From Kineococcus rhizosphaerae (GTDB taxonomy: Bacteria; Actinomycetota; Actinomycetes; Actinomycetales; Kineococcaceae): a stretch of DNA of 64,000 bases. Below, piece by piece: positions 1 to 64,000 of the stretch. How positions within the stretch are numbered: the first letter of the stretch is position 1; the number at the start of each line of letters is the position of its first letter. Where the stretch lies: NCBI RefSeq assembly GCF_003002055.1, contig NZ_PVZF01000013.1:62001-126000 (forward strand), in the 5' to 3' direction. A program made the translations under genes and the position numbers. The notes under the pieces are model-generated. The model did not search any database. It was given only the letters and a program-made list of their open reading frames with translations, and was not told the origin of the DNA.

Positions 1-490
1 CGAGGAGGCGGCGGCCTACCAGCAGCTCTTGGAGGACTTCGGCTGCACGCACGAGGAGCTGGCGTCCCGCATCGGCCGGTCGCGGCCGCAGATCAGCAAC
101 ACCCTGCGCCTCATGAAGCTGCCACCGCTCGTGCAGCGTCGCGTCGCCGCCGGGGTCATCAGCGCGGGGCACGCCCGGGCGCTGCTGTCCCTGGAGGACG
201 GTGCGGCCATGGAGCGGCTCGCGCAGCGCGTCGTGGCCGAAGGGCTGTCGGTCCGCGCCGTCGAGGAGATGATCGCCCTCGGCGACGCCGACCACACCCC
301 GCGCCGGCGCGCCGCGGCCGAGCCGCAGCCGGGGCTGGACGCGCGGGCCACGATGCTCGCCGACCGGCTCGACACCCGCGTGAAGATCTCGATGGGTCGC
401 ACCCGGGGCCGGCTGACCGTGGACTTCGCCGGCGAGGAGGACCTGGACCGGATCCTTGCCCTCCTCGGCGCGACGAACCAGCCGGGCTGA
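1..490 (+). CDS. parB: ParB chromosome-partitioning protein, 3' part
   Basis: This is the C-terminal part of ParB, open at the left edge of the window (reading frame from base 2). ParB binds parS sites, spreads over neighbouring DNA as a CTP-dependent clamp, and works with ParA to segregate origins. The visible part holds the helix-turn-helix ([19 protein letters not shown]), which reads parS, then a proline/charged linker and the C-terminal dimerisation domain ([16 protein letters not shown] onward). The missing N-terminus would carry the CTP-binding motifs. parA should lie just upstream, outside the window. The gene converges with the ligase gene at 492-1445, with a single base between the two stop codons. 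Confidence 0.93.
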
Positions 491-498
491 GTCAGCCC
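484..498. terminator. Palindrome spanning the two convergent stop codons
   Basis: GGGCTGA, one base, then TCAGCCC: the TGA of parB and the TGA of the ligase gene form the inner part of a 15-bp palindrome. It could act as a weak bidirectional terminator. There is no T-run. Confidence 0.35.
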
Positions 499-1445
499 AG
501 GACGCTCTCGACGATCCCGCGGTACAGGACGTCGAGAGCGATCCCGGCCGCCTCGGCGGCCTGGGGGAGCAGGGACGTCTCGGTCATCCCGGGGGCCGCG
601 TTGGCCTCCAGGAAGACCGGGTCCCCCGCGTCGGTGACGATGAAGTCGACGCGGGACAGGTGCCGCAGCCCGAGCGCCTCGTGCACCCCGCGCGCCGCTT
701 TCGCCACCCGCTCGGCCACGTCGTCGGGCAGCCGGGCCGGGGCGAAGAACTCGGTCGCACCGGCGGTGTAGCGGGCCGCGTAGTCGTAGGACCCGCCGTC
801 GGCGACGATCTCGACGGCGGGCAGCACCTGCACCGTGCCGCCGGTCTCCACGACCGAGACCGCCACCTCCGTCCCGGGCACGAACTGCTGCACGAGGGCC
901 GTGTCGCCGTAGGCGAAGGCGTCGACGACGGCCCGGGCGAGGTCGCGCGTCTCGCCGACGACGGCGACCCCCAGCGCGGAGCCGCCGCGGCTGGGCTTCA
1001 CGACGAGCGGGAACCCGGCCCAGTCGGCCGCCGCGGCGAGGACCGGCTGCGCCCCGAGGTCGCGGAAGGTCGCCTGCGGCAGCGCGATCGACGCTGGGAC
1101 GGAGATCCCGGCCGCCGCCACGAGGGACTGGGCGATGGGCTTGTCCCAGGCCAGCCGGCACGCCGCCGGCCGGGAGCCCACGTACGGCAGTCCCAGGACC
1201 TCCAGGACGTCCCGCAGGGCCCCGTCCTCCCCGATCGCGCCGTGCAGCACCGGCCACACCACGTCCGGGCGGTCGGCGGCCAACCGGGGCAGCAGGTGGG
1301 CGTCGGCGTCGAGGACGTCCACGTCGAACCCGGAGGTGCGCAGGGCCTCGGCGACCCGGCGCCCCGACCGCAGCGAGACGTCGCGTTCGTGGGAGAGTCC
1401 GCCGGCGAGGACGGTGACGGTCGTGGGTTCGGGGTGGTCGCTCAT
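492..1445 (-). CDS. D-alanine--D-alanine ligase family protein
   Basis: 317-aa ATP-grasp ligase of the Ddl family, which joins two D-alanines for peptidoglycan precursors in the cytosol. N-terminal VTVLAGGLSHERDVSL is the Ddl signature. WPVLHGAIGEDGALRDVLE is the HG.GE.G motif. FPLVVKPSRGGSALGV is the ATP-grasp nucleotide loop. VDFIVTDAGDPVFLEANAAPGMT carries the Mg-binding Glu/Asn near the C-terminus. The ATG start overlaps the stop of the aminotransferase gene by four bases (TCAT at 1442-1445), so the two are probably translationally coupled. Actinobacteria normally keep their main ddl near murein genes elsewhere, so this origin-proximal copy may be a paralogue. Confidence 0.88.
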   Translation of the reverse strand: MSDHPEPTTVTVLAGGLSHERDVSLRSGRRVAEALRTSGFDVDVLDADAHLLPRLAADRPDVVWPVLHGAIGEDGALRDVLEVLGLPYVGSRPAACRLAWDKPIAQSLVAAAGISVPASIALPQATFRDLGAQPVLAAAADWAGFPLVVKPSRGGSALGVAVVGETRDLARAVVDAFAYGDTALVQQFVPGTEVAVSVVETGGTVQVLPAVEIVADGGSYDYAARYTAGATEFFAPARLPDDVAERVAKAARGVHEALGLRHLSRVDFIVTDAGDPVFLEANAAPGMTETSLLPQAAEAAGIALDVLYRGIVESVLG

Positions 1446-2806
1446 GCCAGCTCCGGTCCGGGGTTGTCGACGCCGGGACGTCCGGCGCGGGAGTTCGCGG
1501 GGGAGCCGAACAGCTGGACGACGTCCAGCTCGTCCCGCACGACACCGGCCAGCCGGCGCACGCCTTCGGTGATCCGCTCGGCGGTGGGGAAGCAGTAGGA
1601 CAGTCGCAGCGACTGCCCGCCCGTCCCGTCGGCGTAGAAGGCCCCGCCCGGGACGTACGCGACGCGGCCGGTGACCGCTCGGGGGAGCATCGCCTTGGCG
1701 TCCAGGCCGTCGGGCAGCGTCACCCACACGTAGAACCCGCCCCCGGGGTGGGTCCACGTGGTCTGCGGCAGGTGCGCGGCCAGCGCCGCGAGCATGGCGT
1801 CCCGCCGCTCCCGGTACAGCTCGCGGAAGACCTTGACCTGGCCCTTCCAGTCGTACGTCGACAGGTACTCGGCGATGGCGAACTGGCCGAAGGAGGTCGG
1901 GCACAGGATGGCCGACTCCGAGGCGAGGACGAGCTTGTCCCGGACGGCGTGCGGGGCGACGGCCCAGCCGACGCGGTACCCGGGCGCGAAGGTCTTGGAG
2001 AAGGAGCCGAGGTGGATGACGTGGTCGGCGTCCAGGGACCGCATCGCCGGCAGCGGGTCCCCGTCGAAGCCGAGGAGGGCGTAGGGGTCGTCCTCCAGGA
2101 CGAGCAGGTCGTGCCGCTGGGCGATGGCCACCACCTCGCGGCGGCGCTCCAGGGACAGGGTCACGCCCGCCGGGTTGTGGTGGTTGGGCACGCAGTAGAG
2201 GAACTTCACGCGCTTGCCCGCGGCCCGCAGCCGGACCAGGGTCTCCTCGAGGGCGGCCGGTTGCAGCCCGTCGTGGTCGAGCGGGACGTGCTCGACCTGC
2301 GCCTGGTAGCTCTTGAAGACCCCGAGCGCGCCCACGTAGCTGGGGGCCTCGGCCAGGACGACGTCGCCGGGGTCGAGGAAGATGCGCGAGACCAGGTCGA
2401 GGGCCTGCTGAGAGCCGGTCGTCACGACGACGTCGTCCGGGTGGGCGGTGATGCCCTGGGGGCGCATGACCTCGACGATCTGCTCGCGCAGCACCTCCTC
2501 GCCCTGCCCGGAGCCGTACTGCAGGGCCTTGGCACCCTTCTCGGCGACCAACCGGGCCGTCAGGTCGGCGATGGCGTCCAGGGGCAGTGCGGGCAGGTAC
2601 GGCATCCCGCCGGCCAGCGAGACGACTTCGGGCCGGTTCGCGACGGCGAACAGGGCCCGGATCTCCGAGGCGGTCATCGAGGACGTGCGCTGGGCGTAGG
2701 TGCCCACCCAGCGGTCCAGCCGGCTACCAGCAGCCGCCCCGGCCCCGGCCGCGGCGGACGCGGGGTGCGCGTCCCCGGGACTCGAGGGTGGCGGGTACTG
2801 GCTCAT
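1442..2806 (-). CDS. PLP-dependent class I aminotransferase
   Basis: 454-aa fold-type I aminotransferase of the LysN/2-aminoadipate type. A disordered 40-residue N-terminus precedes the core (EIRALFAVANRPEVVSLAGGMPYLP). The PLP region has VVTTGSQQALDLVSRI, YCVPNHHNPAGVTLS and the lysine loop HLGSFSKTFAPGYRVGW. There is no N-terminal wHTH, so it is a free-standing enzyme and not a MocR regulator. The ATG at 2806 has AGGAGG about 7 nt upstream. Coupling to the Ddl-like gene suggests a role in supplying or recycling amino acids for the cell wall, but that is inference. This family also sits next to parB in other actinobacteria. Confidence 0.88.
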   Translation of the reverse strand: MSQYPPPSSPGDAHPASAAAGAGAAAGSRLDRWVGTYAQRTSSMTASEIRALFAVANRPEVVSLAGGMPYLPALPLDAIADLTARLVAEKGAKALQYGSGQGEEVLREQIVEVMRPQGITAHPDDVVVTTGSQQALDLVSRIFLDPGDVVLAEAPSYVGALGVFKSYQAQVEHVPLDHDGLQPAALEETLVRLRAAGKRVKFLYCVPNHHNPAGVTLSLERRREVVAIAQRHDLLVLEDDPYALLGFDGDPLPAMRSLDADHVIHLGSFSKTFAPGYRVGWAVAPHAVRDKLVLASESAILCPTSFGQFAIAEYLSTYDWKGQVKVFRELYRERRDAMLAALAAHLPQTTWTHPGGGFYVWVTLPDGLDAKAMLPRAVTGRVAYVPGGAFYADGTGGQSLRLSYCFPTAERITEGVRRLAGVVRDELDVVQLFGSPANSRAGRPGVDNPGPELA

Positions 2807-2957
2807 GGCGGCCTCCTGTGGCTCTACGTGACGGCACTGTGAGATGGTCACTCCCGGTGGGGAGCTCACCACGAGCCTGCCACTCCGGACGCGTCGGCCG
2901 CACCGGCGAAACGTGAACGCCTCGTAGGAACCTCGATCGGGACGGGAGGCAGCCCCG
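2807..2957. promoter_or_regulatory. Divergent promoter region, aminotransferase and acetyltransferase
   Basis: 151 bases between two divergent starts. The two ribosome binding sites (AGGAGG for the left gene, GGGAGGC for the right) mark the ends. I see no clear operator palindrome. Confidence 0.4.
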
Positions 2958-3620
2958 GTGGGTCGTCGAATGGCGCCGTTGACGCTCGACACCGTCGCCG
3001 ACCTGCCCAAGCAGTCGCGGCAGTGCGTCTTCTGGGAGCTGGACGCGACGGCGGCGCAGCGCGCGGCCGAGGCGGGGTACCCGGACTTCGAGAAGGAGGC
3101 GTGGATCTCCACCGTCCTCCTGCAGTGGGGCCCGTGCGGCCGCCTCGTCTACGTCGACGACCAGGCCGTCGGGTTCGTCATGTACGCACCGCCGGAGTAC
3201 GTGCCGGCCTCGACGCAGTTCCCGACCTCCCCGGTCTCGGGGGACGCCGTCCTGCTGACCACGGGATGGATCGAGCCGGCCTTCCGCGGGGAGGGCCTGG
3301 CCCGGATGCTGCTGCAGGGCGCGGCGAAGGACCTCACCCAGCGCGGGACGAAGGCCGTCGAGGTCTTCGGCGGCGGTCAGGCCGCGGTCGGCGGGGACGG
3401 CCGGGAGGACGTCGCCCACGACCACGGCGAGCCGTGCGTGCTGCCCGCCCACCTGCTGGAGTCGGTCGGGTTCACCGTCGTGCGCCCGCACCACCGCCAC
3501 CCGCGCCTGCGGCTGGAGCTGAAGAACGCGCTGTCCTGGCGCGAGGACGTCGAGGCGGCCCTGGAGCGGCTCCTCGGCAGCGTGCGGATCCCCACCCTCA
3601 CGGGCGTCGCCCCGACGTGA
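2958..3620 (+). CDS. GNAT family N-acetyltransferase
   Basis: 220-aa acetyltransferase-like protein. The acetyl-CoA loop is visible as GWIEPAFRGEGLARMLLQGAAKDL around residues 96-120 (R..G.A/G type motif A), preceded by GFVMYAPPEYVPA. It lacks an obvious substrate clue. This family is a regular neighbour of parB and trxA in actinobacteria. GTG at 2958 is chosen because GGGAGGC lies 8-13 nt upstream; an in-frame ATG at 2970 is the alternative. It converges with trxA, and the parS site plus a hairpin separate them. Confidence 0.8.
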   Translation: MGRRMAPLTLDTVADLPKQSRQCVFWELDATAAQRAAEAGYPDFEKEAWISTVLLQWGPCGRLVYVDDQAVGFVMYAPPEYVPASTQFPTSPVSGDAVLLTTGWIEPAFRGEGLARMLLQGAAKDLTQRGTKAVEVFGGGQAAVGGDGREDVAHDHGEPCVLPAHLLESVGFTVVRPHHRHPRLRLELKNALSWREDVEAALERLLGSVRIPTLTGVAPT

Positions 3621-3628
3621 GAGGGCTG

Positions 3629-3642
3629 GTTCCACGTGAAAC
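3629..3642. promoter_or_regulatory. parS: parS-like ParB binding site
   Basis: GTTCCACGTGAAAC differs at one base from the palindromic bacterial parS core GTTTCACGTGAAAC. It is intergenic and about 3.1 kb from parB, where origin-proximal parS sites are expected. Its last three bases are shared with the terminator hairpin that follows. Confidence 0.85.
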
Positions 3643-3672
3643 GGCCGGCACCCCGACGGGGTACCGGCCGTT
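3640..3672. terminator. Bidirectional terminator hairpin after trxA and the acetyltransferase
   Basis: Inverted repeat with 15-base arms (3640-3654 and 3658-3672, one mismatch that would be G-U in RNA) and a 3-base loop, lying between two convergent genes. No T-run follows, as is usual in high-GC actinobacteria. Confidence 0.7.
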
Positions 3673-3689
3673 GCGCGCAGTGGTCGACG

Positions 3690-4019
3690 TCAGCCGACGA
3701 AGTCCTCGAGCTCCTTCAGCAGCACGGGCTTGGGCCGCGCGCCGATGATCGTCTTGACGACCTCACCGCCGGAGTAGACGTTGAGCGTCGGGATCGACGT
3801 CACGCCGTACTTCGCCGCGATGCGCGGGTTCTCGTCGGTGTTGACCTTGACGACGGTGATCTTCTCGCCGTGCTCGGCCGCGATCTCCTCGAGGATCGGG
3901 GCGACCTGGCGGCACGGGCCGCACCAGGGCGCCCAGAAGTCGACGAGGACGGGCTTGTCGGACTGCAGGACGTCGACGTCGAAGCTGTCGTCGGTCACGG
4001 CGGGGGTGGTGGCACTCAC
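3690..4019 (-). CDS. trxA: Thioredoxin
   Basis: 109-aa thioredoxin, a cytosolic dithiol reductant of ribonucleotide reductase, peroxiredoxins and other proteins. The redox motif is WCGPC (residues about 33-37, inside [14 protein letters not shown]). The cis-proline is in [11 protein letters not shown]. The GTG at 4019 is preceded by AGGAGG. It lies 40 bases downstream of trxB on the same strand, so the pair is likely one operon and a working thioredoxin/reductase couple, equivalent to trxC-trxB2 beside sigM in Mycobacterium tuberculosis. Confidence 0.97.
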
Positions 4020-4059
4020 GGTTTCCTCCTGGTGTTCGCGAAGGTGGTCTCGGTAGAGG

Positions 4060-5085
4060 TCAGAGCTGGGGACGGGCGACGGTCTCGGCGGTCGGCACGG
4101 ACGCGTCGGTCTCCTCGCGCGGGGGCTGCTCGTCGAGCCCGGCGTCGCCGCGGGCGGCGAGGTACTTCTCCGCGTCCAGGGCGGCGGAGCACCCCATGCC
4201 CGCGGCGGTGATGGCCTGCATGTACTCGTGGTCCACGACGTCACCGGCGGCGAACACCCCGGGGATGTTCGTCCGGGTGCTGCGGCCCTCGACGAGGACG
4301 AACCCGTTCTCGTCCAGGTCGATCTGGCCCTTCACGAGGTCGGTGCGCGGTTCGTGGCCGATGGCGATGAACAACGCCGTCGCCGCGATCTCGCGGGTCT
4401 GGCCGGTCACGGTGTCGCGCAGCGTGAGGCCCTCGACCTTGTTCTCGCCCGTGATGCCGATGACCTCGGAGTTCCAGGCGAAGTGGATCTTGGGGTTGTC
4501 CTCGGCGCGCTTGGCCATGATCCGCGAGGCGCGCAACTCGTCGCGGCGGTGGACGATCGTCACCGACCGGGCGAAGCGCGTCAGGAACGTGGCCTCCTCG
4601 ACCGCGGAGTCCCCGCCGCCGACGACGACGATGTCCTGCTCGCGGAAGAAGAACCCGTCACAGGTGGCGCACCAGCTGACGCCGCGACCGGACAGCCGCT
4701 TCTCGTCGGGCAGCCCGAGCTCGCGGTAGGCCGACCCCAGCGCGAGGATCACGGAGTGGGCGCGGTACGTCTCGCCGCCGCCGGTCGTGACCTCCTTGAC
4801 GTCACCGTCGAGGCGCACGTCGACGACGTCGTCCGTCACGAGCTCGGCGCCGAACTTCTCGGCCTGCGAGCGCATGTTGTCCATGAGGTCCGGGCCCATG
4901 ATGCCCGTGGGGAACCCGGGGAAGTTCTCGACCTCGGTCGTGTTCATCAGCGCACCGCCGGCGGTCACCGACCCCTCGAAGACGAGGGGCTTCAGCTCCG
5001 CACGCGCCGCGTACAACGCGGCGGTGTACCCGGCAGGCCCCGAGCCCACGACGATGACGTTGCGGATCTCGTTGGTGGTGCTCAC
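4060..5085 (-). CDS. trxB: Thioredoxin reductase
   Basis: 341-aa flavoprotein that passes electrons from NADPH through FAD to thioredoxin. [20 protein letters not shown] near the N-terminus is the FAD dinucleotide fold. [10 protein letters not shown] holds the CATC redox pair. [19 protein letters not shown] is the NADPH site. [11 protein letters not shown] is the second FAD motif. The C-terminus has an extra acidic tail of about 20 residues beyond the usual end. Start is GTG at 5085. A 105-base gap to the anti-sigma gene upstream may hold its own promoter. Confidence 0.97.
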
Positions 5086-5190
5086 CTGTGCGGACCTGCT
5101 TCCCTCGATCGGTGCCGGACCCCGCTGCCCGGGGTGCCGTGCTGACTGCTCAACCGATCGTAGGGGGCCGGTGTTCCCGGGCCGAACCCG

Positions 5191-5913
5191 TCAGGACGGG
5201 ACGGGCACCGTGCTCAGCGCCGCGTCCCCGGGGGCGCAGTCGAGGGCCACGACGACGACCTCGGCGGCCCCCGGCGTCCGGTGCACGACGAACGCGGCGG
5301 GTTCGGACCGCCAGGCCGCGATCTCGACCGCGACGACCGAGGCCGGGTCCACCCCCAGCGCCTTCGTGCAGGCCAGGGCCCGTTCGGCCTGCGGCCGCTG
5401 CGACGGGTCGCTGGAGGCGGACTCGGAGGACTGCGGCGCGCTCAGCATGTCGGGCGTCCTGCCCCGGGTGGCGTCGTCGGTCGCGGGGGAGTCCAGCGAT
5501 TCCTCCCCCAGGTCCTGGACGGCGGCGACGTCGGTGTAGTCGGTGCCGCTGAGCAGGATCTCGGCGTCGGCCGGGACCTGCTCGGTGGTGACCGCCGCCG
5601 AACCCGCCGCCGAGTCCGCCGCGGACCCCGACGAGGCCGCACCGCCACCACCGGACTGCAGCTGGTCCAGCGCGAGCACCCCGGCTCCCGCGGCGACGAT
5701 CAGACCGGCCGCGGCGGCGAACACGCGCGGGACGCGGGGGCGGCGGCGCGCCGCCAGCGACGCGACGGGGGTGGCGGGCCGGGCCGCCGCGAGCGCCTCG
5801 TCGATCCGGGCGACCACGTCGTCCGGCATCGGGCCGACGTCGGCCGCACCCCGCAGCAGGTCGCGCACGCGGCGCTCCTGCGCGCTGAGCTGCGCGTCGT
5901 CGAACTCACTCAC
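5191..5913 (-). CDS. Membrane anti-sigma factor-like protein (RsmA position)
   Basis: 240-aa protein with a cytosolic N-terminal segment rich in charged residues (SEFDDAQLSAQERRVRDLLRGA), one membrane segment (VFAAAAGLIVAAGAGVLAL, about residues 65-85), a Ser/Gly/Ala-rich linker and an extracytoplasmic domain with two cysteines (ALACTKAL, LDCAPGD). Position directly after the SigM-like gene matches RsmA of M. tuberculosis, which holds SigM at the membrane. There is no zinc-binding HxxxCxxC, so sigma binding is inferred from position and topology. GTG at 5913 has GGAGG about 10 nt upstream. Confidence 0.7.
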   Translation of the reverse strand: MSEFDDAQLSAQERRVRDLLRGAADVGPMPDDVVARIDEALAAARPATPVASLAARRRPRVPRVFAAAAGLIVAAGAGVLALDQLQSGGGGAASSGSAADSAAGSAAVTTEQVPADAEILLSGTDYTDVAAVQDLGEESLDSPATDDATRGRTPDMLSAPQSSESASSDPSQRPQAERALACTKALGVDPASVVAVEIAAWRSEPAAFVVHRTPGAAEVVVVALDCAPGDAALSTVPVPS

Positions 5914-5964
5914 CCGGGACCCGCCTCCTCCTCGTCGAACCGGCACTACGACGCTCGACCGGAC

Positions 5965-6558
5965 TCACGGGTTCCCCCGCACGCGGAGGAGTTCGGCCAG
6001 GGCCACCCGTCCGCGCGAGCAGCGGGACTTCACGGTGCCCACCGCGACCCCCAGGACCTGCGCGGCCTCGGCGACGGGCACGTCGTACATGTCGACGAGG
6101 ACGAGGGCGGCCCGTTGCGTCTCCGGCAGCCGGGCCAGGGCCGCGGTCACGTCGAGCCGGGCCTCCACGTGCGGGGTCGCGTCCTCGACGACGGCCAGCG
6201 CGGCACCGGTCCGCACGCCGTCGTCACCGCCGCCGGCCTCCTCCTCCAGGGGCCGGGTCGGGCGCACGGCCCGGCGGCGCGCGCGGTCCAGGCACGCGTT
6301 GACGACGATCCGGTGCAGCCACGTCGTGACGGCGGAGTCGCCGCGGAAGCTGGACGCGGCCCGCAGCGCGGACACGAGCGCGTCCTGGACGGCGTCGGCG
6401 GCCTCCTCGCGGTCGCCGGTCGTGCGCAGCGCCACGGCCCACAGCCGGTCGCGGTGCCGGCGGACGACCTCGCCGAAGGCCTCCGGGTCCCCCGCGACGT
6501 GCGCGGCGACGAGCTCGGCGTCGGTGCGCGGGTCCGGAACGGCGCCCGCGACGTTCAC
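5965..6558 (-). CDS. sigM: ECF sigma factor, SigM type
   Basis: 197-aa extracytoplasmic-function sigma factor. Region 2: DPEAFGEVVRRHRDRLWAVA to GDSAVTTWLHRIVVNACLD. Region 4: LPETQRAALVLVDMYDVPVAEAAQVLGVAVGTVKSR. GTG at 6558 overlaps the stop of the upstream pseudokinase gene by four bases (GTGA), so the two are probably translated together. The anti-sigma candidate follows after 51 bases. Position beside trxAB and the MurJ-associated kinase supports orthology with SigM, which in mycobacteria governs envelope and secretion-related genes. Confidence 0.88.
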   Translation of the reverse strand: MNVAGAVPDPRTDAELVAAHVAGDPEAFGEVVRRHRDRLWAVALRTTGDREEAADAVQDALVSALRAASSFRGDSAVTTWLHRIVVNACLDRARRRAVRPTRPLEEEAGGGDDGVRTGAALAVVEDATPHVEARLDVTAALARLPETQRAALVLVDMYDVPVAEAAQVLGVAVGTVKSRCSRGRVALAELLRVRGNP

Positions 6559-8225
6559 GACGCCGGCGTCCCCGTGACGGCGATCTCGGCGACCGAGACG
6601 CGGAAGGCGCCGTCGGTCGTCGGCAGCTGGGAGAACCACACCGCGAGGTAGCGGGCGCGCACGGGCTGGGCCGGGGTCAGCGACTGCTGCCCGCCGGCCG
6701 CGGGGGCCGTCGCGACGGGCTGCCAGCCGTCGGGGGTGTCGCCGGGGGCGGCGAGCAGGGACATCGCCCCGCCCTCGCCGCCGTTCGTCAGGGCGACCGT
6801 CGTGACGTCCACGGGGGCGCCGAGGTCGAGCAGCAGCCCGATGCCGTCCTTGAGCCCGCCGAACGCGGCGGAGTTGTAGCGCTGGCTCTGCCACGCGGTG
6901 GCGGGGTCGCCGTCGATCGCGCGCGGCGCCGTCTGGGACGACTCGCCGCCGCCCTGCGGGTCCAGGGCCGAGATCGCGACGACCGGGACCACGGCGGGAG
7001 CCGCCGCGGCCGGCGCCGAGGACGCCGGAGCGGTGGGGGCCGGTGTCGGGGCGTCGGCGGCCGGGGCCGAGGACGCGGACGCGGACGCGCTCGGCCGGGT
7101 GCTGGTGGGGATGCCGGGCACGCTGATCGAGGTCAGCTGCCAGACCGCCAGCACGAGCCCGACGACCACGACGGCCCCGAGGATGGTCAGGACCAGCCGC
7201 GCGTCGCCGCGCGGCGGGCGGGCCGTGGAGTGCGGGCGGGTGAACGGCACGGGCGGTTCGGCCTCGGGGACGACGTCCTCGCGGTTCTTCAGCCGCCCCC
7301 GGACGGCGGCCGTCGCGGCCTCCCCGCGCATGCGGCGCAGGGTCTCGTCCCACACGTCCATCGACCACGGCGCGAGCTGCAGCGCGAGCTCGGCCGGGTC
7401 GTGCGGGCCGTCCTCGTGCGGGCCGAACGTCACGACGCACAAGGTGTCGAGGTCGTTGGGGACGTCGGGACGGATGTCCTTGGGCGGCAACGGCTTCCCG
7501 TCGCCGGTGGGCGCTTCGGGCAGGCCGTCGAAGGCGGCGAGGCCCTCCAGGGCGGGCCAGCGGGCGACCAGCCCGGCGTAGACGAGGGCGACCAGGGCGA
7601 CCGCGTCGGCGCGGTTGGCCAGCGCCGCCGCCCGCGCGGCCGAGAGGGCCGGCGGGTCCGGGTCCAGCGCGGCACCCAGGCCCACCCCGCGGACCCGGAC
7701 GACGCCGTCGGGACCGAGCAGGACGTCGTCGGGCGTCAGGCGCGTGTGGTGCAGACCGCGGCGGGCGGCCGCGTCGAGGGCGGAGGCGACCTCGCCGACC
7801 AGGGCGCGCACGGCCGCGGGCCTCAGCGGCCCCGTGCGCAGCAGGTCCGTCATCGACCGGCCCTCGACGGCCTCCTCGACGACGTAGACCGCCGGCGGGG
7901 TCCCGTCGGTCAGGTCCGTGCCCGCGTCCAGCACCCGCGGGACCCGCGGGTCGGTGATCATGGCGGCGCGCCGCGCGGCGTCGAGGAACTCCTCGGCGCG
8001 CGGGTCCGCGGCGTCCAGCGTCCGCACGCGCACGGGCCGGTCCAGCGTCAGGTCGCGTCCGAGGTAGTCCCTCGTCCCGAGCCCCTGCCCGTCGACCCAC
8101 CGGGCCACCGACAGCTCGCGATCGAGGACGTAGCGGTCGGCCACGAGCTGCTCGCCCGTGCTGCGGCCTGCCCCGTCCAGACCTACCCCCCGTGTTCGTG
8201 TCGCGCCGACGTCCGGTCGCCCCAT
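6555..8225 (-). CDS. MurJ-associated pseudokinase with C-terminal discoidin-like domain
   Basis: 556-aa membrane protein. Residues about 25-250 have a protein kinase fold: RYVLDRELSVARW, VYVVEEAVEGRSMTDLL hinge, and LHHTRLTPDDVLLGPDG where the catalytic HRD loop should be. The usual HRD aspartate and DFG motif are not recognisable, so it should be inactive. A membrane segment (LVLTILGAVVVVGLVLAVW, about residues 343-365) and an Ala/Pro/Ser linker lead to an outer domain (about 415-555; AIDGDPATAWQSQRY) that resembles F5/8 type C or discoidin folds. In mycobacteria the same pseudokinase is fused to MurJ (MviN) and, when phosphorylated by PknB, recruits FhaA; here it is separate. Confidence 0.82.
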   Translation of the reverse strand: MGRPDVGATRTRGVGLDGAGRSTGEQLVADRYVLDRELSVARWVDGQGLGTRDYLGRDLTLDRPVRVRTLDAADPRAEEFLDAARRAAMITDPRVPRVLDAGTDLTDGTPPAVYVVEEAVEGRSMTDLLRTGPLRPAAVRALVGEVASALDAAARRGLHHTRLTPDDVLLGPDGVVRVRGVGLGAALDPDPPALSAARAAALANRADAVALVALVYAGLVARWPALEGLAAFDGLPEAPTGDGKPLPPKDIRPDVPNDLDTLCVVTFGPHEDGPHDPAELALQLAPWSMDVWDETLRRMRGEAATAAVRGRLKNREDVVPEAEPPVPFTRPHSTARPPRGDARLVLTILGAVVVVGLVLAVWQLTSISVPGIPTSTRPSASASASSAPAADAPTPAPTAPASSAPAAAAPAVVPVVAISALDPQGGGESSQTAPRAIDGDPATAWQSQRYNSAAFGGLKDGIGLLLDLGAPVDVTTVALTNGGEGGAMSLLAAPGDTPDGWQPVATAPAAGGQQSLTPAQPVRARYLAVWFSQLPTTDGAFRVSVAEIAVTGTPAS

Positions 8226-8284
8226 GCTAGGGCGCCCGCGCGGTGCGGCGGTCCGGACGCGCGGACGCGGCCGGACGCGCGGGG

Positions 8285-9412
8285 TCAGGAGGGGCGCACG
8301 GCCCCGAACAGCCCCGGCATCGCCACCCCGGCCACGCGCACGACGTCCCCGGTGTGCGGCGCGTGCAGGACCTTGCCGCCGCCCAGGTACAGCGCGACGT
8401 GGTGGATGCTCGACGGGTCGCTGCCGTTGGCGTAGAACACCAGGTCACCGGGCTGCAGCGCGTCCAGCGGGACCTTCGGCAGGCCCGCGTACTGCTGGCG
8501 CGACGTGCGGGGGATCGTGACGCCCGCCTGCGCGTACGCCCACTGCGTCAGGCCCGAGCAGTCGAACGTCGACGGGCCCGTCGCGCCCCACACGTACGGC
8601 ATCCCCTCGCGGGTGTGCGCGGCGGCGATGGCGGCCTGCGCGGTGCTGGAGGCGCCCGCGACGGCGTCGGCCACCGTGGACCCCGACCCCGACCCCGACC
8701 CCGACGCCGTCGCATCGGCGACCCCGGCCGCGGCGGCCCGGGCGGCGGCCTGCGCGAGGGCGTCCTGCCGGGCCTGCTCCTCCTCCTGCGCCACGGCCCG
8801 CGCGACCGCCGCGTCGGCGTCGGCGAGCAGCTGCCGCTGGGTGGCCAGGGCCTGCGTGACCTGCACCTGCGCCTGCGCGGCGGCGGCCTGGGCGGCGGTC
8901 TTGCGCACCCGGACCTGCTGCAGGCGGGTCTCGGCGGCCTGCGCGGCGGCCCGGGCGTCCGCCGCGCGGTCGACCGTGGTGGCGTCGTCGGTGACGACGC
9001 TCGCGGCCATCGCCGCGGCCCGCGCCGCCGTCGCCGCCGCGTCGAGGTCCCCGGAGAGCAGGTCGAACCCCGCCGGCAGGCTCGGGCCCGTCATGTAGAG
9101 CGAGCGGACCCGGCGCGTGGCCTGCGCCGTGGCCCGGCTGCTCGTGCCCGTCGCCGCGTCCAGGGCGGACTGCGCGCGGACCTCCTCAGAGACCGCCGTC
9201 GCGGTGTCGTCGACGGCCGTGTCGTACGCCTCGGTCGCGACGGACTGCTGCAGCTGCAGCGCCTCGACCCGGGCGCGCAGCGCGTCGGCCTGCGCCTTCA
9301 GCGTCGCGCTCGCCGGGACGGCCGGCGCGGGCTCGGCGTGGGCGCTCGCCACCGGCGCCCAGAGCGCGAGCGCCACGACACCCGCCGCCACGACCCGCTG
9401 GACCCTCGTCAC
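8285..9412 (-). CDS. Secreted NlpC/P60 peptidoglycan endopeptidase
   Basis: 375-aa RipA/PcsB-like hydrolase. Signal peptide RVQRVVAAGVVALALWAPVASAHA. Residues about 35-245 form an Ala/Gln/Arg-rich coiled coil in two blocks, probably an autoinhibitory or FtsEX-type activation region. A Gly-Ser spacer encoded by GACCCC repeats (about 8679-8706) precedes the catalytic domain: GMPYVWGATGPSTFDCSGLTQ with the nucleophilic Cys, and SIHHVALYLGGGKVLHA with the catalytic His. It should cut stem peptides of the cell wall. GTG at 9412 gives the best signal peptide; an in-frame start at 9481 would add 23 residues. It is divergent from murJ and 59 bases upstream of the pseudokinase gene. Confidence 0.88.
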   Translation of the reverse strand: MTRVQRVVAAGVVALALWAPVASAHAEPAPAVPASATLKAQADALRARVEALQLQQSVATEAYDTAVDDTATAVSEEVRAQSALDAATGTSSRATAQATRRVRSLYMTGPSLPAGFDLLSGDLDAAATAARAAAMAASVVTDDATTVDRAADARAAAQAAETRLQQVRVRKTAAQAAAAQAQVQVTQALATQRQLLADADAAVARAVAQEEEQARQDALAQAAARAAAAGVADATASGSGSGSGSTVADAVAGASSTAQAAIAAAHTREGMPYVWGATGPSTFDCSGLTQWAYAQAGVTIPRTSRQQYAGLPKVPLDALQPGDLVFYANGSDPSSIHHVALYLGGGKVLHAPHTGDVVRVAGVAMPGLFGAVRPS

Positions 9413-9463
9413 CGTCGATGAGTCGTCACGGCGTGTGAAGACCTTGACCGGACCGGGGACGCG

Positions 9464-11167
9464 ATGACCCGTCCGGCGCACTCATCGGCGACCATCGACC
9501 CCGTGAGTGCAGAAGTGGACGAGCCCACCACCGCGTCGAAGGACTCCCTGGCGCGCTCCAGCGCGCTGATGGCGAGCGGGACGCTCGTCTCGCGCGTGCT
9601 GGGCTTCGTCCGGGTCGCGCTGCTCGCCTCGGCGATCGGCGGGACGGCGGCCGGGGTCGGCGGCCAGGTCTTCGACGTGGCCAACAAGGCGCCGAACAAC
9701 TTCTACATCCTGGTGGCCGGCGGCGTCCTCAACGCCGTCCTCGTCCCGCAGATCGTCAAGGCGTTCCGCCTCCCCGACGGCGGCCAGGAGTTCGTCGACC
9801 GGCTCATCACCCTGGCCCTGCTGATCATGGCCGTGGCGACCGTCCTCATCACGGCCGCGGCCCCGCTCGTCGTGCGGCTCTACTCCAAGGGCTGGAACGA
9901 CGACTGGCTGGCCCTCGGCACCGCGATGGCCTTCTGGTGCCTGCCGCAGGTCTTCTTCTACGGCCTCTACACCGTGCTCGGGCAGGTCCTCAACGCCCGC
10001 GGCAGCTTCGGCCCGTTCATGTGGGCCCCCGTGGTCAACAACGTCGTCGCCATCGGTGGGACGGTCGCCTTCCTCGCGGTCTACCCGGGGGGTGAGGGCT
10101 TCACGGCGCAGCGGTGGACCCCGCAGATGATCGCCCTGCTCGCCGGGACCGCCACCGCGGGCGTCGCGCTGCAGGCGCTCGTCCTGCTGTGGCCGCTGCA
10201 CCGCGTCGGGTTCCGCTACCGGCCCCGCTTCGGCTTCCGGGGCATGGGGCTGGGCAGCGCGGGCCGCGTCGCGGGCTGGACCTTCGCAGGGGTGCTCGTC
10301 GGCCAGGTCGCGTTCATCCCGACGTCGAAGGTCATGACCGCGGCGGGGGAGGCGCTCAACGCCGCCCACGTCGACGGCGCCTCCGGCAACTCCTACAGCT
10401 ACGCCTACCTGCTGTTCATGCTCCCGCACTCCCTCGTGGCGGTCTCGCTCGTCACCGCCCTGTTCACCCGGCTCAGCAAGGCGGCCGTGGCCGGGGACGT
10501 CGCCGCCGTCCGCCGCGACTTCTCCTCCGGCGCCCGCACGGTCGCCGTCGCCGGGGCCCTGGCGGTGGCCGCCTTCGTCTCCCTCGGCCCGGCCGTGGGG
10601 GGCGCGATGTTCGGGGCCCGTCCCATCGGGCAGGTGCTCGTGGCGATGGCCGTGGGCCTCGTCCCCTTCAGCGTCACCTACCTCGTCCAGCGCGTCTTCT
10701 ACGCCTACGAGGACGCGCGGACCCCGTTCGTCGTGCAGGTCGTCGTCGCGGCCGTGACCACCGTCGGCAACGTCGTCATCCACTTCGAGGTGCCCGTGCA
10801 GTGGCAGGTCGTCGCCATCGGCGTCTCGATGAGCGCGGCCAACGTGGTCGGCTGCGTCCTCGGGCTGAGCCTGCTGCGCCGCCGCTTCCACGCCCTCGAC
10901 GGCCGGGGCGTCGACGGTCACCGCCTGCTGCGCACGCTCGTCCGGCTCACGATCATCACCGTCCTCGCCGCGGTCGTCGGGTTCGCCGTGGCCCGCGCAG
11001 GGGCCCTCGTCGGCCAGGGCCGCGTCGTGGACCTCGCCGTCGTGCTCGTCGGCGGCGTCCTCGTCCTGGCCGTCTTCACCCTGCTATGCCGCCTCATGCG
11101 CGTCCGCGAGCTCGAGGACCTCGTGAACCCGCTACTTCGCCGGGTCCCCGGCCTGCGCCGGCTCTGA
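9464..11167 (+). CDS. murJ: Lipid II flippase MurJ (MviN family)
   Basis: 567-aa polytopic membrane protein of the MOP superfamily that moves lipid II across the membrane for peptidoglycan synthesis. RSSALMASGTLVSRVLGFVRVALLASAIG near the N-terminus is the MurJ signature, and about 14 membrane segments follow (YILVAGGVLNAVLVPQIVKAF, LFMLPHSLVAVSLVTALFTRLS). There is no fused kinase domain; the separate pseudokinase at 6555-8225 takes that part. The start is uncertain: ATG 9464 has GGGGA upstream, and GTG 9503 is in frame. Unlike in mycobacteria the gene points against its DUF6049 neighbour, and their 3' ends overlap by 36 bases. Confidence 0.92.
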   Translation: MTRPAHSSATIDPVSAEVDEPTTASKDSLARSSALMASGTLVSRVLGFVRVALLASAIGGTAAGVGGQVFDVANKAPNNFYILVAGGVLNAVLVPQIVKAFRLPDGGQEFVDRLITLALLIMAVATVLITAAAPLVVRLYSKGWNDDWLALGTAMAFWCLPQVFFYGLYTVLGQVLNARGSFGPFMWAPVVNNVVAIGGTVAFLAVYPGGEGFTAQRWTPQMIALLAGTATAGVALQALVLLWPLHRVGFRYRPRFGFRGMGLGSAGRVAGWTFAGVLVGQVAFIPTSKVMTAAGEALNAAHVDGASGNSYSYAYLLFMLPHSLVAVSLVTALFTRLSKAAVAGDVAAVRRDFSSGARTVAVAGALAVAAFVSLGPAVGGAMFGARPIGQVLVAMAVGLVPFSVTYLVQRVFYAYEDARTPFVVQVVVAAVTTVGNVVIHFEVPVQWQVVAIGVSMSAANVVGCVLGLSLLRRRFHALDGRGVDGHRLLRTLVRLTIITVLAAVVGFAVARAGALVGQGRVVDLAVVLVGGVLVLAVFTLLCRLMRVRELEDLVNPLLRRVPGLRRL

Positions 11168-13294
11168 GGGGGCGGGCGGGGGCGCGACGTCGGCGTGCGC
11201 GGCCCCGTCGACGCGCCGGCGCCCCTTCCGGAACGCCCGCACGAGGCCCAGCACCAGCAACCCGGCAGCCCCCCCACCCACGACCCCGCTGATCCAGTTC
11301 TCCACGTCGGCGCGCACGTTCAGCCGGATCTCCACCGGCTCGCCGAGGGCGCTGCCCGCCGGCGTGCGCAGCTGCGCCTCCACCACGACCGAGCCGTTCG
11401 CCAGGGCCCGCACCGGCACCGCGACGCGGCTCTGGCTGCGCGCCGCGACCGTCTGGCGGGGCACGGCGTCCAGCTGCACCCGCGCGGTCCGGGGCCGCAG
11501 CACCAGGTCGACCTGCACGGGCACGTCGAGCTCGTTGACGACCGTGATGGGCAGCTCGCTGCGCTCGGCGGCGAGGTTGCGGACGCTGCCGGTGACGACG
11601 CTCACCCCCGCCGTGAGGGCCTCGACGGCGCGCGCGAGCCCGGCGCGGGCCGCGGGCAGCTCCGCGACGTGACCGCGCCAGGACACCCCCAGCAGGACCA
11701 GGGCCGCGCGCTGCTGCGAGAGCAGACCCGCGCCGAGGGCACCGGACGGCAGGGCCGTGGCGAAGTCGTCGACCCCGACGAGCGCCTCCTGCACGTCCAC
11801 GACGTGCGCGGTCGGCAGCGCCGCCCGGGCCGTGGCCGCCGGGACGTCCGGGCCCGAACGCTCCACGTCGGGCGCGGGTGTCGCGAGCAGGTCCGTCAGC
11901 GGCTGCCAGCTCGCCCAGCCGGACGACTCCACGTCGGCGATCAGGGCGGACAGCTGCTCGGCGGCCGGCGCGAAGCTGCGCGGGGCGACGAGCAGCTGCC
12001 CGCGGGGGTCGCTGGGGCGCTGCGACGCCGTGGTCGCGGCCTCGGCGATGAGCCGCTGGCGCACGAGGACGACCTGGTCGGGGTCGGCGGCGTCGGCCAG
12101 CACCGAGGACATCGTCCGGTCGGCGACGAGGGCCTCGACCGAGGTGTCGCGCAGGTCGACGCTCGCACGTCCCACGGGCGTGAACGTCAGGTCCGCCGAC
12201 GGCGGCAGGCAGACGTCGTCGAGGACGACCGTCGTGGCGCCGCCGCCGACGCAGAACGCCAGCAGGTCCTCGTCGGCGGCCTCGTCGGCGGGCCAGGCCA
12301 CGTCCGTGCGGACCACGGCCCCCGTCAGCGCGTCGAACGCCCCGCCCGCGGACCGCACGGCGCGCCCGAGCAGGTCGGAGCCGACGGCCGTGCGCTCCAG
12401 CGCCGCGAGGTCGGGGTCGCCGAAGGGCAGCCCGAGGACGACGCGGCCGGCGGCCGCGGCCGTCAGCTCGGCGACCCAGCCCGTGAGGGTGGCCGCGTCC
12501 GCGTCGGCCCCGGCGGTGGCAGCGGCGGTCTGCGCACCGCCGCGCAGGGAGTCCACCGCCGCCGTCAGCGCCGGGTCCAGCGCCCACGCCACCCGGGGGT
12601 CGGCGCTGCCGGCGACCAGCGCCCGCAGCCGGTCCTCCACGGCCCGCGCCAGCCCGCCCGGGGACCCGTCGCGGCCGGCCACGAGCGGCAGCAGCAGCGT
12701 CAGCGGCGTCGGGTCGCCCTGGGGGGCGGAGACGAGGAACGTGCGCGCGACACCGACCCGGCCGGAGTCGTCGGAGACCTCCACGGCGGCCAGGTGCGCA
12801 CCGACCCCGGCGCCGAGCGAGGCCGCGGGCAGGGTCAGCAGGACGTCGGCCGACTCGCCGGGCGACAGGCCCCCGGAGCCGACGACCACGTCGTCCGAAC
12901 TGGCGCTGGAGCGGGTGATGGAGGCCCGGTCCGAGGCCCGCGCCCACTGGTCCAGCGCCGTGCGGGCCACCGTCGGCGAGCGCTGGGCGACCAACCGCGC
13001 GGTCAGGCCCGTCAGCGCGCTCGTCCCCCGGTGCCGCACCCGGGCCCGCACGGTGACGACGGAGCGGGCCGGGTCGGCCGCCGCGTACGCCGTCGGGGTG
13101 ACGTCGAGCAGGACGACCCCCAGCGGCAGGGCCGTCGCCGTCGTCGCCGTCGCCGTCCCCGTCGTCGCCGTCCCCGTCGTCTTCGCGGTGGGTCTCGACC
13201 GCGCCTGCGCGCTCGCGGGCACGCCCGCCGCGACGCCACCGACCGCGAGCCCCGTCAGCAGCCCCCGACGCGTCACGGGGAGCCGGGAGCTCAC
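11132..13294 (-). CDS. DUF6049 secreted/membrane-anchored protein
   Basis: 720-aa protein of the family that sits beside murJ in actinobacteria (Rv3909 position). The N-terminus has a Tat-like signal (TRRGLLTGLAVGGVAAGVPASAQA), then a long extracytoplasmic region with immunoglobulin-like or beta-rich segments at both ends, and a C-terminal membrane helix (ISGVVGGGAAGLLVLGLV) with a basic cytosolic tail. No enzyme motif is visible and the function is unknown; a role in envelope assembly with MurJ is inferred from conserved neighbourhood. GTG at 13294 overlaps the Nudix stop by four bases. The stop lies inside the 3' end of murJ. Confidence 0.82.
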   Translation of the reverse strand: MSSRLPVTRRGLLTGLAVGGVAAGVPASAQARSRPTAKTTGTATTGTATATTATALPLGVVLLDVTPTAYAAADPARSVVTVRARVRHRGTSALTGLTARLVAQRSPTVARTALDQWARASDRASITRSSASSDDVVVGSGGLSPGESADVLLTLPAASLGAGVGAHLAAVEVSDDSGRVGVARTFLVSAPQGDPTPLTLLLPLVAGRDGSPGGLARAVEDRLRALVAGSADPRVAWALDPALTAAVDSLRGGAQTAAATAGADADAATLTGWVAELTAAAAGRVVLGLPFGDPDLAALERTAVGSDLLGRAVRSAGGAFDALTGAVVRTDVAWPADEAADEDLLAFCVGGGATTVVLDDVCLPPSADLTFTPVGRASVDLRDTSVEALVADRTMSSVLADAADPDQVVLVRQRLIAEAATTASQRPSDPRGQLLVAPRSFAPAAEQLSALIADVESSGWASWQPLTDLLATPAPDVERSGPDVPAATARAALPTAHVVDVQEALVGVDDFATALPSGALGAGLLSQQRAALVLLGVSWRGHVAELPAARAGLARAVEALTAGVSVVTGSVRNLAAERSELPITVVNELDVPVQVDLVLRPRTARVQLDAVPRQTVAARSQSRVAVPVRALANGSVVVEAQLRTPAGSALGEPVEIRLNVRADVENWISGVVGGGAAGLLVLGLVRAFRKGRRRVDGAAHADVAPPPAPSEPAQAGDPAK

Positions 13295-13767
13295 GCCAGT
13301 TCGCCCAGCCGCAGCGTCGCCGCCGTCGCGGCGCGCCGTTCGTTGGGGAAGGCCAGCCGGGTGTCGAGGTCGGTGAACGGGACCCACTCGACGTCGACGG
13401 CCTCGGCGTCGGGGTCGTTCTCGACGGTCAGCGACCCACCGACGGCCTTGAGCAGGAACAGGTGGACGACCTTGTGGATGCGCCGGCCGTCCGCGGAGAA
13501 CCAGTAGTCGATGGCGCCGAGGGTCTCGACGATCTCGCCGCGGATGCCCGTCTCCTCCTCGATCTCGCGCACCGCGGCCTCCTCGAGGGTCTCCTCGCCC
13601 TCGAGGTGGCCCTTGGGCAGGCACCACTCGGCGCGGCCCGCGCGGTTGAGGCGGCAGATGACGGCGGCGCGGGGCACACCGGTCGAGAGGTCGACGACGA
13701 GCCCACCCGAGGAGGTCTCCTGCACGGTGGGCAACCGCCGACGCGGTTCCCGGGCAGGCTTGACCAT
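13291..13767 (-). CDS. Nudix hydrolase (MutT4-like)
   Basis: 158-aa Nudix protein. The Nudix box is intact: G.....E.......REIEEETGI starting at GHLEGEETLEEAAVREIEEE, preceded by EWCLPKGHL. It probably cleaves an oxidised or signalling nucleoside diphosphate derivative, but the substrate cannot be told from sequence. It is coupled to the DUF6049 gene by a GTGA overlap, the same pair as Rv3908-Rv3909. The ATG at 13767 follows a TACAGT box by 6 nt, so the mRNA is likely leaderless. Confidence 0.9.
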   Translation of the reverse strand: MVKPAREPRRRLPTVQETSSGGLVVDLSTGVPRAAVICRLNRAGRAEWCLPKGHLEGEETLEEAAVREIEEETGIRGEIVETLGAIDYWFSADGRRIHKVVHLFLLKAVGGSLTVENDPDAEAVDVEWVPFTDLDTRLAFPNERRAATAATLRLGELA

Positions 13768-13773
13768 CGGCTC

Positions 13774-13779
13774 ACTGTA
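13774..13779 (-). promoter_or_regulatory. -10 box of a leaderless Nudix transcript
   Basis: TACAGT on the minus strand, 6 nt before the ATG at 13767. The same TANNNT-6/7 nt-start pattern recurs at seven other genes in this window. Confidence 0.6.
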
Positions 13780-13799
13780 GCCAGGGCGGGTGCCGTCTC

Positions 13800-15314
13800 A
13801 TGGCAGGCTTGCACCCCGTGCTGCCCGAGGAGTCCCGCCCGACCGCCCCGACCGAACCCGCCGCCGCGCTGGAGCTGGCCCTGGACGAGGCGCGGGCCAG
13901 GGCCGTGGAGGCCCTCGAACCCGTCATGCCGCTCCTGGTGGACCTCGGCCGGGTCTTCGCCGGGGCCGGTTTCGAGCTGTCCCTCGTGGGTGGGCCCGTG
14001 CGCGACGCGTTCCTGGGCCGGCGCTCGGCCGACCTGGACTTCACGACCGACGCGCGCCCCGACGACACCGTCGCGCTGCTGAAGCAGTGGGGGGACGCCT
14101 ACTGGGAGATCGGCCGCGACTTCGGCACCATCGGGGCCCGCAAGAAGGACCTCGTCGTCGAGGTCACCACGTACCGCTCCGAGAGCTACGACGCCGACTC
14201 CCGCAAGCCCGAGGTCTCCTACGGCGACGACCTCGTCGGCGACCTGTCCCGGCGCGACTTCACCGTCAACGCGATGGCCCTGCGACTGCCGTCGCTGGAC
14301 TTCGCCGACCCCCACGACGGCCTGAAGGACCTCGCCGCCGGCGTCCTGCGCACCCCCGGGACCGCCGAGCAGTCGTTCTCCGACGACCCGCTGCGGATGA
14401 TGCGCGCGGCCCGGTTCGCGGCCCAGCTGCGCCTGCGCGTCGCCCCCGAGATCACGGCGGCGATGGCCGCGATGGCCGAGCGCATCGCCATCGTCTCGGC
14501 CGAGCGCGTGCGCGTGGAGCTGGAGAAGCTGCTCGTCGCGCCCGACCCCGTCGCGGGGCTGCGGATCCTCGTCGAGACCGGCCTGGCCGACCACGTCCTG
14601 CCGGAGCTGCCCGCGCTGCGGCTGGAGATCGACGAGCACCACCGCCACAAGGACGTCTACGAGCACTCCCTGACCGTCCTGGAGCAGGCGATGGACCTCG
14701 AGACGGATGGCCCGGACCTGCTGCTGCGCCTCGCCGCGCTGCTGCACGACATCGGCAAGCCCCGCACCCGCCGGTTCGAGGACGGCGGCGGCGTCAGCTT
14801 CCACCACCACGAGGTCGTCGGCGCGAAGCTGGTGACCAAGCGGCTGAAGGCGCTGCGCTTCGACAACGACACGATCAAGGCCGTCGCGCGGCTGACGGAG
14901 CTGCACCTGCGCTTCCACGGCTACGGCGACGGGGAGTGGACCGACTCCGCCGTGCGGCGCTACGTCACCGACGCCGGCCCGCTGCTGCCGCGCCTGCACC
15001 AGCTGACCCGCAGCGACTGCACGACCCGCAACGCCCGCAAGGCCAAGCGCCTCTCGCAGGCCTACGACGACCTCGAGGCGCGCATCGCCCGGCTGCGTGA
15101 GCAGGAGGAGCTCGACGCGATCCGCCCCGACCTCGACGGGACGCAGATCATGGCGCTGCTCGGGATCGGGCCCTCGCGCGTCGTCGGGCGCGCCTACCAG
15201 CACCTGCTGTCGCTGCGGATGGACCGCGGGCCGCTGGGGGCCGAGGAGGCCGAACGGGAGCTGCGGGCGTGGTGGGCGCAGCAGCCGGAGTCGCAGGAGT
15301 CCCCGCAGGGCTGA
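13800..15314 (+). CDS. cca: CCA tRNA nucleotidyltransferase
   Basis: 504-aa polymerase beta-superfamily enzyme that builds or repairs the CCA end of tRNA. The nucleotidyl-transfer head is FELSLVGGPVRDAFLGRRSADLDFTT (residues about 59-84, GG then DxD). The basic RRDFTVNAMALRL segment and the DDPLRMMRAARFAAQL neck follow. An HD domain is visible at LLHDIGKPRTRR and HHHEVVGAKL. This is the PcnA/Rv3907 position next to the Nudix gene, from which it diverges. The ATG at 13800 lacks a strong ribosome binding site. Confidence 0.95.
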   Translation: MAGLHPVLPEESRPTAPTEPAAALELALDEARARAVEALEPVMPLLVDLGRVFAGAGFELSLVGGPVRDAFLGRRSADLDFTTDARPDDTVALLKQWGDAYWEIGRDFGTIGARKKDLVVEVTTYRSESYDADSRKPEVSYGDDLVGDLSRRDFTVNAMALRLPSLDFADPHDGLKDLAAGVLRTPGTAEQSFSDDPLRMMRAARFAAQLRLRVAPEITAAMAAMAERIAIVSAERVRVELEKLLVAPDPVAGLRILVETGLADHVLPELPALRLEIDEHHRHKDVYEHSLTVLEQAMDLETDGPDLLLRLAALLHDIGKPRTRRFEDGGGVSFHHHEVVGAKLVTKRLKALRFDNDTIKAVARLTELHLRFHGYGDGEWTDSAVRRYVTDAGPLLPRLHQLTRSDCTTRNARKAKRLSQAYDDLEARIARLREQEELDAIRPDLDGTQIMALLGIGPSRVVGRAYQHLLSLRMDRGPLGAEEAERELRAWWAQQPESQESPQG

Positions 15315-15339
15315 GGAGCCGGGACTCTGGTCGTTCGTC

Positions 15340-15402
15340 GGGTCGGGACCGTTGACGCATCGGTGCGAAAGGTTCGTACCGATGCGTCAACGGTCCCGAC
15401 CC
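15340..15402. terminator. Long near-perfect palindrome between convergent genes
   Basis: 25-base perfect arms (15340-15364 and 15378-15402). The pairing continues inward for four more bases after one mismatch, leaving a 3-base tip. It lies between cca and the histidine kinase gene, which converge, and probably ends both transcripts. There is no T-run. Confidence 0.65.
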
Positions 15403-15413
15403 CGACCCGGCCC

Positions 15414-16793
15414 TCAGCCCAGGGGCACGGTCAGGACGAGGACGGCCCCGCGGGGCAGGCCGGGCGGCAGGTCCACCTCGGCCGGGTCCGCGCACCGCAG
15501 GTCCCCGCCGCCGGAGCGGGCCAGCCCCCGCGAGATCGACAGGCCCAGCCCCGCGCCCCCGTCGCCCGCGCGGGCCGGGTCCAGCCGCACGAGGCGGTCG
15601 AAGACGCGCTCGCGGTCGGCCGGTGCGATGCCCGGACCGCCGTCGGCGACGACGACGCGACCCCACCCGTCCGGCCGGTCCACGGTGACGACGACGGGCC
15701 CGGCGGGGGCGGCCCGCCGCGCGTTGGACAGCAGGTTCACCAGGACCCGGCGGACGTGGTCGGGGTCGGCGACGACCTCGACCACGGTGCCCTCCGGGGC
15801 GCGCACGTCCACGCCCCGCCCCAGGGGGCCGGCCTCCTCCACGGCCGCGCGGACCAGCGGGGCGAGGCCGGTGCGCACGGGCCGGGGCTGCAGCTCCTCC
15901 AGCCGCGACACCGACAGCAGGTCCGTCACGAGCTGGGCCGCGCGCCGGGCCTCGCGCACGATGCGGACCGCGGCCTCCTCGCGGGCCCGCCGGTCCGGTC
16001 CCTCCCCGGTGTCCAGCAGCAGCCGCTCGGCCGCCGCGGTGACCGCGGCCAGCGGGGTCCGCAGGTCGTGGGCGACGTCGGACAGGAAGCGCTGCATCCG
16101 GTCCCGCGAGCGGGTGGCGCGTTCCTCGGCCCCCTCCAGGGAGTCGATCATGCGGTCGAAGGCAGCGGCCGTGCGGCCCAGCTCGGTGTCCGTGCGGTCC
16201 GGGTCCAGCCGCCGGCCGCGGTCGCCGTCGGCGATCGAGCGGGCCGTGGCCGTCATGGTGTCCAGCGGGGCCAGGGCCCGGCCGAGCAGCAGCCACGAGG
16301 CCACGACGGCCAGGGCCAGACCCGCGAGCGCCCCCAGGAGCATCGAGCGGCGGAACTGGGCCAGGGCGTCCTCGACGGGCCGCAGCGACGTCGTCAGGAC
16401 GAGGACCCGGTCGCCGCGCAGGGTCCGGCTCGTGCGCAGCAGGTCCCCGTCCTGCGTCACGGCCGCCTTCGGGCCGCCCGGGGCGGGCCCGGCCGTCCCG
16501 GGCGGCCCGGCGGGTCCGTCCAGGGGACCGGGGGTGCCGACGACGGTGCCCTCGTCGGACTCCAGCCGCGCGTCCGCCCCGGCGGTCTGGAGCCGGTTGA
16601 CGAGGGTCTGGTCGTCGACCGTGCCGTCGAGCTGGACGCCCAGCTCGGCCAGGGAGGACAGCCGGGTCCGGGCGTCGTCGCGCAGCCGCGAGCCCAGGTC
16701 GGCGTCGACGAACAGCCCGACGGCGAGCAGCAGCGCCGCCAGGACAGCCGTCGCGACGGCGACCACCCGGCGGCGCAGCGAGACCGTGCGCAC
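15414..16793 (-). CDS. Two-component sensor histidine kinase
   Basis: 459-aa membrane kinase. First membrane helix VVAVATAVLAALLLAVGLFV. A short periplasmic domain with a Gly/Pro-rich stretch follows, then the second helix MLLGALAGLALAVVASWLLL, a HAMP domain (GRALAPLDTMTATARSIADGD), the HisKA box SDVAHDLRTPLAAV with the phospho-accepting His, and the ATPase domain (N box NLLSNARRAAP, DGGPGIAP, GGAGLGLSISRGL). It ends 3 bases downstream of the regulator gene, so the two form a cognate pair. Its signal is unknown. The architecture resembles the CseC/MprB-like kinases of actinobacteria. Confidence 0.93.
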   Translation of the reverse strand: MRTVSLRRRVVAVATAVLAALLLAVGLFVDADLGSRLRDDARTRLSSLAELGVQLDGTVDDQTLVNRLQTAGADARLESDEGTVVGTPGPLDGPAGPPGTAGPAPGGPKAAVTQDGDLLRTSRTLRGDRVLVLTTSLRPVEDALAQFRRSMLLGALAGLALAVVASWLLLGRALAPLDTMTATARSIADGDRGRRLDPDRTDTELGRTAAAFDRMIDSLEGAEERATRSRDRMQRFLSDVAHDLRTPLAAVTAAAERLLLDTGEGPDRRAREEAAVRIVREARRAAQLVTDLLSVSRLEELQPRPVRTGLAPLVRAAVEEAGPLGRGVDVRAPEGTVVEVVADPDHVRRVLVNLLSNARRAAPAGPVVVTVDRPDGWGRVVVADGGPGIAPADRERVFDRLVRLDPARAGDGGAGLGLSISRGLARSGGGDLRCADPAEVDLPPGLPRGAVLVLTVPLG

Positions 16794-16796
16794 CGC

Positions 16797-17507
16797 TCAG
16801 CCGTCGCCGTCGGTGGGCGCGGTGGGGCTCGCGGTGGGGACCCGCAGCACGTAGCCGAGCCCGCGGACGGTGTGCACGAGCCGGGGTCCGTGCTCCTCCA
16901 GCTTGCGGCGCAGGGCGCTGACGTGGACCTCGACGAGGTTCTGGTCGTAGTGCTCGTACCCCCACACCTGGGTGAGCAGCTGCAGCTTGGACAGGGTCCG
17001 CCCGCGGTGGCGGACGAGCTGGGCGAGCAGCCGGAACTCCGTCGCCGTGAGGTCCAGCGCCACCCCGGCGCGCAGGGCCACGGCCGCGGACTCGTCGACG
17101 ACGAGGTCGCCCACCTCCACGACCTGCGGGGTCCGGCCGGAGCGGCGCAGCACGGCGCGCAGCCGCACGAGCAGCTCCTCGACGGCGAACGGCTTGACGA
17201 CGTAGTCGTCGGCGCCCGCGGCGAAGCCGGACAGCCGGTCGTCGATGTCGTCGCGGGCCGTGACGAAGACGACGGGCACGTCGCGCGGCACGCAGACCCG
17301 CCGGGCCAGGGACGTGCCGTCCTCGCCGGGCAGCATGACGTCCAGGACGGCGATGTCGGGGCGGAAGTGCTCGACGACCTCGTCGAGGTCGCGCCCGTCG
17401 GGGCGGGCGCGCACGACCATCCCGGTGCCGGTGAGCGCCTCGGTGACGGACTCGGCGATGAGCGGGTCGTCCTCGACGAGCAGGACCCGGACGGCTGCGG
17501 TGGGCAC
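16797..17507 (-). CDS. OmpR/PhoB-family response regulator
   Basis: 236-aa regulator. Receiver domain: VLLVEDDPLIAES acidic pocket, AVLDVMLPGEDG with the phospho-accepting Asp, VFVTARDD and the switch Lys in DDYVVKPF. The C-terminal winged helix has LTATEFRLLAQLVRHRGRTLS and VEVHVSALRRKLE. It is partnered by the kinase gene 3 bases downstream. Start GTG at 17507. Paired 11-bp-spaced repeats in the upstream region (17552-17606) are good candidates for its own binding sites and suggest control of itself and of the divergent DUF5666 gene. Confidence 0.94.
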   Translation of the reverse strand: MPTAAVRVLLVEDDPLIAESVTEALTGTGMVVRARPDGRDLDEVVEHFRPDIAVLDVMLPGEDGTSLARRVCVPRDVPVVFVTARDDIDDRLSGFAAGADDYVVKPFAVEELLVRLRAVLRRSGRTPQVVEVGDLVVDESAAVALRAGVALDLTATEFRLLAQLVRHRGRTLSKLQLLTQVWGYEHYDQNLVEVHVSALRRKLEEHGPRLVHTVRGLGYVLRVPTASPTAPTDGDG

Positions 17508-17551
17508 CGCACGAACATCGCAGAGCGGTGCAGGCGCGGCCAGCGCACGAG

Positions 17552-17606
17552 CTGAAGGGAGGCTGAAGGACCGCGGCCGGGGGTGCCCGCTTCAGGCCGG
17601 CTTCAG
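17552..17606. promoter_or_regulatory. Candidate response-regulator boxes in divergent promoter
   Basis: CTGAAG occurs at 17552 and 17563, and CTTCAG at 17590 and 17601: two tandem pairs, each with 11-bp spacing, in opposite orientation. OmpR-family regulators bind tandem repeats spaced by about one helical turn. The site lies between the regulator gene and the DUF5666 gene. Confidence 0.65.
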
Positions 17607-17687
17607 GTCCGGCCGGTGGTGTGGACCTCGCCGCGGACCGCGAGGTCGCGGTGAGAGCAGGTCCGAGACCGACCGTGGAGGAACACC

Positions 17688-18587
17688 GTGACCACCACCC
17701 GCCCCACCGACCCGACCGACCGCGCCGCGCGCCGCGGCGCCCGCGTCCGCCGGTTCGTCCTCGGCGCCGCCGTGGCGACGGCCGCCGGCGGGCTCGCCGC
17801 GACGGCCGCCGTCGCGGCGACCAGCGCACCGGACACCCCCACCGGGACGGCGACGAGCCCGTCCGCCTCGGCCCCGGCCGCGCCCGGTGACGGCACCGCA
17901 CCGGCCCCCTGCGGCCCCGCCGGACCCGGCGCCCCCGGTGGCCCGGGCCGTGCCGGCCCGCCGGCCGGCGGGACGCTCACCGCGGTCGACGGCGACACCC
18001 TGACCCTGACCGCGCCGCGCGGGGAGATGACGACCGTCACCCTCACCGGCGACACCGTCGTCGTGCTCGACCGGGGCCTGGGGCAGGGCGAGGAGACCAC
18101 CGACCGCAGCGCCCTGAGCGTCGGGCAGCGCGTCCACGTCGAGGCGGCGTCCTCCTCGTCGTCCACGACCGGCGGCGTGACGGCGGCCCGCGTCGTCGTG
18201 GAGCCGGTGCGCGCCGACGGGGACGTGACGGCCGTCGACGGGGACTCGCTGACGATCGCCGGGCCCGACGGCGCGAGCACCGTCGTGGACGTCGCGGGGG
18301 CGCAGGTCCTGCGCGACGGCCAGAGCGCGGACGTCTCCTCGATCGCCGTCGGTGAGCACGTGCACGCCGAGGCCGCCGCGGGCACGGCGGTGGGTCAGGA
18401 CGGGTCGTTCACCGCGACGCGCGTCGAGGTGGGCCGCCCCACCCCGCCGGCCGGGGCCCCGACCCCGCCCGAGGGCGCTCCGGCCCCGGGCACCGGTGCG
18501 CCGACGCCCGGTCAGGACGCGCCCGCACCCCCCACGGGCAGCGCGTCGCCCACGACGGGCGGCAGCGCACCGACCAGCGGGAGCTGA
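17688..18587 (+). CDS. Secreted DUF5666 repeat protein
   Basis: 299-aa exported protein. A basic N-terminus and hydrophobic stretch (VLGAAVATAAGGLAATAAVAA) form the signal or anchor. Two DUF5666-like beta modules follow (GGTLTAVDGDTLTLTAPRGE and GDVTAVDGDSLTIAGPDGA), then a low-complexity Pro/Gly/Ala tail. It has no catalytic motif and would act at the cell surface. GTG at 17688 has GGAGG 8 nt upstream. Divergence from a two-component system across shared repeats suggests it is a main target of that system. Confidence 0.75.
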   Translation: MTTTRPTDPTDRAARRGARVRRFVLGAAVATAAGGLAATAAVAATSAPDTPTGTATSPSASAPAAPGDGTAPAPCGPAGPGAPGGPGRAGPPAGGTLTAVDGDTLTLTAPRGEMTTVTLTGDTVVVLDRGLGQGEETTDRSALSVGQRVHVEAASSSSSTTGGVTAARVVVEPVRADGDVTAVDGDSLTIAGPDGASTVVDVAGAQVLRDGQSADVSSIAVGEHVHAEAAAGTAVGQDGSFTATRVEVGRPTPPAGAPTPPEGAPAPGTGAPTPGQDAPAPPTGSASPTTGGSAPTSGS

Positions 18588-18632
18588 CCCGGCCCCGGGC
18601 GGGCGGGGCCGCCCCCAGTGCGGTCCCGCCCG

Positions 18633-18687
18633 CCCGCACGCGCAGCACCCCCGGACCGGAGCGGTCCGGGGGTGCTGCGCGTGCGGG
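18633..18687. terminator. Perfect 25-bp-arm terminator hairpin
   Basis: Perfect inverted repeat with arms at 18633-18657 and 18663-18687 and a 5-base loop, lying between the convergent DUF5666 and PilZ genes. Strong bidirectional terminator candidate. Confidence 0.75.
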
Positions 18688-18689
18688 TC

Positions 18690-19337
18690 TCAGCCCCGGT
18701 TCTGCCGGGCCAGCTCGGTGAGCACGCTGCGCTCCAGCGCCTCGGCGGCTCCCTCGTCGAGCTCGACGAACCGCACGACGGCCTCGCCGGAGGTCTCGTC
18801 GACGCGCAGGACCTCGCCGCGGGCGTGGACCTCGCGGCCGTCGGCGAGCTCGAGGGCGACGTCGACGTCGGCGTGGGCGGGCATGTCCATGGCCCCTTCG
18901 ACGCGCATGCCGGTGCGGGAGTAGTCGACGGTGCGGACGTCGGCGACGCCCTCGGCCATCGTGAGGTGGGCGGGCAGGGAGGCGGGGGCGCGGACGGCGC
19001 CGCGGCGGGTCTCGGCGGCGAGCAGCATGACGCCGGTGAGGGCGAGCTCGTCGTCGCGGTGGGCCTGGGCGACGGCCTGGAAGACGGCGTGCGGGGTGAC
19101 GGAGGTGTCGTCGCCGGCGTCGGTGCTGACCCAGACGCGCTGCCCGTCGAGCTCCTCGACGGTGGCGGGGTCGGCGGCGACGTGGCTGGTGACGACGAGG
19201 CCGGCGGCCCCGGCGGTCCAGGACCGGACGGTGCCGGTGTGCCAGGCACCCGTGCTGCTCGTGGTCGGCATCAGGGTGACCGTGGTGTCGATCGCCGGTC
19301 CTTCGGTCATGAGCGTGCCGCCCTGCGTGCCGTCCAC
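18690..19337 (-). CDS. PilZ-domain c-di-GMP receptor-like protein
   Basis: 215-aa protein with a YcgR-like layout: an N-terminal beta domain (TVTLMPTTSSTGAWHTGTVRSW) and a C-terminal PilZ-type domain. The c-di-GMP signature RxxxR...D/NxSxxG reads here as RRGAVRAPASLP then VDYSRTGMRVEG, so the second motif is intact and the arginine motif is slightly divergent. It probably senses c-di-GMP from the cyclases in this window and acts on motility or the envelope. GTG at 19337 is chosen for AGGGGG 5 nt upstream; ATG at 19310 is the alternative. Confidence 0.7.
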   Translation of the reverse strand: MDGTQGGTLMTEGPAIDTTVTLMPTTSSTGAWHTGTVRSWTAGAAGLVVTSHVAADPATVEELDGQRVWVSTDAGDDTSVTPHAVFQAVAQAHRDDELALTGVMLLAAETRRGAVRAPASLPAHLTMAEGVADVRTVDYSRTGMRVEGAMDMPAHADVDVALELADGREVHARGEVLRVDETSGEAVVRFVELDEGAAEALERSVLTELARQNRG

Positions 19338-19399
19338 AGCGTCCCCCTGGTGTCGTGCAATGGTGTGACCGAATGAACACGCTACGTGACAAAGGGGGG

Positions 19400-19416
19400 T
19401 CGTTCCACCGGAACGA
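19400..19416. promoter_or_regulatory. Inverted repeat upstream of the PilZ gene
   Basis: TCGTTCC, three bases, GGAACGA. It is a possible operator about 60 bases upstream of the PilZ gene start, inside an AT-richer patch. Confidence 0.3.
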
Positions 19417-19530
19417 GGGAGTTCGTCGTGACCCTTGGTCACATCCGTCACTCCCTGCGCAGGAGTCCCACCACCGGCGGGACGGGTCGCGGCCGGGCGC
19501 ACCGGCGGTGCGCCTCCAGAGCCCCGGGGC

Positions 19531-19536
19531 TAGCGT
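19531..19536 (+). promoter_or_regulatory. -10 box of a leaderless transcript
   Basis: TAGCGT ending 7 nt before GTG 19544, with no ribosome binding site between. Confidence 0.55.
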
Positions 19537-19543
19537 CGTCCCC

Positions 19544-20122
19544 GTGCTGTCCGTCCCCACCCTGATCAGCGGCCGGCGTCGGGACGCGCCGCCCGCCGAC
19601 CCCGTGCTCCGCGCCTACCTCAACGAGCAGCTGGCCGCCGCGACGGGTCTGGGCGAGCAGCTGCGGCGGGCCGCCGCGATGGAGGTCCTCGTCGCCGAGC
19701 GGACGACGCTGCTGCGCGTGCGCCGCGAGGTCGGGGCCGACCGCGCCGCGCTGCGGACGGCCATGCGCCGGCTGGGGGCCTCGACCGACTGGGCCGTGGT
19801 GGGGGCCGGATGGCTGGCGGCCCACGCCAGCCGCCTGTCGCCGCTGCTGCACCGGCTGCCCGTCGTCGACCGCGTCGCCGGGGCGCTGCCCGCGACGCAC
19901 CCCAGCCGCGAGGCCGTCGTCGAGGCCCTCATCACGCTCGAGGACGTCGTGGGCGGCCTGCACCGGCGGGCCGTCGCCGCCCGGCTGCTGGGCGAGCTCG
20001 TGGCCCGGCAGGGAGCCGAGTGGACCGCCGGGGTCCGCGGGCTGGCCGACCGCGCGCAGGCCCAGCGGGACGAGGTGGAGGCCGCGCACCGCCGGTGCGC
20101 GACGCCGCTGCTCAACAGCTGA
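19544..20122 (+). CDS. Hypothetical helical protein
   Basis: 192 aa, not recognised. It is almost entirely charged helix (RAYLNEQLAAATGLGEQLRRAAAMEVLVAERTTLLRVRREV), with a more hydrophobic middle (DWAVVGAGWLAAHASRLSPLL) that is too short and polar to be a clear membrane segment. GTG at 19544 fits a leaderless promoter (TAGCGT at 19531). Upstream in-frame codons would add a poorly coding extension. It converges with the ChaB-like gene, the stops being 6 bases apart within a short dyad. Confidence 0.65.
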   Translation: MLSVPTLISGRRRDAPPADPVLRAYLNEQLAAATGLGEQLRRAAAMEVLVAERTTLLRVRREVGADRAALRTAMRRLGASTDWAVVGAGWLAAHASRLSPLLHRLPVVDRVAGALPATHPSREAVVEALITLEDVVGGLHRRAVAARLLGELVARQGAEWTAGVRGLADRAQAQRDEVEAAHRRCATPLLNS

Positions 20123-20128
20123 GGCGGC

Positions 20129-20551
20129 TCAGCGGCTGGCGCGCGTCGCCCGGTCGTTGGCCTTGCGCAGCGCGTCGACGAGCTCGGCCTTGGTCATCGA
20201 CGACCGCCCCCGCACGTCGAGCTCGCGGGCGAGCTGCAGCAGGTGCTCCTTCGTGGCGTGCTCGTCGACGCCGCCGGAGGTCCGCCGGTGGGTGTCGACC
20301 CCGCCCTCGGACTGCGGGTCCGAGGGCCCCTTGCGGCCGTCCTCCTTGGGCTGCCAGTGGTCGCCGACCTTCTCGTGGGTGTGCTTGACCGCGGCCCACG
20401 CGACGCGGTTGGCGCGCTGGGCGTCGTCGTACTGCTCCTCGGCCGCGTCGTGGGCCTTGGCGTAGGTGGCCTGGGCCTTGGCGTCCGAGCGCTGCAGCGT
20501 GCTGGGCAGCTCGTCGGCGACGGGCTTGCCGCCCCCGGTCGTCTTGGGCAT
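20129..20551 (-). CDS. ChaB/Rho-N domain protein
   Basis: 140-aa small basic protein. The N-terminal half is a ChaB domain (LPSTLQRSDAKAQATYAKAHDAAEEQ, then RVAWAAVKHTHEKVGDHWQPKED). The C-terminal half is a Rho-N/SAP-like helical domain (HATKEHLLQLARELDVRGRSSMTKAELVDALRKA). Such proteins are common in actinobacteria and probably bind nucleic acid, but no precise role is established. ATG at 20551 has GAGGAG 7 nt upstream. It lies 26 bases downstream of the MFS gene and might be cotranscribed. Confidence 0.8.
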   Translation of the reverse strand: MPKTTGGGKPVADELPSTLQRSDAKAQATYAKAHDAAEEQYDDAQRANRVAWAAVKHTHEKVGDHWQPKEDGRKGPSDPQSEGGVDTHRRTSGGVDEHATKEHLLQLARELDVRGRSSMTKAELVDALRKANDRATRASR

Positions 20552-20577
20552 CGCGACTCCTCTCGACGCCTCCGACG

Positions 20578-22104
20578 CTAGGCCCGCCCGGCCCCCTCCA
20601 CACCCCGGGGCCGCAGCGAGCGCCACACGACGAGCGCGGCCCCGGCCGTCAGGACGGCGCCGGCGAGCGCCGTCGCGTCGAGGCCGTGGGTGAAGGCCGC
20701 GCGCGCCGAGTCCAGCAGGGCGGAGCCGTCGGGCAGGGCCGCGGCGGTCTCGACGGCTGCGCCGAGGGTCTCGCGCGCCTGCTCGGCCCCGGCGGGGACC
20801 TCGACCCGGTGGCGGTAGACGGCGTTCAGGACGCTGCCCAGGACGGTGGTGCCGAGCACGGCACCGACCTCGTAGGCGGTCTCGGAGATCGCCGAGGCGG
20901 CGCCGGTGCGGTGTGCGGGGGCGGCGGACAGGATCGCGTCGTTGGTCAGGGTCTCGGCCAGGCCCGCGCCCGCGCACAGCACGACGAACGCGACGGCGAG
21001 CTGGACGGCGGCGCCGGTCCCGGTGCCGGAGCCGAGCAGCGACATCACGACGTACCCGGTGGTGCCGAGCAGCAGCCCGGTGGCGATGAGCAGGTCCAGG
21101 CGCAACCGACGGGCGAGGCGGGCCGCGACGAGACCGGCCGCGAAGGTCACGACGGCCCCGGGCAGCAGCAGCAGACCGGCGTGCAGGGGCCGCATCCCCA
21201 GGACGAGCTGGAGGTACTGCGAGACGGCGAAGAGCATGCCCGTCATCCCGCAGACGCTCATGAGGTTGGCCAGGACGGAGGCGCGGAAGACGGGCAGCCG
21301 GAACAGGTCGACGTCCAGCAGCGGATCGGCCAGGCGCAGCTGGCGGCGCACGAAGACGACGGCCAGGACGAGCCCGAGCGCGGACGTCGCGACGGGGCCG
21401 GTGGTGAAGCCGTGCTCGGCGAGGGTCTTGACCCCGTAGACGAGCGAGGTCAGGGCCAGGACGGAGACGGCGACGCTGACCAGGTCGAGCCGGCCGTGCG
21501 CGCCGGGGTTGCGGTGCTCGCGCACCAGGAGCGGGGCCAGGACGAGCAGCGCGACCATGAACGGCACGTTGAGCAGGAAGACCGAGCCCCACCGGAAGTG
21601 CTCGAGCAGCCAGCCGCCGACGATGGGCCCGAGGGCGCCCCCGGCGGCGAACCCGCCGGCCCACACGGCGAACGCGGTGCGGCGCTGCTCGCGGTCGGTG
21701 AAGGTGCTGCGCAGCAGCGACAGCGTCGAGGGCATGAGGGTCGCGCCGAAGACCCCGAGGGCGACGCGGGCGGCGATGAGCGCCGTCGCGGAGTCGGCGA
21801 AGGCGGCCAGGAAGGAGACGACCCCGAACCCGGCGGAGCCGATGAGCAGCATCCTGCGGGCGCCGTAGCGGTCGCCGAGGGTGCCCATGGTCACGAGGAG
21901 GCCGGCGATCGCCAGGGAGTAGCCGTCGACGATCCACAGCAGCTGGGTGCCGGTGGGGGAGACGGCCTCGCTGATGGCGGGCAGCGCGAAGCTCAGGACG
22001 GTCATGTCGATCGAGATGAGCAGTACGGGCAGCACGAGCACGGCGAGCGCGGCCCACTGGCGGGAGGTCGGACGGGCGGGGGCCGGGGCGGCCTGGAGGG
22101 TCAT
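20578..22104 (-). CDS. MFS drug efflux transporter, EmrB/QacA type
   Basis: 508-aa, 14-helix major facilitator of the DHA2 family, a proton-driven exporter of lipophilic or cationic drugs. VLPVLLISIDMTVLSFALPAI in helix 1 has the D-x-T-V-x-x-x-A-L-P motif, and GTLGDRYGARRMLLIG is motif A. A helix-rich C-terminal half follows. ATG at 22104 has AGGAA 8 nt upstream; the ATG at 22134 would put the operator at the start codon. The perfect palindrome at 22136-22159 and the divergent TetR gene indicate repression by that regulator. Confidence 0.9.
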   Translation of the reverse strand: MTLQAAPAPARPTSRQWAALAVLVLPVLLISIDMTVLSFALPAISEAVSPTGTQLLWIVDGYSLAIAGLLVTMGTLGDRYGARRMLLIGSAGFGVVSFLAAFADSATALIAARVALGVFGATLMPSTLSLLRSTFTDREQRRTAFAVWAGGFAAGGALGPIVGGWLLEHFRWGSVFLLNVPFMVALLVLAPLLVREHRNPGAHGRLDLVSVAVSVLALTSLVYGVKTLAEHGFTTGPVATSALGLVLAVVFVRRQLRLADPLLDVDLFRLPVFRASVLANLMSVCGMTGMLFAVSQYLQLVLGMRPLHAGLLLLPGAVVTFAAGLVAARLARRLRLDLLIATGLLLGTTGYVVMSLLGSGTGTGAAVQLAVAFVVLCAGAGLAETLTNDAILSAAPAHRTGAASAISETAYEVGAVLGTTVLGSVLNAVYRHRVEVPAGAEQARETLGAAVETAAALPDGSALLDSARAAFTHGLDATALAGAVLTAGAALVVWRSLRPRGVEGAGRA

Positions 22105-22135
22105 GGTCTCGTTCCTGGATCGGAGGTCGTCCATG

Positions 22136-22159
22136 ACTGTACCGTCCGGACGGTACAGT
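22136..22159. promoter_or_regulatory. TetR operator, perfect 24-bp palindrome
   Basis: ACTGTACCGTCC followed by its exact reverse complement. It lies between the divergent MFS and TetR genes, covering the -35/-10 area of both, and contains the GTACCGTCCGGACGGTAC core. Confidence 0.85.
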
Positions 22160-22170
22160 TGGCGAGTGGT

Positions 22171-22176
22171 TAGCCT
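22171..22176 (+). promoter_or_regulatory. -10 box of the leaderless TetR transcript
   Basis: TAGCCT ending 7 nt before GTG 22184 and 11 bases after the operator palindrome. Confidence 0.55.
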
Positions 22177-22183
22177 TCCCCCC

Positions 22184-22774
22184 GTGCCGAGAGAACGCGC
22201 GCCCCGCGACCCCGCGGCGACCCGGGACCGACTCGTCGACGCCTTCGCCGCGATCGTCGTGACGTCCGGGGCCCGCTCGGCGACCCTGGAGGCCGTCGCC
22301 GCCCGTGCGGGGGTGTCCAAGGGCGGCCTGCTGTACCACTTCGCCTCCAAGAGCGCCCTCGTCGACGGTCTCCTCGCCCGGCTGCGGCAGCTGACCGAGG
22401 CCGACCTCGAGCGCATGCGCACCGCCCCCGAGGGCCCCGCCGAGTACTACGTCCGCACCTCCGCGCTGGAGGCGGTGAGCCTGTTCGCCGACGAGCCCGA
22501 CCCGCTGTCCACGGCGCTCGTCGCCACCCTGCGCCTGGCCCAGGAGGGCGAGTCGCGCGCCACGGCCGCCTTCGCGGCCGTCAACGCCGACTGGCGCGCC
22601 CTCATCGAGACCGAGGTCGGCGGCGACCGGTCGCTGGCCCGGATGGTCCAGCTCGTCGGCGACGGGCTGTGGGGGTCGGCGTCCATGGGCATCCCGGTGG
22701 ACGACCTCGACGTCGTCCTCGACCAGGTCCGCCGCCTGGTGCGGTCGAGCCGACACGCCGCGACCACGGGCTGA
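22184..22774 (+). CDS. TetR-family repressor of the MFS exporter
   Basis: 196 aa. N-terminal helix-turn-helix: DRLVDAFAAIVVTSGARSATLEAVAARAGVSKGGLLYHFASKSALV. The C-terminal ligand domain has the TetR_C form with VQLVGDGLWGSASMGIPVDD. GTG 22184 is chosen because TAGCCT lies 7 nt upstream; GTG 22166 would add six residues. It is divergent from the MFS gene across a perfect palindrome, so it should repress both genes and release DNA when it binds a compound the pump exports. Confidence 0.9.
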   Translation: MPRERAPRDPAATRDRLVDAFAAIVVTSGARSATLEAVAARAGVSKGGLLYHFASKSALVDGLLARLRQLTEADLERMRTAPEGPAEYYVRTSALEAVSLFADEPDPLSTALVATLRLAQEGESRATAAFAAVNADWRALIETEVGGDRSLARMVQLVGDGLWGSASMGIPVDDLDVVLDQVRRLVRSSRHAATTG

Positions 22775-22861
22775 TCCACCCGTTCGGCGGCTCCGGCCGC
22801 CACGCAGCGCTGCCGAAGAAATCCGTGACGGACCCCACGGGGGTCCGCGGGGAGGGGTGGA

Positions 22862-24100
22862 GTGGTGCAGCTCGAGCAGGGGGTCCCGGCGACGGCCCGG
22901 TCCTTCGAGAGCTTCCCCGACCCCACCTGGAGCGTCGGCGGCGACGGCCGTCTCGTCGCGTGGAACCGCGCCGCGGAGGACGTCTTCGGCCTGACCCTCG
23001 CCGAGGTCGCCGGCCGCACCCCGCTCGACGTGCTCGGGGACGCCGCCGCGGCGGCGGGCCCGGTCGCGCTGCGCGACGCCCACGGCCGGCCCGTGCACGG
23101 CTCCGTCGTGCTCTGGGTGCAGGACGGGCTGCGCCACGCGTCGCTGCGCGTGAGCACCGGCGACGCCGGGGCGATCGGCCGCGCGGTGCTGGCCGAGCTG
23201 CTCGAGCACGTGAGCGACGCCGTCCTGACCGTCGACGCCGACGGGATCGTGCGCTCGGCCAACGGGGGCGTCGAGAAGCTGTACGGCGTCCCGGCCGTCG
23301 AGGCGGTCGGCCGCCCCGCGCGCGCCCTCACCCGCGACGACGGCACCGACGACGTCCTGCGGGCCGTGGCCCGGGCGCTGCGCGCCGGTGAGCCCTGGCG
23401 CGGCGTCGAGGGGGAGGTCACGACCCTCGCCGGCCGGACGGTGCTCGTCGAGACGTCGGCCACCGCCCTGTCCGACCCGCACGGCGGCTACGCCGGCGCC
23501 GTCCTGGTCAGCCGCGACGTCACCCCGGTGCGTGAGCTCGAGCAGTCCCTGCGGGCCGCGACCCGCGCCCTGCGCGACCGGGCCGCCGCCGTCGCCCGCG
23601 CCAGCCACCGCGACGCGCTGACCGGGGTCGCGGCCCGCAGCCTGCTGCAGGAGCGCATCGGCGCCGTCCTGTCCGCGGCCACCGACGGCGACGACCCCGT
23701 CTGGGTCCTCGCCGCCGACCTCGACGGCTTCCGGGCCGTCAACGACTCCTACGGCCTGGCCGCCGGCGACGCGGTCCTCATCTCCTTCGCCGCGCACCTG
23801 CGCTCCGCGCTGCCGCCCACCGCGACCGCGGGCCGCCTCGGCGCCGACGAGTTCGCCGTCGTCCTGCCCGGCCTCGCCGAGGACGAGGTGCAACGCGTCG
23901 CCCGCACGGTCGGCGCGTGGACCCCGCCGTTCCCGCTGCCCTCGCGCGGCCGGCGCGCCGACGACCCGCCCGTCGGCGTCACCGTCGGCGTCGTGCGCGC
24001 CACCTCGCTGGAGTGCCGCTCACCCTTCGACACGGGGGTGCGGTCGGTGCTGCAGCGCGTGGAGGAGGCCGTGGCCGAGGGCAAGCGCGCGGCCCGCTGA
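22862..24100 (+). CDS. PAS-PAS-GGDEF protein with GADEF signature
   Basis: 412-aa cytosolic protein. PAS 1 (SFPDPTWSVGGDGRLVAWNRAAEDVFGL), PAS 2 (LLEHVSDAVLTVDADGIVRSANGGVEKLYGV), a coiled linker (RELEQSLRAATRALRDRAAAVAR) and a GGDEF domain (HRDALTGVAARSLL, AADLDGFRAVNDSYG). The active-site loop is RLGADEFAVVL, so the second Gly is Ala. Some GADEF cyclases are reduced or inactive, so it may make c-di-GMP weakly or bind GTP as a sensor. No EAL domain. The start is GTG 22862 or GTG 22865. Confidence 0.85.
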   Translation: MVQLEQGVPATARSFESFPDPTWSVGGDGRLVAWNRAAEDVFGLTLAEVAGRTPLDVLGDAAAAAGPVALRDAHGRPVHGSVVLWVQDGLRHASLRVSTGDAGAIGRAVLAELLEHVSDAVLTVDADGIVRSANGGVEKLYGVPAVEAVGRPARALTRDDGTDDVLRAVARALRAGEPWRGVEGEVTTLAGRTVLVETSATALSDPHGGYAGAVLVSRDVTPVRELEQSLRAATRALRDRAAAVARASHRDALTGVAARSLLQERIGAVLSAATDGDDPVWVLAADLDGFRAVNDSYGLAAGDAVLISFAAHLRSALPPTATAGRLGADEFAVVLPGLAEDEVQRVARTVGAWTPPFPLPSRGRRADDPPVGVTVGVVRATSLECRSPFDTGVRSVLQRVEEAVAEGKRAAR

Positions 24101-24191
24101 CCCGCGGCCGGCGGCTGCGCGCGGGCGGTCGTCCCGGCGCGCCCGCCGCACGTGGCGCTGGACCCGCGTGCGGCTCCCGCACCCCCTGGAC

Positions 24192-24320
24192 CGCCGGCTC
24201 GACCGCGCCGCGCAGATCGTCGAGGGCATCCGCTCGGGGGCAGCGGAGGTCCTGGTCGACGACGTCACGCGCGAGGTCGAGGCGGCGCTGCCGAACGACC
24301 TGCAGGTGCTCTACCCGCGG
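24192..24320 (+). pseudogene. Remnant of an SDR oxidoreductase C-terminus
   Basis: A stretch reading LDRAAQIVEGIRSGAAEVLVDDVTREVEAALPNDLQVLYPRA matches the C-terminal tail of actinobacterial classical SDRs (typically ...IVEGI.AGA.EVL.DD..R.VKAALP.DL..LYP). No Rossmann domain precedes it and the region upstream is not clearly coding, so it is a decayed or truncated gene. Its 3' end runs into the convergent TetR gene at 24311. The intact SDR at 25048-25788 ends differently and is not its source. Confidence 0.5.
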
Positions 24321-24916
24321 GCCCGACCGGGATCTCCGGCCGTCCCGGCCGCCGCCACCAGCGCGCGGGCGGCCTCGCGCGCGGCGACGGCCCAGCCCTG
24401 GCCAGGCTCGGCGTGGGCGCCGGTCATCGCCCCGTCGTAGAGCATCGCGAGCTGGTGGGTCAGGACGTCGGTACCGGTCAGGCCGTCCTGGCGCAGCAGG
24501 CCGGCGAACAGCTCGCGGACCCAGGCGCGGTGGGCGAGGTTCACCTGGTGGGCCGGGGCGTCCGGCTCGCTCTCGGCCTCGGCGTTGGTGAAGGGGCAGC
24601 CGCGGAAGCCGTCGCTGTCGAACCACTCCCCGAGCAGGTCGAAGACGAGCAGCAGCTTGTCCACCCCGCTGCCGTCGTGGGCCCCGAGCCGGTCGGCGAC
24701 GTGGTCCTGCCAGGAGCGGCTGCGCCCGCGCAGGTACTCCGCGACCAGGTCCTCCTTGGTCCGGAAGTAGGTGTACATCGTCGTCTTGGACACCCCCGCC
24801 TCGGCGGCGATGGTGTCGACCCCGGTGGCGTGGATGCCGGCCTCGTAGAAGAGGCGGTCAGCGGTGCTCAGGACCTTCTCCAGGCCGGGTCGGCGACGGG
24901 TCTTCAGCGCGGTCAC
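24311..24916 (-). CDS. TetR-family regulator
   Basis: 201 aa. Helix-turn-helix: KVLSTADRLFYEAGIHATGVDTIAAEAGVSKTTMYTYFRTKEDLV. The C-terminal domain resembles the TetR_C of regulators next to oxidoreductases (HQVNLAHRAWVRELFAGLLRQ). GTG start at 24916. It is divergent from an SDR gene, and three related dyads built on ACTGAACAG/CTGTNCAGT lie in the 131-base gap, so it should repress itself and the SDR. Confidence 0.9.
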   Translation of the reverse strand: MTALKTRRRPGLEKVLSTADRLFYEAGIHATGVDTIAAEAGVSKTTMYTYFRTKEDLVAEYLRGRSRSWQDHVADRLGAHDGSGVDKLLLVFDLLGEWFDSDGFRGCPFTNAEAESEPDAPAHQVNLAHRAWVRELFAGLLRQDGLTGTDVLTHQLAMLYDGAMTGAHAEPGQGWAVAAREAARALVAAAGTAGDPGRARG

Positions 24917-24939
24917 GGCCCCAGCGTACGCGTGGTCGT

Positions 24940-25016
24940 ACAGATCTGTTCAGTTCCCCTTGACGCGACTGAACAGACCTGTACAGTCGTCTTCAACTGA
25001 ACGGACCTGTTCAGTT
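24940..25016. promoter_or_regulatory. Cluster of three TetR operator-like dyads
   Basis: ACAGATCTGT at 24940-24949; a 24-bp dyad with arms CGACTG.ACAG and CTGT.CAGTCG at 24966-24989; and a 22-bp dyad with arms AACTGAAC and GTTCAGTT at 24995-25016. All share the ACTGAACAG half-site and lie between the divergent TetR and SDR genes. Confidence 0.8.
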
Positions 25017-25047
25017 CTGATCCACCTCACGCACCTTCGGAGGAACC

Positions 25048-25788
25048 GTGAACACCCTCGACGGCAAGACCGCCCTGATCACCGGCGGCACCAGTGGCAT
25101 CGGCCGTGCGACCGCCCGCCAGCTGGCCGCTCTGGGCGCCCACGTGGTCGTCAGCGGCCGCGACCGGGTCCGCGGCGATCAGGTCGTCGCGGCCCTGCGC
25201 GCCGACGGCCACCGGGCCGACTTCGCGGCCACCGACCTCGACGGGGAGAGCGCCGCCCGCTCGTTGGCCCGGACCGCGACCGAGCTCGGCGGCGGCCACG
25301 TCGACGTCCTGGTCAACAGCGCCGGCGTCTTCCCCTTCGGTCCGACCCACGAGACCCGTGGGGCCGACTTCGACGCCGTCTACGCGCTCAACGTCGAGGC
25401 GCCGTACTTCCTCGTCGCCGAGCTGGCCCCCCGCATGGCCGAGCGCGGTGACGGGGCGATCGTCAACGTCACCACCATGGTCGCCCAGTACGGCGCGGCC
25501 GGCATGGCGTTGTACGGCTCCTCCAAGGCGGCCCTGACCTCGCTCACCAAGGCGTGGGCCGCCGAGTACGGACCCTCGGGCGTGCGGGTCAACGCCGTCA
25601 GCCCCGGCCCCACCCGCACCGAGGGCACCGCCGTCATGGGCGAGGCGCTGGACCAGCTCGCCGCGCAGGCCCCGGCGGGCCGGCCGGGGACCCCCGAGGA
25701 GGTCGCCGAGGCGATCGCCTACCTCGTCACCGCCGGCTGGGTCCACGGCGCCGTCCTGCCCGTCGACGGCGGTCGCACCGCCGTCTGA
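25048..25788 (+). CDS. SDR family NAD(P)-dependent oxidoreductase
   Basis: 246-aa classical short-chain dehydrogenase. TGGTSGIGRATAR is the cofactor loop, LVNSAGVFPFG the NNAG-like strand, and the catalytic set is Ser in VNVTTMVAQYG and YGSSK (Tyr/Lys). SPGPTRTEGT follows the active site and VLPVDGGRTAV is the C-terminus. GTG at 25048 has GGAGGAAC upstream. Control by the divergent TetR is likely. The substrate is unknown. Confidence 0.93.
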   Translation: MNTLDGKTALITGGTSGIGRATARQLAALGAHVVVSGRDRVRGDQVVAALRADGHRADFAATDLDGESAARSLARTATELGGGHVDVLVNSAGVFPFGPTHETRGADFDAVYALNVEAPYFLVAELAPRMAERGDGAIVNVTTMVAQYGAAGMALYGSSKAALTSLTKAWAAEYGPSGVRVNAVSPGPTRTEGTAVMGEALDQLAAQAPAGRPGTPEEVAEAIAYLVTAGWVHGAVLPVDGGRTAV

Positions 25789-25821
25789 GCGCACCGGACG
25801 TCGGCGGGCCGGTCGCGGGGA

Positions 25822-25859
25822 GCCGCCCGAGCTCGTGCGTGGGGGCGGGCTCGGGCGGC
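25822..25859. terminator. Terminator hairpin between SDR and SulP genes
   Basis: 11-base perfect arms (25822-25832 and 25849-25859) with a 16-base loop between convergent genes. Confidence 0.55.
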
Positions 25860-25898
25860 GATCGGGGTCCGGCCCGTGGCCGACTCGGCAGCGGGCGG

Positions 25899-27404
25899 TC
25901 AGTGCCCGCTGCCGAGGTGCCCGGCGAGCCGCTCGAGGCGGGCGGAGCTGTCCGCGTTCAGGCCGGTGACGTTCACGGTCTTGCCGCGGGCGGCGTACTT
26001 GGTCTGGACCGCGTCCAGCGCCGCGACGGTGGAGGCGTCCCACACGTGCGCGGCGGACAGGTCGATCTCGACGTGCCCGGGGTCGCCGGAGCAGTCGAAC
26101 CGCGTCACCAGGTCGTTGGACGAGGCGAAGAACAAGGCGCCGGTCACCGAGTAGGTGCGGGTGGTGCCGGCCGGGTCCAGGACGCTGGTGACCTCCACCA
26201 GGTGCGCGACCCGGCGGGCGAACAGCAGGGCGGCGAGGAGGACCCCGACGACGACGCCGATGGCCAGGTTGTCGGTGGCGACCACGACGACGACGGTGGC
26301 GACCATGACGGCGGTCTCGCTCCCGGGCATGCGGCGCAAGGTCGCCGGGCGCACGGAGTGCCAGTCGAAGGTGCCGACCGCCACCACGATCATCACCGCG
26401 ACCAGGGCGGCCATCGGGATGGTGGCCACCACGTCGCCCAGGCCGACGACCAGGACCAGCAGGAACACCCCGGCCAGGAACGTGGAGGCGCGGGTGCGGG
26501 CGCCGGCCTTCACGTTGATCATGGTCTGCCCGATCATGGCGCAGCCGCCCATCCCGCCGAAGAAGCCGGTGATGACGTTGGCCACGCCCTGGCCCCAGGC
26601 CTCCCGGCCCTTGCGCGAGGGGGTGTCGGTGACGTCGTCGACGAGCTTGGCCGTCATGAGCGACTCCATCAGCCCGACCAGGGCCATGCCCAGGGCGTAG
26701 GGGGCGATGACGCTCAGGGTGTGCAGGGTCAGCGGCACGTCCGGCAGCAGCGGGAAGGGCAGGCTGCTGGGCAGCTCGCCCTCGTCGCCCACGTTCGGGA
26801 CGGCCAGGTGCGCGGCGACGGTGACGACGGTCAGCAGCACGATCGCGACCAGCGGGGCCGGGACGGCCCGGGTCAGGCGGGGGAGGAGGACCATCAGGGC
26901 GATGCCGACGGCGACCATCGGGTAGACGATCCAGGGCACGTCGCGCAGGTGGGGCACCTGGGCCCAGAAGATGAGGACGGCCAGGGCGTTGACGAAGCCG
27001 ACCATCACGCTGCGCGGCACGTAGCGCATCAGCTTGGCCACTCCCAGCAGGCCCAGGACGACCTGCAGGACCCCGGCGAGGATGACGGTGGCCAGCAGGT
27101 GGTCCAGGCCGTACTGGCGCACCACGGGGGCGACGACCAGGGCGACGGCGCCGGTGGCCGCGGAGATCATCGCCGGACGGCCGCCGAGGACGGCGATGGA
27201 GACGGCCATGGTGAAGGAGGCGAACAGCCCCACGCGGGGGTCGACGCCGGCGATGACGGAGAACGAGATCGCCTCCGGGATCAGGGCCAGGGCCACGACG
27301 AGGCCGGCGAGGGCCTCGGTGCGCAGGACCCGGGGCGTCAGCCACGGCGGGCGGCGGTGGGTGACCGGCGCCGGGGCGGCCGGGGACGTGGCGGACGAGG
27401 CCAA
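25899..27404 (-). CDS. SulP-family anion transporter with STAS domain
   Basis: 501-aa membrane protein. Residues about 30-390 hold the SulP transport core (LAGLVVALALIPEAISFSVIAGVDP, GFFGGMGGCAMIGQTMINVKAGAR). The C-terminal STAS domain is present (VTGALFFASSNDLVTRFD, HVWDASTVAALDAVQTKYAARG). It should carry sulfate, bicarbonate or another anion across the membrane. The TTG start at 27404 has GGAG 7 nt upstream. A MerR-type operator lies 240 bases upstream, and a MerR gene is nearby at 29126. Confidence 0.9.
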   Translation of the reverse strand: MASSATSPAAPAPVTHRRPPWLTPRVLRTEALAGLVVALALIPEAISFSVIAGVDPRVGLFASFTMAVSIAVLGGRPAMISAATGAVALVVAPVVRQYGLDHLLATVILAGVLQVVLGLLGVAKLMRYVPRSVMVGFVNALAVLIFWAQVPHLRDVPWIVYPMVAVGIALMVLLPRLTRAVPAPLVAIVLLTVVTVAAHLAVPNVGDEGELPSSLPFPLLPDVPLTLHTLSVIAPYALGMALVGLMESLMTAKLVDDVTDTPSRKGREAWGQGVANVITGFFGGMGGCAMIGQTMINVKAGARTRASTFLAGVFLLVLVVGLGDVVATIPMAALVAVMIVVAVGTFDWHSVRPATLRRMPGSETAVMVATVVVVVATDNLAIGVVVGVLLAALLFARRVAHLVEVTSVLDPAGTTRTYSVTGALFFASSNDLVTRFDCSGDPGHVEIDLSAAHVWDASTVAALDAVQTKYAARGKTVNVTGLNADSSARLERLAGHLGSGH

Positions 27405-27644
27405 GGGGTGCTCCGTTCACGGGTGGTCAGCAGGACGGCACCGGCGCCGGGCGGAGGTGTCCGGCCGTCGGTGGGTGGATCAGTGCTCAGTGCGCAGGGG
27501 TGGTGAGCGGCGTACCGGCCGCCGGGCCGTTTCCCTCGTTCCCTGACCCGCCGGCCGCACCAGAGCGTGGTGGCTTCTGTGCTGGCTGCGACGACTTCGT
27601 GGAGAGGTGACCCGATCGGTGGGTGGTGTCCCGCCGTGCTCTCA
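27405..27644. other. Leader region of the SulP gene
   Basis: 240 bases without a credible gene on either strand. It may be a long 5' leader from the promoter at the MerR-type dyad. I see no known riboswitch. Confidence 0.3.
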
Positions 27645-27670
27645 ACTCTACCCTAACGTAAGGGTAGAGT
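27645..27670. promoter_or_regulatory. MerR-type operator dyad
   Basis: ACTCTACCCTAAC followed by its mirror with one mismatch (26 bp, two 13-base halves). CTACCCT...AGGGTAG is the form bound by several MerR regulators. TAGAGT at either end could serve as -10 for transcripts in both directions (SulP leftward, acyltransferase rightward). Confidence 0.75.
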
Positions 27671-27783
27671 CCGGGTCGCTGACGGCGCAGCAGTGGCGTC
27701 CCCGTGCCCGCCGGGCACCCGTGGACGTCACGCACCGCGTCGTCCCCCGACTGCTCCCACCCGGGTCGATGAGATGAGGACGA

Positions 27784-29061
27784 GTGAGCACCACTCCCGG
27801 CCGTCCCGCTGGCCGCCGCGCCCACCACCCCGACGTCCGCCCCCAGCACGGCCGGATCGGGGGGTCACCAGCCGCACCGGCGATCCCGTTCCGTCGTGGT
27901 TCCGACCGACCGCACGGTCCCGGCACCCGCCGCCCGGGGTCGACCTCCGCCCCGGGAGCACCCTCGACGAACGGCCGCGGCAGGCGGGTGCACCGCCGGG
28001 ACCGGCCGACGCTGGCCGAGGCCTTCGACCCGCGCAGCAACGCCCTGGACCTGCTGCGGCTGGCGCTGGCCACCACGGTGGCGGTGGTGCACACCGCGCT
28101 CATCGGCACCGGCCACCAGCCGCAGACCGGCTCCACCGACCTGGGCAGCCTGGCCGTGGACGCCTTCTTCGTCCTGTCCGGCTTCCTCGTCACCCGCAGC
28201 TACCTGCGACTGGGTTCCCTGCGCCGCTTCGTCTGGCACCGCGCGCTGCGGATCCTGCCCGGGTTCTGGGTGTCCCTGCTGCTGACCGCCGGAGTCGTCG
28301 CCCCGCTGCTGGCCGTGCTCGAAGGACGCTCAGCGACTTCGGTGTTCACCGGCCCGGACTCCGCGCTGGACTACCTGACGCGCAACGCGCTGCTGCACGT
28401 CGAGCAGTTCGGCATCAGCGGTCTGGGTGCTGGTTCCGGCGCGCCGGACGTGGTCAACGGATCCCTGTGGACGCTGTTCTACGAAGCCTGCTGCTACGTC
28501 CTCGTCGCCGCCCTCGGCGTGCTGGGCGTCCTGCGCCGCCGGCGGTGGCTGGTGCTGGCCCTGGTGGTCGCCCTGTGGGTGCTGACCATCGCCGCCACGG
28601 CGGGGTTCAACCCGCTGGGCTCGACGCTGATGCTGCGCCTGAGCTTCGTGTTCCTGCTGGGCGCCGCCGGGCACCTCTTCGCCGACCGGATCCCGGTGCG
28701 CGGGTGGCTGGCCGCGCTCAGCCTGGTCCTGGTCGTCGTCGGGCTGGTCGTCCTGCCGGACTACCGCGCCCTGGCCGGGCCGGCGTTCGCCTACCTGTTC
28801 CTGTGGGCCGTCGTGCGCTGCCCGTGGCGCCCGCGCCTGCGCACCGACCTGTCCTACGGCACGTACGTCTGGCACTGGCCGACCGCCCAGGTGCTGTTCG
28901 CCCTCGGCGCGAGCGCCGTGACCGTGGTGCCCTTCGTCCTCCTCGGCCTGGCGCTGACCGCCGCGATCGCCGCGGCCTCCTGGACCTTCGTCGAACGCCC
29001 GGCGTTGAGCTGGAAGAACGCCACCTGGGTCACCCGGACACCCCGCCGGCTGCGCCGCTGA
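27784..29061 (+). CDS. Acyltransferase 3 family membrane protein (OafA-like)
   Basis: 425-aa polytopic protein. A disordered, basic N-terminus of about 80 residues precedes the family signature DPRSNALDLLRLALATTVAVVH (Arg and His of the catalytic region) and VDAFFVLSGFLVTRSYLRL. About ten membrane helices follow. It should transfer an acyl group to a surface sugar or lipid. GTG 27784 has GAGGACGA upstream. It shares a promoter zone with the SulP gene. Confidence 0.88.
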   Translation: MSTTPGRPAGRRAHHPDVRPQHGRIGGSPAAPAIPFRRGSDRPHGPGTRRPGSTSAPGAPSTNGRGRRVHRRDRPTLAEAFDPRSNALDLLRLALATTVAVVHTALIGTGHQPQTGSTDLGSLAVDAFFVLSGFLVTRSYLRLGSLRRFVWHRALRILPGFWVSLLLTAGVVAPLLAVLEGRSATSVFTGPDSALDYLTRNALLHVEQFGISGLGAGSGAPDVVNGSLWTLFYEACCYVLVAALGVLGVLRRRRWLVLALVVALWVLTIAATAGFNPLGSTLMLRLSFVFLLGAAGHLFADRIPVRGWLAALSLVLVVVGLVVLPDYRALAGPAFAYLFLWAVVRCPWRPRLRTDLSYGTYVWHWPTAQVLFALGASAVTVVPFVLLGLALTAAIAAASWTFVERPALSWKNATWVTRTPRRLRR

Positions 29062-29125
29062 CCAGCGGGGGCCGGCGTCCGGACCCCGGTCGGCGCCTGA
29101 GGACCGGGGGCCGGCGGGGGAGTGC

Positions 29126-29533
29126 TTGACTACGACGGTGGACACCCCCGCCGCCTCGGAGCCGGGGACCACGCGGCTCATGCAGATCGGTGAGGTCGCC
29201 GAACGGGTCCAGCTCTCCCACCGCACCGTGCGCCACTACGACGACGAGGGCCTGCTCACCCCCACCCGCAGCGCCGGCAACTTCCGCCTCTACACCGAGG
29301 CCGACGTGCAGCGCCTGCTGCTGATCCGGCAGATGAAGCCGCTGGGTTTCTCCCTGGACGACATGCGTCACCTCATCGCCGTCCTGGACGAGCTGACCGC
29401 GACCCCCGGTGACGAGCAGCGCGTCCGGGAGCTGCGGACCTTCGTCGCCACCGCTCAGGAACGCCGGGACCGGCTCGCCCAGCAGGTGCGAACCGCCGAC
29501 GCCTGGCTGGAGGACCTGCGCTCGCGGCTGTGA
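29126..29533 (+). CDS. MerR-family transcriptional regulator
   Basis: 135 aa. The N-terminal MerR winged helix is clear: LMQIGEVAERVQLSHRTVRHYDDEGLLTPTRSAGNFRLYTEADV. A dimerisation coiled coil follows (LIRQMKPLGFSLDDMRHLIAVLDEL and QERRDRLAQQVRTADAWLEDL). There are no metal or iron-sulfur cysteines, so it senses something other than metals or redox. TTG 29126 has GGGGGAG upstream. The dyad at 27645-27670 is its probable site. Confidence 0.9.
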   Translation: MTTTVDTPAASEPGTTRLMQIGEVAERVQLSHRTVRHYDDEGLLTPTRSAGNFRLYTEADVQRLLLIRQMKPLGFSLDDMRHLIAVLDELTATPGDEQRVRELRTFVATAQERRDRLAQQVRTADAWLEDLRSRL

Positions 29534-29578
29534 GGCGGTCCGCCCCGGTGCTCCTGCGCCGGGTGGGGCGGCCGCCTC
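29532..29578. terminator. Terminator hairpin with one bulge
   Basis: Arms at 29532-29546 and 29565-29578 (GAGGCGG/CCGCCTC and CCGCCCC/GGGGCGG, one bulged T) between convergent genes. Confidence 0.6.
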
Positions 29579-29798
29579 AGCGCCCGCTGCGGCGCCGGGC
29601 GCACCGGCGGGCCTGCACGGCGAAGGCGAGGGCGGCGAGGGTGAAGGCCGCCGCGGGCAGGTAGCCGAGGGTCTTCCCGCCGCCGAGGGCCTGGACCCAC
29701 GACGGCAGCGAGATCGCCAGGAAGGCGACCGCCAGGGCGATCCAGGTGACGGGCCGGTCCGTGGGGGCCACCGCCGGCGGCGTGCGTCGCTGCGTCAT
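29577..29798 (-). CDS. Small two-helix membrane protein
   Basis: 73 aa with two predicted membrane helices (WIALAVAFLAISLPSWVQAL and YLPAAAFTLAALAFAVQA) and a basic C-terminus. Not recognised. ATG 29798 is chosen because the sequence upstream is not protein-like. It lies 91 bases from the ABC gene, convergent with merR. Confidence 0.55.
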   Translation of the reverse strand: MTQRRTPPAVAPTDRPVTWIALAVAFLAISLPSWVQALGGGKTLGYLPAAAFTLAALAFAVQARRCARRRSGR

Positions 29799-29889
29799 GC
29801 CCCGACCCTGCCGCGCGAGGCGCCCGGTCCCCATCCCCCGTCGGTCGCGGTCGGGTCCGACGTGCGGGGGACGCACGGGGGCCCCGCCC

Positions 29890-31710
29890 CTACTGCACGA
29901 GCTCGGCGCGCGCCTCGTCGGCGGCGACGAGCTCGGCGTACCTGCCGCCCGCGGCGAGGAGCTCGGCGTGGCTGCCGCGTTCGACGACGCGGCCGTGGTC
30001 GAGCACCGCGATCTGGTCGGCGCCGCGGACGGTGGACAGCCGGTGCGCGATGGTGATGGTCGTCCGGCCGCTGGACAGCTCGGCCAGGGCCCCGGCCATC
30101 GCCCGCTCGGTGCGGGTGTCCAGGGCCGAGGTGGCCTCGTCGAGCAGCAGCACCGGCGGGTCGCGCAGCACGGTGCGGGCCAGGGCGATGCGCTGCTTCT
30201 CCCCGCCGGAGAAGCGGTAGCCGCGTTCGCCCACGACGGTGTCGTAGCCCTGCGGCAGGGCGCTGAGCACGTCGTCGATCTGTGCGATCCGCGCCGCGCG
30301 CCGCAGCTCGTCGTCGGTGGCGCCGGGCCGGGCGAACCGCAGGTTGTCGGCGACGGAGGCGTGCAGCAGGAACGTCTCCTGCGTGACGACGCCGACGGCG
30401 TCCGACAGCGAGCGCGCGGTCAGGTCGCGCACGTCGACGCCGTCGACCGTCACGGCCCCGGAGTCCACGTCGTACAGCCGGGCCAGCAGGTACCCCAGCG
30501 TCGTCTTGCCCGACCCCGTCGCGCCGACGACCGCCAGCGACGACCCTGCGGGGACGTCGAGGGTGATCCCCTCCACCGTGGGCCGGTCGGCGCCGGGGTA
30601 GGAGAACGACACGTCCTGGAACCGGACGTGCCCGGCGGGGGCGGCCAGGGTGCGCGCCCCGGGCTTCTCCTCGACCTCCACGGGGGTGTCGAGGTACTCG
30701 AAGACCCGCGTGAACAGGGCCATCGAGGCGTGCAACCGGACGACGATGCGCAGCAGCGCCCCCAGCGGCCGGAACAGCTGCCCCTGCAGGGTGACGAGGG
30801 CCACGAGCGTCCCGATGCTCAGGGCGGTGCCGGTGCCGCGGATCCAGCCGCCGAGCAGGTACGTCAGGGCGGGGACGGCGGCCATCGTCAGCGTGATGAG
30901 CGACCACTGCCAGCGACCGGCCATCTCCGAGCCCACCTCCAGGCGGGCGACGTCGTCGGACTGGCGCGTGAACCGCTGCACGACCTCGGGGGTCCGCCCG
31001 GTCGTGCGCGTCAGCAGGACCCCGGAGATCGACAGGGTCTCCTCGACGGTGGCGGACATGTCCGCGAGCTGGCGCTGGCGCTGGGCGGTGATGCGCCGGC
31101 GCAGCCGGCCGACGCGGCGGTTCAGCCACACAGAGAAGGGCAGGACGACGAAGGAGAACAGCGCGAGCCGCCAGTCGAGGGCGAGCATCGCGACGACGGT
31201 GACGACGACCGTCGCGAGGTTCTGGACGAGGTCGGCGCCCGTGCTGGTGACGACGGTCTGCATGGCGCCGATGTCGTTGGCGATGCGCGACTGGACCTCC
31301 CCGGTCCGGGTGCGCGCGAAGAACCCCAGCGACATGCGCTGCAGGTGGGTGTAGAGCGACGTCCGCAGGCCGTGCATGACGGCCTGCCCGACGCGGGTGG
31401 TGAGCAGCCCCTGGACGACGTCGAGTGCGGTGCTCACGGCGACGATGCCGACGAGGCCGGCGGCGAGCCAGGCCAGCAGGCGCACGTCGCCGCGCGGCAG
31501 GGCCACGTCGACGACCTCGCGGATGAGGAAGGGGGACGCGACGCCGGCCACGGCCGAGGCCGCGATGAGCACGGCGACGACGGACAGCGTGCGCGTGTGG
31601 GGGCGGAACAGGTGCAGGACCCGGGCGACCTCGTCCTTGCGGGGGCGGTCGAGCCCGGTGGTGTCGGCCTTGCCCGGCCGGTAGGGGTCGCGTTCGGGGT
31701 CACCCCGCAC
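29890..31710 (-). CDS. ABC multidrug exporter, fused permease-ATPase
   Basis: 606-aa half transporter. Six membrane helices occupy about residues 45-330. The ATPase domain has Walker A GATGSGKTTLGYLL, the signature FSGGEKQRIALART, Walker B PVLLLDEATSALD and the switch His in IAHRLSTV. It would work as a homodimer to export lipids or drugs. GTG 31710. The divergent MarR gene and the repeated site at 31735-31760 indicate local control. Confidence 0.92.
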   Translation of the reverse strand: MRGDPERDPYRPGKADTTGLDRPRKDEVARVLHLFRPHTRTLSVVAVLIAASAVAGVASPFLIREVVDVALPRGDVRLLAWLAAGLVGIVAVSTALDVVQGLLTTRVGQAVMHGLRTSLYTHLQRMSLGFFARTRTGEVQSRIANDIGAMQTVVTSTGADLVQNLATVVVTVVAMLALDWRLALFSFVVLPFSVWLNRRVGRLRRRITAQRQRQLADMSATVEETLSISGVLLTRTTGRTPEVVQRFTRQSDDVARLEVGSEMAGRWQWSLITLTMAAVPALTYLLGGWIRGTGTALSIGTLVALVTLQGQLFRPLGALLRIVVRLHASMALFTRVFEYLDTPVEVEEKPGARTLAAPAGHVRFQDVSFSYPGADRPTVEGITLDVPAGSSLAVVGATGSGKTTLGYLLARLYDVDSGAVTVDGVDVRDLTARSLSDAVGVVTQETFLLHASVADNLRFARPGATDDELRRAARIAQIDDVLSALPQGYDTVVGERGYRFSGGEKQRIALARTVLRDPPVLLLDEATSALDTRTERAMAGALAELSSGRTTITIAHRLSTVRGADQIAVLDHGRVVERGSHAELLAAGGRYAELVAADEARAELVQ

Positions 31711-31734
31711 GGGCGCACCTCCAGGGGATCGTGT

Positions 31735-31760
31735 GGTTACCTCACGGTGAGGTTACCTCA
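31735..31760. promoter_or_regulatory. MarR operator: direct repeat enclosing a dyad
   Basis: GGTTACCTCA at 31735-31744 and again at 31751-31760. The dyad ACCTCAC-G-GTGAGGT lies at 31739-31753, placed between the divergent ABC and MarR genes. Confidence 0.75.
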
Positions 31761-31767
31761 GGAACGG

Positions 31768-31773
31768 TAGGCT
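31768..31773 (+). promoter_or_regulatory. -10 box of the leaderless marR transcript
   Basis: TAGGCT ending 7 nt before GTG 31781, directly after the operator repeats. Confidence 0.6.
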
Positions 31774-31780
31774 GTCACTC

Positions 31781-32230
31781 GTGGACGACCTGGACGCCGA
31801 CCTCTTCGAGACCCTGCGCTCCCTGCAGTGGCGGCTGCGCCGCACCGGCCACGGCGACGTCGACGACCTCGGCATCACCCCGGCCCAGGGCCGCGTCCTG
31901 CGCGTCGTCGGCCGCTGCGACACCCCGCCGCGCATGGGTGCGGTCGCCGAGCGCCTGCACATCGCGCCCCGGTCGCTGACCGACCTCGTCGACCCCCTGG
32001 AGGCCGCCGGCCTGCTGCGGCGCACGACCGACCCCGACAACCGCCGCTCCGTCCTGCTCGACCTCACCCCGCGCGGCGGCGTCGTCCTCGACGCCCTGCG
32101 GCAGCGGGCGCGCCGGAGCGCGGCCCGGGCCTTCTCCGTCCTGGAGGTGGACGAACGGCGCCAGCTCCTCGACCTGCTGCGCCGGGTGGAGAGCGCCGTG
32201 GCCGAGGACCCCGCGGCCGCGCACGGTTAG
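31781..32230 (+). CDS. MarR-family regulator
   Basis: 149 aa. Winged helix: ITPAQGRVLRVVGRCDTPPRMGAVAERLHIAPRSLTDLVDPLEAAGLL, then the wing RTTDPDNRRSVLLDLTPRG. GTG start at the transcription start (leaderless). It probably represses the divergent ABC exporter and itself. It has no cysteine, so a redox switch is unlikely. Confidence 0.92.
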   Translation: MDDLDADLFETLRSLQWRLRRTGHGDVDDLGITPAQGRVLRVVGRCDTPPRMGAVAERLHIAPRSLTDLVDPLEAAGLLRRTTDPDNRRSVLLDLTPRGGVVLDALRQRARRSAARAFSVLEVDERRQLLDLLRRVESAVAEDPAAAHG

Positions 32231-32283
32231 AGTCGGACGGCCCGAGGAGTCCACCGCAGGAACCGCTGGGAGGTGCGGCACGC

Positions 32284-34302
32284 GTGCCCGACCCCGCCCC
32301 GGACGCCGAGCGTCTGCGCTTGGACCTGGCCCTCGTCTCCGTCGGTCTGGCCCCCTTCGACTACGACCTGCGCACCCGCGACCTGCGCGCCGACGAACGG
32401 CTCGCCACGCTCCTGGGCTGCCCGCCCAGCACCTCCTCCGCCGCCCTCGAGCGGCGGCTGACCGACCTGGTCGGCCCCGAGGACCTCGACCGGCTGCGGT
32501 CCGCGGTGGCCGACGCCGTGGGTGGGGTCGGGACGTTCCACGTGGAACTGCGGCTGCGCGACGGGGCCGGTGCGCCGGCGTGGCTGAGCGTGCACGGGCG
32601 GGTCCTCCTCCAGGGGGGCGAACCGCGGCGCCTGGTGGGGGTGGCCCACGACTCCAGCCGCGACCACGTGCTCGGCGTCGCCAGTGCCCTGGAGTCGCTG
32701 CCCGCCGCCTACTACGCCCTCGACCACGACGGCGTGCTGCGCACCCTCAACGCCGAGGCCGAACGGCTCGCCGGCCGTCCTCGCGACGAGCTCCTCGGCC
32801 ACCCCTGGGGCGACGTCTTCCCCCTCGCCGCCGGGTCCGAGGCCGACCGCGTGCTGCAGGGCGTCGAACGCACCGGCCGCGCCGAGACCATCGAGCTCCT
32901 GCACCCCGAGCCGCTGTCGCTGTGGTGCGAGCTGCGGGCCTGGCCCGACGGGCAGGGCACCAGCGTGCTGCTGCTGCCCACGGCCGCGCGCCGGGCCGCG
33001 GAGGAGGCCGCCGAACGCGCCACCACCCAGGTGCAGGTCCTCGCCGCGGTCGGCGCCCACCTGTCCGGCACGCTCGACGCCGAGACCGCGGTCGCCCGGC
33101 TCGCCGGGGTGCTCGTGCCCGTCCTGGGAGACTGGTGCATCGTCTCCGTCGTCGACGAGCACGGCGCGCTGCGCGACGTCGGCTGCCAGCACGCCGACCC
33201 CGCCCGGCAGGACCTCCTGGAGTCCTACCGCGCCCACCGGATGCGCGCCCTCGTCGCGAAGAACCCCGGCGGCCCGCCGTACGTCCTGCAGGCCGTCCGC
33301 ACCGGCCGGCCCGTCACGCTGCCCGTGCCCGCCGTCGACGCGATCAGCGACGTCCTGGACCCGGGGCAGGCCCTCGACGCCGTCCGGGCGCTGGCCCCCG
33401 AGTCCGTCGTCGTCCTGCCGCTGCGCGCCCGCGGGCGGACCGTCGGCATCGTCACCCTGGCCCGCGACCACGGCCGGCGCCCCTTCGGCGCCCAGGACCT
33501 CGCCACCGTCTCCGGCGTCGGCGAGCGCGCCGCCCTCGCCCTCGACAACGCCCGGCTCTACGGCCAGCAGCAGAAGATCGCCGAGGGCCTGCAGCGCGAC
33601 CTGCTGACCCCGCCGGCGCAGTCCCCGCACTGGGAGACCGCCGTCCGCTACCTCCCGGCCGCCCAGGCCGCCCAGGTCGGGGGCGACTGGTACGACGCCT
33701 TCCACCAGCCCGACGGCTCCACGACCCTCGTCATCGGTGACGTCGTCGGCCACGACATCGGCGCCGCCGCCGCCATGGGGCAGCTGCGCAACCTGCTGCG
33801 CGGCATCTCCTTCGCCGCCCCCGACGGGCCCGCCGGGCTGCTCGGCCGGCTCGACGCCGCGATGGCCGGGCTGGGGCTGACGACGATGGCCACGGCCCTC
33901 GTCGGCCGCCTCGAACCCCGGCCCGACGGCGTCCTGCTCGCGTTCTCCAGCGCCGGGCACCCCGCGCCCGTGCTGCTGCGCGCGGCGGGCACGGCCGCGC
34001 CGCTGGCTCCCGCGCACGACCCCGACCTGCTGCTCGGCATCGACCCGGCGACCGCGCGCCACGACGGCGGACTGCTCCTGCACGAGGGCGACACGCTCCT
34101 GTTCCACACCGACGGCCTCGTCGAACGCCGCGACCAGAGCCTCGACGTGGGGACCGCCCGCCTGCTCGAGGCCGTCGCCCGGCACGCCCGCCGCGGGCTC
34201 GAGGACCTGTGCGACGCCCTGCTCGACGACCTGCTGCCCCAGCAGCCCGAGGACGACGTCGCGCTCGTGGCCGTCCGCGTCCGTGGGGCGGTCCGCCCCT
34301 GA
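32284..34302 (+). CDS. PAS-PAS-GAF-PP2C phosphatase (RsbU-like)
   Basis: 672-aa cytosolic protein. Two PAS modules (LVSVGLAPFDYDLRTRDLRA and LPAAYYALDHDGVLRTLNAEAERLAG), a GAF domain (residues about 255-425, VLVPVLGDWCIVSVVDEHGALRDVG to ERAALALDNARL) and a SpoIIE/PP2C domain (GGDWYDAFHQPDG, VIGDVVGHDIGAAAAMGQLRN, LLFHTDGLVERR, EDDVALVAVRV). The metal-binding aspartates are intact. It should dephosphorylate an anti-anti-sigma factor and so release a general-stress or developmental sigma factor. No partner anti-sigma genes sit here. A perfect parS-like palindrome (32535-32548) lies within the coding region. Confidence 0.9.
   Translation: MPDPAPDAERLRLDLALVSVGLAPFDYDLRTRDLRADERLATLLGCPPSTSSAALERRLTDLVGPEDLDRLRSAVADAVGGVGTFHVELRLRDGAGAPAWLSVHGRVLLQGGEPRRLVGVAHDSSRDHVLGVASALESLPAAYYALDHDGVLRTLNAEAERLAGRPRDELLGHPWGDVFPLAAGSEADRVLQGVERTGRAETIELLHPEPLSLWCELRAWPDGQGTSVLLLPTAARRAAEEAAERATTQVQVLAAVGAHLSGTLDAETAVARLAGVLVPVLGDWCIVSVVDEHGALRDVGCQHADPARQDLLESYRAHRMRALVAKNPGGPPYVLQAVRTGRPVTLPVPAVDAISDVLDPGQALDAVRALAPESVVVLPLRARGRTVGIVTLARDHGRRPFGAQDLATVSGVGERAALALDNARLYGQQQKIAEGLQRDLLTPPAQSPHWETAVRYLPAAQAAQVGGDWYDAFHQPDGSTTLVIGDVVGHDIGAAAAMGQLRNLLRGISFAAPDGPAGLLGRLDAAMAGLGLTTMATALVGRLEPRPDGVLLAFSSAGHPAPVLLRAAGTAAPLAPAHDPDLLLGIDPATARHDGGLLLHEGDTLLFHTDGLVERRDQSLDVGTARLLEAVARHARRGLEDLCDALLDDLLPQQPEDDVALVAVRVRGAVRP
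32535..32548. promoter_or_regulatory. Second parS-like palindrome, inside a gene
   Basis: GTTCCACGTGGAAC, a perfect 14-bp palindrome that differs from the parS core at two symmetric bases. Each half equals the variant half of the site at 3629-3642. ParB binding is possible but weaker evidence than for the first site. Confidence 0.4.
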
Positions 34303-34339
34303 TCCCACGTCGTCCCCGCCCGGGGCGAACCAGGTCCGG

Positions 34340-34921
34340 GTGAGCCGCGTCAGGCAGCACGTGGACGACCTGACGGTGGTGGACGACGCGGTGCTGCTGC
34401 GCCGCGTCGCGCGCGGGGACACCACCGCCTACGCCGAGCTCCACGCGCGGTTGGCCCCGACGGTGCTGCTGCGGCTGCGCCGCCGGTGCTCCGACCGCGA
34501 ACTCGTCGCCGACGTCCTGCAGGAGTCCTTCACCGCCGTCTGGCGGTCCGCGGGCACCTGGGACGGGCGCGGGGAGGTCGCCGCCTGGGTGTGGACGATC
34601 GCCGCGCGCCGCCTCGTCGACGCCTTCCGCCGCCGCGCCGTCCGCGAGGGCACCGCGCACCGGCTGCGCACCGCCGACCGGCACGAGGCGACGACCCCCT
34701 CGGCCGAGGCGGTCGTCGTCGACGGCCTGCTCGCCGGGCCCCTGCAGGCCGCCGTCGACGGCCTGTCCCCGCAGCTGCGCGACGTCCTGCAGGCCACCGT
34801 CCTCGACGGCCTGTCCACCCGCGAGGCCGCCGGCGTCCTCGGCATCCCCGAGGGCACCGTCAAGGCCCGCGCCTTCCGCGCCCGCACCGCCCTGCGCCGA
34901 CAGCTCGCCCCGGAGGCGTGA
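34340..34921 (+). CDS. ECF sigma factor
   Basis: 193 aa from GTG 34340 (GTG 34283 or 34361 are also in frame). Region 2: RRVARGDTTAYAELHARLAPTVLL, ELVADVLQESFTAVWRSAGTW and EVAAWVWTIAARRLVDAFRRR. Region 4: LSPQLRDVLQATVLDGLSTREAAGVLGIPEGTVKARAFRARTAL. Its TGA shares one base with the anti-sigma ATG. It probably drives its own operon (sigma, anti-sigma, ABC ATPase and two permease-like proteins). Confidence 0.9.
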   Translation: MSRVRQHVDDLTVVDDAVLLRRVARGDTTAYAELHARLAPTVLLRLRRRCSDRELVADVLQESFTAVWRSAGTWDGRGEVAAWVWTIAARRLVDAFRRRAVREGTAHRLRTADRHEATTPSAEAVVVDGLLAGPLQAAVDGLSPQLRDVLQATVLDGLSTREAAGVLGIPEGTVKARAFRARTALRRQLAPEA

Positions 34922-35739
34922 TGACGAACCCCACCTGGCACGCCTCACCCGCCCTGCTGAGCGCCTACGCCGGTGGCCGCAGCGGGCCCAGCGACTCCTG
35001 GTCCCTGGAGGCCCACCTCGTCGACTGCGCCCAGTGCCGCGCCGCGCTGGCCCTGGTCCTCGACCCCGACGACGCCGACCTGCTCGCCGCCCAGCGCACC
35101 GCCCTGCTCACCGACCCGCCCCCGCAGGCCACCCGCCCCGCCCGCAGCACCCGCCGCCGTCACCTGCACTGGCTCCTGCGGCCCGGCGCGGCGCTCGTCG
35201 TCCTGGCCGCCGTCGCTGCCGCCACCGTCCTGGACCTGCTGGCCTCGCCGTCGTGGCCGGGACTGTGGGTGCTGGCCCCCGTCGTCCCCCCGCTGGGGGT
35301 GGCGCTGTCGACGTGGGGCGAGGACGACCCCGCCCGCGAGGCGGCCCTCGCCACCCCTTCCGCCGGGCTGCGGACCACCCTGTGGCGCACCTGCCTCGTC
35401 GTCGCCACCGCGCTGCCCCTGACCGCCCTGGCGGGGCTGCTCGTCGGGTCCTCGCCGCTGGAGTTCCGCTGGCTGCTGCCCAGCCTCGCCACGTCCGCGG
35501 CCAGCCTCGCCCTCGGCACGCTCGTCCCGCTGCACCGGGCCGCCGTCGCCGTCGCCGCCGCCTGGACGCTGCTCGCCGTCGTCCCGCAGACCCCCTGGCT
35601 GCACCCCGGGTCCCTCGAACCGTTCCTGCTCACCGCCCGCGCCCAGCCCCTGTGGGTCCTCGTCGTGCTCGCCGCCGCCGCCGTCACGGCCCTGCGCCGC
35701 GACACCTTCCAGCTCCTGCCCGCCCGGAGGACCCGATGA
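34921..35739 (+). CDS. Zinc-finger anti-sigma factor with membrane domain
   Basis: 272 aa. The N-terminal ZAS motif is HLVDCAQC (HxxxCxxC, residues about 32-39), which grips an ECF sigma. Beyond it lie six or so membrane helices (LHWLLRPGAALVVLAAVAAATVL, GLWVLAPVVPPLGVALSTW and others), more than the usual single helix. It may thus be both the sigma inhibitor and a transport-linked sensor. It starts on the last base of the sigma stop and its own TGA overlaps the ABC ATPase ATG (ATGA). Confidence 0.85.
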   Translation: MTNPTWHASPALLSAYAGGRSGPSDSWSLEAHLVDCAQCRAALALVLDPDDADLLAAQRTALLTDPPPQATRPARSTRRRHLHWLLRPGAALVVLAAVAAATVLDLLASPSWPGLWVLAPVVPPLGVALSTWGEDDPAREAALATPSAGLRTTLWRTCLVVATALPLTALAGLLVGSSPLEFRWLLPSLATSAASLALGTLVPLHRAAVAVAAAWTLLAVVPQTPWLHPGSLEPFLLTARAQPLWVLVVLAAAAVTALRRDTFQLLPARRTR

Positions 35740-36515
35740 CCACGACCACCACGACGACCGTCCGCGCCGAGGGCCTGCGCGTGCGCCTGGGCCGCGGCCG
35801 GCGCGCCCGGACCGTCCTCGACGGCGTCGACCTGGACCTCGGCCACGGCGTCCACGGGCTGCTGGGCCCCAACGGCGCCGGGAAGACGACGCTCGTGCGC
35901 GTGCTGGCCACCCTCGTCGACCCCGACGACGGCCACCTGCACCTGCTGGGCCGCCGCCCCGGGCGCGAGTCCGACCGGCGCGAGGTCCGCCGCCGCCTCG
36001 GCTACCTCCCGCAGACCTTCGGCGGGTACCCGCGCTTCAGCGTCCGCGAGTTCGTCGAGTACTTCGCCTGGCTCAAGGAGGTCCCCGCCGCCCGGGCGCC
36101 GCTGGCCGTGGACCACGCCCTGGACCGCGTCGGGCTCGCCGACCGCGCCGACTCCCGCCTCAAGGAGCTGTCCGGTGGGATGGTCCGGCGCGTCGGCCTG
36201 GCCCAGGCCCTCGTCAATGACCCCGAGCTGCTCCTGCTCGACGAGCCCACCGCCGGTCTCGACCCCGAGCAGCGCGTCGACTTCCGCCGCCTCGTGCGCG
36301 ACCTGTCCGCCGACACCACCGTCGTGCTGTCCACCCACCTCGTCGAGGACGTCGCCGCCGCCTGCGACGAGGTGACGCTCCTGGACGCCGGCCGCGTCGC
36401 CTGGACCGGGACCCCCACCGCCCTGGCCGACCTCGGCGGCGACGCCCGCGCCGACGTCTCCGCCGTCGAGCACGGCTACACCGCCGCCCTGCGCGCCCAC
36501 CGGGAGGGCCGGTGA
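35736..36515 (+). CDS. ABC transporter ATPase subunit
   Basis: 259 aa. Walker A LLGPNGAGKTTLVRVL, Q loop LGYLPQTFGGYPRFS, signature LSGGMVRRVGLAQAL, Walker B LLLLDEPTAGLD, H loop LSTHLVED. It powers the two following membrane proteins. The first eight residues are a Thr run (MTTTTTTT). Coupled at both ends by ATGA/GTGA overlaps. Confidence 0.93.
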   Translation: MTTTTTTTVRAEGLRVRLGRGRRARTVLDGVDLDLGHGVHGLLGPNGAGKTTLVRVLATLVDPDDGHLHLLGRRPGRESDRREVRRRLGYLPQTFGGYPRFSVREFVEYFAWLKEVPAARAPLAVDHALDRVGLADRADSRLKELSGGMVRRVGLAQALVNDPELLLLDEPTAGLDPEQRVDFRRLVRDLSADTTVVLSTHLVEDVAAACDEVTLLDAGRVAWTGTPTALADLGGDARADVSAVEHGYTAALRAHREGR

Positions 36516-37831
36516 GCGGCCGCGTCCTATGCACCGAGCTGCGCCGGGGCGCCGCCGGGTTCCTCGTCGTCGTCCTCGTCCTCGTCGCCGCGGCCCTGCT
36601 CACCTCCCGGGCCCCCCGCCTCAGCGGCTACAACTCGTGGTCGTCGGGGTGGAGCGCCGCCGCGGGGGAGTTCACCGCCTGGGGCATCGTCCTGGGGCCG
36701 GTCGCCGCGACCGTCGCCGCCTGGGTCGGCGCCCGCGAGCGCCGGTGGGGACTCACCGAGCTGCTCGCCACCACCCCCCGCCCGCGCGCCCACCGCGGCG
36801 CCCTGACCCTGACCGCCCTCGGCGTGGCCGTCGTGCTCGGTCAGCTCGCCGGGGCCGTCGCGTACGCCCTCGCCGTCGCCCCCACCTCCCGCCACCCCCG
36901 CGTCGACGACCTCGTCGTGCCGGCGCTCGGCGTCCTCGGGGTCCTCGTCGCCACCGCCTGGGGCTGGGCCGTGGGCCGGCTCGTCCCGCGTCGGCTCACC
37001 GCCCCCCTGGTCGGGCTCGCGCTCTACGCCGTCGCCGGCGTCCTGTCCTACTCCGCCGGTGCCCTCGGGTACCTCTCCCCGCTGGGTCACCTCCCCTACG
37101 GCAGCTACCAGGAGCTGCTGCCCGGGATCGTCCCCGGCTACGCGGTGTGGCTCGCCTCGATCGCGGCCGTCGTCCTCGTCGCCGTCCTGGCCCAGCGCCG
37201 CCGCTGGGCGCTCGTCCCGGCCGCCACCGCGGCGCTCGCGGTCACCGTGCTGCTGCTGGCCCAGGACTCCCCGGACGGGTACCCGACGTGGGCGCGGACC
37301 GACCCCGTGGCGGCGCGGCAGGTCTGCACCGGCGACGCCCCCGTCGTGTGCGTGACGCGCGAGCACGAGGCGTTCCTCGCCGACGTCACCCCGCTGGCCC
37401 GGGGCGTGATCGCGGAGATGGCTCCGGTCGTCACCGTGCGCGGGGCCCAGGAGGACCTGCGCGGCGACGTGCCCGACGGGTACCTGCCCCTCACCAACCT
37501 GCAGACCTCGGGCGCGATGTTCCGCCCCGGCCTGACCGACCCCGACGACGTCCGGTTCCAGACGGTCATGCAGTTCGTGTCGATGCGCTGCCCGCTGGGC
37601 CCCTCCGACGTCCCGCAGGACGAGGTGCAGACGTCGTTCGACCTGTCCTACGTCGCCGCCGGGGTCCTCGTCCCCAGCCTGCGCCCCGCCCTCGGCGACT
37701 ACCCCCCGGCGCAGGACGCGACCGCCCTGCGCGCCCGGCTGCAGGACCCCGCCGAGGCCCGCGCCTGGATCGGCCGGTACCTGGACGCGGTCCACGGCTG
37801 CGACTACGCCGCCCTGGAGCGGCTGCGGTGA
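36512..37831 (+). CDS. ABC permease-like membrane protein
   Basis: 439 aa. About six membrane helices in the first 250 residues (FLVVVLVLVAAALLTS, GIVLGPVAATVAAWVGA, VPALGVLGVLVATAWGWAVG). A large extracytoplasmic C-terminal domain with four cysteines follows (VCTGDAPVVCVTR, SMRCPLG, VHGCDY), which may form disulfides and sense or bind an antibiotic or cell-wall ligand. GTG overlaps the ATPase stop. Confidence 0.72.
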   Translation: MSGRVLCTELRRGAAGFLVVVLVLVAAALLTSRAPRLSGYNSWSSGWSAAAGEFTAWGIVLGPVAATVAAWVGARERRWGLTELLATTPRPRAHRGALTLTALGVAVVLGQLAGAVAYALAVAPTSRHPRVDDLVVPALGVLGVLVATAWGWAVGRLVPRRLTAPLVGLALYAVAGVLSYSAGALGYLSPLGHLPYGSYQELLPGIVPGYAVWLASIAAVVLVAVLAQRRRWALVPAATAALAVTVLLLAQDSPDGYPTWARTDPVAARQVCTGDAPVVCVTREHEAFLADVTPLARGVIAEMAPVVTVRGAQEDLRGDVPDGYLPLTNLQTSGAMFRPGLTDPDDVRFQTVMQFVSMRCPLGPSDVPQDEVQTSFDLSYVAAGVLVPSLRPALGDYPPAQDATALRARLQDPAEARAWIGRYLDAVHGCDYAALERLR

Positions 37832-38430
37832 GCGCGCCCCCCGTCCACCCCTTCGCCCACGCCCGCCGGCTGCCGGCGACGGCCCTGTGGGTCGCGGCGG
37901 TCGCCGTGGGCGCGTGGCTGGCGGGGGACTGGCTGGCCTCCCGGCCGTACTTCCCCGGCCCGTCGGCCCGGGTGCCCGTCGCCGTCGGCGGCCCGCTGCT
38001 CGCGGCCGTCCTGCTCGCCCGCACCCTCGCCGGCGACGACCCCGACCTCGAACGCACCGCACCGCGGTTCACCCCCGCCTTCCGCACGCTCCACGCCCTG
38101 CTCGGCGCGAGCGTCCCGGCCCTCGCCCTGGCGCTGGCGCTCCTGGCCGACCCGGCGGTCTTCGGCGCGGCCGCCGTCGTGCGCAACACCCTCGGGCTGG
38201 CGGGGCTGACCCTGCTGGCCGCGGTGCTGGTCCCGGTGCACCTGGCCTGGGCGCCCGCGACCCTCGTGACGTTCGCGACGTACCTGGCCGCCGGTCACGC
38301 CGACGGCGCCGGCGTCGCGTGGTGGGGGTGGCTCGTGCGGCCCGGCGGGGCCGACGCGTCCTGGGCCGTCGCGGGCGTCCTGCTCACGGCCGGTGCCTTC
38401 CTCTACACGCGGCGGGGGGTCAGCCGGTGA
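37828..38430 (+). CDS. Second permease-like membrane protein
   Basis: 200 aa, six predicted helices (TALWVAAVAVGAWLAGDWLA, VGGPLLAAVLLARTL, LGASVPALALALALLA, GLAGLTLLAAVLVPVHLAWA and others). Not recognised by name. GTG overlaps the previous stop by four bases, so it is the last gene of the sigma-linked operon and is probably the second half of the transport channel. Confidence 0.72.
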   Translation: MSAPPVHPFAHARRLPATALWVAAVAVGAWLAGDWLASRPYFPGPSARVPVAVGGPLLAAVLLARTLAGDDPDLERTAPRFTPAFRTLHALLGASVPALALALALLADPAVFGAAAVVRNTLGLAGLTLLAAVLVPVHLAWAPATLVTFATYLAAGHADGAGVAWWGWLVRPGGADASWAVAGVLLTAGAFLYTRRGVSR

Positions 38431-38769
38431 GGTGGCGGCGCGGCCCGCGGTGCACCCGTCACGGCTGCCCGATGACCTCGCGCTCACGTCGATGTCGTGA
38501 CGTTCGCGCACCGCACCCACGACGCACCCACGAGCACGGGCCCACCCCACCATCTCCGGCCGCTGTGTCGCGAGCGCGCACGATCGATGCGCCCATCTCC
38601 CGACACGCCGTCCCCGGGACCGTCCGCCGGGCTGCGGCGGGCGATGGCTGCATCGATCCTGCACACACCTCACCCGACGTCGCGGTCATCCGAAGTCGTA
38701 CGCGGTGCCGTGGCCGCTCGTCACCCGCCCAGCCCGACGACCGCCCCCGGCGTCCCGACACCCCGAGCC
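38431..38769. other. 339-base intergenic region with inverted repeats, no gene seen
   Basis: Codon use in all frames is unlike the neighbours and no start with a ribosome site is convincing. It holds a 9-bp perfect inverted repeat (GATCGATGC at 38582-38590, GCATCGATC at 38650-38658) and the dyad TCACG.......CGTGA near 38488. It could be a terminator zone or the scar of a lost element. Confidence 0.35.
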
Positions 38770-39276
38770 TCACCGGTGCCCCGGTGCGGGACCGTCACCG
38801 ACGTCCCCGACCAGTGCTCGCCGCAGCACCCGGCACCGCGCCCGGTGCTCGTACGTGCTCCTGTCGGCGCGCTCGGCCGTCCACGAGCTCACGGTCGTCC
38901 CGGCCCGCCGGTACCCGAGCCGCTCGTAGAGCGCCTGCGCGCGCGGGTTGTCGACCTCCACCTCCAGGACCGCCTCGGCGCCACCGCGGGCGCGGACCGC
39001 GTCCTCCAGCGCACCGACCAGCGCCGTCCCCACCCCGCGCGAGCGGTGGCCGGGGTGCACGACGAGCTGGAACAACGCCCCGCGTCCCGGCTGCGCGACG
39101 TGGTCGACGGCCCCGACCCCCACGACCCGCCCGTCGACGACGGCGGCGAGGTAGTCCACCTCGTCACCGCGCGTCAGCTCCGCGCGCACGGCCCGCAGGT
39201 GCGTCCCGGACCCCGCCCAGCCCAGGTCGGCGAGGTCGTCGACGGTCAGGGCGCGGAACCCGGGTGCGACGGCCAC
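38770..39276 (-). CDS. GNAT family acetyltransferase (RimI-like)
   Basis: 168 aa. Acetyl-CoA loop QLVVHPGHRSRGVGTALVGALEDA (R/Q-x-x-G-x-G/A) and the C-terminal strand VEVDNPRAQALYERLGYRRAGTT. GTG 39276 is supported by TACCGT 6 nt upstream (leaderless). It diverges from the kinase-like gene, with the two -10 boxes interlocked in 22 bases. Substrate unknown. Confidence 0.88.
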   Translation of the reverse strand: MAVAPGFRALTVDDLADLGWAGSGTHLRAVRAELTRGDEVDYLAAVVDGRVVGVGAVDHVAQPGRGALFQLVVHPGHRSRGVGTALVGALEDAVRARGGAEAVLEVEVDNPRAQALYERLGYRRAGTTVSSWTAERADRSTYEHRARCRVLRRALVGDVGDGPAPGHR

Positions 39277-39282
39277 GCGCCG

Positions 39283-39292
39283 ACGGTAGACA
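39283..39292. promoter_or_regulatory. Interlocked divergent -10 boxes
   Basis: TACCGT on the minus strand (39283-39288, 6 nt before GTG 39276) overlaps TAGACA on the plus strand (39287-39292, 6 nt before GTG 39299). RNA polymerase could not start both at once. Confidence 0.6.
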
Positions 39293-39298
39293 CGACGG

Positions 39299-39793
39299 GT
39301 GCCCCGCCGCCCGCTGGTCCTCACCGGGGGTCCGGCCGTGGGCAAGACCACGACGGGGCGCCGGCTCGCCGGGGCGCGCACCGCCGGGGCCTTCGTGGAC
39401 GTCGATGACGTCCGCCAGCTCGTGGTCGCCGGTGCGGCCGCCGCGTGGGAACCGGACGGCCCCCGGCAGGCGGCCCTCGCCGCCCGCAACGCCTGCGCCC
39501 TGGTCCGCAACCTCACCGACGCCGGGTTCGACGTCGTCGTGGCCGACGTCCTGGCCCCCGCGACCGTCCCCGTCTACCGGCAGCTCCTGTCCGGCGTCCT
39601 GGTCGTCCACCTGCGGGTGCCGTTCGCCGAGGCCCGGCGGCGGGCCACCACCCGCCCCGCGTGGCTGACCGAGGAGGAGTTCGCCTGGCTGCACCGCCGC
39701 GACGCCGAGGACCCGCCCGCCGCCGATGTCCGCCTCGACGTCGCCGGGCTGGACCCGGCCGCCCAGGCCGCCGCCGTGGGGGAGCTGTGGTGA
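39299..39793 (+). CDS. P-loop kinase-like protein
   Basis: 164 aa. Walker A LTGGPAVGKTTTGRRLAG at the N-terminus, DVDDVRQLV where a substrate Asp is expected, a strand VVVADVLAPATVPVYRQLL and a lid Arg region (RVPFAEARRRATTRP). It resembles small-molecule or zeta-like kinases, but the substrate is unknown. The following acetyltransferase gene overlaps it by GTGA. Confidence 0.8.
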   Translation: MPRRPLVLTGGPAVGKTTTGRRLAGARTAGAFVDVDDVRQLVVAGAAAAWEPDGPRQAALAARNACALVRNLTDAGFDVVVADVLAPATVPVYRQLLSGVLVVHLRVPFAEARRRATTRPAWLTEEEFAWLHRRDAEDPPAADVRLDVAGLDPAAQAAAVGELW

Positions 39794-40305
39794 GCGGGTT
39801 CCCGGACCCGCTCGTCGGCCCGCGCGTGCGGCTTCGGGCCTTCGTCCCCGCGGACGCCGCGATGGCCCGTGAGCTGTCCACCGACCCCTACGTGCCGCGC
39901 ACCGGTTCGCTGCCCGCGCACGCCGACGCCGCCCAGGCCGCCGCGTGGGTCCGGCGCCAGCAGGGCCGTCTCGCCGAGGGCGCCGGCTACTCCTTCGCGC
40001 TCGAGGTCGGGGGTCGCGCCGTGGGGCAGTGCGGGCTGTGGTTCGCCGGGGCGGAGCGCTTCACCGTCGGCTACGCCGTGGTCCCCGGCGCCCGGGGGCA
40101 GGGCCTGGCCGCCGAGGCGCTGGGCCTCCTCGTCGGTTTCGCCTGGACGCACCCGGCGGCCCGGACCGTCGAGGCGCTGGTCGAGCCGTGGAACACCGCC
40201 TCGCTGCGCACGCTCGCGCGGGCCGGGTTCACCCGGGTCGGCGCGACGACGCACCCGATCGGCGGCGAGGAGCGCGACGTGGAGGTGTGGGTCGTCAGGC
40301 GGTGA
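39790..40305 (+). CDS. GNAT family acetyltransferase (RimJ/RimL-like)
   Basis: 171 aa. RVRLRAFVPADAAMARELSTD, then the CoA loop GYAVVPGARGQGLAAEALGLLVGFAW and VEPWNTASLRTLARAGFTRVG, the RimJ/L pattern. It is translationally coupled to the P-loop kinase gene, and the pair may act on the same small molecule. It converges with the PHP gene, 3 bases apart. Confidence 0.9.
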   Translation: MSGFPDPLVGPRVRLRAFVPADAAMARELSTDPYVPRTGSLPAHADAAQAAAWVRRQQGRLAEGAGYSFALEVGGRAVGQCGLWFAGAERFTVGYAVVPGARGQGLAAEALGLLVGFAWTHPAARTVEALVEPWNTASLRTLARAGFTRVGATTHPIGGEERDVEVWVVRR

Positions 40306-40308
40306 CGC

Positions 40309-41112
40309 TCAGGCCCGCACCCACGGGTCCCCGGGCCGGCGGCCCGGGGCGAACCCCGCCGCGGACGCCCGCTCACCGGCCTGCGCGAACCCCGTCCCCA
40401 CGAACCGCGCCTCGTGGGCGTCGCTGCCGAACGTCACGCGCCGCCCGCCCTCCTCGGCCCACCAGCGCAGGATCGTCGGGTGCAGCGGCAACCGCGTGTT
40501 GATCTCCAGGCACCGGTCGGTGAGGGAGCGCAGCGCCGTCCGCAGCTCCTCCTCGAAGTCCCGCGGGTCGAACTCCCCGGGCCACGACCGCACGGGGTAG
40601 TCGAGGTGGGCGAACGTGTCGAAGTCCCCCGGGCCCATCCGGCAGACCTCCGCGAGGTAGTCGCGGAACACGTCGGGCGCCGGGCGGTCCTCGAACAGCA
40701 GCCAGGGTTCCGCGTACGCGGACGCCTCCTCGTCCCACAGGCAGTGAAGCGAGCCCACGACCCGGTCCACGGGCGGCAGGGCGGCGAGCTCGGCCACGTG
40801 CAGGTGCGGCTGCCCCACCTCCCGGCCGGACAGGACCTCCAGGCCGGGGAACTCGGCGCGGCAGCGGTCCAGGCTCTCGGCGTAGGCGTCGAAGTCCGGC
40901 AGGGGCGCGTGCAGGATCCCGTCGGCGTCGACGAGGTCGCCGAAGGACCCGGCGAGGAAACCCGCCCGGAACGGCGTCAGGTCGACGTGCTCGGTGAACG
41001 CCACCGAGGGCAGCCCGATCGCCACGGCCCGCGCGCACGTCGCGCGCATCGACCCCACGCGGCGCGCGTCCCAGGAGAACTCGCTGTGCACGTGACCGTC
41101 GGGAGGCAGCAC
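40309..41112 (-). CDS. PHP-domain phosphatase (histidinol-phosphatase-like)
   Basis: 267 aa. Metal ligands of the PHP fold: DGHVHSEFSWDA (HxH), FTEHVDLTPF, GREVGQPH, GSLHCLW, FAHLDYPVR and FGSDAHEARF. This is the HisK/HisJ type that dephosphorylates histidinol phosphate or a related phosphoester. It follows the PucR gene after 4 bases on the same strand. No other his gene is near, so the in vivo substrate is open. Confidence 0.85.
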   Translation of the reverse strand: MLPPDGHVHSEFSWDARRVGSMRATCARAVAIGLPSVAFTEHVDLTPFRAGFLAGSFGDLVDADGILHAPLPDFDAYAESLDRCRAEFPGLEVLSGREVGQPHLHVAELAALPPVDRVVGSLHCLWDEEASAYAEPWLLFEDRPAPDVFRDYLAEVCRMGPGDFDTFAHLDYPVRSWPGEFDPRDFEEELRTALRSLTDRCLEINTRLPLHPTILRWWAEEGGRRVTFGSDAHEARFVGTGFAQAGERASAAGFAPGRRPGDPWVRA

Positions 41113-41116
41113 CGGG

Positions 41117-42217
41117 TCAGCCTCCCAGCACCAGCGCCAGGTGCACCGCCAGCCGGTCCCGCCCGTCGTCCAGGTCGTACCCGCTGAGCGCGCAGGCCCG
41201 CCGCAGCCGGTGGTACAGCGTCTGGCGGTGGATCGACAGCGCCTCGGCCGTGCGCTGCGCCGACCCCGCGAGGTCGAGGTAGGTGCGCACGGTGCCCGCC
41301 AGCTCGGGGTCGGCCAGCAGCCGGCGCGCGCGCTCGTCCACGACGACCGTCGAGGGGTCGCCGAGGGCGAGCAGCCGGTGCGCGCCGAGCCGTTCCCACT
41401 CGCGCACCCCCGCCGTCCCCGCGCGCAGCGCGGCGTCCGCCTGCCGCCACCCGACGTGCGCCGCCGACGCCTCGACCACGCCGGAGACCCCCACGGCCAG
41501 GCCGCCGGGGTGCTGCGACAGCAGCGCGGCCGCGGCGCGCTCGGCGACGTCGCGGCCGGCGAGGGGGGCGGGGACGACGAGCGCGGCCCGGTGCCCCACC
41601 CCGGCCACCAGGACCGAGCGCGGCAGCAGCCAGCCGTTGACGACGCCGGTCGGGCCGCCGTCCACGGGCGCCAGCGCGACCACGGTGACCGCAGGGGTCA
41701 GCAGCCCGTCGCGCTGCAGCTCCTCCACGGCGCGGGCCCGGGACCCGGCGTCGGCGGACAGCAGCTCCCCGACGGCCCACGTGGTGCGGTCTGCGGTGCG
41801 GGCCCGGGTCGCCAGGTGCGCGGCGACGAGGTCGAGGGCCTCGTCGACGCGCTCGAGGTGGTCCACGCGCACCCGGTCGTGCGGGTCGAGCAGCCACAGG
41901 TACCCGTACGTCACGCCGCGCCAGCGCACGGGCAGGCACCAGCGGGGCAGCCGGCCGGTCGCGGGGTCGCCGGGGATGCGCAGCGGCCCGTTCGCCCGGG
42001 CGATGCCGAACCCGTTGAACAGCTCCTGCACGACGGGGTCGGAGCGGCGGCGCAGGACCGAGCGCCGCCGGACCTCGTCGATCTCGTCGTCGTGACCGGA
42101 GGACGCGACGAGCAGCAGGTCCCGGTCCTCCAGCGTCACGGGCGCTCCCGTGAGCTCGGCGACGGTGTCGACGAGGTCCTGCACCTGGTCCGTGGGGTTC
42201 ACCTGGGCATCATCCAC
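41117..42217 (-). CDS. PucR-family regulator of proline catabolism
   Basis: 366 aa. An N-terminal sensor domain (VTLEDRDLLLVASSGHDDEIDEVRRRSVLRRR), a GGDEF-like middle part and the C-terminal PucR HTH (RTYLDLAGSAQRTAEALSIHRQTLYHRLRRACALSGYDL). It is divergent from the proline dehydrogenase gene. PucR-type activators of this kind (PruR/PutR) control proline use in actinobacteria. GTG 42217 overlaps the dyad at 42210-42225; GTG 42202 is an alternative start. Confidence 0.87.
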   Translation of the reverse strand: MDDAQVNPTDQVQDLVDTVAELTGAPVTLEDRDLLLVASSGHDDEIDEVRRRSVLRRRSDPVVQELFNGFGIARANGPLRIPGDPATGRLPRWCLPVRWRGVTYGYLWLLDPHDRVRVDHLERVDEALDLVAAHLATRARTADRTTWAVGELLSADAGSRARAVEELQRDGLLTPAVTVVALAPVDGGPTGVVNGWLLPRSVLVAGVGHRAALVVPAPLAGRDVAERAAAALLSQHPGGLAVGVSGVVEASAAHVGWRQADAALRAGTAGVREWERLGAHRLLALGDPSTVVVDERARRLLADPELAGTVRTYLDLAGSAQRTAEALSIHRQTLYHRLRRACALSGYDLDDGRDRLAVHLALVLGG

Positions 42218-42225
42218 CTGGATGA
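42210..42225. promoter_or_regulatory. Dyad at the PucR start
   Basis: TCATCCA, two bases, TGGATGA. It overlaps the GTG at 42217 and lies in the divergent promoter shared with proline dehydrogenase. It may be the regulator's own site. Confidence 0.45.
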
Positions 42226-42279
42226 CGAGGGCTCTGAGACGTGTGACGTCCGTCAGTGGCCGCGCGGGGCGTGAAGGCC

Positions 42280-42285
42280 TAGCGT
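42280..42285 (+). promoter_or_regulatory. -10 box of the leaderless proline operon
   Basis: TAGCGT ending 6 nt before GTG 42292, identical to the box before the gene at 19544. Confidence 0.6.
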
Positions 42286-42291
42286 CGAGGT

Positions 42292-43209
42292 GTGTTCGGA
42301 CAACTCCTCCTCGGTGTCGCCGGCAACTCCGGCGTCCGCCGGCTCGTCACCGGCAGCAGCCTCAGCCGGCCCGTCGTGGCCCGCTTCGTCGCCGGTGACG
42401 ACGTCGACGCGGCCACCGGCGCCGTGCGGGACCTGACCCGCGACGGCATCGCCGTCACCCTCGACCGGCTCGGGGAGGACATCACCGCCCCCGAGCAGGC
42501 CGACGAGACCGTCGCCGGGTACTCCGAGCTCCTCGACCGGCTCGCCGCCGAAGGGCTCGCGACCGGCAACGAGATCTCGATCAAGCTCTCCGCCCTCGGC
42601 CAGGGCCTGGGCCCGGACGGTCCGCGCCGAGCCACCGAACGTGCCCGCACGCTGGTCGAACGCGCCCACGCGCACGGGGTCGACGTGACGGTCGACATGG
42701 AGGACCACACCCGCGTCGAGGACACCCTCGAGACCGTCCGCGCGCTGCGGGCGGACTTCCCCCGCACCGGCTGCGTCCTGCAGGCCATGCTGCGCCGCAC
42801 CGAGGGCGACGCCCGCGACCTCGCCCACGCCGGGTCCCGCGTCCGCCTCGTCAAGGGCGCCTACAACGAACCCCCCGAGGTCGCCTACCCCGCCAAGGCC
42901 GACGTCGACAAGGCGTACGTCCGCTGCCTCAAGACCCTGCTCGACGGCGGCGCCTACCCGATGATCGCCACCCACGACCTGCGCATCGTCGCCCTCGCCG
43001 AGGAGCTGCTCGCCGGCAAGCCCGCGGGTTCGGCGGAGTTCCAGATGCTCTACGGCATCCGCGCCGGTGAGCAGAAGCGCCTCGCCGCGCAGCACGCGGT
43101 GCGGGTCTACGTCCCCTACGGCACCGACTGGTACGGGTACTTCTCCCGCCGCCTGGCCGAGCGCCCCGCGAACCTCGCGTTCTTCGCCCGTTCCCTCGTC
43201 GCCGGCTGA
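42292..43209 (+). CDS. Proline dehydrogenase
   Basis: 305-aa monofunctional FAD enzyme that oxidises L-proline to pyrroline-5-carboxylate. The beta/alpha barrel motifs are visible: GNEISIKLSALGQGLG, VTVDMEDHTRVEDTL, VRLVKGAYNEPPEVAY, YPMIATHD and the C-terminal YVPYGTDWYGYFSRRLAERPAN, whose RRxxER segment binds the proline carboxylate. It is followed after 31 bases by the pyrroline-5-carboxylate dehydrogenase, so the pair completes conversion to glutamate. Confidence 0.95.
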   Translation: MFGQLLLGVAGNSGVRRLVTGSSLSRPVVARFVAGDDVDAATGAVRDLTRDGIAVTLDRLGEDITAPEQADETVAGYSELLDRLAAEGLATGNEISIKLSALGQGLGPDGPRRATERARTLVERAHAHGVDVTVDMEDHTRVEDTLETVRALRADFPRTGCVLQAMLRRTEGDARDLAHAGSRVRLVKGAYNEPPEVAYPAKADVDKAYVRCLKTLLDGGAYPMIATHDLRIVALAEELLAGKPAGSAEFQMLYGIRAGEQKRLAAQHAVRVYVPYGTDWYGYFSRRLAERPANLAFFARSLVAG

Positions 43210-43240
43210 CGCCGCGCCCCTGACCCGGAAGGAACCCGAC

Positions 43241-44866
<1,626 letters not shown>

Positions 44867-44899
44867 TTGAGAGATCACTGAGCGGGGTACAGGGAGGGC

Positions 44900-45367
44900 A
44901 TGACTCAACCCACTGGGTCCGGCACCCGGACCGACGACCTCAGCGTCACCCACGGCCCGGGACCCACGGCCGGTCCCACCCGCTCGGACGAGTCGGTGGG
45001 TCAGCTGCTGAGCCAGCTCACCGAGCAGGTCTCCCACCTCGTGCGCGACGAGGTGCAGCTCGCGAAGATCGACCTCACCGAGAAGGGCAAGAAGGCCGGC
45101 GTCGGGATCGGGATGTTCTCCGGCGCCGGTCTCCTCGCGTTCTTCGGCGTCGGTGCGCTCGTCACGACGGCGATCATCGGCCTGTCCCACGCCGTGACGG
45201 CGTGGCTGGCCGCGCTCATCGTCGCCGTCGTGCTGTTCGCGATCGCGGCGGTGCTGGCGCTGATGGGCAAGAAGGAGGTCCAGCAGGCCACGCCGGTCGT
45301 CCCGAAGGACGCCGTCGAGGGGCTCAAGCAGGACGTCCAGACCGTCAAGGAAGGCTTCCACCGATGA
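44900..45367 (+). CDS. Phage holin superfamily-type membrane protein (DUF1469/YqjE-like)
   Basis: 155 aa. A disordered N-terminus, then an amphipathic helix (SVGQLLSQLTEQVSHLVRDEVQLAKIDLTEKGKKAG) and two membrane helices (GLLAFFGVGALVTTAIIGL, LAALIVAVVLFAIAAVLALMG). The family name mentions holins, but it is a normal chromosomal envelope protein in actinobacteria. ATG 44900. It overlaps the DUF3618 gene by four bases, its usual partner. Confidence 0.88.
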   Translation: MTQPTGSGTRTDDLSVTHGPGPTAGPTRSDESVGQLLSQLTEQVSHLVRDEVQLAKIDLTEKGKKAGVGIGMFSGAGLLAFFGVGALVTTAIIGLSHAVTAWLAALIVAVVLFAIAAVLALMGKKEVQQATPVVPKDAVEGLKQDVQTVKEGFHR

Positions 45368-45645
45368 GCGACAGCGTCCCCACCGACCGCGCCGAGCTCG
45401 AGCGCGACATCGAGGCCACCCGCGCCCGCCTCGCGAACACCGCCGACGCCCTGGCCGCCAAGGCCGACGTCAAGGCCCAGGCGCAGGCCAAGGCCGAGGA
45501 CCTCAAGGCCACCGCGCAGCACAAGGTCCACGAGGCGAGCGACAACGCCCCCGGCACCCCGCAGCAGCAGACCGCGGTCCTCGTCGGGGCGATCGTCGTG
45601 GCGACGGCGCTGGCGGTCTGGCTCGTGGTCCGCAACCGGGACTGA
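45364..45645 (+). CDS. DUF3618 small membrane protein
   Basis: 93 aa. RAELERDIEATRARLANTADALAAKADVKAQAQ is the DUF3618 helix, and AVLVGAIVVATALAVWLVV the membrane anchor. It is translationally coupled to the DUF1469-like gene. The pair may stabilise the membrane under stress; the precise role is not known. Confidence 0.88.
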   Translation: MSDSVPTDRAELERDIEATRARLANTADALAAKADVKAQAQAKAEDLKATAQHKVHEASDNAPGTPQQQTAVLVGAIVVATALAVWLVVRNRD

Positions 45646-45688
45646 GACCGGCGACCCGGGCCTGCGACCCCCGGCCCGGCGCAGGGCC

Positions 45689-45718
45689 TGTGGACAGTGT
45701 GGACAACCCTGTGGACGA
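45689..45718. promoter_or_regulatory. Cluster of three DnaA-box-like 9-mers
   Basis: TGTGGACAG (45689-45697), TGTGGACAA (45698-45706) and TGTGGACGA (45710-45718), all in the same direction. The middle one is the exact complement of TTGTCCACA, the preferred DnaA box of high-GC actinobacteria. They lie between convergent genes, beside a long palindrome. Confidence 0.65.
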
Positions 45719-45725
45719 GCGGGCT

Positions 45726-45790
45726 GGGGTCGGGGTCGTGGACGCCTTGCGCCGAACCTATTGGCGCAAGGCGTCCACGACCCCCACCCC
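45726..45790. terminator. Long palindrome between convergent genes
   Basis: Arms 45726-45753 and 45763-45790 pair at 27 of 28 positions, with a 9-base loop. It ends the DUF3618 and LLM transcripts and has the same build as the palindrome at 15340-15402. Confidence 0.7.
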
Positions 45791-45800
45791 GGCGCCCCCC

Positions 45801-46838
45801 TCAGTCGAGCTCCTTGCGCACCAGCGGCGCCACCTCGGTCCCCAGCAGCTCCACGGCCCTCATGACGTCCGCGTGCGGCATCGTCCCCGCCGACAGGTGC
45901 AGCATGAACCGGTCGATCCCGAGGTGCTCGTGCTGGAAGAGGATCTTCTCGGCGACCTCCTCGGGTGAGCCGACGAGCAGCGCTCCGCGCCGCGAGCGCG
46001 CCGCCTCGTAGGAGGTGTGCGAGAAGTAGCCCCAGCCGCGTTCCTGGCCGAGCTGGTTCATGACGCCCTGGTACGGCTTGAAGTGCACGGCCTCGGCCTC
46101 GGCGGTGGTGGCGGCCACGAACCCGTGCGAGTGCGTCGCCACGCGCAGGACGGACTCGTCGTGCCCGGCCTCGCGCCCGGCCCGGCGGTAGAGGTCCACG
46201 AGCGGTGCGAACTGCTCGGGCATCCCGCCGATGATCGCCAGGGCCAGCGGCAGCCCGAGGGTCCCGGCGCGCACGACGGACTCCGGGTTGCCGCCGACGG
46301 CGATCCACACGGGCAGCGGCTGCTGCACGGGCAGGGGGAACACACCGAGGCCGGGGACGGCGGCGCGGTGCTTCCCGCCGGCCCACGTCACCTTCGCCGG
46401 GTCGTCGCGGATGGCCAGCAGCAGGTCGAGCTTCTCGGAGAACAGCTCGTCGTAGGCGTCGAGGTCGTACCCGAACAACGGGAAGGACTCGATGAAGGAC
46501 CCGCGCCCGGCCATGATCTCGGCGCGGCCGTCGGAGAGGCCGTCGAGCGTGGCGAACTGCTGGAACACGCGCACGGGGTCGTCGGAGGACAGCACGGTCA
46601 CGGCCGTGGACAGCCGGATGCGCTGCGTACGGGTCGCGGCGGCGGCAAGCACGACGGCGGGGGCGGAGGAGGCGTAGTCGGCGCGGTGGTGCTCGCCGAG
46701 GCCGTAGACGTCGAGGCCGACCTGGTCGGCGAGGACGATCTCCTCGACGACCTCCTTGAGCCGCGCGGCGTGCGAGATCGTCCCGCTGCCGTCGGCGTAG
46801 GGCGTGGTCTCCGCGAACGCGCTGATCCCGATCTCCAC
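45801..46838 (-). CDS. LLM-class flavin-dependent oxidoreductase
   Basis: 345-aa luciferase-like monooxygenase (FMN or F420). [58 protein letters not shown] and [17 protein letters not shown] are the barrel motifs of the bacterial luciferase-like group. GTG 46838. A short inverted repeat (46868-46885) lies 30 bases upstream, and the VOC gene ends there on the same strand, so the two may be cotranscribed. Confidence 0.9.
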
Positions 46839-46867
46839 GACGAACCCCCGTGAGTGTGACGCCTAAT

Positions 46868-46885
46868 TGCTTGAAGTCTCAAGCA
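46868..46885. promoter_or_regulatory. Inverted repeat before the LLM gene
   Basis: TGCTTGA, four bases, TCAAGCA, in an AT-richer patch that also contains the VOC stop codon. It could be an operator for the LLM gene. Confidence 0.5.
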
Positions 46886-47532
46886 TACGAGACCACCGTA
46901 CCCGAGTTCAACCGCACACCACCCCGACGGCCAGTCCCTGACAGGACCACCTCCAGGCCGGCGACCGCCGAGACGTGCTCGCGCGTCGGGAACCAGGCCC
47001 GCCCCGGCGCGACGAGGATCAGCATCCCCCCGTCGTCCCCGGCCGCGGCGAACGTCGCCGACGCCGTCCCCAGCACCCCCAGCCCCAGCCGGGAGACCGC
47101 CTGCGGCACCGACGCCACCGGCACCCCCACCTCGCTGATCCTCAGCAGGTGCTGCGCCCCGAACGCGGCGGTGCCCAGCCGGTCGGGGAGCCGGCGCCGG
47201 GCGATGAGCTCCAGCACCGTCCCGTCGCCCGCCTCGAAGTACACCGAGCACGCGTCGAAGGCCGGGGAGGACTCCAGCAGGTCCTCCCCGTCCCGGGCCA
47301 GCAGCGGGGTGCGGGCCCGCAACCAGTCCCGCGCCGCGAGCCCCGCGTCCCCCGGCACGTCGATCGCCAGGTGCTGCGTCCCCGGCCGGGCGGCGGGGTC
47401 CTGGACGAGCTCCAGCTCCGTCGAGCCCACCCGGACGGTCGACCCCTCGACCGGCAGCCCCAGCACGTCCCGCCAGAACGCCAGGGACGAGGCCACGGAC
47501 GGGACGGGGAAGACGACGCGCGAGATCCTCAC
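46879..47532 (-). CDS. VOC (glyoxalase/dioxygenase-fold) protein
   Basis: 217 aa. Two tandem VOC modules: VRISRVVFPVPSVASSLAFWRDVLGLPVEG to HLAIDVPG, and LLRISEVGVPVASVPQAVSRLGL. A His (QHLAIDV) and Glu (VLELIARR) are candidates for metal binding. It may degrade or sequester a toxic small molecule. GTG 47532. It is divergent from soxR, with a SoxR-like box between, so it is a probable SoxR target. Confidence 0.82.
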   Translation of the reverse strand: MRISRVVFPVPSVASSLAFWRDVLGLPVEGSTVRVGSTELELVQDPAARPGTQHLAIDVPGDAGLAARDWLRARTPLLARDGEDLLESSPAFDACSVYFEAGDGTVLELIARRRLPDRLGTAAFGAQHLLRISEVGVPVASVPQAVSRLGLGVLGTASATFAAAGDDGGMLILVAPGRAWFPTREHVSAVAGLEVVLSGTGRRGGVRLNSGTVVSYA

Positions 47533-47546
47533 GCCCCCACGGCACC

Positions 47547-47566
47547 ACCTCAAGCCCGCTGGAGGT
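47547..47566. promoter_or_regulatory. SoxR-like box
   Basis: ACCTCAAGCC then CGCTGGAGGT, a 20-bp dyad with two mismatched pairs. Known SoxR operators are of the form CCTCAAG...CTTGAGG. It lies between soxR and the VOC gene. Confidence 0.7.
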
Positions 47567-47619
47567 CAAGATGGGGCCGTGAGCCACGACCTCGTCCCGC
47601 CGGAGCGGGGGATCGCAGC

Positions 47620-48081
47620 GTGAGCGCCCGCGACGACCTCCTGAGCATCGGCACCGTCGCCGCCCGCGCCGGCCTGTCCGTCCCGGCCCTGCGCTACTAC
47701 GAGGAACGCGGCCTGCTCGCCCCCGTCCGCGACGGCGGCGGCCGCCGCCGCTTCCCCCGCCACGTCCTGCGCCGCCTCGCGGTCATCGCCGCCGGTCAGC
47801 GCGTCGGCCTGTCCCTGAAGGACATCGGCGAGGCGCTCGCCACCCTGCCCGCCGACCGCGCCCCCTCGGCCTCCGAGTGGGCGCGCGTGGGCGAGCGCTG
47901 GCAGGAGCTGCTCGACGCCCGCATCCGCGAGCTGCACGCCCTGCGGACCTCGCTCGACGGCTGCATCGGCTGCGGCTGCCTCAGCCTGACCCGCTGCACC
48001 CTGTTCAACCCGCACGACGCCGCCGCCGAGGAGGGCGCCGGGTCGCGGTGGTTGCGGGACGCGGAGAACGCGCCCCGCTAG
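47620..48081 (+). CDS. soxR: Redox-sensing regulator SoxR
   Basis: 153 aa. MerR winged helix: SIGTVAARAGLSVPALRYYEERGLLAPVRDGGGRRRFP. The [2Fe-2S] motif CIGCGCLSLTRC is complete near the C-terminus. In actinobacteria SoxR responds to redox-active metabolites and switches on a few oxidoreductase or transport genes. GTG 47620 has GGGGGA upstream. Divergent from the VOC gene. Confidence 0.95.
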   Translation: MSARDDLLSIGTVAARAGLSVPALRYYEERGLLAPVRDGGGRRRFPRHVLRRLAVIAAGQRVGLSLKDIGEALATLPADRAPSASEWARVGERWQELLDARIRELHALRTSLDGCIGCGCLSLTRCTLFNPHDAAAEEGAGSRWLRDAENAPR

Positions 48082-48092
48082 ACGATCACCAC

Positions 48093-48098
48093 TACGTT
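48093..48098 (+). promoter_or_regulatory. -10 box of a leaderless phosphatase transcript
   Basis: TACGTT ending 6 nt before GTG 48105. Confidence 0.55.
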
Positions 48099-48104
48099 CG
48101 TGAC

Positions 48105-50159
48105 GTGGTGGCCAACCTCCCGTTCGGGTCCGAGCAGGCCCTCCGGGACGTCTACGAGGCGGTCGACTGGGACAGCACGTCCCTGGGGGACCCGTCCCGC
48201 TGGCCCCGCTCGCTGCGCCGCGTCCTGGAGCTGGCGCTGGAGACCCGCTTCGCCATCGTCATCTGCTGGGGTCCGGACCTGGCGATGCTCTACAACCAGC
48301 CCTACGCCGACATGATCGCCGACAAGCACCCCGCCGCCCTCGGCCGTCCCGTCGGGGAGGTGTTCGCCGAGGCGTGGGACGACCTGGAGCCGCTGTTCGA
48401 GCAGGCGCGCGGCGGCGACGCGGTGTGGTTCGAGGACATGCCCCTGGTGCTGAACCGGCACGGCCGCCCCGAGGAGACGTGCTTCACCTTCTCCTACTCC
48501 CCGGTGCGCGACGACGAGGGTCGCATCGCCGGCGTCATGGACATCGCCGCCGAGACCACCCGCCAGGTCCAGGACCACCGCCGCCTGGAACTGCTCACGC
48601 GGCTGGGCGACCTCGCCTCCGAGCTGCAGTCACCGGCCGACCTGGCCCGCAAGGCCCTCGACGTGCTGGCGACCGCACCGCTGGACCTGCCCGCCGCCGA
48701 CCTGCAGCTGCCCGGCCAGCCCCTGCGCCTGCCGCCACCGCCGGAGGCCCTGGCGCCGCGGCAGGTCCTCGTCCGCGAACAACCCGACGGCACCCGGCTC
48801 GCCTGGGTCCGGATCCCGGCGGCCCTCGGCGGGGAGTCCCCCGGGGTCCTGGCCGCCCGCCTGAGCGACCTCGTGCCCGTGGACGCCGCCCACCGCGACT
48901 TCCTGCGGCTCGTCGCCGCCACCGTCGGCGACGCCCTGTCGGCCGCGGCCTCCTACGAGGCCGAACGCCGTCGCGCGGACCTGCAGCAGTGGCAGGCCCA
49001 GCGCCTCGCCGGTCTCGTCGCCGTCGCCCAGGCCCTGCCCAGCGTCGACGACGTCGACGACGTCCTGCGCGTCCTGGGCCGGGGGGCCGTCGGGCTGCTC
49101 GGCGCCGACGGCATCGTCCTCGGGGTCCTGGAGGAGGGGCGCCTGCAGGTCCTCGGCGACCGGCACGACCCGGCCGTCGCCGCGCTCACCGCCGCCTTCA
49201 GCGGCAGCGCCGTCGTCGACGAGGACCCCAGCACCGCCGCCTGGCCGCTGTGGGTCGGTGAGCGCGTCATCGGCGCCCTCGGCCTGTCGTGGCGCACCCC
49301 CCGCCACCTGTCCTCCGAGGACACCGACCTCATCACCGCCCTCGCGGCCTCCACCGCCCAGGCCCTGGACCGCGTCCGCGCCACCCAGGCCGAACGGGCC
49401 GCCGCCGCCGCCGTCCGGACGATGGCCGAGACGCTGCAGCGCAGCCTGCTGACCGCGGCGCCCCAGCCGGACCACCTCGAGATCGCCGTGCGCTACCTGC
49501 CCGCCGCCGAGCACGCCCAGGTCGGCGGGGACTGGCACGACGCCTTCCTCACCGCCGCCGGCACCGCCTGCCTCGTCATCGGCGACGTCACCGGCCACGA
49601 CCAGGACGCCGCGGCGGCCATGGGGCAGGTCCGCAACCTGCTGCGCGGCATCGGGTACTCCCTGGAGGTCTCGCCCGCCGCGGCGCTCTCGGCCCTCGAC
49701 CGGGCCATGCGCGACCTGGGGGTCGGGGCCCTGGCGACGGGCATCCTGGCCACCGTCGAACCGCTGGAGGGGTCGGCGCACTGGCGGTTGCGCTGGTCCA
49801 ACGCGGGCCACCCCCCGCCCCTGGTCGTCGCCCCCGACGGCACGGTCGAACTGCTCCGGACCAGCCCGGACCTGCTGCTGGGCCTGGAGGCCGGGTTCGC
49901 GCGCGCCGACCACGTCCACGGCCTGCCGCCGGGGGCGACCGTGCTGCTGTTCACCGACGGGCTCGTCGAACGCCGCGGCGCCGCGATCGACGACGGGCTC
50001 GCCTGGCTGGCCGAGACGGCGTCCGGGTACGCGGGGATGGCGCCGTCGGACATCTGCGACCACGTCCTCGGCCTCGTCCAGGGTCACGCCGAGGACGACG
50101 TCGCCGTGCTGGCCGTGCGGGTGCGCCCGGAGCCGGGCGCCGCGACCGCCGTCCCGTGA
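48105..50159 (+). CDS. PAS-GAF-PP2C phosphatase (RsbU-like)
   Basis: 684-aa protein, the second of this type in the window. A PAS-like sensor (RFAIVICWGPDLAMLYNQPYADMI to TFSYSPVRDDEGRIAGVMDIAAE), a GAF domain (about residues 300-430) and a PP2C domain (VGGDWHDAFLTAAG, VIGDVTGHDQDAAAAMGQVRN, LLFTDGLVERRG, AEDDVAVLAVRV). Phosphatase metal ligands are intact. It should act on STAS-domain anti-anti-sigma factors. It has no membrane segment. Confidence 0.9.
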   Translation: MVANLPFGSEQALRDVYEAVDWDSTSLGDPSRWPRSLRRVLELALETRFAIVICWGPDLAMLYNQPYADMIADKHPAALGRPVGEVFAEAWDDLEPLFEQARGGDAVWFEDMPLVLNRHGRPEETCFTFSYSPVRDDEGRIAGVMDIAAETTRQVQDHRRLELLTRLGDLASELQSPADLARKALDVLATAPLDLPAADLQLPGQPLRLPPPPEALAPRQVLVREQPDGTRLAWVRIPAALGGESPGVLAARLSDLVPVDAAHRDFLRLVAATVGDALSAAASYEAERRRADLQQWQAQRLAGLVAVAQALPSVDDVDDVLRVLGRGAVGLLGADGIVLGVLEEGRLQVLGDRHDPAVAALTAAFSGSAVVDEDPSTAAWPLWVGERVIGALGLSWRTPRHLSSEDTDLITALAASTAQALDRVRATQAERAAAAAVRTMAETLQRSLLTAAPQPDHLEIAVRYLPAAEHAQVGGDWHDAFLTAAGTACLVIGDVTGHDQDAAAAMGQVRNLLRGIGYSLEVSPAAALSALDRAMRDLGVGALATGILATVEPLEGSAHWRLRWSNAGHPPPLVVAPDGTVELLRTSPDLLLGLEAGFARADHVHGLPPGATVLLFTDGLVERRGAAIDDGLAWLAETASGYAGMAPSDICDHVLGLVQGHAEDDVAVLAVRVRPEPGAATAVP

Positions 50160-50172
50160 GGACCCCGTCGCC

Positions 50173-50262
50173 GCGATCGAGGAACCCCGCGCCGCGATCG
50201 AGGAATCACCGCCCCGGGCCTCCCTGATCTTCCTCGATCGCCGCGTGGGGTTCCTCGATCGC
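50173..50262. terminator. 33-bp-arm inverted repeat with internal duplication
   Basis: Arms at 50173-50205 and 50230-50262 match at 31 of 33 positions. Each arm contains GCGATCGAGGAA (or its mirror) twice, so four copies of the 12-mer are present. It lies after the PP2C gene, and the right arm encodes the last residues of the convergent hypothetical protein. Confidence 0.65.
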
Positions 50263-50646
50263 CGGGGTGGTGTAGCCCCCCTCGGTCAGCCCCGCCCACC
50301 GCTCGAACACGTTGCGGTGCGGCAGGTTGCGCGTCACCAGCGCGTTGAGCCCGTACAGCGCGAGGAAGGGCAGCGTCCCCAGCAGTGCGTACTGGTCGGC
50401 GTGCCGCAGCTCGTGCCGGCGCCGGTCGGGGCCGCCCAGGTCGCCGTAGAGCCACACGTTCCCGACGGTCGTCCCGCCCCGGCCGTACGTCCCGCGCGGC
50501 ATCCCGGAGCACTCGACGAAGAGGTCGTTCCCGATGAGGATCGTGGCCCCGTGGTGGCGGGCCCACCCCACGGCGACGGCGCTCGCGGGCAGGTTGCGCA
50601 CGGCGCGGAACACCGTCCAGGCATGAAAGAAGTACCGCCGGTCCAC
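50206..50646 (-). CDS. Hypothetical protein with HExxH motif
   Basis: 146 aa, not recognised. It has VECSGMPRGTYGRGGTTVGNVWLYGDL and RRHELRHADQYALLGTLPFLALYGLNAL, where HELRH has the HExxH form of zinc metallopeptidases. There is no clear third ligand. GTG 50646 (or 50667) is uncertain because the tRNA gene ends close upstream. The C-terminal residues TPAIEEPHAAIEEDQ are encoded by one arm of the inverted repeat. Confidence 0.6.
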   Translation of the reverse strand: MDRRYFFHAWTVFRAVRNLPASAVAVGWARHHGATILIGNDLFVECSGMPRGTYGRGGTTVGNVWLYGDLGGPDRRRHELRHADQYALLGTLPFLALYGLNALVTRNLPHRNVFERWAGLTEGGYTTPAIEEPHAAIEEDQGGPGR

Positions 50647-50669
50647 GAGGACCGACGGTACTTCCACAG

Positions 50670-50742
50670 AGCGGACGACGAGACTCGAACTCGCGACCCT
50701 AACCTTGGCAAGGTTATGCGCTACCAACTGCGCTACGTCCGC
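50670..50742 (-). tRNA. tRNA-Gly(GCC)
   Basis: A full cloverleaf on the minus strand: acceptor GCGGACG/CGTCCGC, D-arm with GCGC stem, anticodon stem TAACC/GGTTA around loop TTGCCAA (anticodon GCC), T-arm GCGAG-TTCGAGT-CTCGT. CCA is not encoded. Confidence 0.95.
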
Positions 50743-50808
50743 AACGTGCGGTGACGACTCTACACGCTCCCGCGGGGTGCTCGTCACCACGTTCCCCCGC
50801 TCGGCCCC

Positions 50809-51330
50809 TCAGTCGGCGGAGGCGAGCACCTTGCGCGCGAAGGCGGCGGCCCGCTCGCGCAGCGCCTCCTGGCGCTGGGAGATGCTCAGCCCAGGGTCCG
50901 GCTTCAGCCGCGGCGTCGCGCGCAGGACCCGGACGTTGTCGGCGCACGCCAGGTCGGCGCACACGTACGTCCCGACGGTGTTCAGCTTGCGCCCCGACTC
51001 CCCGGCGCGGGCCGCGACGAACAGCCCGACCTCCCCGGGGGAGCGGGTCGTGCGGCACAGGTCGCACATGGCGGTGGTCCGCACGCCCTTGCCGGGGGTG
51101 GCGCGCAGCGCGAGCCCGACGACGGCCTCGCCCAGCGGCACCAGCAGCCAGCCGCGCTCGGGGGCCTTGGGGTCGCGCCAGCCGACGACCTCGTGGACGG
51201 GGTCGGTCCCGTGCACCCACTCGGGCACGCGCATGCGGTGCGCCTCGCCGCGGGTGCAGTTCGTCATCGTGGAGCGGATGGCCTCGTCGGTCAGGTGACC
51301 GGGGTCGAGGTCCAGCGTTGCCTGAGACAC
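50809..51330 (-). CDS. FBP-domain protein (FusB-like zinc finger, EF-G binding)
   Basis: 173 aa. The C-terminal zinc-finger part has MCDLCRTTRSPG and YVCADLACADN (two Cys pairs), the FBP/FusB-type treble clef that binds elongation factor G. The N-terminal part has the helical SQATLDLDPGHLTDEAIRS. FusB-like proteins rescue stalled EF-G or give fusidic acid resistance; the function of actinobacterial members is inferred. ATG 51330 follows GAGG. Confidence 0.8.
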   Translation of the reverse strand: MSQATLDLDPGHLTDEAIRSTMTNCTRGEAHRMRVPEWVHGTDPVHEVVGWRDPKAPERGWLLVPLGEAVVGLALRATPGKGVRTTAMCDLCRTTRSPGEVGLFVAARAGESGRKLNTVGTYVCADLACADNVRVLRATPRLKPDPGLSISQRQEALRERAAAFARKVLASAD

Positions 51331-51372
51331 GTCTTCTCCCTCGGAGGAAAAACCCGCACGAGGGTACGCCCG

Positions 51373-54090
51373 TCAGCCCGCCTCGGCGAAACGGCCGAGC
51401 GTGGAGAAGATCTCGCCGCACCCGGTGACGGCCTCGGCGAGGCGGCCGGCGGGCACGGGCCGGGAGAAGTAGTAGCCCTGCGCGGTGTCGCAGCCGACGG
51501 CCTGCAGCGCCCGCACCTGCGAGGCCTGCTCGGTCCCCTCGGCGACGACGCGCAGCCCGAAGCTGCGGGCCGCCCCGACGACGAGGCGCACGAGCTCGAC
51601 CGTGCGGGGGTCGTCGGAGTCGACGAAGCTGCGGTCGATCTTCAGCACGTCCACGGGCACGCGGGCCAGCTGCCCGAACGACGTGTACCCCGTCCCGAAG
51701 TCGTCGATGGCCACGCGCACGCCGATGGCCCGCAGTTCCTCCAGCCGCGCCCAGGCCGCGTCGTCCTCGACCATGACGGTCTCGGTGACCTCCAGCACGA
51801 GGCGGCCGGGGGCGGTCCCGGACGCCTCCAGGGCCGTCCGCACGTCCTCGACGAGGCGCGGGGACCGCAGGTGCCGGCCGGAGATGTTGACGGCGACGCT
51901 CAGGCCGGCCGCGGGTCCGCCGGTGGCGTCGAACTCGGCGAGCTGGCGCAGCGAGGTCCGCAGCGCCCAGCGCCCGAGGTCGCAGACGAGGTCCGAGCCC
52001 TCCGCGACGGGGATGAACCTGCCGGGCGGGACCAGCCCCTCACCGGGCTTCTCCCAGCGCACCAGCGCCTCCACCGAGCGGACGCGGCCGGTCTCGAGGT
52101 CGGTGACGGGCTGGTAGTGCAGGACGAGCTCGTCGGCGACCAGGGCGTGCCGGAGCCCGTCCTCGACGGCGGTCTGGGCGGCGAGCGCCGCGCGCAGGTC
52201 GTCGTCGTAGACCTCGACGCGGCCGCGGCCGGCGTTCTTGGCGCGGTAGGCGGCGGTGTGGGCCTCCTGCAGCAGCCGGTCGGCCGCCTCGTGCCCGCCG
52301 GCCCCGGGTGCGGCTTCGACGCGGCTGACGGCGACGCCGACGCTGGCGCCGATGACGGCCTGGGACTCGGCGGAGCCGAGCAGCGGGATGGGGGCGGACA
52401 CGGTGTCGATGAGGGCCTGGCCGAACTCCAGCAGCCCCTTCTCGTCGGTGACGGGTTCGACGAGGACGACGAACTCGTCCCCGCCGAGGCGGGCCACGAC
52501 GTCGACGGCCCGGACCCGTTCGCGCAGGCGCTGCGCGACGGTCTGCAGGACGGCGTCGCCGGCGACGTGGCCCAGGGAGTCGTTGACGGTCTTGAACTGG
52601 TCGAGGTCGAGGAAGAGCAGGCCGACGCGGTCGCCGGTGCGGTGGGTGCGGCGCAGGGCGCGGTCGATCTGGGCGAGGGCCTCGGCGCGGTTGGGCAGGG
52701 TCGTGAGGGCGTCGTGGGTGGCCTGGTGGGCCAGTTCCTGCTGCAGCTCCTCGCGCTCGCGCACGGCGGTGACGATCTGCTGGACGGAGGCGTGCACGAC
52801 GCGCCCGAGGGGGCCGCCCAGGGGGCGGTGCAGGACGGCGTCGTCGAGGTCGCCGTCGGCGACGGCCTGGGCCTGGGCCTGCATCGAGCGCAGGCTGGCG
52901 ACGGCCGCGCCGAGGCCGTGCGCCACGACGCGGGTCTCCGGGGGGCCCTCCACGGTGACGTCGACGAGCTCGCCGCGGCTGATGGAGCCCGCCGCGTCGG
53001 CGAGGCGTTCCAGGGGCCGGCCGATGGACCGGCTGGTGTAGAGGCTGCCGCCGAGGGACAGCGCCAGCAGCAGGACGGTGATCGCGGCGTACTTCACCAG
53101 TTCGTGCTCGGCGGCGCCGCGGTAGCCCTCGGCCACCCCGACGGCCCGGTCGGCGGCGACGCGCAGGGCCGCGTGCAGGGCGTCGTCGCGGCCGACGACG
53201 GCGGTGCTGAGCGCGACGAGGGTCTCGGCGTCCGGGACGGTCCGGGTGGTCGCGGCGGCGGCCTCGTCGAGGGTGCCGTCGACGGTCTGGGCGTCGGCGG
53301 TGAGCACGGCCGTGCCCCAGCTGTTGCGCAGCGCGAAGTGGCGGGAGGTGGAGACCTCGTCGGAGGCGTTGCGGTAGCCGGCCCAGCTGCGCAGGAAGAA
53401 GCCCCGGGCCGAGCCCTGGATGCTGTTCTCGGCGGCCAGGTACCCCAGGTAGTAGGGGACCTCCTCGCCGGCCAGCGTGGTCGCGCGGGCGGTGCGCTGC
53501 AGCTCGGTGACGGCGTCGTCGAGCTGGGGGTCGCCGCCCCCGGCGGCTGCGGCGGCGAGGTGCTCGTCGACGGCGTCGCTGAGGGTGGCGACGAGGAAGC
53601 GGTACTTGTCGAAGAGCTGGCGGTTGCTGCGCAGGCGCTCGTCGGCGGTCGCCCCGGCGCCCCAGGACGCGCGGACCGTCGCGAGCGAGGTCGCGGCGTC
53701 GCGGACCTGGGGCCCGGCCAGGGCGTTGCGGGACGCGGTGGCGACGGCGGCGTCGGTGCGGGCGGCGGCGCCGGAGTAGAGGGTGTGCAGGTTCACGGCG
53801 AGCTCGTTGCGGGCCTGCAGGGTCCCCCCGGCCACGCTCAGGTCGAGCAGTTCCACGCTGGAGACGAGGGGGATCGCCTCCTCGGAGACGCGGGCGCGGA
53901 CGGCGTCGAGGGCGATGGCCGCGCGCACCTGGCGGACGGCGTCCTCGGCGGCCTGCACGCGCTGGAACCGGTGGACGACGAGGATCGAGGCGAAGGCGGA
54001 GAACCCGAGCACGGGGACGAGCACGAGCGCCAGGAGCCTGGCGCGCAGGCTGATGGAGCGCCGTTCTCGCTGCTCGGGGAGGTCTGCCAC
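51373..54090 (-). CDS. Membrane GGDEF-EAL protein
   Basis: 905 aa. Membrane helix at about residues 17-40 (RLLALVLVPVLGFSAFASILVVH), then a helical extracytoplasmic sensor to about 330, a second helix (YAAITVLLLALSLGGSLY), HAMP, GGDEF (HDALTTLPNRAEAL, RLGGDEFVVLV near residue 533) and EAL (RSVEALVRWEKP near 678, DFGTGYTSFGQL near 800). Both catalytic sets look complete, so it could make or break c-di-GMP. It is divergent from the second GGDEF-EAL gene. Confidence 0.92.
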   Translation of the reverse strand: MADLPEQRERRSISLRARLLALVLVPVLGFSAFASILVVHRFQRVQAAEDAVRQVRAAIALDAVRARVSEEAIPLVSSVELLDLSVAGGTLQARNELAVNLHTLYSGAAARTDAAVATASRNALAGPQVRDAATSLATVRASWGAGATADERLRSNRQLFDKYRFLVATLSDAVDEHLAAAAAGGGDPQLDDAVTELQRTARATTLAGEEVPYYLGYLAAENSIQGSARGFFLRSWAGYRNASDEVSTSRHFALRNSWGTAVLTADAQTVDGTLDEAAAATTRTVPDAETLVALSTAVVGRDDALHAALRVAADRAVGVAEGYRGAAEHELVKYAAITVLLLALSLGGSLYTSRSIGRPLERLADAAGSISRGELVDVTVEGPPETRVVAHGLGAAVASLRSMQAQAQAVADGDLDDAVLHRPLGGPLGRVVHASVQQIVTAVREREELQQELAHQATHDALTTLPNRAEALAQIDRALRRTHRTGDRVGLLFLDLDQFKTVNDSLGHVAGDAVLQTVAQRLRERVRAVDVVARLGGDEFVVLVEPVTDEKGLLEFGQALIDTVSAPIPLLGSAESQAVIGASVGVAVSRVEAAPGAGGHEAADRLLQEAHTAAYRAKNAGRGRVEVYDDDLRAALAAQTAVEDGLRHALVADELVLHYQPVTDLETGRVRSVEALVRWEKPGEGLVPPGRFIPVAEGSDLVCDLGRWALRTSLRQLAEFDATGGPAAGLSVAVNISGRHLRSPRLVEDVRTALEASGTAPGRLVLEVTETVMVEDDAAWARLEELRAIGVRVAIDDFGTGYTSFGQLARVPVDVLKIDRSFVDSDDPRTVELVRLVVGAARSFGLRVVAEGTEQASQVRALQAVGCDTAQGYYFSRPVPAGRLAEAVTGCGEIFSTLGRFAEAG

Positions 54091-54355
54091 GTGCCAGGGA
54101 TCGACCGGGCGGGGCGCGGGCCTGAGCGCGGGGGCCCACGGGCCGCTCCCAGGTCCCCCGTTCGGCGCAAACCACCGCCCGGACGGACCTCACAGTCACC
54201 CCCGCTCGCTGACGGTGACCGAGCAGCGGAGGTTCCGCCGGACCGTTTGTGTCCGGGCCCGAGAGGCGTCACACTCATCGCACAGCCGGATTCTTCTAGA
54301 AGATTGACGCATGAAGGACTCGAGGCGTCCGAGCTGGGGTTCCACGAGGAGGTGA
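54091..54355. promoter_or_regulatory. Divergent promoter between two GGDEF-EAL genes
   Basis: 265 bases. Contains the perfect 12-bp palindrome TCTTCTAGAAGA at 54292-54303 and a purine-rich ribosome site before 54356. No coding sequence seen. Confidence 0.45.
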
Positions 54356-56110
54356 GTGGTGCACGACGACCGAGGACCCGGGCTCACCCGGGTCGTGATG
54401 TCCGCCGCTCTCGCGGTGGCCGTCACCGACCTGCACGGGGAGCTGCTGGACACCAACGACGCGTTCGCCGCGCTCCTGCACCTGCGCCCCGACGAGCTCG
54501 GCGGCACCAAGATCGGCGACCTCCTCGCGCCCGCTCCCGCCGGCGCCGCGCCCGTCCCGAGGGGCACCGCCCCGGGCCCCCACGGCGGGTTCGACCTCGA
54601 CGCCGTCGTCGAGGAACTCCTCCGCGGGGCACCGGTCGTCCAGGGGGAACTGCTCGTGCGCCGCCGGGACGCCGGCCCCCTGCGCGCCCAGGTCCTCTGC
54701 TCGCTGTCGTCCGCCGACGACGCCACCAGCGTCGTCCTGGTGCAGCTCGTCGACGCCGACCGGCGCGGCCGGCGCCACCACCCCGGCGACCACGACCCCC
54801 TGACCCACCTGCGCAGCCGCGCCGGGGTCGTCGCCGACCTCACCTCCCGCCTGCCCACCCGCGAGGGGCTCCTGGGCGTCGTCTCCTGCGACCTCGACCG
54901 GTTCCGCGTCGTCAACGAGAGCCTCGGGCACGCCGTCGGCGACGAGGTCCTCGTCGGGGTCGCCCGGCGGCTGACGGCCGGGGTGCGCGGCGGTGACGTC
55001 GTGGCCCGGCTCGGCGACGACGAGTTCCTCGTCGTCCTGCCCGGCCTGACCGACGTCGCCGAGGCCGTCGACGTCGCGGACCGGCTCACCCGCGACCTCG
55101 GCGCCCCCCTCGAGGTCGAGGTCCCCGACGGCCGCCAGGAGATCCGCTGCGCCGTCAGCACCGGCCTCGTCGTGGTCGACCTGCAGGCCACCGGGACGGA
55201 CGTCGGGCGCGGGACCACCCCCCTGCTGGACGCCGCGACGCTGCTGCGCGACGCCAACACGGCCCTGGACGCGGCCAAGGCCGCCGGCGGCGGCTGCTGC
55301 CGGGTGTTCACCTCGACCATGCGCGACCGGGCCGTGCGCCGCCTCACCGTGGAGACCGACCTGCGCCGCGCCCTGGAGCACGACGAGCTGCGCGTGCACT
55401 ACCAGCCGGTGGTGCGGCTGCGCGACGGCCGCCGCACGGGGTTCGAGGCGCTCGTGCGCTGGGACCACCCGCGGCGCGGGCTGCTCCTGCCGGGGCAGTT
55501 CCTCGACGTGGCCGAGGACTGCGGGCTCGTCAGCGCCATCGACGCCGTGGTGCTGGAGCAGGCGCTCGACTTCCTGACCCGCCACCCCGACGTGCGGGTC
55601 GCCGTGAACACCTCCGCGCGCCGCCTCGACGGCACGTTCGCCGCCTCCGTCGCCCGCGGTCTGCACCGCCGCGGCCTGCCGCCCGCGCGGCTGGCCGTCG
55701 AGCTCCTGGAGACCTCCCTCGTCTCCGGGGACGCCGTCACCGAGCGGGAGCTGCGCGACCTCGCCGAGCTGGGCGTGGCCGTGCTCCTCGACGACTTCGG
55801 CACCGGCTACTCCGCGCTGGCCTACCTGCGCCGGCTGCCCGTCTCCGGGCTCAAGCTCGACCGGTCGTTCGTGGCGGACCTGCCCGAGGACTCCAGCTCG
55901 GACCGCATCGCGGCGGCCGTCGTGAGCCTGGCGGGCAGCTTCGGGCTGTCGTCGGTGTGCGAGGGGGTGGAGACCGCGGCGCAGGCCGACCACCTCGCCG
56001 AGCAGGGCTGGGAGTCCGCCCAGGGCTTCCACTTCGGCGTCCCCGCCCCCGAGGAGCGCTGGTTCCCGCGCGCCGTGCGCCCCGTGCGCGTCACCCCCGT
56101 CCCCGCCTGA
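54356..56110 (+). CDS. PAS-GGDEF-EAL protein
   Basis: 584-aa cytosolic protein. PAS (ALAVAVTDLHGELLDTNDAFAALLHLRP), GGDEF (HDPLTHLRSRAGVVADL, ARLGDDEFLVVLPG near residue 218) and EAL (GFEALVRWDHPRRG near 365; LLDDFGTGYSALAYLRRLPV; SLAGSFGLSSVCEGVET). The cyclase loop reads GDDEF, so cyclase activity may be low while the EAL residues are intact. GTG 54356 has GGAGG upstream. It converges with the antiporter gene, stops 8 bases apart. Confidence 0.9.
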   Translation: MVHDDRGPGLTRVVMSAALAVAVTDLHGELLDTNDAFAALLHLRPDELGGTKIGDLLAPAPAGAAPVPRGTAPGPHGGFDLDAVVEELLRGAPVVQGELLVRRRDAGPLRAQVLCSLSSADDATSVVLVQLVDADRRGRRHHPGDHDPLTHLRSRAGVVADLTSRLPTREGLLGVVSCDLDRFRVVNESLGHAVGDEVLVGVARRLTAGVRGGDVVARLGDDEFLVVLPGLTDVAEAVDVADRLTRDLGAPLEVEVPDGRQEIRCAVSTGLVVVDLQATGTDVGRGTTPLLDAATLLRDANTALDAAKAAGGGCCRVFTSTMRDRAVRRLTVETDLRRALEHDELRVHYQPVVRLRDGRRTGFEALVRWDHPRRGLLLPGQFLDVAEDCGLVSAIDAVVLEQALDFLTRHPDVRVAVNTSARRLDGTFAASVARGLHRRGLPPARLAVELLETSLVSGDAVTERELRDLAELGVAVLLDDFGTGYSALAYLRRLPVSGLKLDRSFVADLPEDSSSDRIAAAVVSLAGSFGLSSVCEGVETAAQADHLAEQGWESAQGFHFGVPAPEERWFPRAVRPVRVTPVPA

Positions 56111-56117
56111 GCGCAGC

Positions 56118-57449
56118 TCACCCCGGGCTGGCCCACTCCGGTTCGCGCGCTCCGACGGCGGTGGCTCGCGGCCGCCGCCGCAGGCCCTCCTCGCGGGCGG
56201 CCTCCTCGACCGCGTCGCTGAAGTGCCGGCGGTACAGCGGGACCGCGGCGGCCGTCGTCACGACCGCCACGACGACGAGCATCGAGAACGCGGGACGGCT
56301 CAGGACGCCGAGGTCGAGCCCGGCGTTGATGAAGATCAGGATCATGAGCCCGCGCGCGTTCATGATCGCCCCCATGGCGAAGGCCTCGCCGTGCGACCAG
56401 CGGAACCAGCGGCGCAGCACGACGTAGCCGGCGGCGGACTTCGTGACGGCCGCGACGAGCACGAGGGCCACGAGCGGCAGCAGGTAGGACGGCGAGGCCA
56501 GGGTCCGCAGGTCGGTGTTCAGGCCGGAGAACGCGAAGAACAGCGGCAGCATCAGCGTGCGCACCAGCCCGAGCGCCGAACCGTGCAGCAGGGGGGCGAA
56601 CCCGGGGACGCGCGGCAGCGCGACCCCCACCAGGAACCCGCCGAACACCGAGTAGATCCCGATCGCGTCCGCGGCCCAGCCGACCACGAGGGTCGTGGCG
56701 AGCAGGGCGGCCAGCAGGCCCTCGTCGAGGTGCCCGCGGTGGACCGCCGCCTCGAGGCGGGAGCGGAAGACGCGCGGCACGACCACCAGGACGGCGACGG
56801 CCAGGGCGAGGGCGGGCAGGACGACCGTCGTCACCGCGCCCAGGGCGCTGCCCCGGGTCACCAGGGACGTCACGACCGCCAGCAGGCACCAGGCGAGGGC
56901 GTCGTCGACGGCGGCCGCCGTCGTCGCCGTCCGGCCGAACCGGGTGTGGACCATGCGCCGCTCCTGCAGGACCCGGGCCAGCATCGGGAACGCCGTGATG
57001 GACAGCGCACCCCCGAGGAACACCGCGTACACCCACGGGGCGACGCCGGCGGGCCGTTCACCGGCGAGCAGCAGACCGCCGCCGAGGCCGCCGAGCACCG
57101 CGGGGCCCACCACCCCCGTCACGGCCAGCGCGACGGGGGCCCACCGGTCCCGGCCCCGTCCGGTCTCGATCTCGTGGTCGGCGCCCACGAGGAACATGTA
57201 CAGGCACAGGCCGAGCATCGCCACGGTGTAGAGGACCGGCCGGGTGCGGTCGGTGAACAGGTAGCCCGTGAACCCGGGGGCGAGCGAACCCAGCAGGGTG
57301 GGGCCGAGCAGGATCCCGGAGACCATCTCCCCGACGACGGCGGGTTGCCCCACCTTCTCCGCGAGGGCCCCGCACACCCTCGCCAGGACCACGATCACCG
57401 CGACGGCCGCCGTGACGTGCAGCAGGACCTCGAAGTTCGGCGTGTTCAC
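56118..57449 (-). CDS. CPA2-type cation:proton antiporter
   Basis: 443 aa, about 12 membrane helices: VGQPAVVGEMVSGILLGPTLLG (first core helix), ALSITAFPMLARVLQERRM and TTAAAVDDALAWCLLAVVTSLV (the conserved Asp pair is expected here), and AFAMGAIMNARGLMILIFIN. It should exchange K+ or Na+ for protons. Its GTG 57449 lies 10 bases after the halogenase stop on the same strand, so it may be the last gene of the biosynthetic transcript. Confidence 0.88.
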   Translation of the reverse strand: MNTPNFEVLLHVTAAVAVIVVLARVCGALAEKVGQPAVVGEMVSGILLGPTLLGSLAPGFTGYLFTDRTRPVLYTVAMLGLCLYMFLVGADHEIETGRGRDRWAPVALAVTGVVGPAVLGGLGGGLLLAGERPAGVAPWVYAVFLGGALSITAFPMLARVLQERRMVHTRFGRTATTAAAVDDALAWCLLAVVTSLVTRGSALGAVTTVVLPALALAVAVLVVVPRVFRSRLEAAVHRGHLDEGLLAALLATTLVVGWAADAIGIYSVFGGFLVGVALPRVPGFAPLLHGSALGLVRTLMLPLFFAFSGLNTDLRTLASPSYLLPLVALVLVAAVTKSAAGYVVLRRWFRWSHGEAFAMGAIMNARGLMILIFINAGLDLGVLSRPAFSMLVVVAVVTTAAAVPLYRRHFSDAVEEAAREEGLRRRPRATAVGAREPEWASPG

Positions 57450-57459
57450 GAGGTCCGCC

Positions 57460-58788
57460 TCAGACCGACATCGCCGCGGCGAACGTGGACCCGACCCGGT
57501 CGCCGAGCGGGTCGAAACCCACGATGTCGGGCAGCGCCGTGATCCCCGAGATGAGCGAGACGAAACCCACCTGCGAGTTCTCGGCGAACACCCGCGTGGC
57601 GGCCTGCGCCTTCTCCAGGTAGTCCTCGCGGTGGCGGCGCGGGTCGGAGAAGTACCGCACGTAGGCGAGCATGTCGCCGACGAACTGCCGGTACACCCGC
57701 TCGAAGTGGCCGAGGGCGGCCGGGGCGGCGTCGGGGTCGGTCAGGCACGCGTCCAGCGCGCGCGCCGCGAGCCAGGACCCCGACGAACCCAGCCACACCC
57801 CCGAGGAGAACAGCGGGTCGACGAACGCGACGGCGTCGCCGACCCCCACCCACCCCGGTCCGGAGAACCGCCGGGCCGTGAGGGAGAAGTCGCGCACGGT
57901 CCGCTGACCCGGGACCGGCGTCCCGGGCTCGACCATCGTGCGGGCGACCCGGCTGGCGGCGAGCGCGGCGTCGAACAGGTCCTCGGCGCTGCGGCCGGCG
58001 GCGGTGGCCTCGGCGACCGCGGCCGCGGAGGTCACGTACCCGACGCTCAGGCGGTTCGCGGACACGGGGATCCCCCACAGCCAGCCCCCGACCTCCGGGA
58101 CGGCCTCGACGAGGATGTCGCCGGAGTCCTCCAGCGGCCGGAAGTCGTCGACGTAGCGCCAGATCGCGATGTTGCGCAGGTCGTCGTGCCAGTCGACGTC
58201 GGTGAGGTGGCGGCTCGCGACGCGGGCGTGGCCGGAGGCGTCGACGGTCCACCGCGCCCGCACCTCGCGCCGCCGCCCGTCCTGCTCGAACTCCACGCCC
58301 CCGACGCGGCCGTCGGGTCCGGTGCGCACCGACGTCACCTTCGCGCGTTCCAGGACGCGGACCCCGTGGGCGCGCGCGTTGTCCAGCAGCAGCTCGTCGA
58401 AGCTCGCGCGGTCCACGTGCCAGGAGTGGTCGAACGGGCTGGCGTCGTTGAACGCCGTGCGCCAGGGTTCGGGTTCGGAACCCCACACGAGGGTGACGCC
58501 GTACTTCCACGGGTACCGCGCGTCCATCTCGGCCTCGAGCCCGAGTTCGCGGATCAGCGGCACGATCCCGGAGATCAGCGACTCGCCCACGTGGTACCGC
58601 GGGAACTGCTCGCGTTCGAGCAGGACGACGTCCCGGCCGCGCTGGGCCAGCAGGGTCGCGACGGTGCTGCCGGCGGGTCCGCCGCCGACCACGACGACGT
58701 CGGCGTCCAGGTCGGCGTCCAGGTCGGCGTCCAGGTCGGCGTCCGGGGCTGCGTGCAGGTCGGTGGGGTCCTGGTGCGTGGTGTCCAC
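57460..58788 (-). CDS. Flavin-dependent halogenase-like enzyme
   Basis: 442 aa. FAD fold DVVVVGGGPAGSTVATLLAQRG. The halogenase signature WxWxIP is present as GGWLWGIPVS, and the active-site lysine of FAD halogenases fits WKYGVTLVWG (after YHVGESLISG). DAVAFVDPLFSSGVWL closes the FAD site. It would chlorinate or brominate an aromatic or other activated group. The N-terminus is a DADL repeat (12-bp tandem DNA repeat at 58699-58744). GTG 58788 has GGAAGGA 8 nt upstream. It is followed by the antiporter gene after 10 bases and preceded by the HopA1 gene. Confidence 0.85.
   Translation of the reverse strand: MDTTHQDPTDLHAAPDADLDADLDADLDADVVVVGGGPAGSTVATLLAQRGRDVVLLEREQFPRYHVGESLISGIVPLIRELGLEAEMDARYPWKYGVTLVWGSEPEPWRTAFNDASPFDHSWHVDRASFDELLLDNARAHGVRVLERAKVTSVRTGPDGRVGGVEFEQDGRRREVRARWTVDASGHARVASRHLTDVDWHDDLRNIAIWRYVDDFRPLEDSGDILVEAVPEVGGWLWGIPVSANRLSVGYVTSAAAVAEATAAGRSAEDLFDAALAASRVARTMVEPGTPVPGQRTVRDFSLTARRFSGPGWVGVGDAVAFVDPLFSSGVWLGSSGSWLAARALDACLTDPDAAPAALGHFERVYRQFVGDMLAYVRYFSDPRRHREDYLEKAQAATRVFAENSQVGFVSLISGITALPDIVGFDPLGDRVGSTFAAAMSV
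58699..58744. repeat. 12-bp tandem repeat in the halogenase gene
   Basis: GTCGGCGTCCAG repeated about 3.8 times, coding for DADL units near residues 16-30 of the halogenase. Confidence 0.9.
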
Positions 58789-58847
58789 GGTCGGTCCTTC
58801 CGTTCCGGGGGTTCGTGGGGTCAGCGGGGTCAGGGGGGTCGGGCGGG

Positions 58848-59813
58848 TCACTGCAGGCCCAGCACGGGCAGCGCCGGCGAGGCGAGGTTGCGGGCGGGTT
58901 CCAGCGGATCGACGTCCGCGTCGACGCACGCCTGGGCGAGCAGGCCCGCCAGGTCGGCGTCGGCGCCCTCCAGCGCGTGCGCGACGACGGCCTCGGCCAC
59001 GACGTTCGCGCGGTGCTGGCCGAAGCTGGACCCGGCGTGCGCCGGACGGCGGTCGGTCGGCTCGAACGCGCAGCCGACCGACGGGGTCAGGGCGCGGGTG
59101 AACGGGGACGTGCTCCCGCCCAGCAGCCCCGTCGCCTCGAGCTCGTGGGCCAGGGGCGCCGCGACGGGCCACCCGTCGCGGCACAGGTACACGACGAGGG
59201 CGTCGCAGCGCGGGTAGAGCGACGGGGTGGACAGGACCTTCGCGTGCCAGCCGATCTCCGGCACGGTGAGGAACCGCACGGCCCGCCGCCACACCTCCGG
59301 TGCCGCCTGCGGGTCGGCGACGTGCGCGTAGAGCCGCAGGACCGGGCCGCGCAACCGGCCGGCCCGGGGGCCGTGGGCGTACAGGAAACCCGGGGACAGC
59401 GCGGGCCGCAGACCGGGCAGGTCGACGCGCACCGACCCCTCGCGCGGTTCGCTGTTCGGGACCCGCACCCGCACCCCGTCGAGGTCGACGACGACGTCCG
59501 TCGCGCCCGGGGCGGCCGGGGCGACGACGTCCGCGCGGACGCTGCGCACCAGCGGTGGGGTGGCGGCCACCAGGGTCTGCTCGAACCGGGGGTCGCGGAA
59601 GCTGCGCAGGGCGAACTCGAGGGGTTTGTCCCGCCCGTTGTGGACGGTCTGGTAGAGGACGCCGCCGACGGTCCGGGCCAGGGCCACGGGACTGCCCTCG
59701 ACGTAGCGGGTCCCGGCGACCGTGGCCGCCAGACCCCCGGGTTCCACGTCGACACCGCGGGCGGCGTCCAGCAGGCGGGGGCTGACCAGCCGGTCGGCGA
59801 GGGTGCGGGTCAC
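58848..59813 (-). CDS. HopA1-domain RiPP protein (LanY/TvaD-like)
   Basis: 321 aa. C-terminal HopA1-family pattern: GPVLRLYAHVADPQAAPEVW, WHAKVLSTPSLYPRCDALVVYLCRDGWP, SPFTRALTPSVGCAFEPTD and GSSFGQHRANVVAEAVV. In class V lanthipeptides (SprH3, CaoY) and thioamitides (TvaD) such proteins pair with a phosphotransferase to eliminate phosphate from Ser/Thr of the precursor. GTG 59813 overlaps the phosphotransferase stop by four bases, so the two are translated together. Confidence 0.85.
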   Translation of the reverse strand: MTRTLADRLVSPRLLDAARGVDVEPGGLAATVAGTRYVEGSPVALARTVGGVLYQTVHNGRDKPLEFALRSFRDPRFEQTLVAATPPLVRSVRADVVAPAAPGATDVVVDLDGVRVRVPNSEPREGSVRVDLPGLRPALSPGFLYAHGPRAGRLRGPVLRLYAHVADPQAAPEVWRRAVRFLTVPEIGWHAKVLSTPSLYPRCDALVVYLCRDGWPVAAPLAHELEATGLLGGSTSPFTRALTPSVGCAFEPTDRRPAHAGSSFGQHRANVVAEAVVAHALEGADADLAGLLAQACVDADVDPLEPARNLASPALPVLGLQ

Positions 59814-60910
59814 GGGGTCACGTCCAGTCCGAGGGTCGAGGTGAACTCGGCGGGGGAGATCAGCAGCCCCCGGCCGATGCCGGCCGCGGCGCGGGTCACC
59901 GGCGAGAGGCGGTTGGCCTTCGCGGCGGCCGCCAGCATCCGGTCGAGCATGTGCCAGCCCGCGAAGGCCGTGGCGCGTTCGAGCAGGCCCGCGTCCTCCA
60001 GCGCCCGCGGGCGGACGTCGAGGTACCCCCGGCAGAACGCGGCGACCCGGGGCCGGCGGGCCGCGACCTCCCGGGTCCCCGTCGCGACGACCTGCGCGTG
60101 GTCGGCGGCGCGGCCCAGCGGCAGGTCGCCGGCCAGGGTCACGGGGATCGCGGCCGCGGCCAGGAACAACCACTCCCCGGCGAACGCGCCCAGGTCGCGG
60201 GCCGGGTCGCCCGCCCGCGTCTCCTCGAAGTCGGACAGGTGCAACCGGTCCCCGCTGAGCAGGAACTGGTCCAGGCGCAGGTCCCCGTGGACCGGGGTCC
60301 GGCCGGGCCCGGCGGGTTCGCGGGACCGCAGCGCGTGCAACGCGGTGACGAGCTCGGCGTCGCGCTGCAGCAGCCCCCACATCTGCAGCTCGGCCTGCGA
60401 GGCGACCGTCCAGTGCGCCAGGGACAGCGCCTCCAGCCCCTGCACGGGCGGCAACGGGTGCGGGGAGTCGTCGAAACCCCCCACGGGCAGCGAGTGCAGG
60501 ACGGCGACGAGGGCGCCGGCCTCCCGGCACCGCTCGTCCGTCATCTCCTCGTCGAGCGCCAGTTCCGCGCCGGTGCGCGCGTCGGGCAGGAACTCGAACG
60601 CCGCCAGCGCCTCGGCCGGGTCGGCGCCCAGCAGCCGCGGGGTCCGCAGACCGGACCCGGCGTGCCGTTCGACGTGCAGGCTGCGTTCGAGCCGGCGGTC
60701 CCGGTCGGCGTCGAGCAGGCGCTTGACGAAGACCCGACGGCCCCGGTCGGTGCGTCCGGACCAGTTGTCGTTGCGGCCCAGGACGCTCGTGACGGAGTCC
60801 TCCTCGAACCCGCCGAGGCCCAGGCCCCGCAGCAGCCGGTCGACGGCCGGGACGGTCTCGAGCTCGGTCGACCGGTACTGGACCCGCGGGCTGGTGCTGG
60901 TCGGTGGCAT
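59810..60910 (-). CDS. RiPP phosphotransferase (LanK/TvaC-like, APH fold)
   Basis: 366 aa. Kinase-like fold: GRRVFVKRLLDADR (ATP-binding Lys), the catalytic loop VHGDLRLDQFLLSGD and the metal-binding LSDFEETRAGDPARDL. Aminoglycoside phosphotransferase family members with this partner phosphorylate Ser/Thr in RiPP precursors (SprPT, CaoK, TvaC). ATG 60910 has AAGGAG 6 nt upstream. It is the first gene of the leftward transcript and is coupled to the HopA1 gene. Confidence 0.87.
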   Translation of the reverse strand: MPPTSTSPRVQYRSTELETVPAVDRLLRGLGLGGFEEDSVTSVLGRNDNWSGRTDRGRRVFVKRLLDADRDRRLERSLHVERHAGSGLRTPRLLGADPAEALAAFEFLPDARTGAELALDEEMTDERCREAGALVAVLHSLPVGGFDDSPHPLPPVQGLEALSLAHWTVASQAELQMWGLLQRDAELVTALHALRSREPAGPGRTPVHGDLRLDQFLLSGDRLHLSDFEETRAGDPARDLGAFAGEWLFLAAAAIPVTLAGDLPLGRAADHAQVVATGTREVAARRPRVAAFCRGYLDVRPRALEDAGLLERATAFAGWHMLDRMLAAAAKANRLSPVTRAAAGIGRGLLISPAEFTSTLGLDVTP

Positions 60911-61055
60911 GACGCTCCTTCGGTCGTTCCTCGGTGACGGCTCCGAGCGTGCTGCGCGGTCCTCGTGGGTGCGTCCACCCCGGCTCGAGCGGGACCGGCG
61001 AACCTCGGTCGCACCGCGGGAGGTCCCCGCGGTGCGGACAGGAAGGAGCCGGGCG
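60911..61055. promoter_or_regulatory. Divergent promoter of the RiPP locus
   Basis: 145 bases. Contains a perfect 10-bp hairpin (61011-61020 with 61026-61035) just upstream of the ABC ribosome site, which could be an operator or attenuator. No peptide gene is visible on either strand. Confidence 0.5.
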
Positions 61056-63203
61056 ATGGGACGGATCACCCCGGAACTGCAGGTGACCCCGCTGGAGGCG
61101 GGTCTGTGCTGCGCGGCCATGCTGTTGCACGCGGCCGGGTGCAGGGTCCCCACGTCGGCGCTGCGGGAGGAGGTCGACCTCGGTCGTTCGGGGTCGACGC
61201 TGCCGCAGCTCGCGGAACTCTTCTCGGTCCGCGGCGTCGTCGCGGAGGTCCGCCAGGTGAGCACGGCCGAGGCCCAGGGGCTCCCGGGTCCGTTCATCGC
61301 CGGCTGGGGGAACTCCTCCTACGTCGTCGTCGAACGGTTCCGGGGGTCGACCGTCGTGCTCGTCGACCCCGCCAGCGGCCGCCGCCGCGCACCGGTGGAG
61401 GAGTTCGGCGTCCAGTTCTCCGGGATGGTCCTCCTCCCGCGGCCGGCACCGGACGTGCGGTTCGCCGAACCGGAGCGCGACCCGGGGGCCCCGCGGCCGT
61501 TCCGCGCGGCGCTGCGGGCCGCCGCCGCACCCCTGGCGGGGGTGCTCCTGACGTCGGTCCTGGTGTACGCCACGGACATCGGCGCCCCGTACCTCACGCA
61601 GCGCGTCATCGACCAGGCCCTCGTGGACGGCCGGCTCGACATCGTCGGCGACACCCTGCCGTGGATCCTCGGGATCGTCGCCGCCGTCGGGCTCGGCATC
61701 CACCTGCGGTCCGTGTTCACCTCGCGCAGCGCCGTCGTCATCGGCGGCCGCAGCGCGCAGCAGGTGCTCGACCACCTCCTGGGCCTGCCCTACAAGTACT
61801 TCGACGCCCGCCAGCCCGGTGAGCTCGCCTACCGGCTCGCGGGCATCAGCGCGATCCGCGACTCCCTCTCGGACCAGTTGTTCGCGGGGTTCTTCCAGAT
61901 CGGCGGGCTGCTGGTCTACCTGGGGTACCTGTTCACCCGCAGCGTCCCGCTGGCGCTCGTCGCGACGGGTTTCGTGGCGGCGATGCTCCTCGTGCTGTTC
62001 GGGTCCCGGGCGGTGTTCTACAGCGCCATCCAGAACGAGCAGTCGCAGACGGGCCGGATGCTCACCGAGCAGCTCGAGGCGATCCAGTCGATCCTCACCA
62101 TCAAGACCCAGCCGGACCGCCACCAGTTCCTCACCCGCTGGCGGCGGCAGAACGCCGTCTCCCTGAGGTACCTGCGGCGCAGGATGCTGCTGCAGGGCGG
62201 GGTGAACGCCGTCACGGGCGTCCTGCAGTTCAGCGGCCCGATCGTCACCCTCGTCGTCGGCCTGGTGCTGTGGCAGCGGGGCGACATGTCGCTGGGGACC
62301 GTCTTCGGGGCGCTGGCCATCGCGTCGATGATCTTCGCCACGGCCAACGCGATCTACGGTTCCGTGGCCCTGTTCCTGGTGTGCCGCACGTACGCCCGGC
62401 GCATCGAGGACATCACGACGACCCGCTCCCAGCCCGTCGGGACGCGCTCGGTGCGACGGCTCGGCCGGCTGGGCCTGCACGGGGTCGGGTACCGCTACAC
62501 GCGGCACACCCCGCCGGTGGTCCAGGACGTGGACCTGACCGTCGAGCCGGGGACCACCGTCGCCCTCGTGGGCCGCACGGGGTCGGGCAAGAGCACGCTG
62601 GCCAAGCTCGCCCTCGGGCTGTACCCGAGCACGACCGGCTCGGTGACGTTCGACGGCGTGCCGGTCGGGGACGTCGTCCCCGGTGACCTGTTCGCGCGGC
62701 TGGCGTTCGTCCCGCAGGACGTGACCCTGGAGACCGCGACGCTGCACGACAACGTGGCGCTGGGCCGTGACGTCACGCGCGCCGACGTGGAGGAGGCGTG
62801 CCGCGTCGCGTGCGTCCACGAGGACGTCCTGCGCTTCCCCGCGGGCTACGAGACGATGGTCAACAACCTGGGGGCGAACCTGTCCGGCGGGCAGCGGCAG
62901 CGGATCGCGCTGGCCCGGGCGGTCCTGGCCCGTCCGGAGTTCCTCGTCCTGGACGAGGCGACGAGCTCCCTCGACGCCGCCACCGAGCAGACCGTCGCCC
63001 GCAACCTGGCCGCGCTCGGCTGCACGACCCTCGTCATCGCCCACCGGCTCGCGTCGGTGGCCGGCGCCGACGTCGTGCACGTGCTCGACGGCGGCCGCGT
63101 GGTCCAGTCCGGCCGGCCCGACGACCTCCTGCTCGTCGACGGCCCGTTCCGCGACCTGTTCGCCCCCCGCCCGCCCGTGCGCGAGACGGTGGTGGCCTCG
63201 TGA
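61056..63203 (+). CDS. ABC exporter with degenerate C39-like domain
   Basis: 715 aa. Residues 1-130 have the C39 peptidase fold: LQVTPLEAGLCCAAMLLHAAG keeps the Gln (Q9) but has Ala15 where the catalytic Cys is normally found (ECG), and GWGNSSYVVVERF has Ser88 where the catalytic His should be; the Asp of VDPASG (D104) remains. Six membrane helices follow (about 155-430), then the ATPase with Walker A GRTGSGKSTLAKLALG, signature LSGGQRQRIALARA and Walker B EFLVLDEATSSLD. As in HlyB, the domain may bind cargo without cutting it. ATG 61056 has GGAAGGAG upstream. Confidence 0.88.
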   Translation: MGRITPELQVTPLEAGLCCAAMLLHAAGCRVPTSALREEVDLGRSGSTLPQLAELFSVRGVVAEVRQVSTAEAQGLPGPFIAGWGNSSYVVVERFRGSTVVLVDPASGRRRAPVEEFGVQFSGMVLLPRPAPDVRFAEPERDPGAPRPFRAALRAAAAPLAGVLLTSVLVYATDIGAPYLTQRVIDQALVDGRLDIVGDTLPWILGIVAAVGLGIHLRSVFTSRSAVVIGGRSAQQVLDHLLGLPYKYFDARQPGELAYRLAGISAIRDSLSDQLFAGFFQIGGLLVYLGYLFTRSVPLALVATGFVAAMLLVLFGSRAVFYSAIQNEQSQTGRMLTEQLEAIQSILTIKTQPDRHQFLTRWRRQNAVSLRYLRRRMLLQGGVNAVTGVLQFSGPIVTLVVGLVLWQRGDMSLGTVFGALAIASMIFATANAIYGSVALFLVCRTYARRIEDITTTRSQPVGTRSVRRLGRLGLHGVGYRYTRHTPPVVQDVDLTVEPGTTVALVGRTGSGKSTLAKLALGLYPSTTGSVTFDGVPVGDVVPGDLFARLAFVPQDVTLETATLHDNVALGRDVTRADVEEACRVACVHEDVLRFPAGYETMVNNLGANLSGGQRQRIALARAVLARPEFLVLDEATSSLDAATEQTVARNLAALGCTTLVIAHRLASVAGADVVHVLDGGRVVQSGRPDDLLLVDGPFRDLFAPRPPVRETVVAS

Positions 63204-63262
63204 GGGGCGGGCTCGAGCGGTCCTGGACCGGGACCCCACCACCCCCGCCCAGCATCGGGGGC

Positions 63263-64000
63263 ATGCTCGAGATCCGAGGTCTGACACGACGGTTCGGTGA
63301 CCGCACGGCCGTCGACGACATCGCCATGACGGTGCCCTCCGGTGAGCTGGTGGGTTTCGTCGGCGGCAACGGGGCGGGGAAGTCCACGACCATGCGGATG
63401 GTCATGGGCGTCCTGGAGCCCGACGCCGGGCAGATCCGCTGGAACGGGGCGCCGGTCACGCCGGCCGACCGCCGCCGGTTCGGGTACATGCCCGAGGAGC
63501 GCGGCCTGTACCCCAAGCAGCCGGTGCTGGCCCAGCTCGTCTACCTGGGCCGGCTGCAGGGTCTGGACGCCGGCCGCGCCCGCCGGTCCGCGCAGGAGCT
63601 GCTCGAACGCTTCGACCTCGCCGCCCGCGGCGGCGACAAGCTGGAGTCGCTGTCGCTGGGCAACCAGCAACGCGTCCAGATCGCGGCGGCCGTCATCGCC
63701 GACCCGCGGCTGCTGGTCCTCGACGAGCCGTTCTCGGGTCTGGACCCGACGGCCGTGGACAGCATGGCCGAGCTGCTGCAGGACCACGCCGCCCGCGGGG
63801 CAGGGGTCCTGTTCTCCTCCCACCAGCTCGACCTGGTCGAGCGGTTGTGCGACCGGCTCGTCGTCCTGCACGCGGGTCGCGTCGTCGCCGCCGGGACGGT
63901 CGAGGAGCTGCGCACGTCCGCGGGCGTGCGGCACCGGCTGCGCACCGGCTCGGACGCCTCGTGGGTCCGGGGCCTGGGCTGGTTGCAGGTCGACGACGTC
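63263..64000 (+). CDS. ABC transporter ATPase, 3' end outside window
   Basis: At least 246 residues, open at the right edge. Walker A VGGNGAGKSTTMRM, Q-loop FGYMPEERGLYPKQP, signature LSLGNQQRVQIAAAV and Walker B LLVLDEPFSGLDP. Its pattern is that of drug-export or self-resistance ATPases that work with an ABC-2 permease, expected next. ATG 63263. It starts 60 bases after the exporter gene on the same strand and may give immunity to the product. Confidence 0.88.
   Translation, partial: MLEIRGLTRRFGDRTAVDDIAMTVPSGELVGFVGGNGAGKSTTMRMVMGVLEPDAGQIRWNGAPVTPADRRRFGYMPEERGLYPKQPVLAQLVYLGRLQGLDAGRARRSAQELLERFDLAARGGDKLESLSLGNQQRVQIAAAVIADPRLLVLDEPFSGLDPTAVDSMAELLQDHAARGAGVLFSSHQLDLVERLCDRLVVLHAGRVVAAGTVEELRTSAGVRHRLRTGSDASWVRGLGWLQVDDV

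Follow-up and report, generated by a model that had tools for sequence, protein, structure and literature searches.

A halogenase-like enzyme coupled to the kinase and lyase of a predicted two-peptide class Va lanthipeptide cluster in Kineococcus rhizosphaerae

What would a flavin-dependent halogenase contribute to the maturation of a class V lanthipeptide? The question is raised by the window, i.e. the whole 64,000-nucleotide stretch of Kineococcus rhizosphaerae DNA analysed here, in which a run of reverse-strand genes encodes LanK, a predicted class V Ser/Thr kinase (59810..60910), LanY, a predicted HopA1-type phosphoSer/Thr lyase (58848..59813), the halogenase-like enzyme, here called H (57460..58851), and a CPA2-type Na+/H+ or K+/H+ antiporter (56118..57449). 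The LanK and LanY genes are real open reading frames sharing a 4-bp overlap (GTGA), confirming the translational coupling claimed in a preliminary description of this DNA, and a further 4-bp overlap, again GTGA, joins the start of H to the LanY stop. The antiporter gene (PF00999, 1.9e-47) begins 10 bases after the halogenase stop and closes the run, to which it had rightly been joined. It is probable, in our judgement, that this locus is half of a class Va lanthipeptide cluster making two peptides, with H as an extra tailoring step.

LanK scores 430 bits against the LxmK profile NF038156 (curated cut-off 315) and is the sole match of this type found in the genome, as LanY (PF17914, 2.7e-35) is the only HopA1 protein found there. 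Among solved sequences LanK matches LxmK alone (288 bits) and LanY matches LxmY alone (119 bits), placing both in RiPP-associated families as had been supposed. Residues R160, K192, R202 and Y209 of LanY are spaced exactly as Arg187, Lys219, Arg229 and Tyr236 of CaoY, an equivalence drawn from spacing rather than from an aligned CaoY sequence, and the catalytic Lys, Arg and Tyr also align in LxmY. The K-x9-R-x6-Y pattern is kept in 93 of 95 LanY proteins, and 92 of these also have an Arg at K-32; the two proteins without the pattern are both in loci cut by contig ends. PADLOC returned no match for the kinase, the HopA1 protein or the halogenase.

Inside the window no precursor was recognised. 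A second block past its end (73.2-83.0 kb) carries LanX, LanD, LanJ, an M16 peptidase pair, regulators and two LxmA-leader precursors, LanA1 and LanA2 (38.5 and 32.5 bits, cut-off 25), which lie at 82.5-83.0 kb, 18.5 kb beyond the window and within the 20 kb in which a precursor had been predicted; a genome-wide leader search found no others. Given the single LanK and HopA1 matches in the genome, this kinase and lyase must serve both. A 63-residue secreted-looking peptide (65421-65612) was rejected as a precursor, having no family match and no homolog in 95 loci. LanD exceeds the PF02441 cut-off and scores 96 bits with the CypD model, below that model's cut-off of 215. LanX has a profile match to nine LanX relatives, with no Pfam, NCBIfam or PDB sequence match of its own; a kinase-like fold is predicted for it through a model of the family member at L090, not of the window's protein (pLDDT 89, nearest to TvaE, TM 0.68-0.70). 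No PF05147 match to a LanC-type cyclase was found in the genome, and the cluster lacks a YcaO, as already described, the only one found in the genome being on contig C7. The two blocks are about 7.4 kb apart and extend to about the 83-kb position, and their relative orientation differs from that in relatives. Because LanK passes the LxmK cut-off, LanK and LanY match LxmK and LxmY, the LanY residues and LxmA leaders are present, LanX and LanD have homologs here and no LanC was found, the sequences assign the locus to class Va proper; the earlier "class V lanthipeptide-like" was thus right as to class, too weak in its "like", and is extended by the second block.

Both leaders are of type A, with Tyr-17, Tyr-20, Leu-24, Glu-12, Phe-11 and AP at -3/-2. 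An internal Cys is present in LanA1 only, which leaves LanA2 with no means of forming a lanthionine in addition to the AviMeCys ring. Read onto the genes, families, catalytic residues, conservation and phylogeny observed here, each chemical step would follow by analogy that of the characterised cacaoidin, lexapeptide and rosin enzymes. LanK would phosphorylate Ser/Thr of the two LxmA-type precursors and LanY would eliminate the phosphates; LanD would oxidatively decarboxylate the C-terminal Cys, and LanX would join this residue to the Ser/Thr that precedes it by five positions, so that the peptide ends in an Avi(Me)Cys ring; LanJ would reduce some dehydro residues to D-amino acids. H, coupled to LanK-LanY, would add one more peptide modification, most likely a halogen, the M16 pair would cut off the leader after AP(A), the ABC proteins would export the products, and the antiporter may give self-protection. 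Points that stand against the pathway are the split into two blocks and their orientation, the cores without Trp, Tyr or Phe, the oxidative relatives of H and the gap in LanX profile matches.

The divergent ABC exporter of the preliminary description is indeed present (61056..63203, forward strand; PF00664, PF00005), with an N-terminal C39-like domain (PF03412, 6.5e-20) that had gone unmentioned. In one pairwise alignment to 6mpz this domain keeps the catalytic Cys and has Ser at the His position, and so does not show the Cys and His of an active C39 peptidase exporter. Leader cleavage by this domain was set aside because of that Ser and because the M16 pair is present. The adjoining ABC transporter ATPase (63263..64144, forward strand) runs past the window end (PF00005, 2.9e-29 on 63263-63997) and has homologs in 7/7 halogenase-bearing and 72/88 other LanK loci; a permease is encoded beyond.

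The description of H as a halogenase-like enzyme with WxWxIP and the expected lysine is borne out: it matches PF04820 (1.5e-41) and contains WLWGIP, FVDPLFSSG and K116. The lysine, WxWxIP and FxxPxxSxG are motifs of flavin-dependent halogenases, and they are invariant in all eight class V enzymes, H included, and present in 3/3 class II orthologs. Among the matches listed no curated NCBIfam halogenase model reaches its cut-off (the CmlS model gives 209 bits, cut-off 900). The nearest solved relatives are FasV (8zop, 284 bits), CndH (3e1t, 201 bits) and CmlS (3i3l, 181 bits), and the match to 5uao, which we take to be MibH, is partial and of 54 bits, so that kinship of the MibH type was not found. 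The 3nix dehydrogenase, an oxidative, non-halogenating relative, scores 126 bits, and the hydroxylase model QhpG is matched at 151 bits, under its cut-off; QhpG, LodB and GoxB, flavoenzymes that mature proteins or peptides, are among the weaker profile matches. An AlphaFold model of moderate quality (mean pLDDT 74.6) served for a fold search only, and the predicted fold is one common to hydroxylases and reductases. H looks like a tailoring enzyme that moves between clusters; it is of the CndH/CmlS/FasV kind and distant from MibH, and its activity is a prediction.

Is the position of H fortuitous? LxmK family matches occur in 237 of 396 genomes of the order, mostly weak and below cut-off, with four above it; relatives of LanK were sought across the class with up to five candidates scored per genome, the named loci being the 80 best among 189. 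Besides the window's, 95 LanK loci were compared, and in seven of them the H gene directly follows LanY. The 95 include six whose sequence stops less than 2.4 kb past LanK, too short to reveal the gene; in 72, both flanks extend 8.9 kb or more. The kinases of these seven and the window's LanK form one clade (support 100/98), and in the seven relatives X-D-J-M16-M16-K-Y-H is contiguous. Antiporter homologs follow the same distribution, with 6/7 halogenase-bearing loci against 0/88 others. A search starting from the halogenase gave eight genomes, all with H in a lanthipeptide cluster, five of class V and three of class II two-peptide type; class V and class II enzymes together form a clade with 100/100 support, in which the window and L078 are the two deepest branches. 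The supported kinase clade with H behind LanY, and the eight of eight genomes, indicate that H is no chance neighbour. A search of the accessible literature found no paper linking a halogenase to class V lanthipeptides. The earlier remark was that its author knew of no described RiPP cluster with this exact set; relatives with nearly the same set exist. The cluster adds a conserved halogenase-type tailoring step to class V, the youngest lanthipeptide class.

Precursors were visible in seven of the eight halogenase-bearing class V loci (L069 gave none), with at least two in each of the six besides the window (alpha/beta grouping by eye), and in 55 of 88 LanK loci without halogenase; the core set omits 25 duplicate cores and three unparsable precursors, all from loci without the gene. 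A C-terminal Cys with Ser/Thr at -5 is present in 16/16 precursors of the halogenase-bearing loci, and 15 of the 16 have no other core Cys, counts that are not independent, the loci all belonging to a single clade. The window's alpha precursor retains a Cys of lanthionine type that is absent from the other halogenase-bearing class V precursors seen, and may show an intermediate step in a loss completed elsewhere. Internal Cys is also absent in 5 of 65 unique cores without a halogenase gene, including that of L123 (sister branches), and its loss marks halogenase-bearing clusters, but not exclusively. The first core residue is Ser/Thr in 16/16 precursors of halogenase-bearing loci versus 38/65 unique cores without the gene.

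Neither LanA1 nor LanA2 has Trp, Tyr or Phe in its core, so neither offers H an obvious site for halogenation. It is possible, if on the whole unlikely, that H is a peptide Trp halogenase that chlorinates Trp where present and is idle or re-purposed in the window. MibH and MppI, the known lanthipeptide halogenases, act on Trp according to PMC12615548 and PMC11791876. Of the seven class V loci whose precursors could be seen, five encode a peptide with Trp, placed in an SW at a common position, and in class II Trp is found in the alpha peptides of both G538 and G1030. However, the precursors of the window and L078 are without Trp, which contradicts it as a universal target, and yet these deepest halogenases keep the catalytic residues; the distance of H from MibH also argues against such a role. 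It is doubtful that the reaction of H with the peptide is instead a hydroxylation or dehydrogenation, as the fold shared with hydroxylases and reductases and the weaker QhpG, LodB and GoxB matches might suggest, for the halogenase motifs are intact in all the class V and class II enzymes compared and the best solved matches are halogenases. AviMeCys was also considered as a universal target of the halogenase; the idea loses weight, since searches around the class II orthologs over 50 kb (G538) or 20 kb (G1016, G1030) found no LanD.

We tentatively put forward a further reading, itself rather improbable, in which H would be a lanthipeptide halogenase acting on a non-aromatic, electron-rich carbon arising from dehydration, either a dehydro residue or the N-terminal alpha-keto cap that a dehydrated N-terminal Ser/Thr would leave once the leader is removed; the same reading has class V as the origin of the H clade, from which class II two-peptide clusters would have acquired it. 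We know of no described RiPP halogenase acting on such a carbon. Identifying the target of H would directly test flavin halogenase action on non-aromatic peptide positions, since aromatic residues are missing from several presumed substrates, including those of the window. There is a slight chance that H serves to make or alter a small molecule distinct from the peptides and merely travels with the lanthipeptide genes: its solved relatives CndH and CmlS use small or carrier-bound substrates, but the K-Y-H-antiporter run shows no further gene recognisable as one for a small-molecule enzyme, translational coupling ties H to LanY, and the H clade is found in two unrelated lanthipeptide classes. 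That the two blocks are independent loci near each other by chance is very unlikely; the intervening 7.4 kb do hold genes with no evident role (FIST, GGDEF-EAL, ECF sigma, hydrolase, DUF6924), but one LanK, one HopA1 protein and two LxmA leaders were found in the whole genome and both blocks are contiguous in seven relatives. A thioamitide cluster we dismiss as extremely improbable: thioamitides do use a homologous kinase and HopA1 protein (PMC9486802) and the LanX family model is nearest TvaE, but the cluster has no YcaO and its leaders are LxmA-type.

The class Va cluster with H as an added tailoring step can be set beside several characterised systems. The LxmKY structures (9dk1-9dk3) that LanK and LanY match belong to lexapeptide, with which the LxmA leader family is also shared. 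To our knowledge no halogenase is known in the lexapeptide cluster, and the solved relatives of H, FasV, CndH and CmlS, are not lanthipeptide enzymes. The class Va rosin (ros) cluster of Microbispora rosea ATCC 12950, chosen among clusters without N-methyltransferase genes according to PMC12291118, is equated by strain number with locus L089, whose homologs are 46% (K), 42% (Y), 29% (X), 44% (D), 47% (J) and 40% (M16) identical; LxmA leaders are common to both, whereas L089 shows no halogenase or antiporter within 21 kb and its precursors retain internal Cys. With cacaoidin the window shares the CaoY lyase residue spacing and the type-A leader positions, but cacaoidin adds methylation and glycosylation, as set out in PMC9486802, and matching genes were not recognised in the window's cluster. 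MibH (NAI-107) and MppI (brominated lanthipeptides) are likewise flavin halogenases of lanthipeptide clusters, both described as Trp-specific in PMC12615548 and PMC11791876, and MibH belongs to a halogenase branch other than that of H. The halogenases of the class II two-peptide clusters G538, G1016 and G1030 share the clade of H; two of the three clusters have LanJ within 20 kb and two have paired precursors (plantaricin C and LchA2 families), with LanM in place of K-Y-X. The same enzyme clade thus serves unrelated synthetases, and for this reason H looks like a self-contained peptide-modifying module.

We read the locus as a class Va lanthipeptide cluster with two precursors, arranged in two blocks, one in the window and one beyond its end. 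The kinase LanK (59810-60910, − strand), the HopA1 protein LanY (58848-59813, −), the halogenase-like enzyme H (57460-58851, −), an antiporter (56118-57449, −) and the divergent exporter (61056-63203, +), to which the analysis adds a C39 domain, all lie where the preliminary description had placed them, and the coupling it had proposed for kinase and HopA1 protein is evident as a GTGA overlap between the two ORFs. A second GTGA overlap joins the halogenase ORF to that of the HopA1 protein, and the antiporter starts 10 bases past the halogenase stop. Profile searches bear out both identities, LanK scoring 430 bits on NF038156 (class V LxmK; curated cut-off 315) and LanY matching PF17914 at 2.7e-35. 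Each has a single match among solved sequences, LxmK (288 bits) and LxmY (119 bits) of 9dk1-9dk3, the title of 9dk3 being lexapeptide dehydratase complex. Genome-wide searches reveal one LanK, one HopA1 protein and no LanC-like protein; as had been noted, no YcaO accompanies them, the genome's only YcaO match lying on contig C7 (G000:C7:22278-23348, L153).

The contig (C13, of which the window is 62001-126000 in a 5.6-Mb genome) was analysed out to 150000; coordinates beyond the window end continue the window's numbering, and adding 62000 gives the position on C13. An ABC ATPase (63263-64144, +) spans the end, an ABC-2 permease (64141-65397, +; PF12698) lies beyond it, and a 7.4 kb gap encoding FIST, GGDEF-EAL, ECF sigma factor, hydrolase and DUF6924 proteins separates the blocks. 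The second block comprises LanX (73196-74155, −), LanD (74148-74798, −; PF02441), LanJ (74800-75768, −), an M16 partner lacking the active domain (75765-77087, −; PF05193 only) and an M16 peptidase in which HLFEH is present (77084-78355, −; PF00675 and PF05193), then a SARP regulator (78532-79449, −; PF03704), a sensor kinase (80606-81649, +) and a response regulator (81659-82300, +; PF00072 and PF00196).

The RiPP precursors lie past 64000, as two LxmA-type peptides, LanA1 (82501-82665, +; core TPSSPACVGISIASVALSADTVTSHC) and LanA2 (82783-82950, +; core TPIVVTVTLATAGAVSGASISETVQHGC). On NF038146 (cut-off 25) the leader of LanA1 reaches 38.5 bits and that of LanA2 32.5, and a genome-wide leader search up to E = 1 recovers these two and none besides. 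With the cut assumed to follow APA, both carry Tyr-17, Tyr-20, Leu-24, Glu-12, Phe-11 and APA at -3 to -1, compared with the type-A leader positions of PMC9486802. A 70-aa ORF behind LanA2 (83079-83291), with a purine-rich stretch 5' of its start and a Thr-rich end, has no family match.

The cluster proteins were searched against 95 LanK loci (15 plus the best 80 of 189, five of the kinases being duplicates) with flanks of about 10 kb. LanY is present in 94, LanD in 82, LanX in 75, LanJ in 72 and an active-type M16 in 70, and a halogenase is found in seven, each from the set of 80 (L068-L071, L073, L078 and L090), six of the 95 being too short downstream to show one. In all seven the halogenase directly follows LanY, and X-D-J-M16-M16 lies on the opposite side of the kinase. 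Within these flanks an antiporter homolog is found in 6/7 halogenase-bearing loci versus 0/88 others, some scores being weak (40-152 bits) and the L069 homolog lying on the other side. The C39 domain of the window's exporter is matched in a single locus, L124, which has no halogenase. A small transposase-like HTH protein directly after LanX (72826-73131, −; PF13518 27.4 bits, cut-off 25) has homologs in 7/7 halogenase-bearing loci and 6/88 others, the best match lying elsewhere in L073 and L078. Neither the prenyltransferase-like UbiA-family gene between SARP regulator and sensor kinase (79317-80486, +; PF01040) nor a 63-aa ORF between ABC permease and FIST gene (65421-65612), which resembles a secreted peptide, is rich in Trp, Pro and Cys at its end and has no family match, has a homolog in the 95 loci.

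The kinases of the window and of the seven halogenase loci group as one clade (100/98) in a 91-kinase tree, on which the halogenase requires one change, 0/500 shuffles giving as low a number. LanK is carried by 1/11 genomes of the host genus and exceeds the cut-off in 4/396 of the order, the window's own counted, and transfer into the host lineage is therefore likely.

Genome searches with H leave a sharp score gap, matches being either >700 bits or <=430. The higher scores occur in 2/394 genomes of a class sample and 7/382 of a sample of the genus of G538, together eight distinct genomes, and in every one of them H sits within a lanthipeptide cluster. Five of these clusters belong to class V (that of the window and those on the L070, L071, L073 and L090 contigs) and three to class II (G538, G1016 and G1030). 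The G538 LanM is over cut-off, that of G1016 is 85% identical to it, and a LanM dehydratase domain was found in G1030. G538 and G1030 have plantaricin C-type and LchA2-type precursors; none was seen within 20 kb in G1016. These loci (L184/L190/L191 on G538:C31, L202 in G1030, L203 in G1016) are class II two-peptide lantibiotic clusters combining LanM with an H-clade halogenase. LanJ lies within 20 kb in two of the three, and searches for LanD within 50 kb (G538) or 20 kb (G1016 and G1030) found none. A 39-row halogenase tree unites the eight class V and three class II enzymes in a single clade (100/100), with L078 deepest and the window second (93/79); the kinase tree differs, the window being deepest. 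The class II enzymes make up one clade that nests within the class V set, together with L068, L070 and L071 (100/100), and it therefore seems that the halogenase moved once, from class V to class II.

By sequence H belongs with halogenases of the CndH/CmlS kind. Its best match among solved structures is 8zop (284 bits; 388 bits by profile), titled FasV, followed by CndH and CmlS. The lysine and WxWxIP expected of such an enzyme are indeed present, K116, WxWxIP and FxxPxxSxG being invariant among the eight class V enzymes, which show 48-55% identity to the window's H. Against a plain halogenase reading stand the 126 bits scored by a dehydrogenase, 3nix, a fold that fold search finds common to hydroxylases, and the NCBIfam models, none of which reaches its cut-off among the matches listed. 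H also has an N-terminal extension of about 45 residues with a DADL repeat (~58696-58746), absent from its class V relatives in the alignment.

In counts that are not independent, the 14 precursors parsed from 6/8 halogenase-bearing class V loci have a C-terminal Cys, Ser/Thr at -5 and Ser/Thr as first core residue (each 14/14), W/Y/F in nine and another core Cys in one, the window's LanA1, versus 59, 62, 38, 63 and 60 (internal Cys), respectively, of 65 unique cores from 55/88 loci without a halogenase. Two further precursors on the L070 contig (L201) have the C-terminal Cys, Ser/Thr at -5, Ser first, aromatic residues and no second core Cys. Internal Cys is likewise missing from class V precursors in the halogenase-free loci L107, L095, L080, L057 and L123. 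Grouped by eye, alpha-type precursors include window LanA1 and L073 (both GISIASVALS) and L090 (GITIASIGLS), and beta-type ones window LanA2 (SGASISETVQHGC) and L073 (GASISLTVQNGC); SSPAC of LanA1 corresponds to SSPEC in L072, a sister-branch locus. Of the seven class V halogenase loci in which precursors were seen, five offer a Trp, as do two alpha peptides of class II; the precursors of the window and L078 lack it. For the window peptides the usual suspects, His, enamide/dehydro positions and the N-terminal Thr-derived cap, are left as candidate targets of H.

By analogy with the systems of PMC9486802 and PMC12291118, the locus would carry out phosphorylation, elimination, decarboxylation and AviMeCys closure. 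The CaoY residues R187, K219, R229 and Y236, as mapped in the former, correspond to R160, K192, R202 and Y209 of the window's LanY, and LxmY has identical residues at the aligned positions. The K-x9-R-x6-Y spacing is kept in 93/95 LanYs (94 loci plus the window), 92 of the 93 with Arg at K-32; both exceptions come from loci truncated at a contig end. On its own LanX matches no profile and no PDB sequence; against an alignment of nine relatives it gives a probability of 100, and the family model, built on the L090 protein rather than the window's (pLDDT 89), has TvaE as nearest fold, followed by phosphotransferases and LxmK. In PMC12291118 the LanX protein RosX is reported to close the AviMeCys ring. 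Leader removal probably falls to the M16 pair; in the C39-like domain of the exporter (61056-61490) the Cys is kept and Ser occupies the position of the catalytic His of 6mpz.

The literature searched, part of it in excerpt, yielded no report of a halogenase in a class V lanthipeptide cluster, and the 851 class Va clusters mentioned in PMC12291118 may include the halogenase-bearing ones. Halogenases are already known in other lanthipeptide classes (MibH and MppI; PMC12615548, PMC11791876), and PMC11162475 describes a pair of precursors in one class V cluster.
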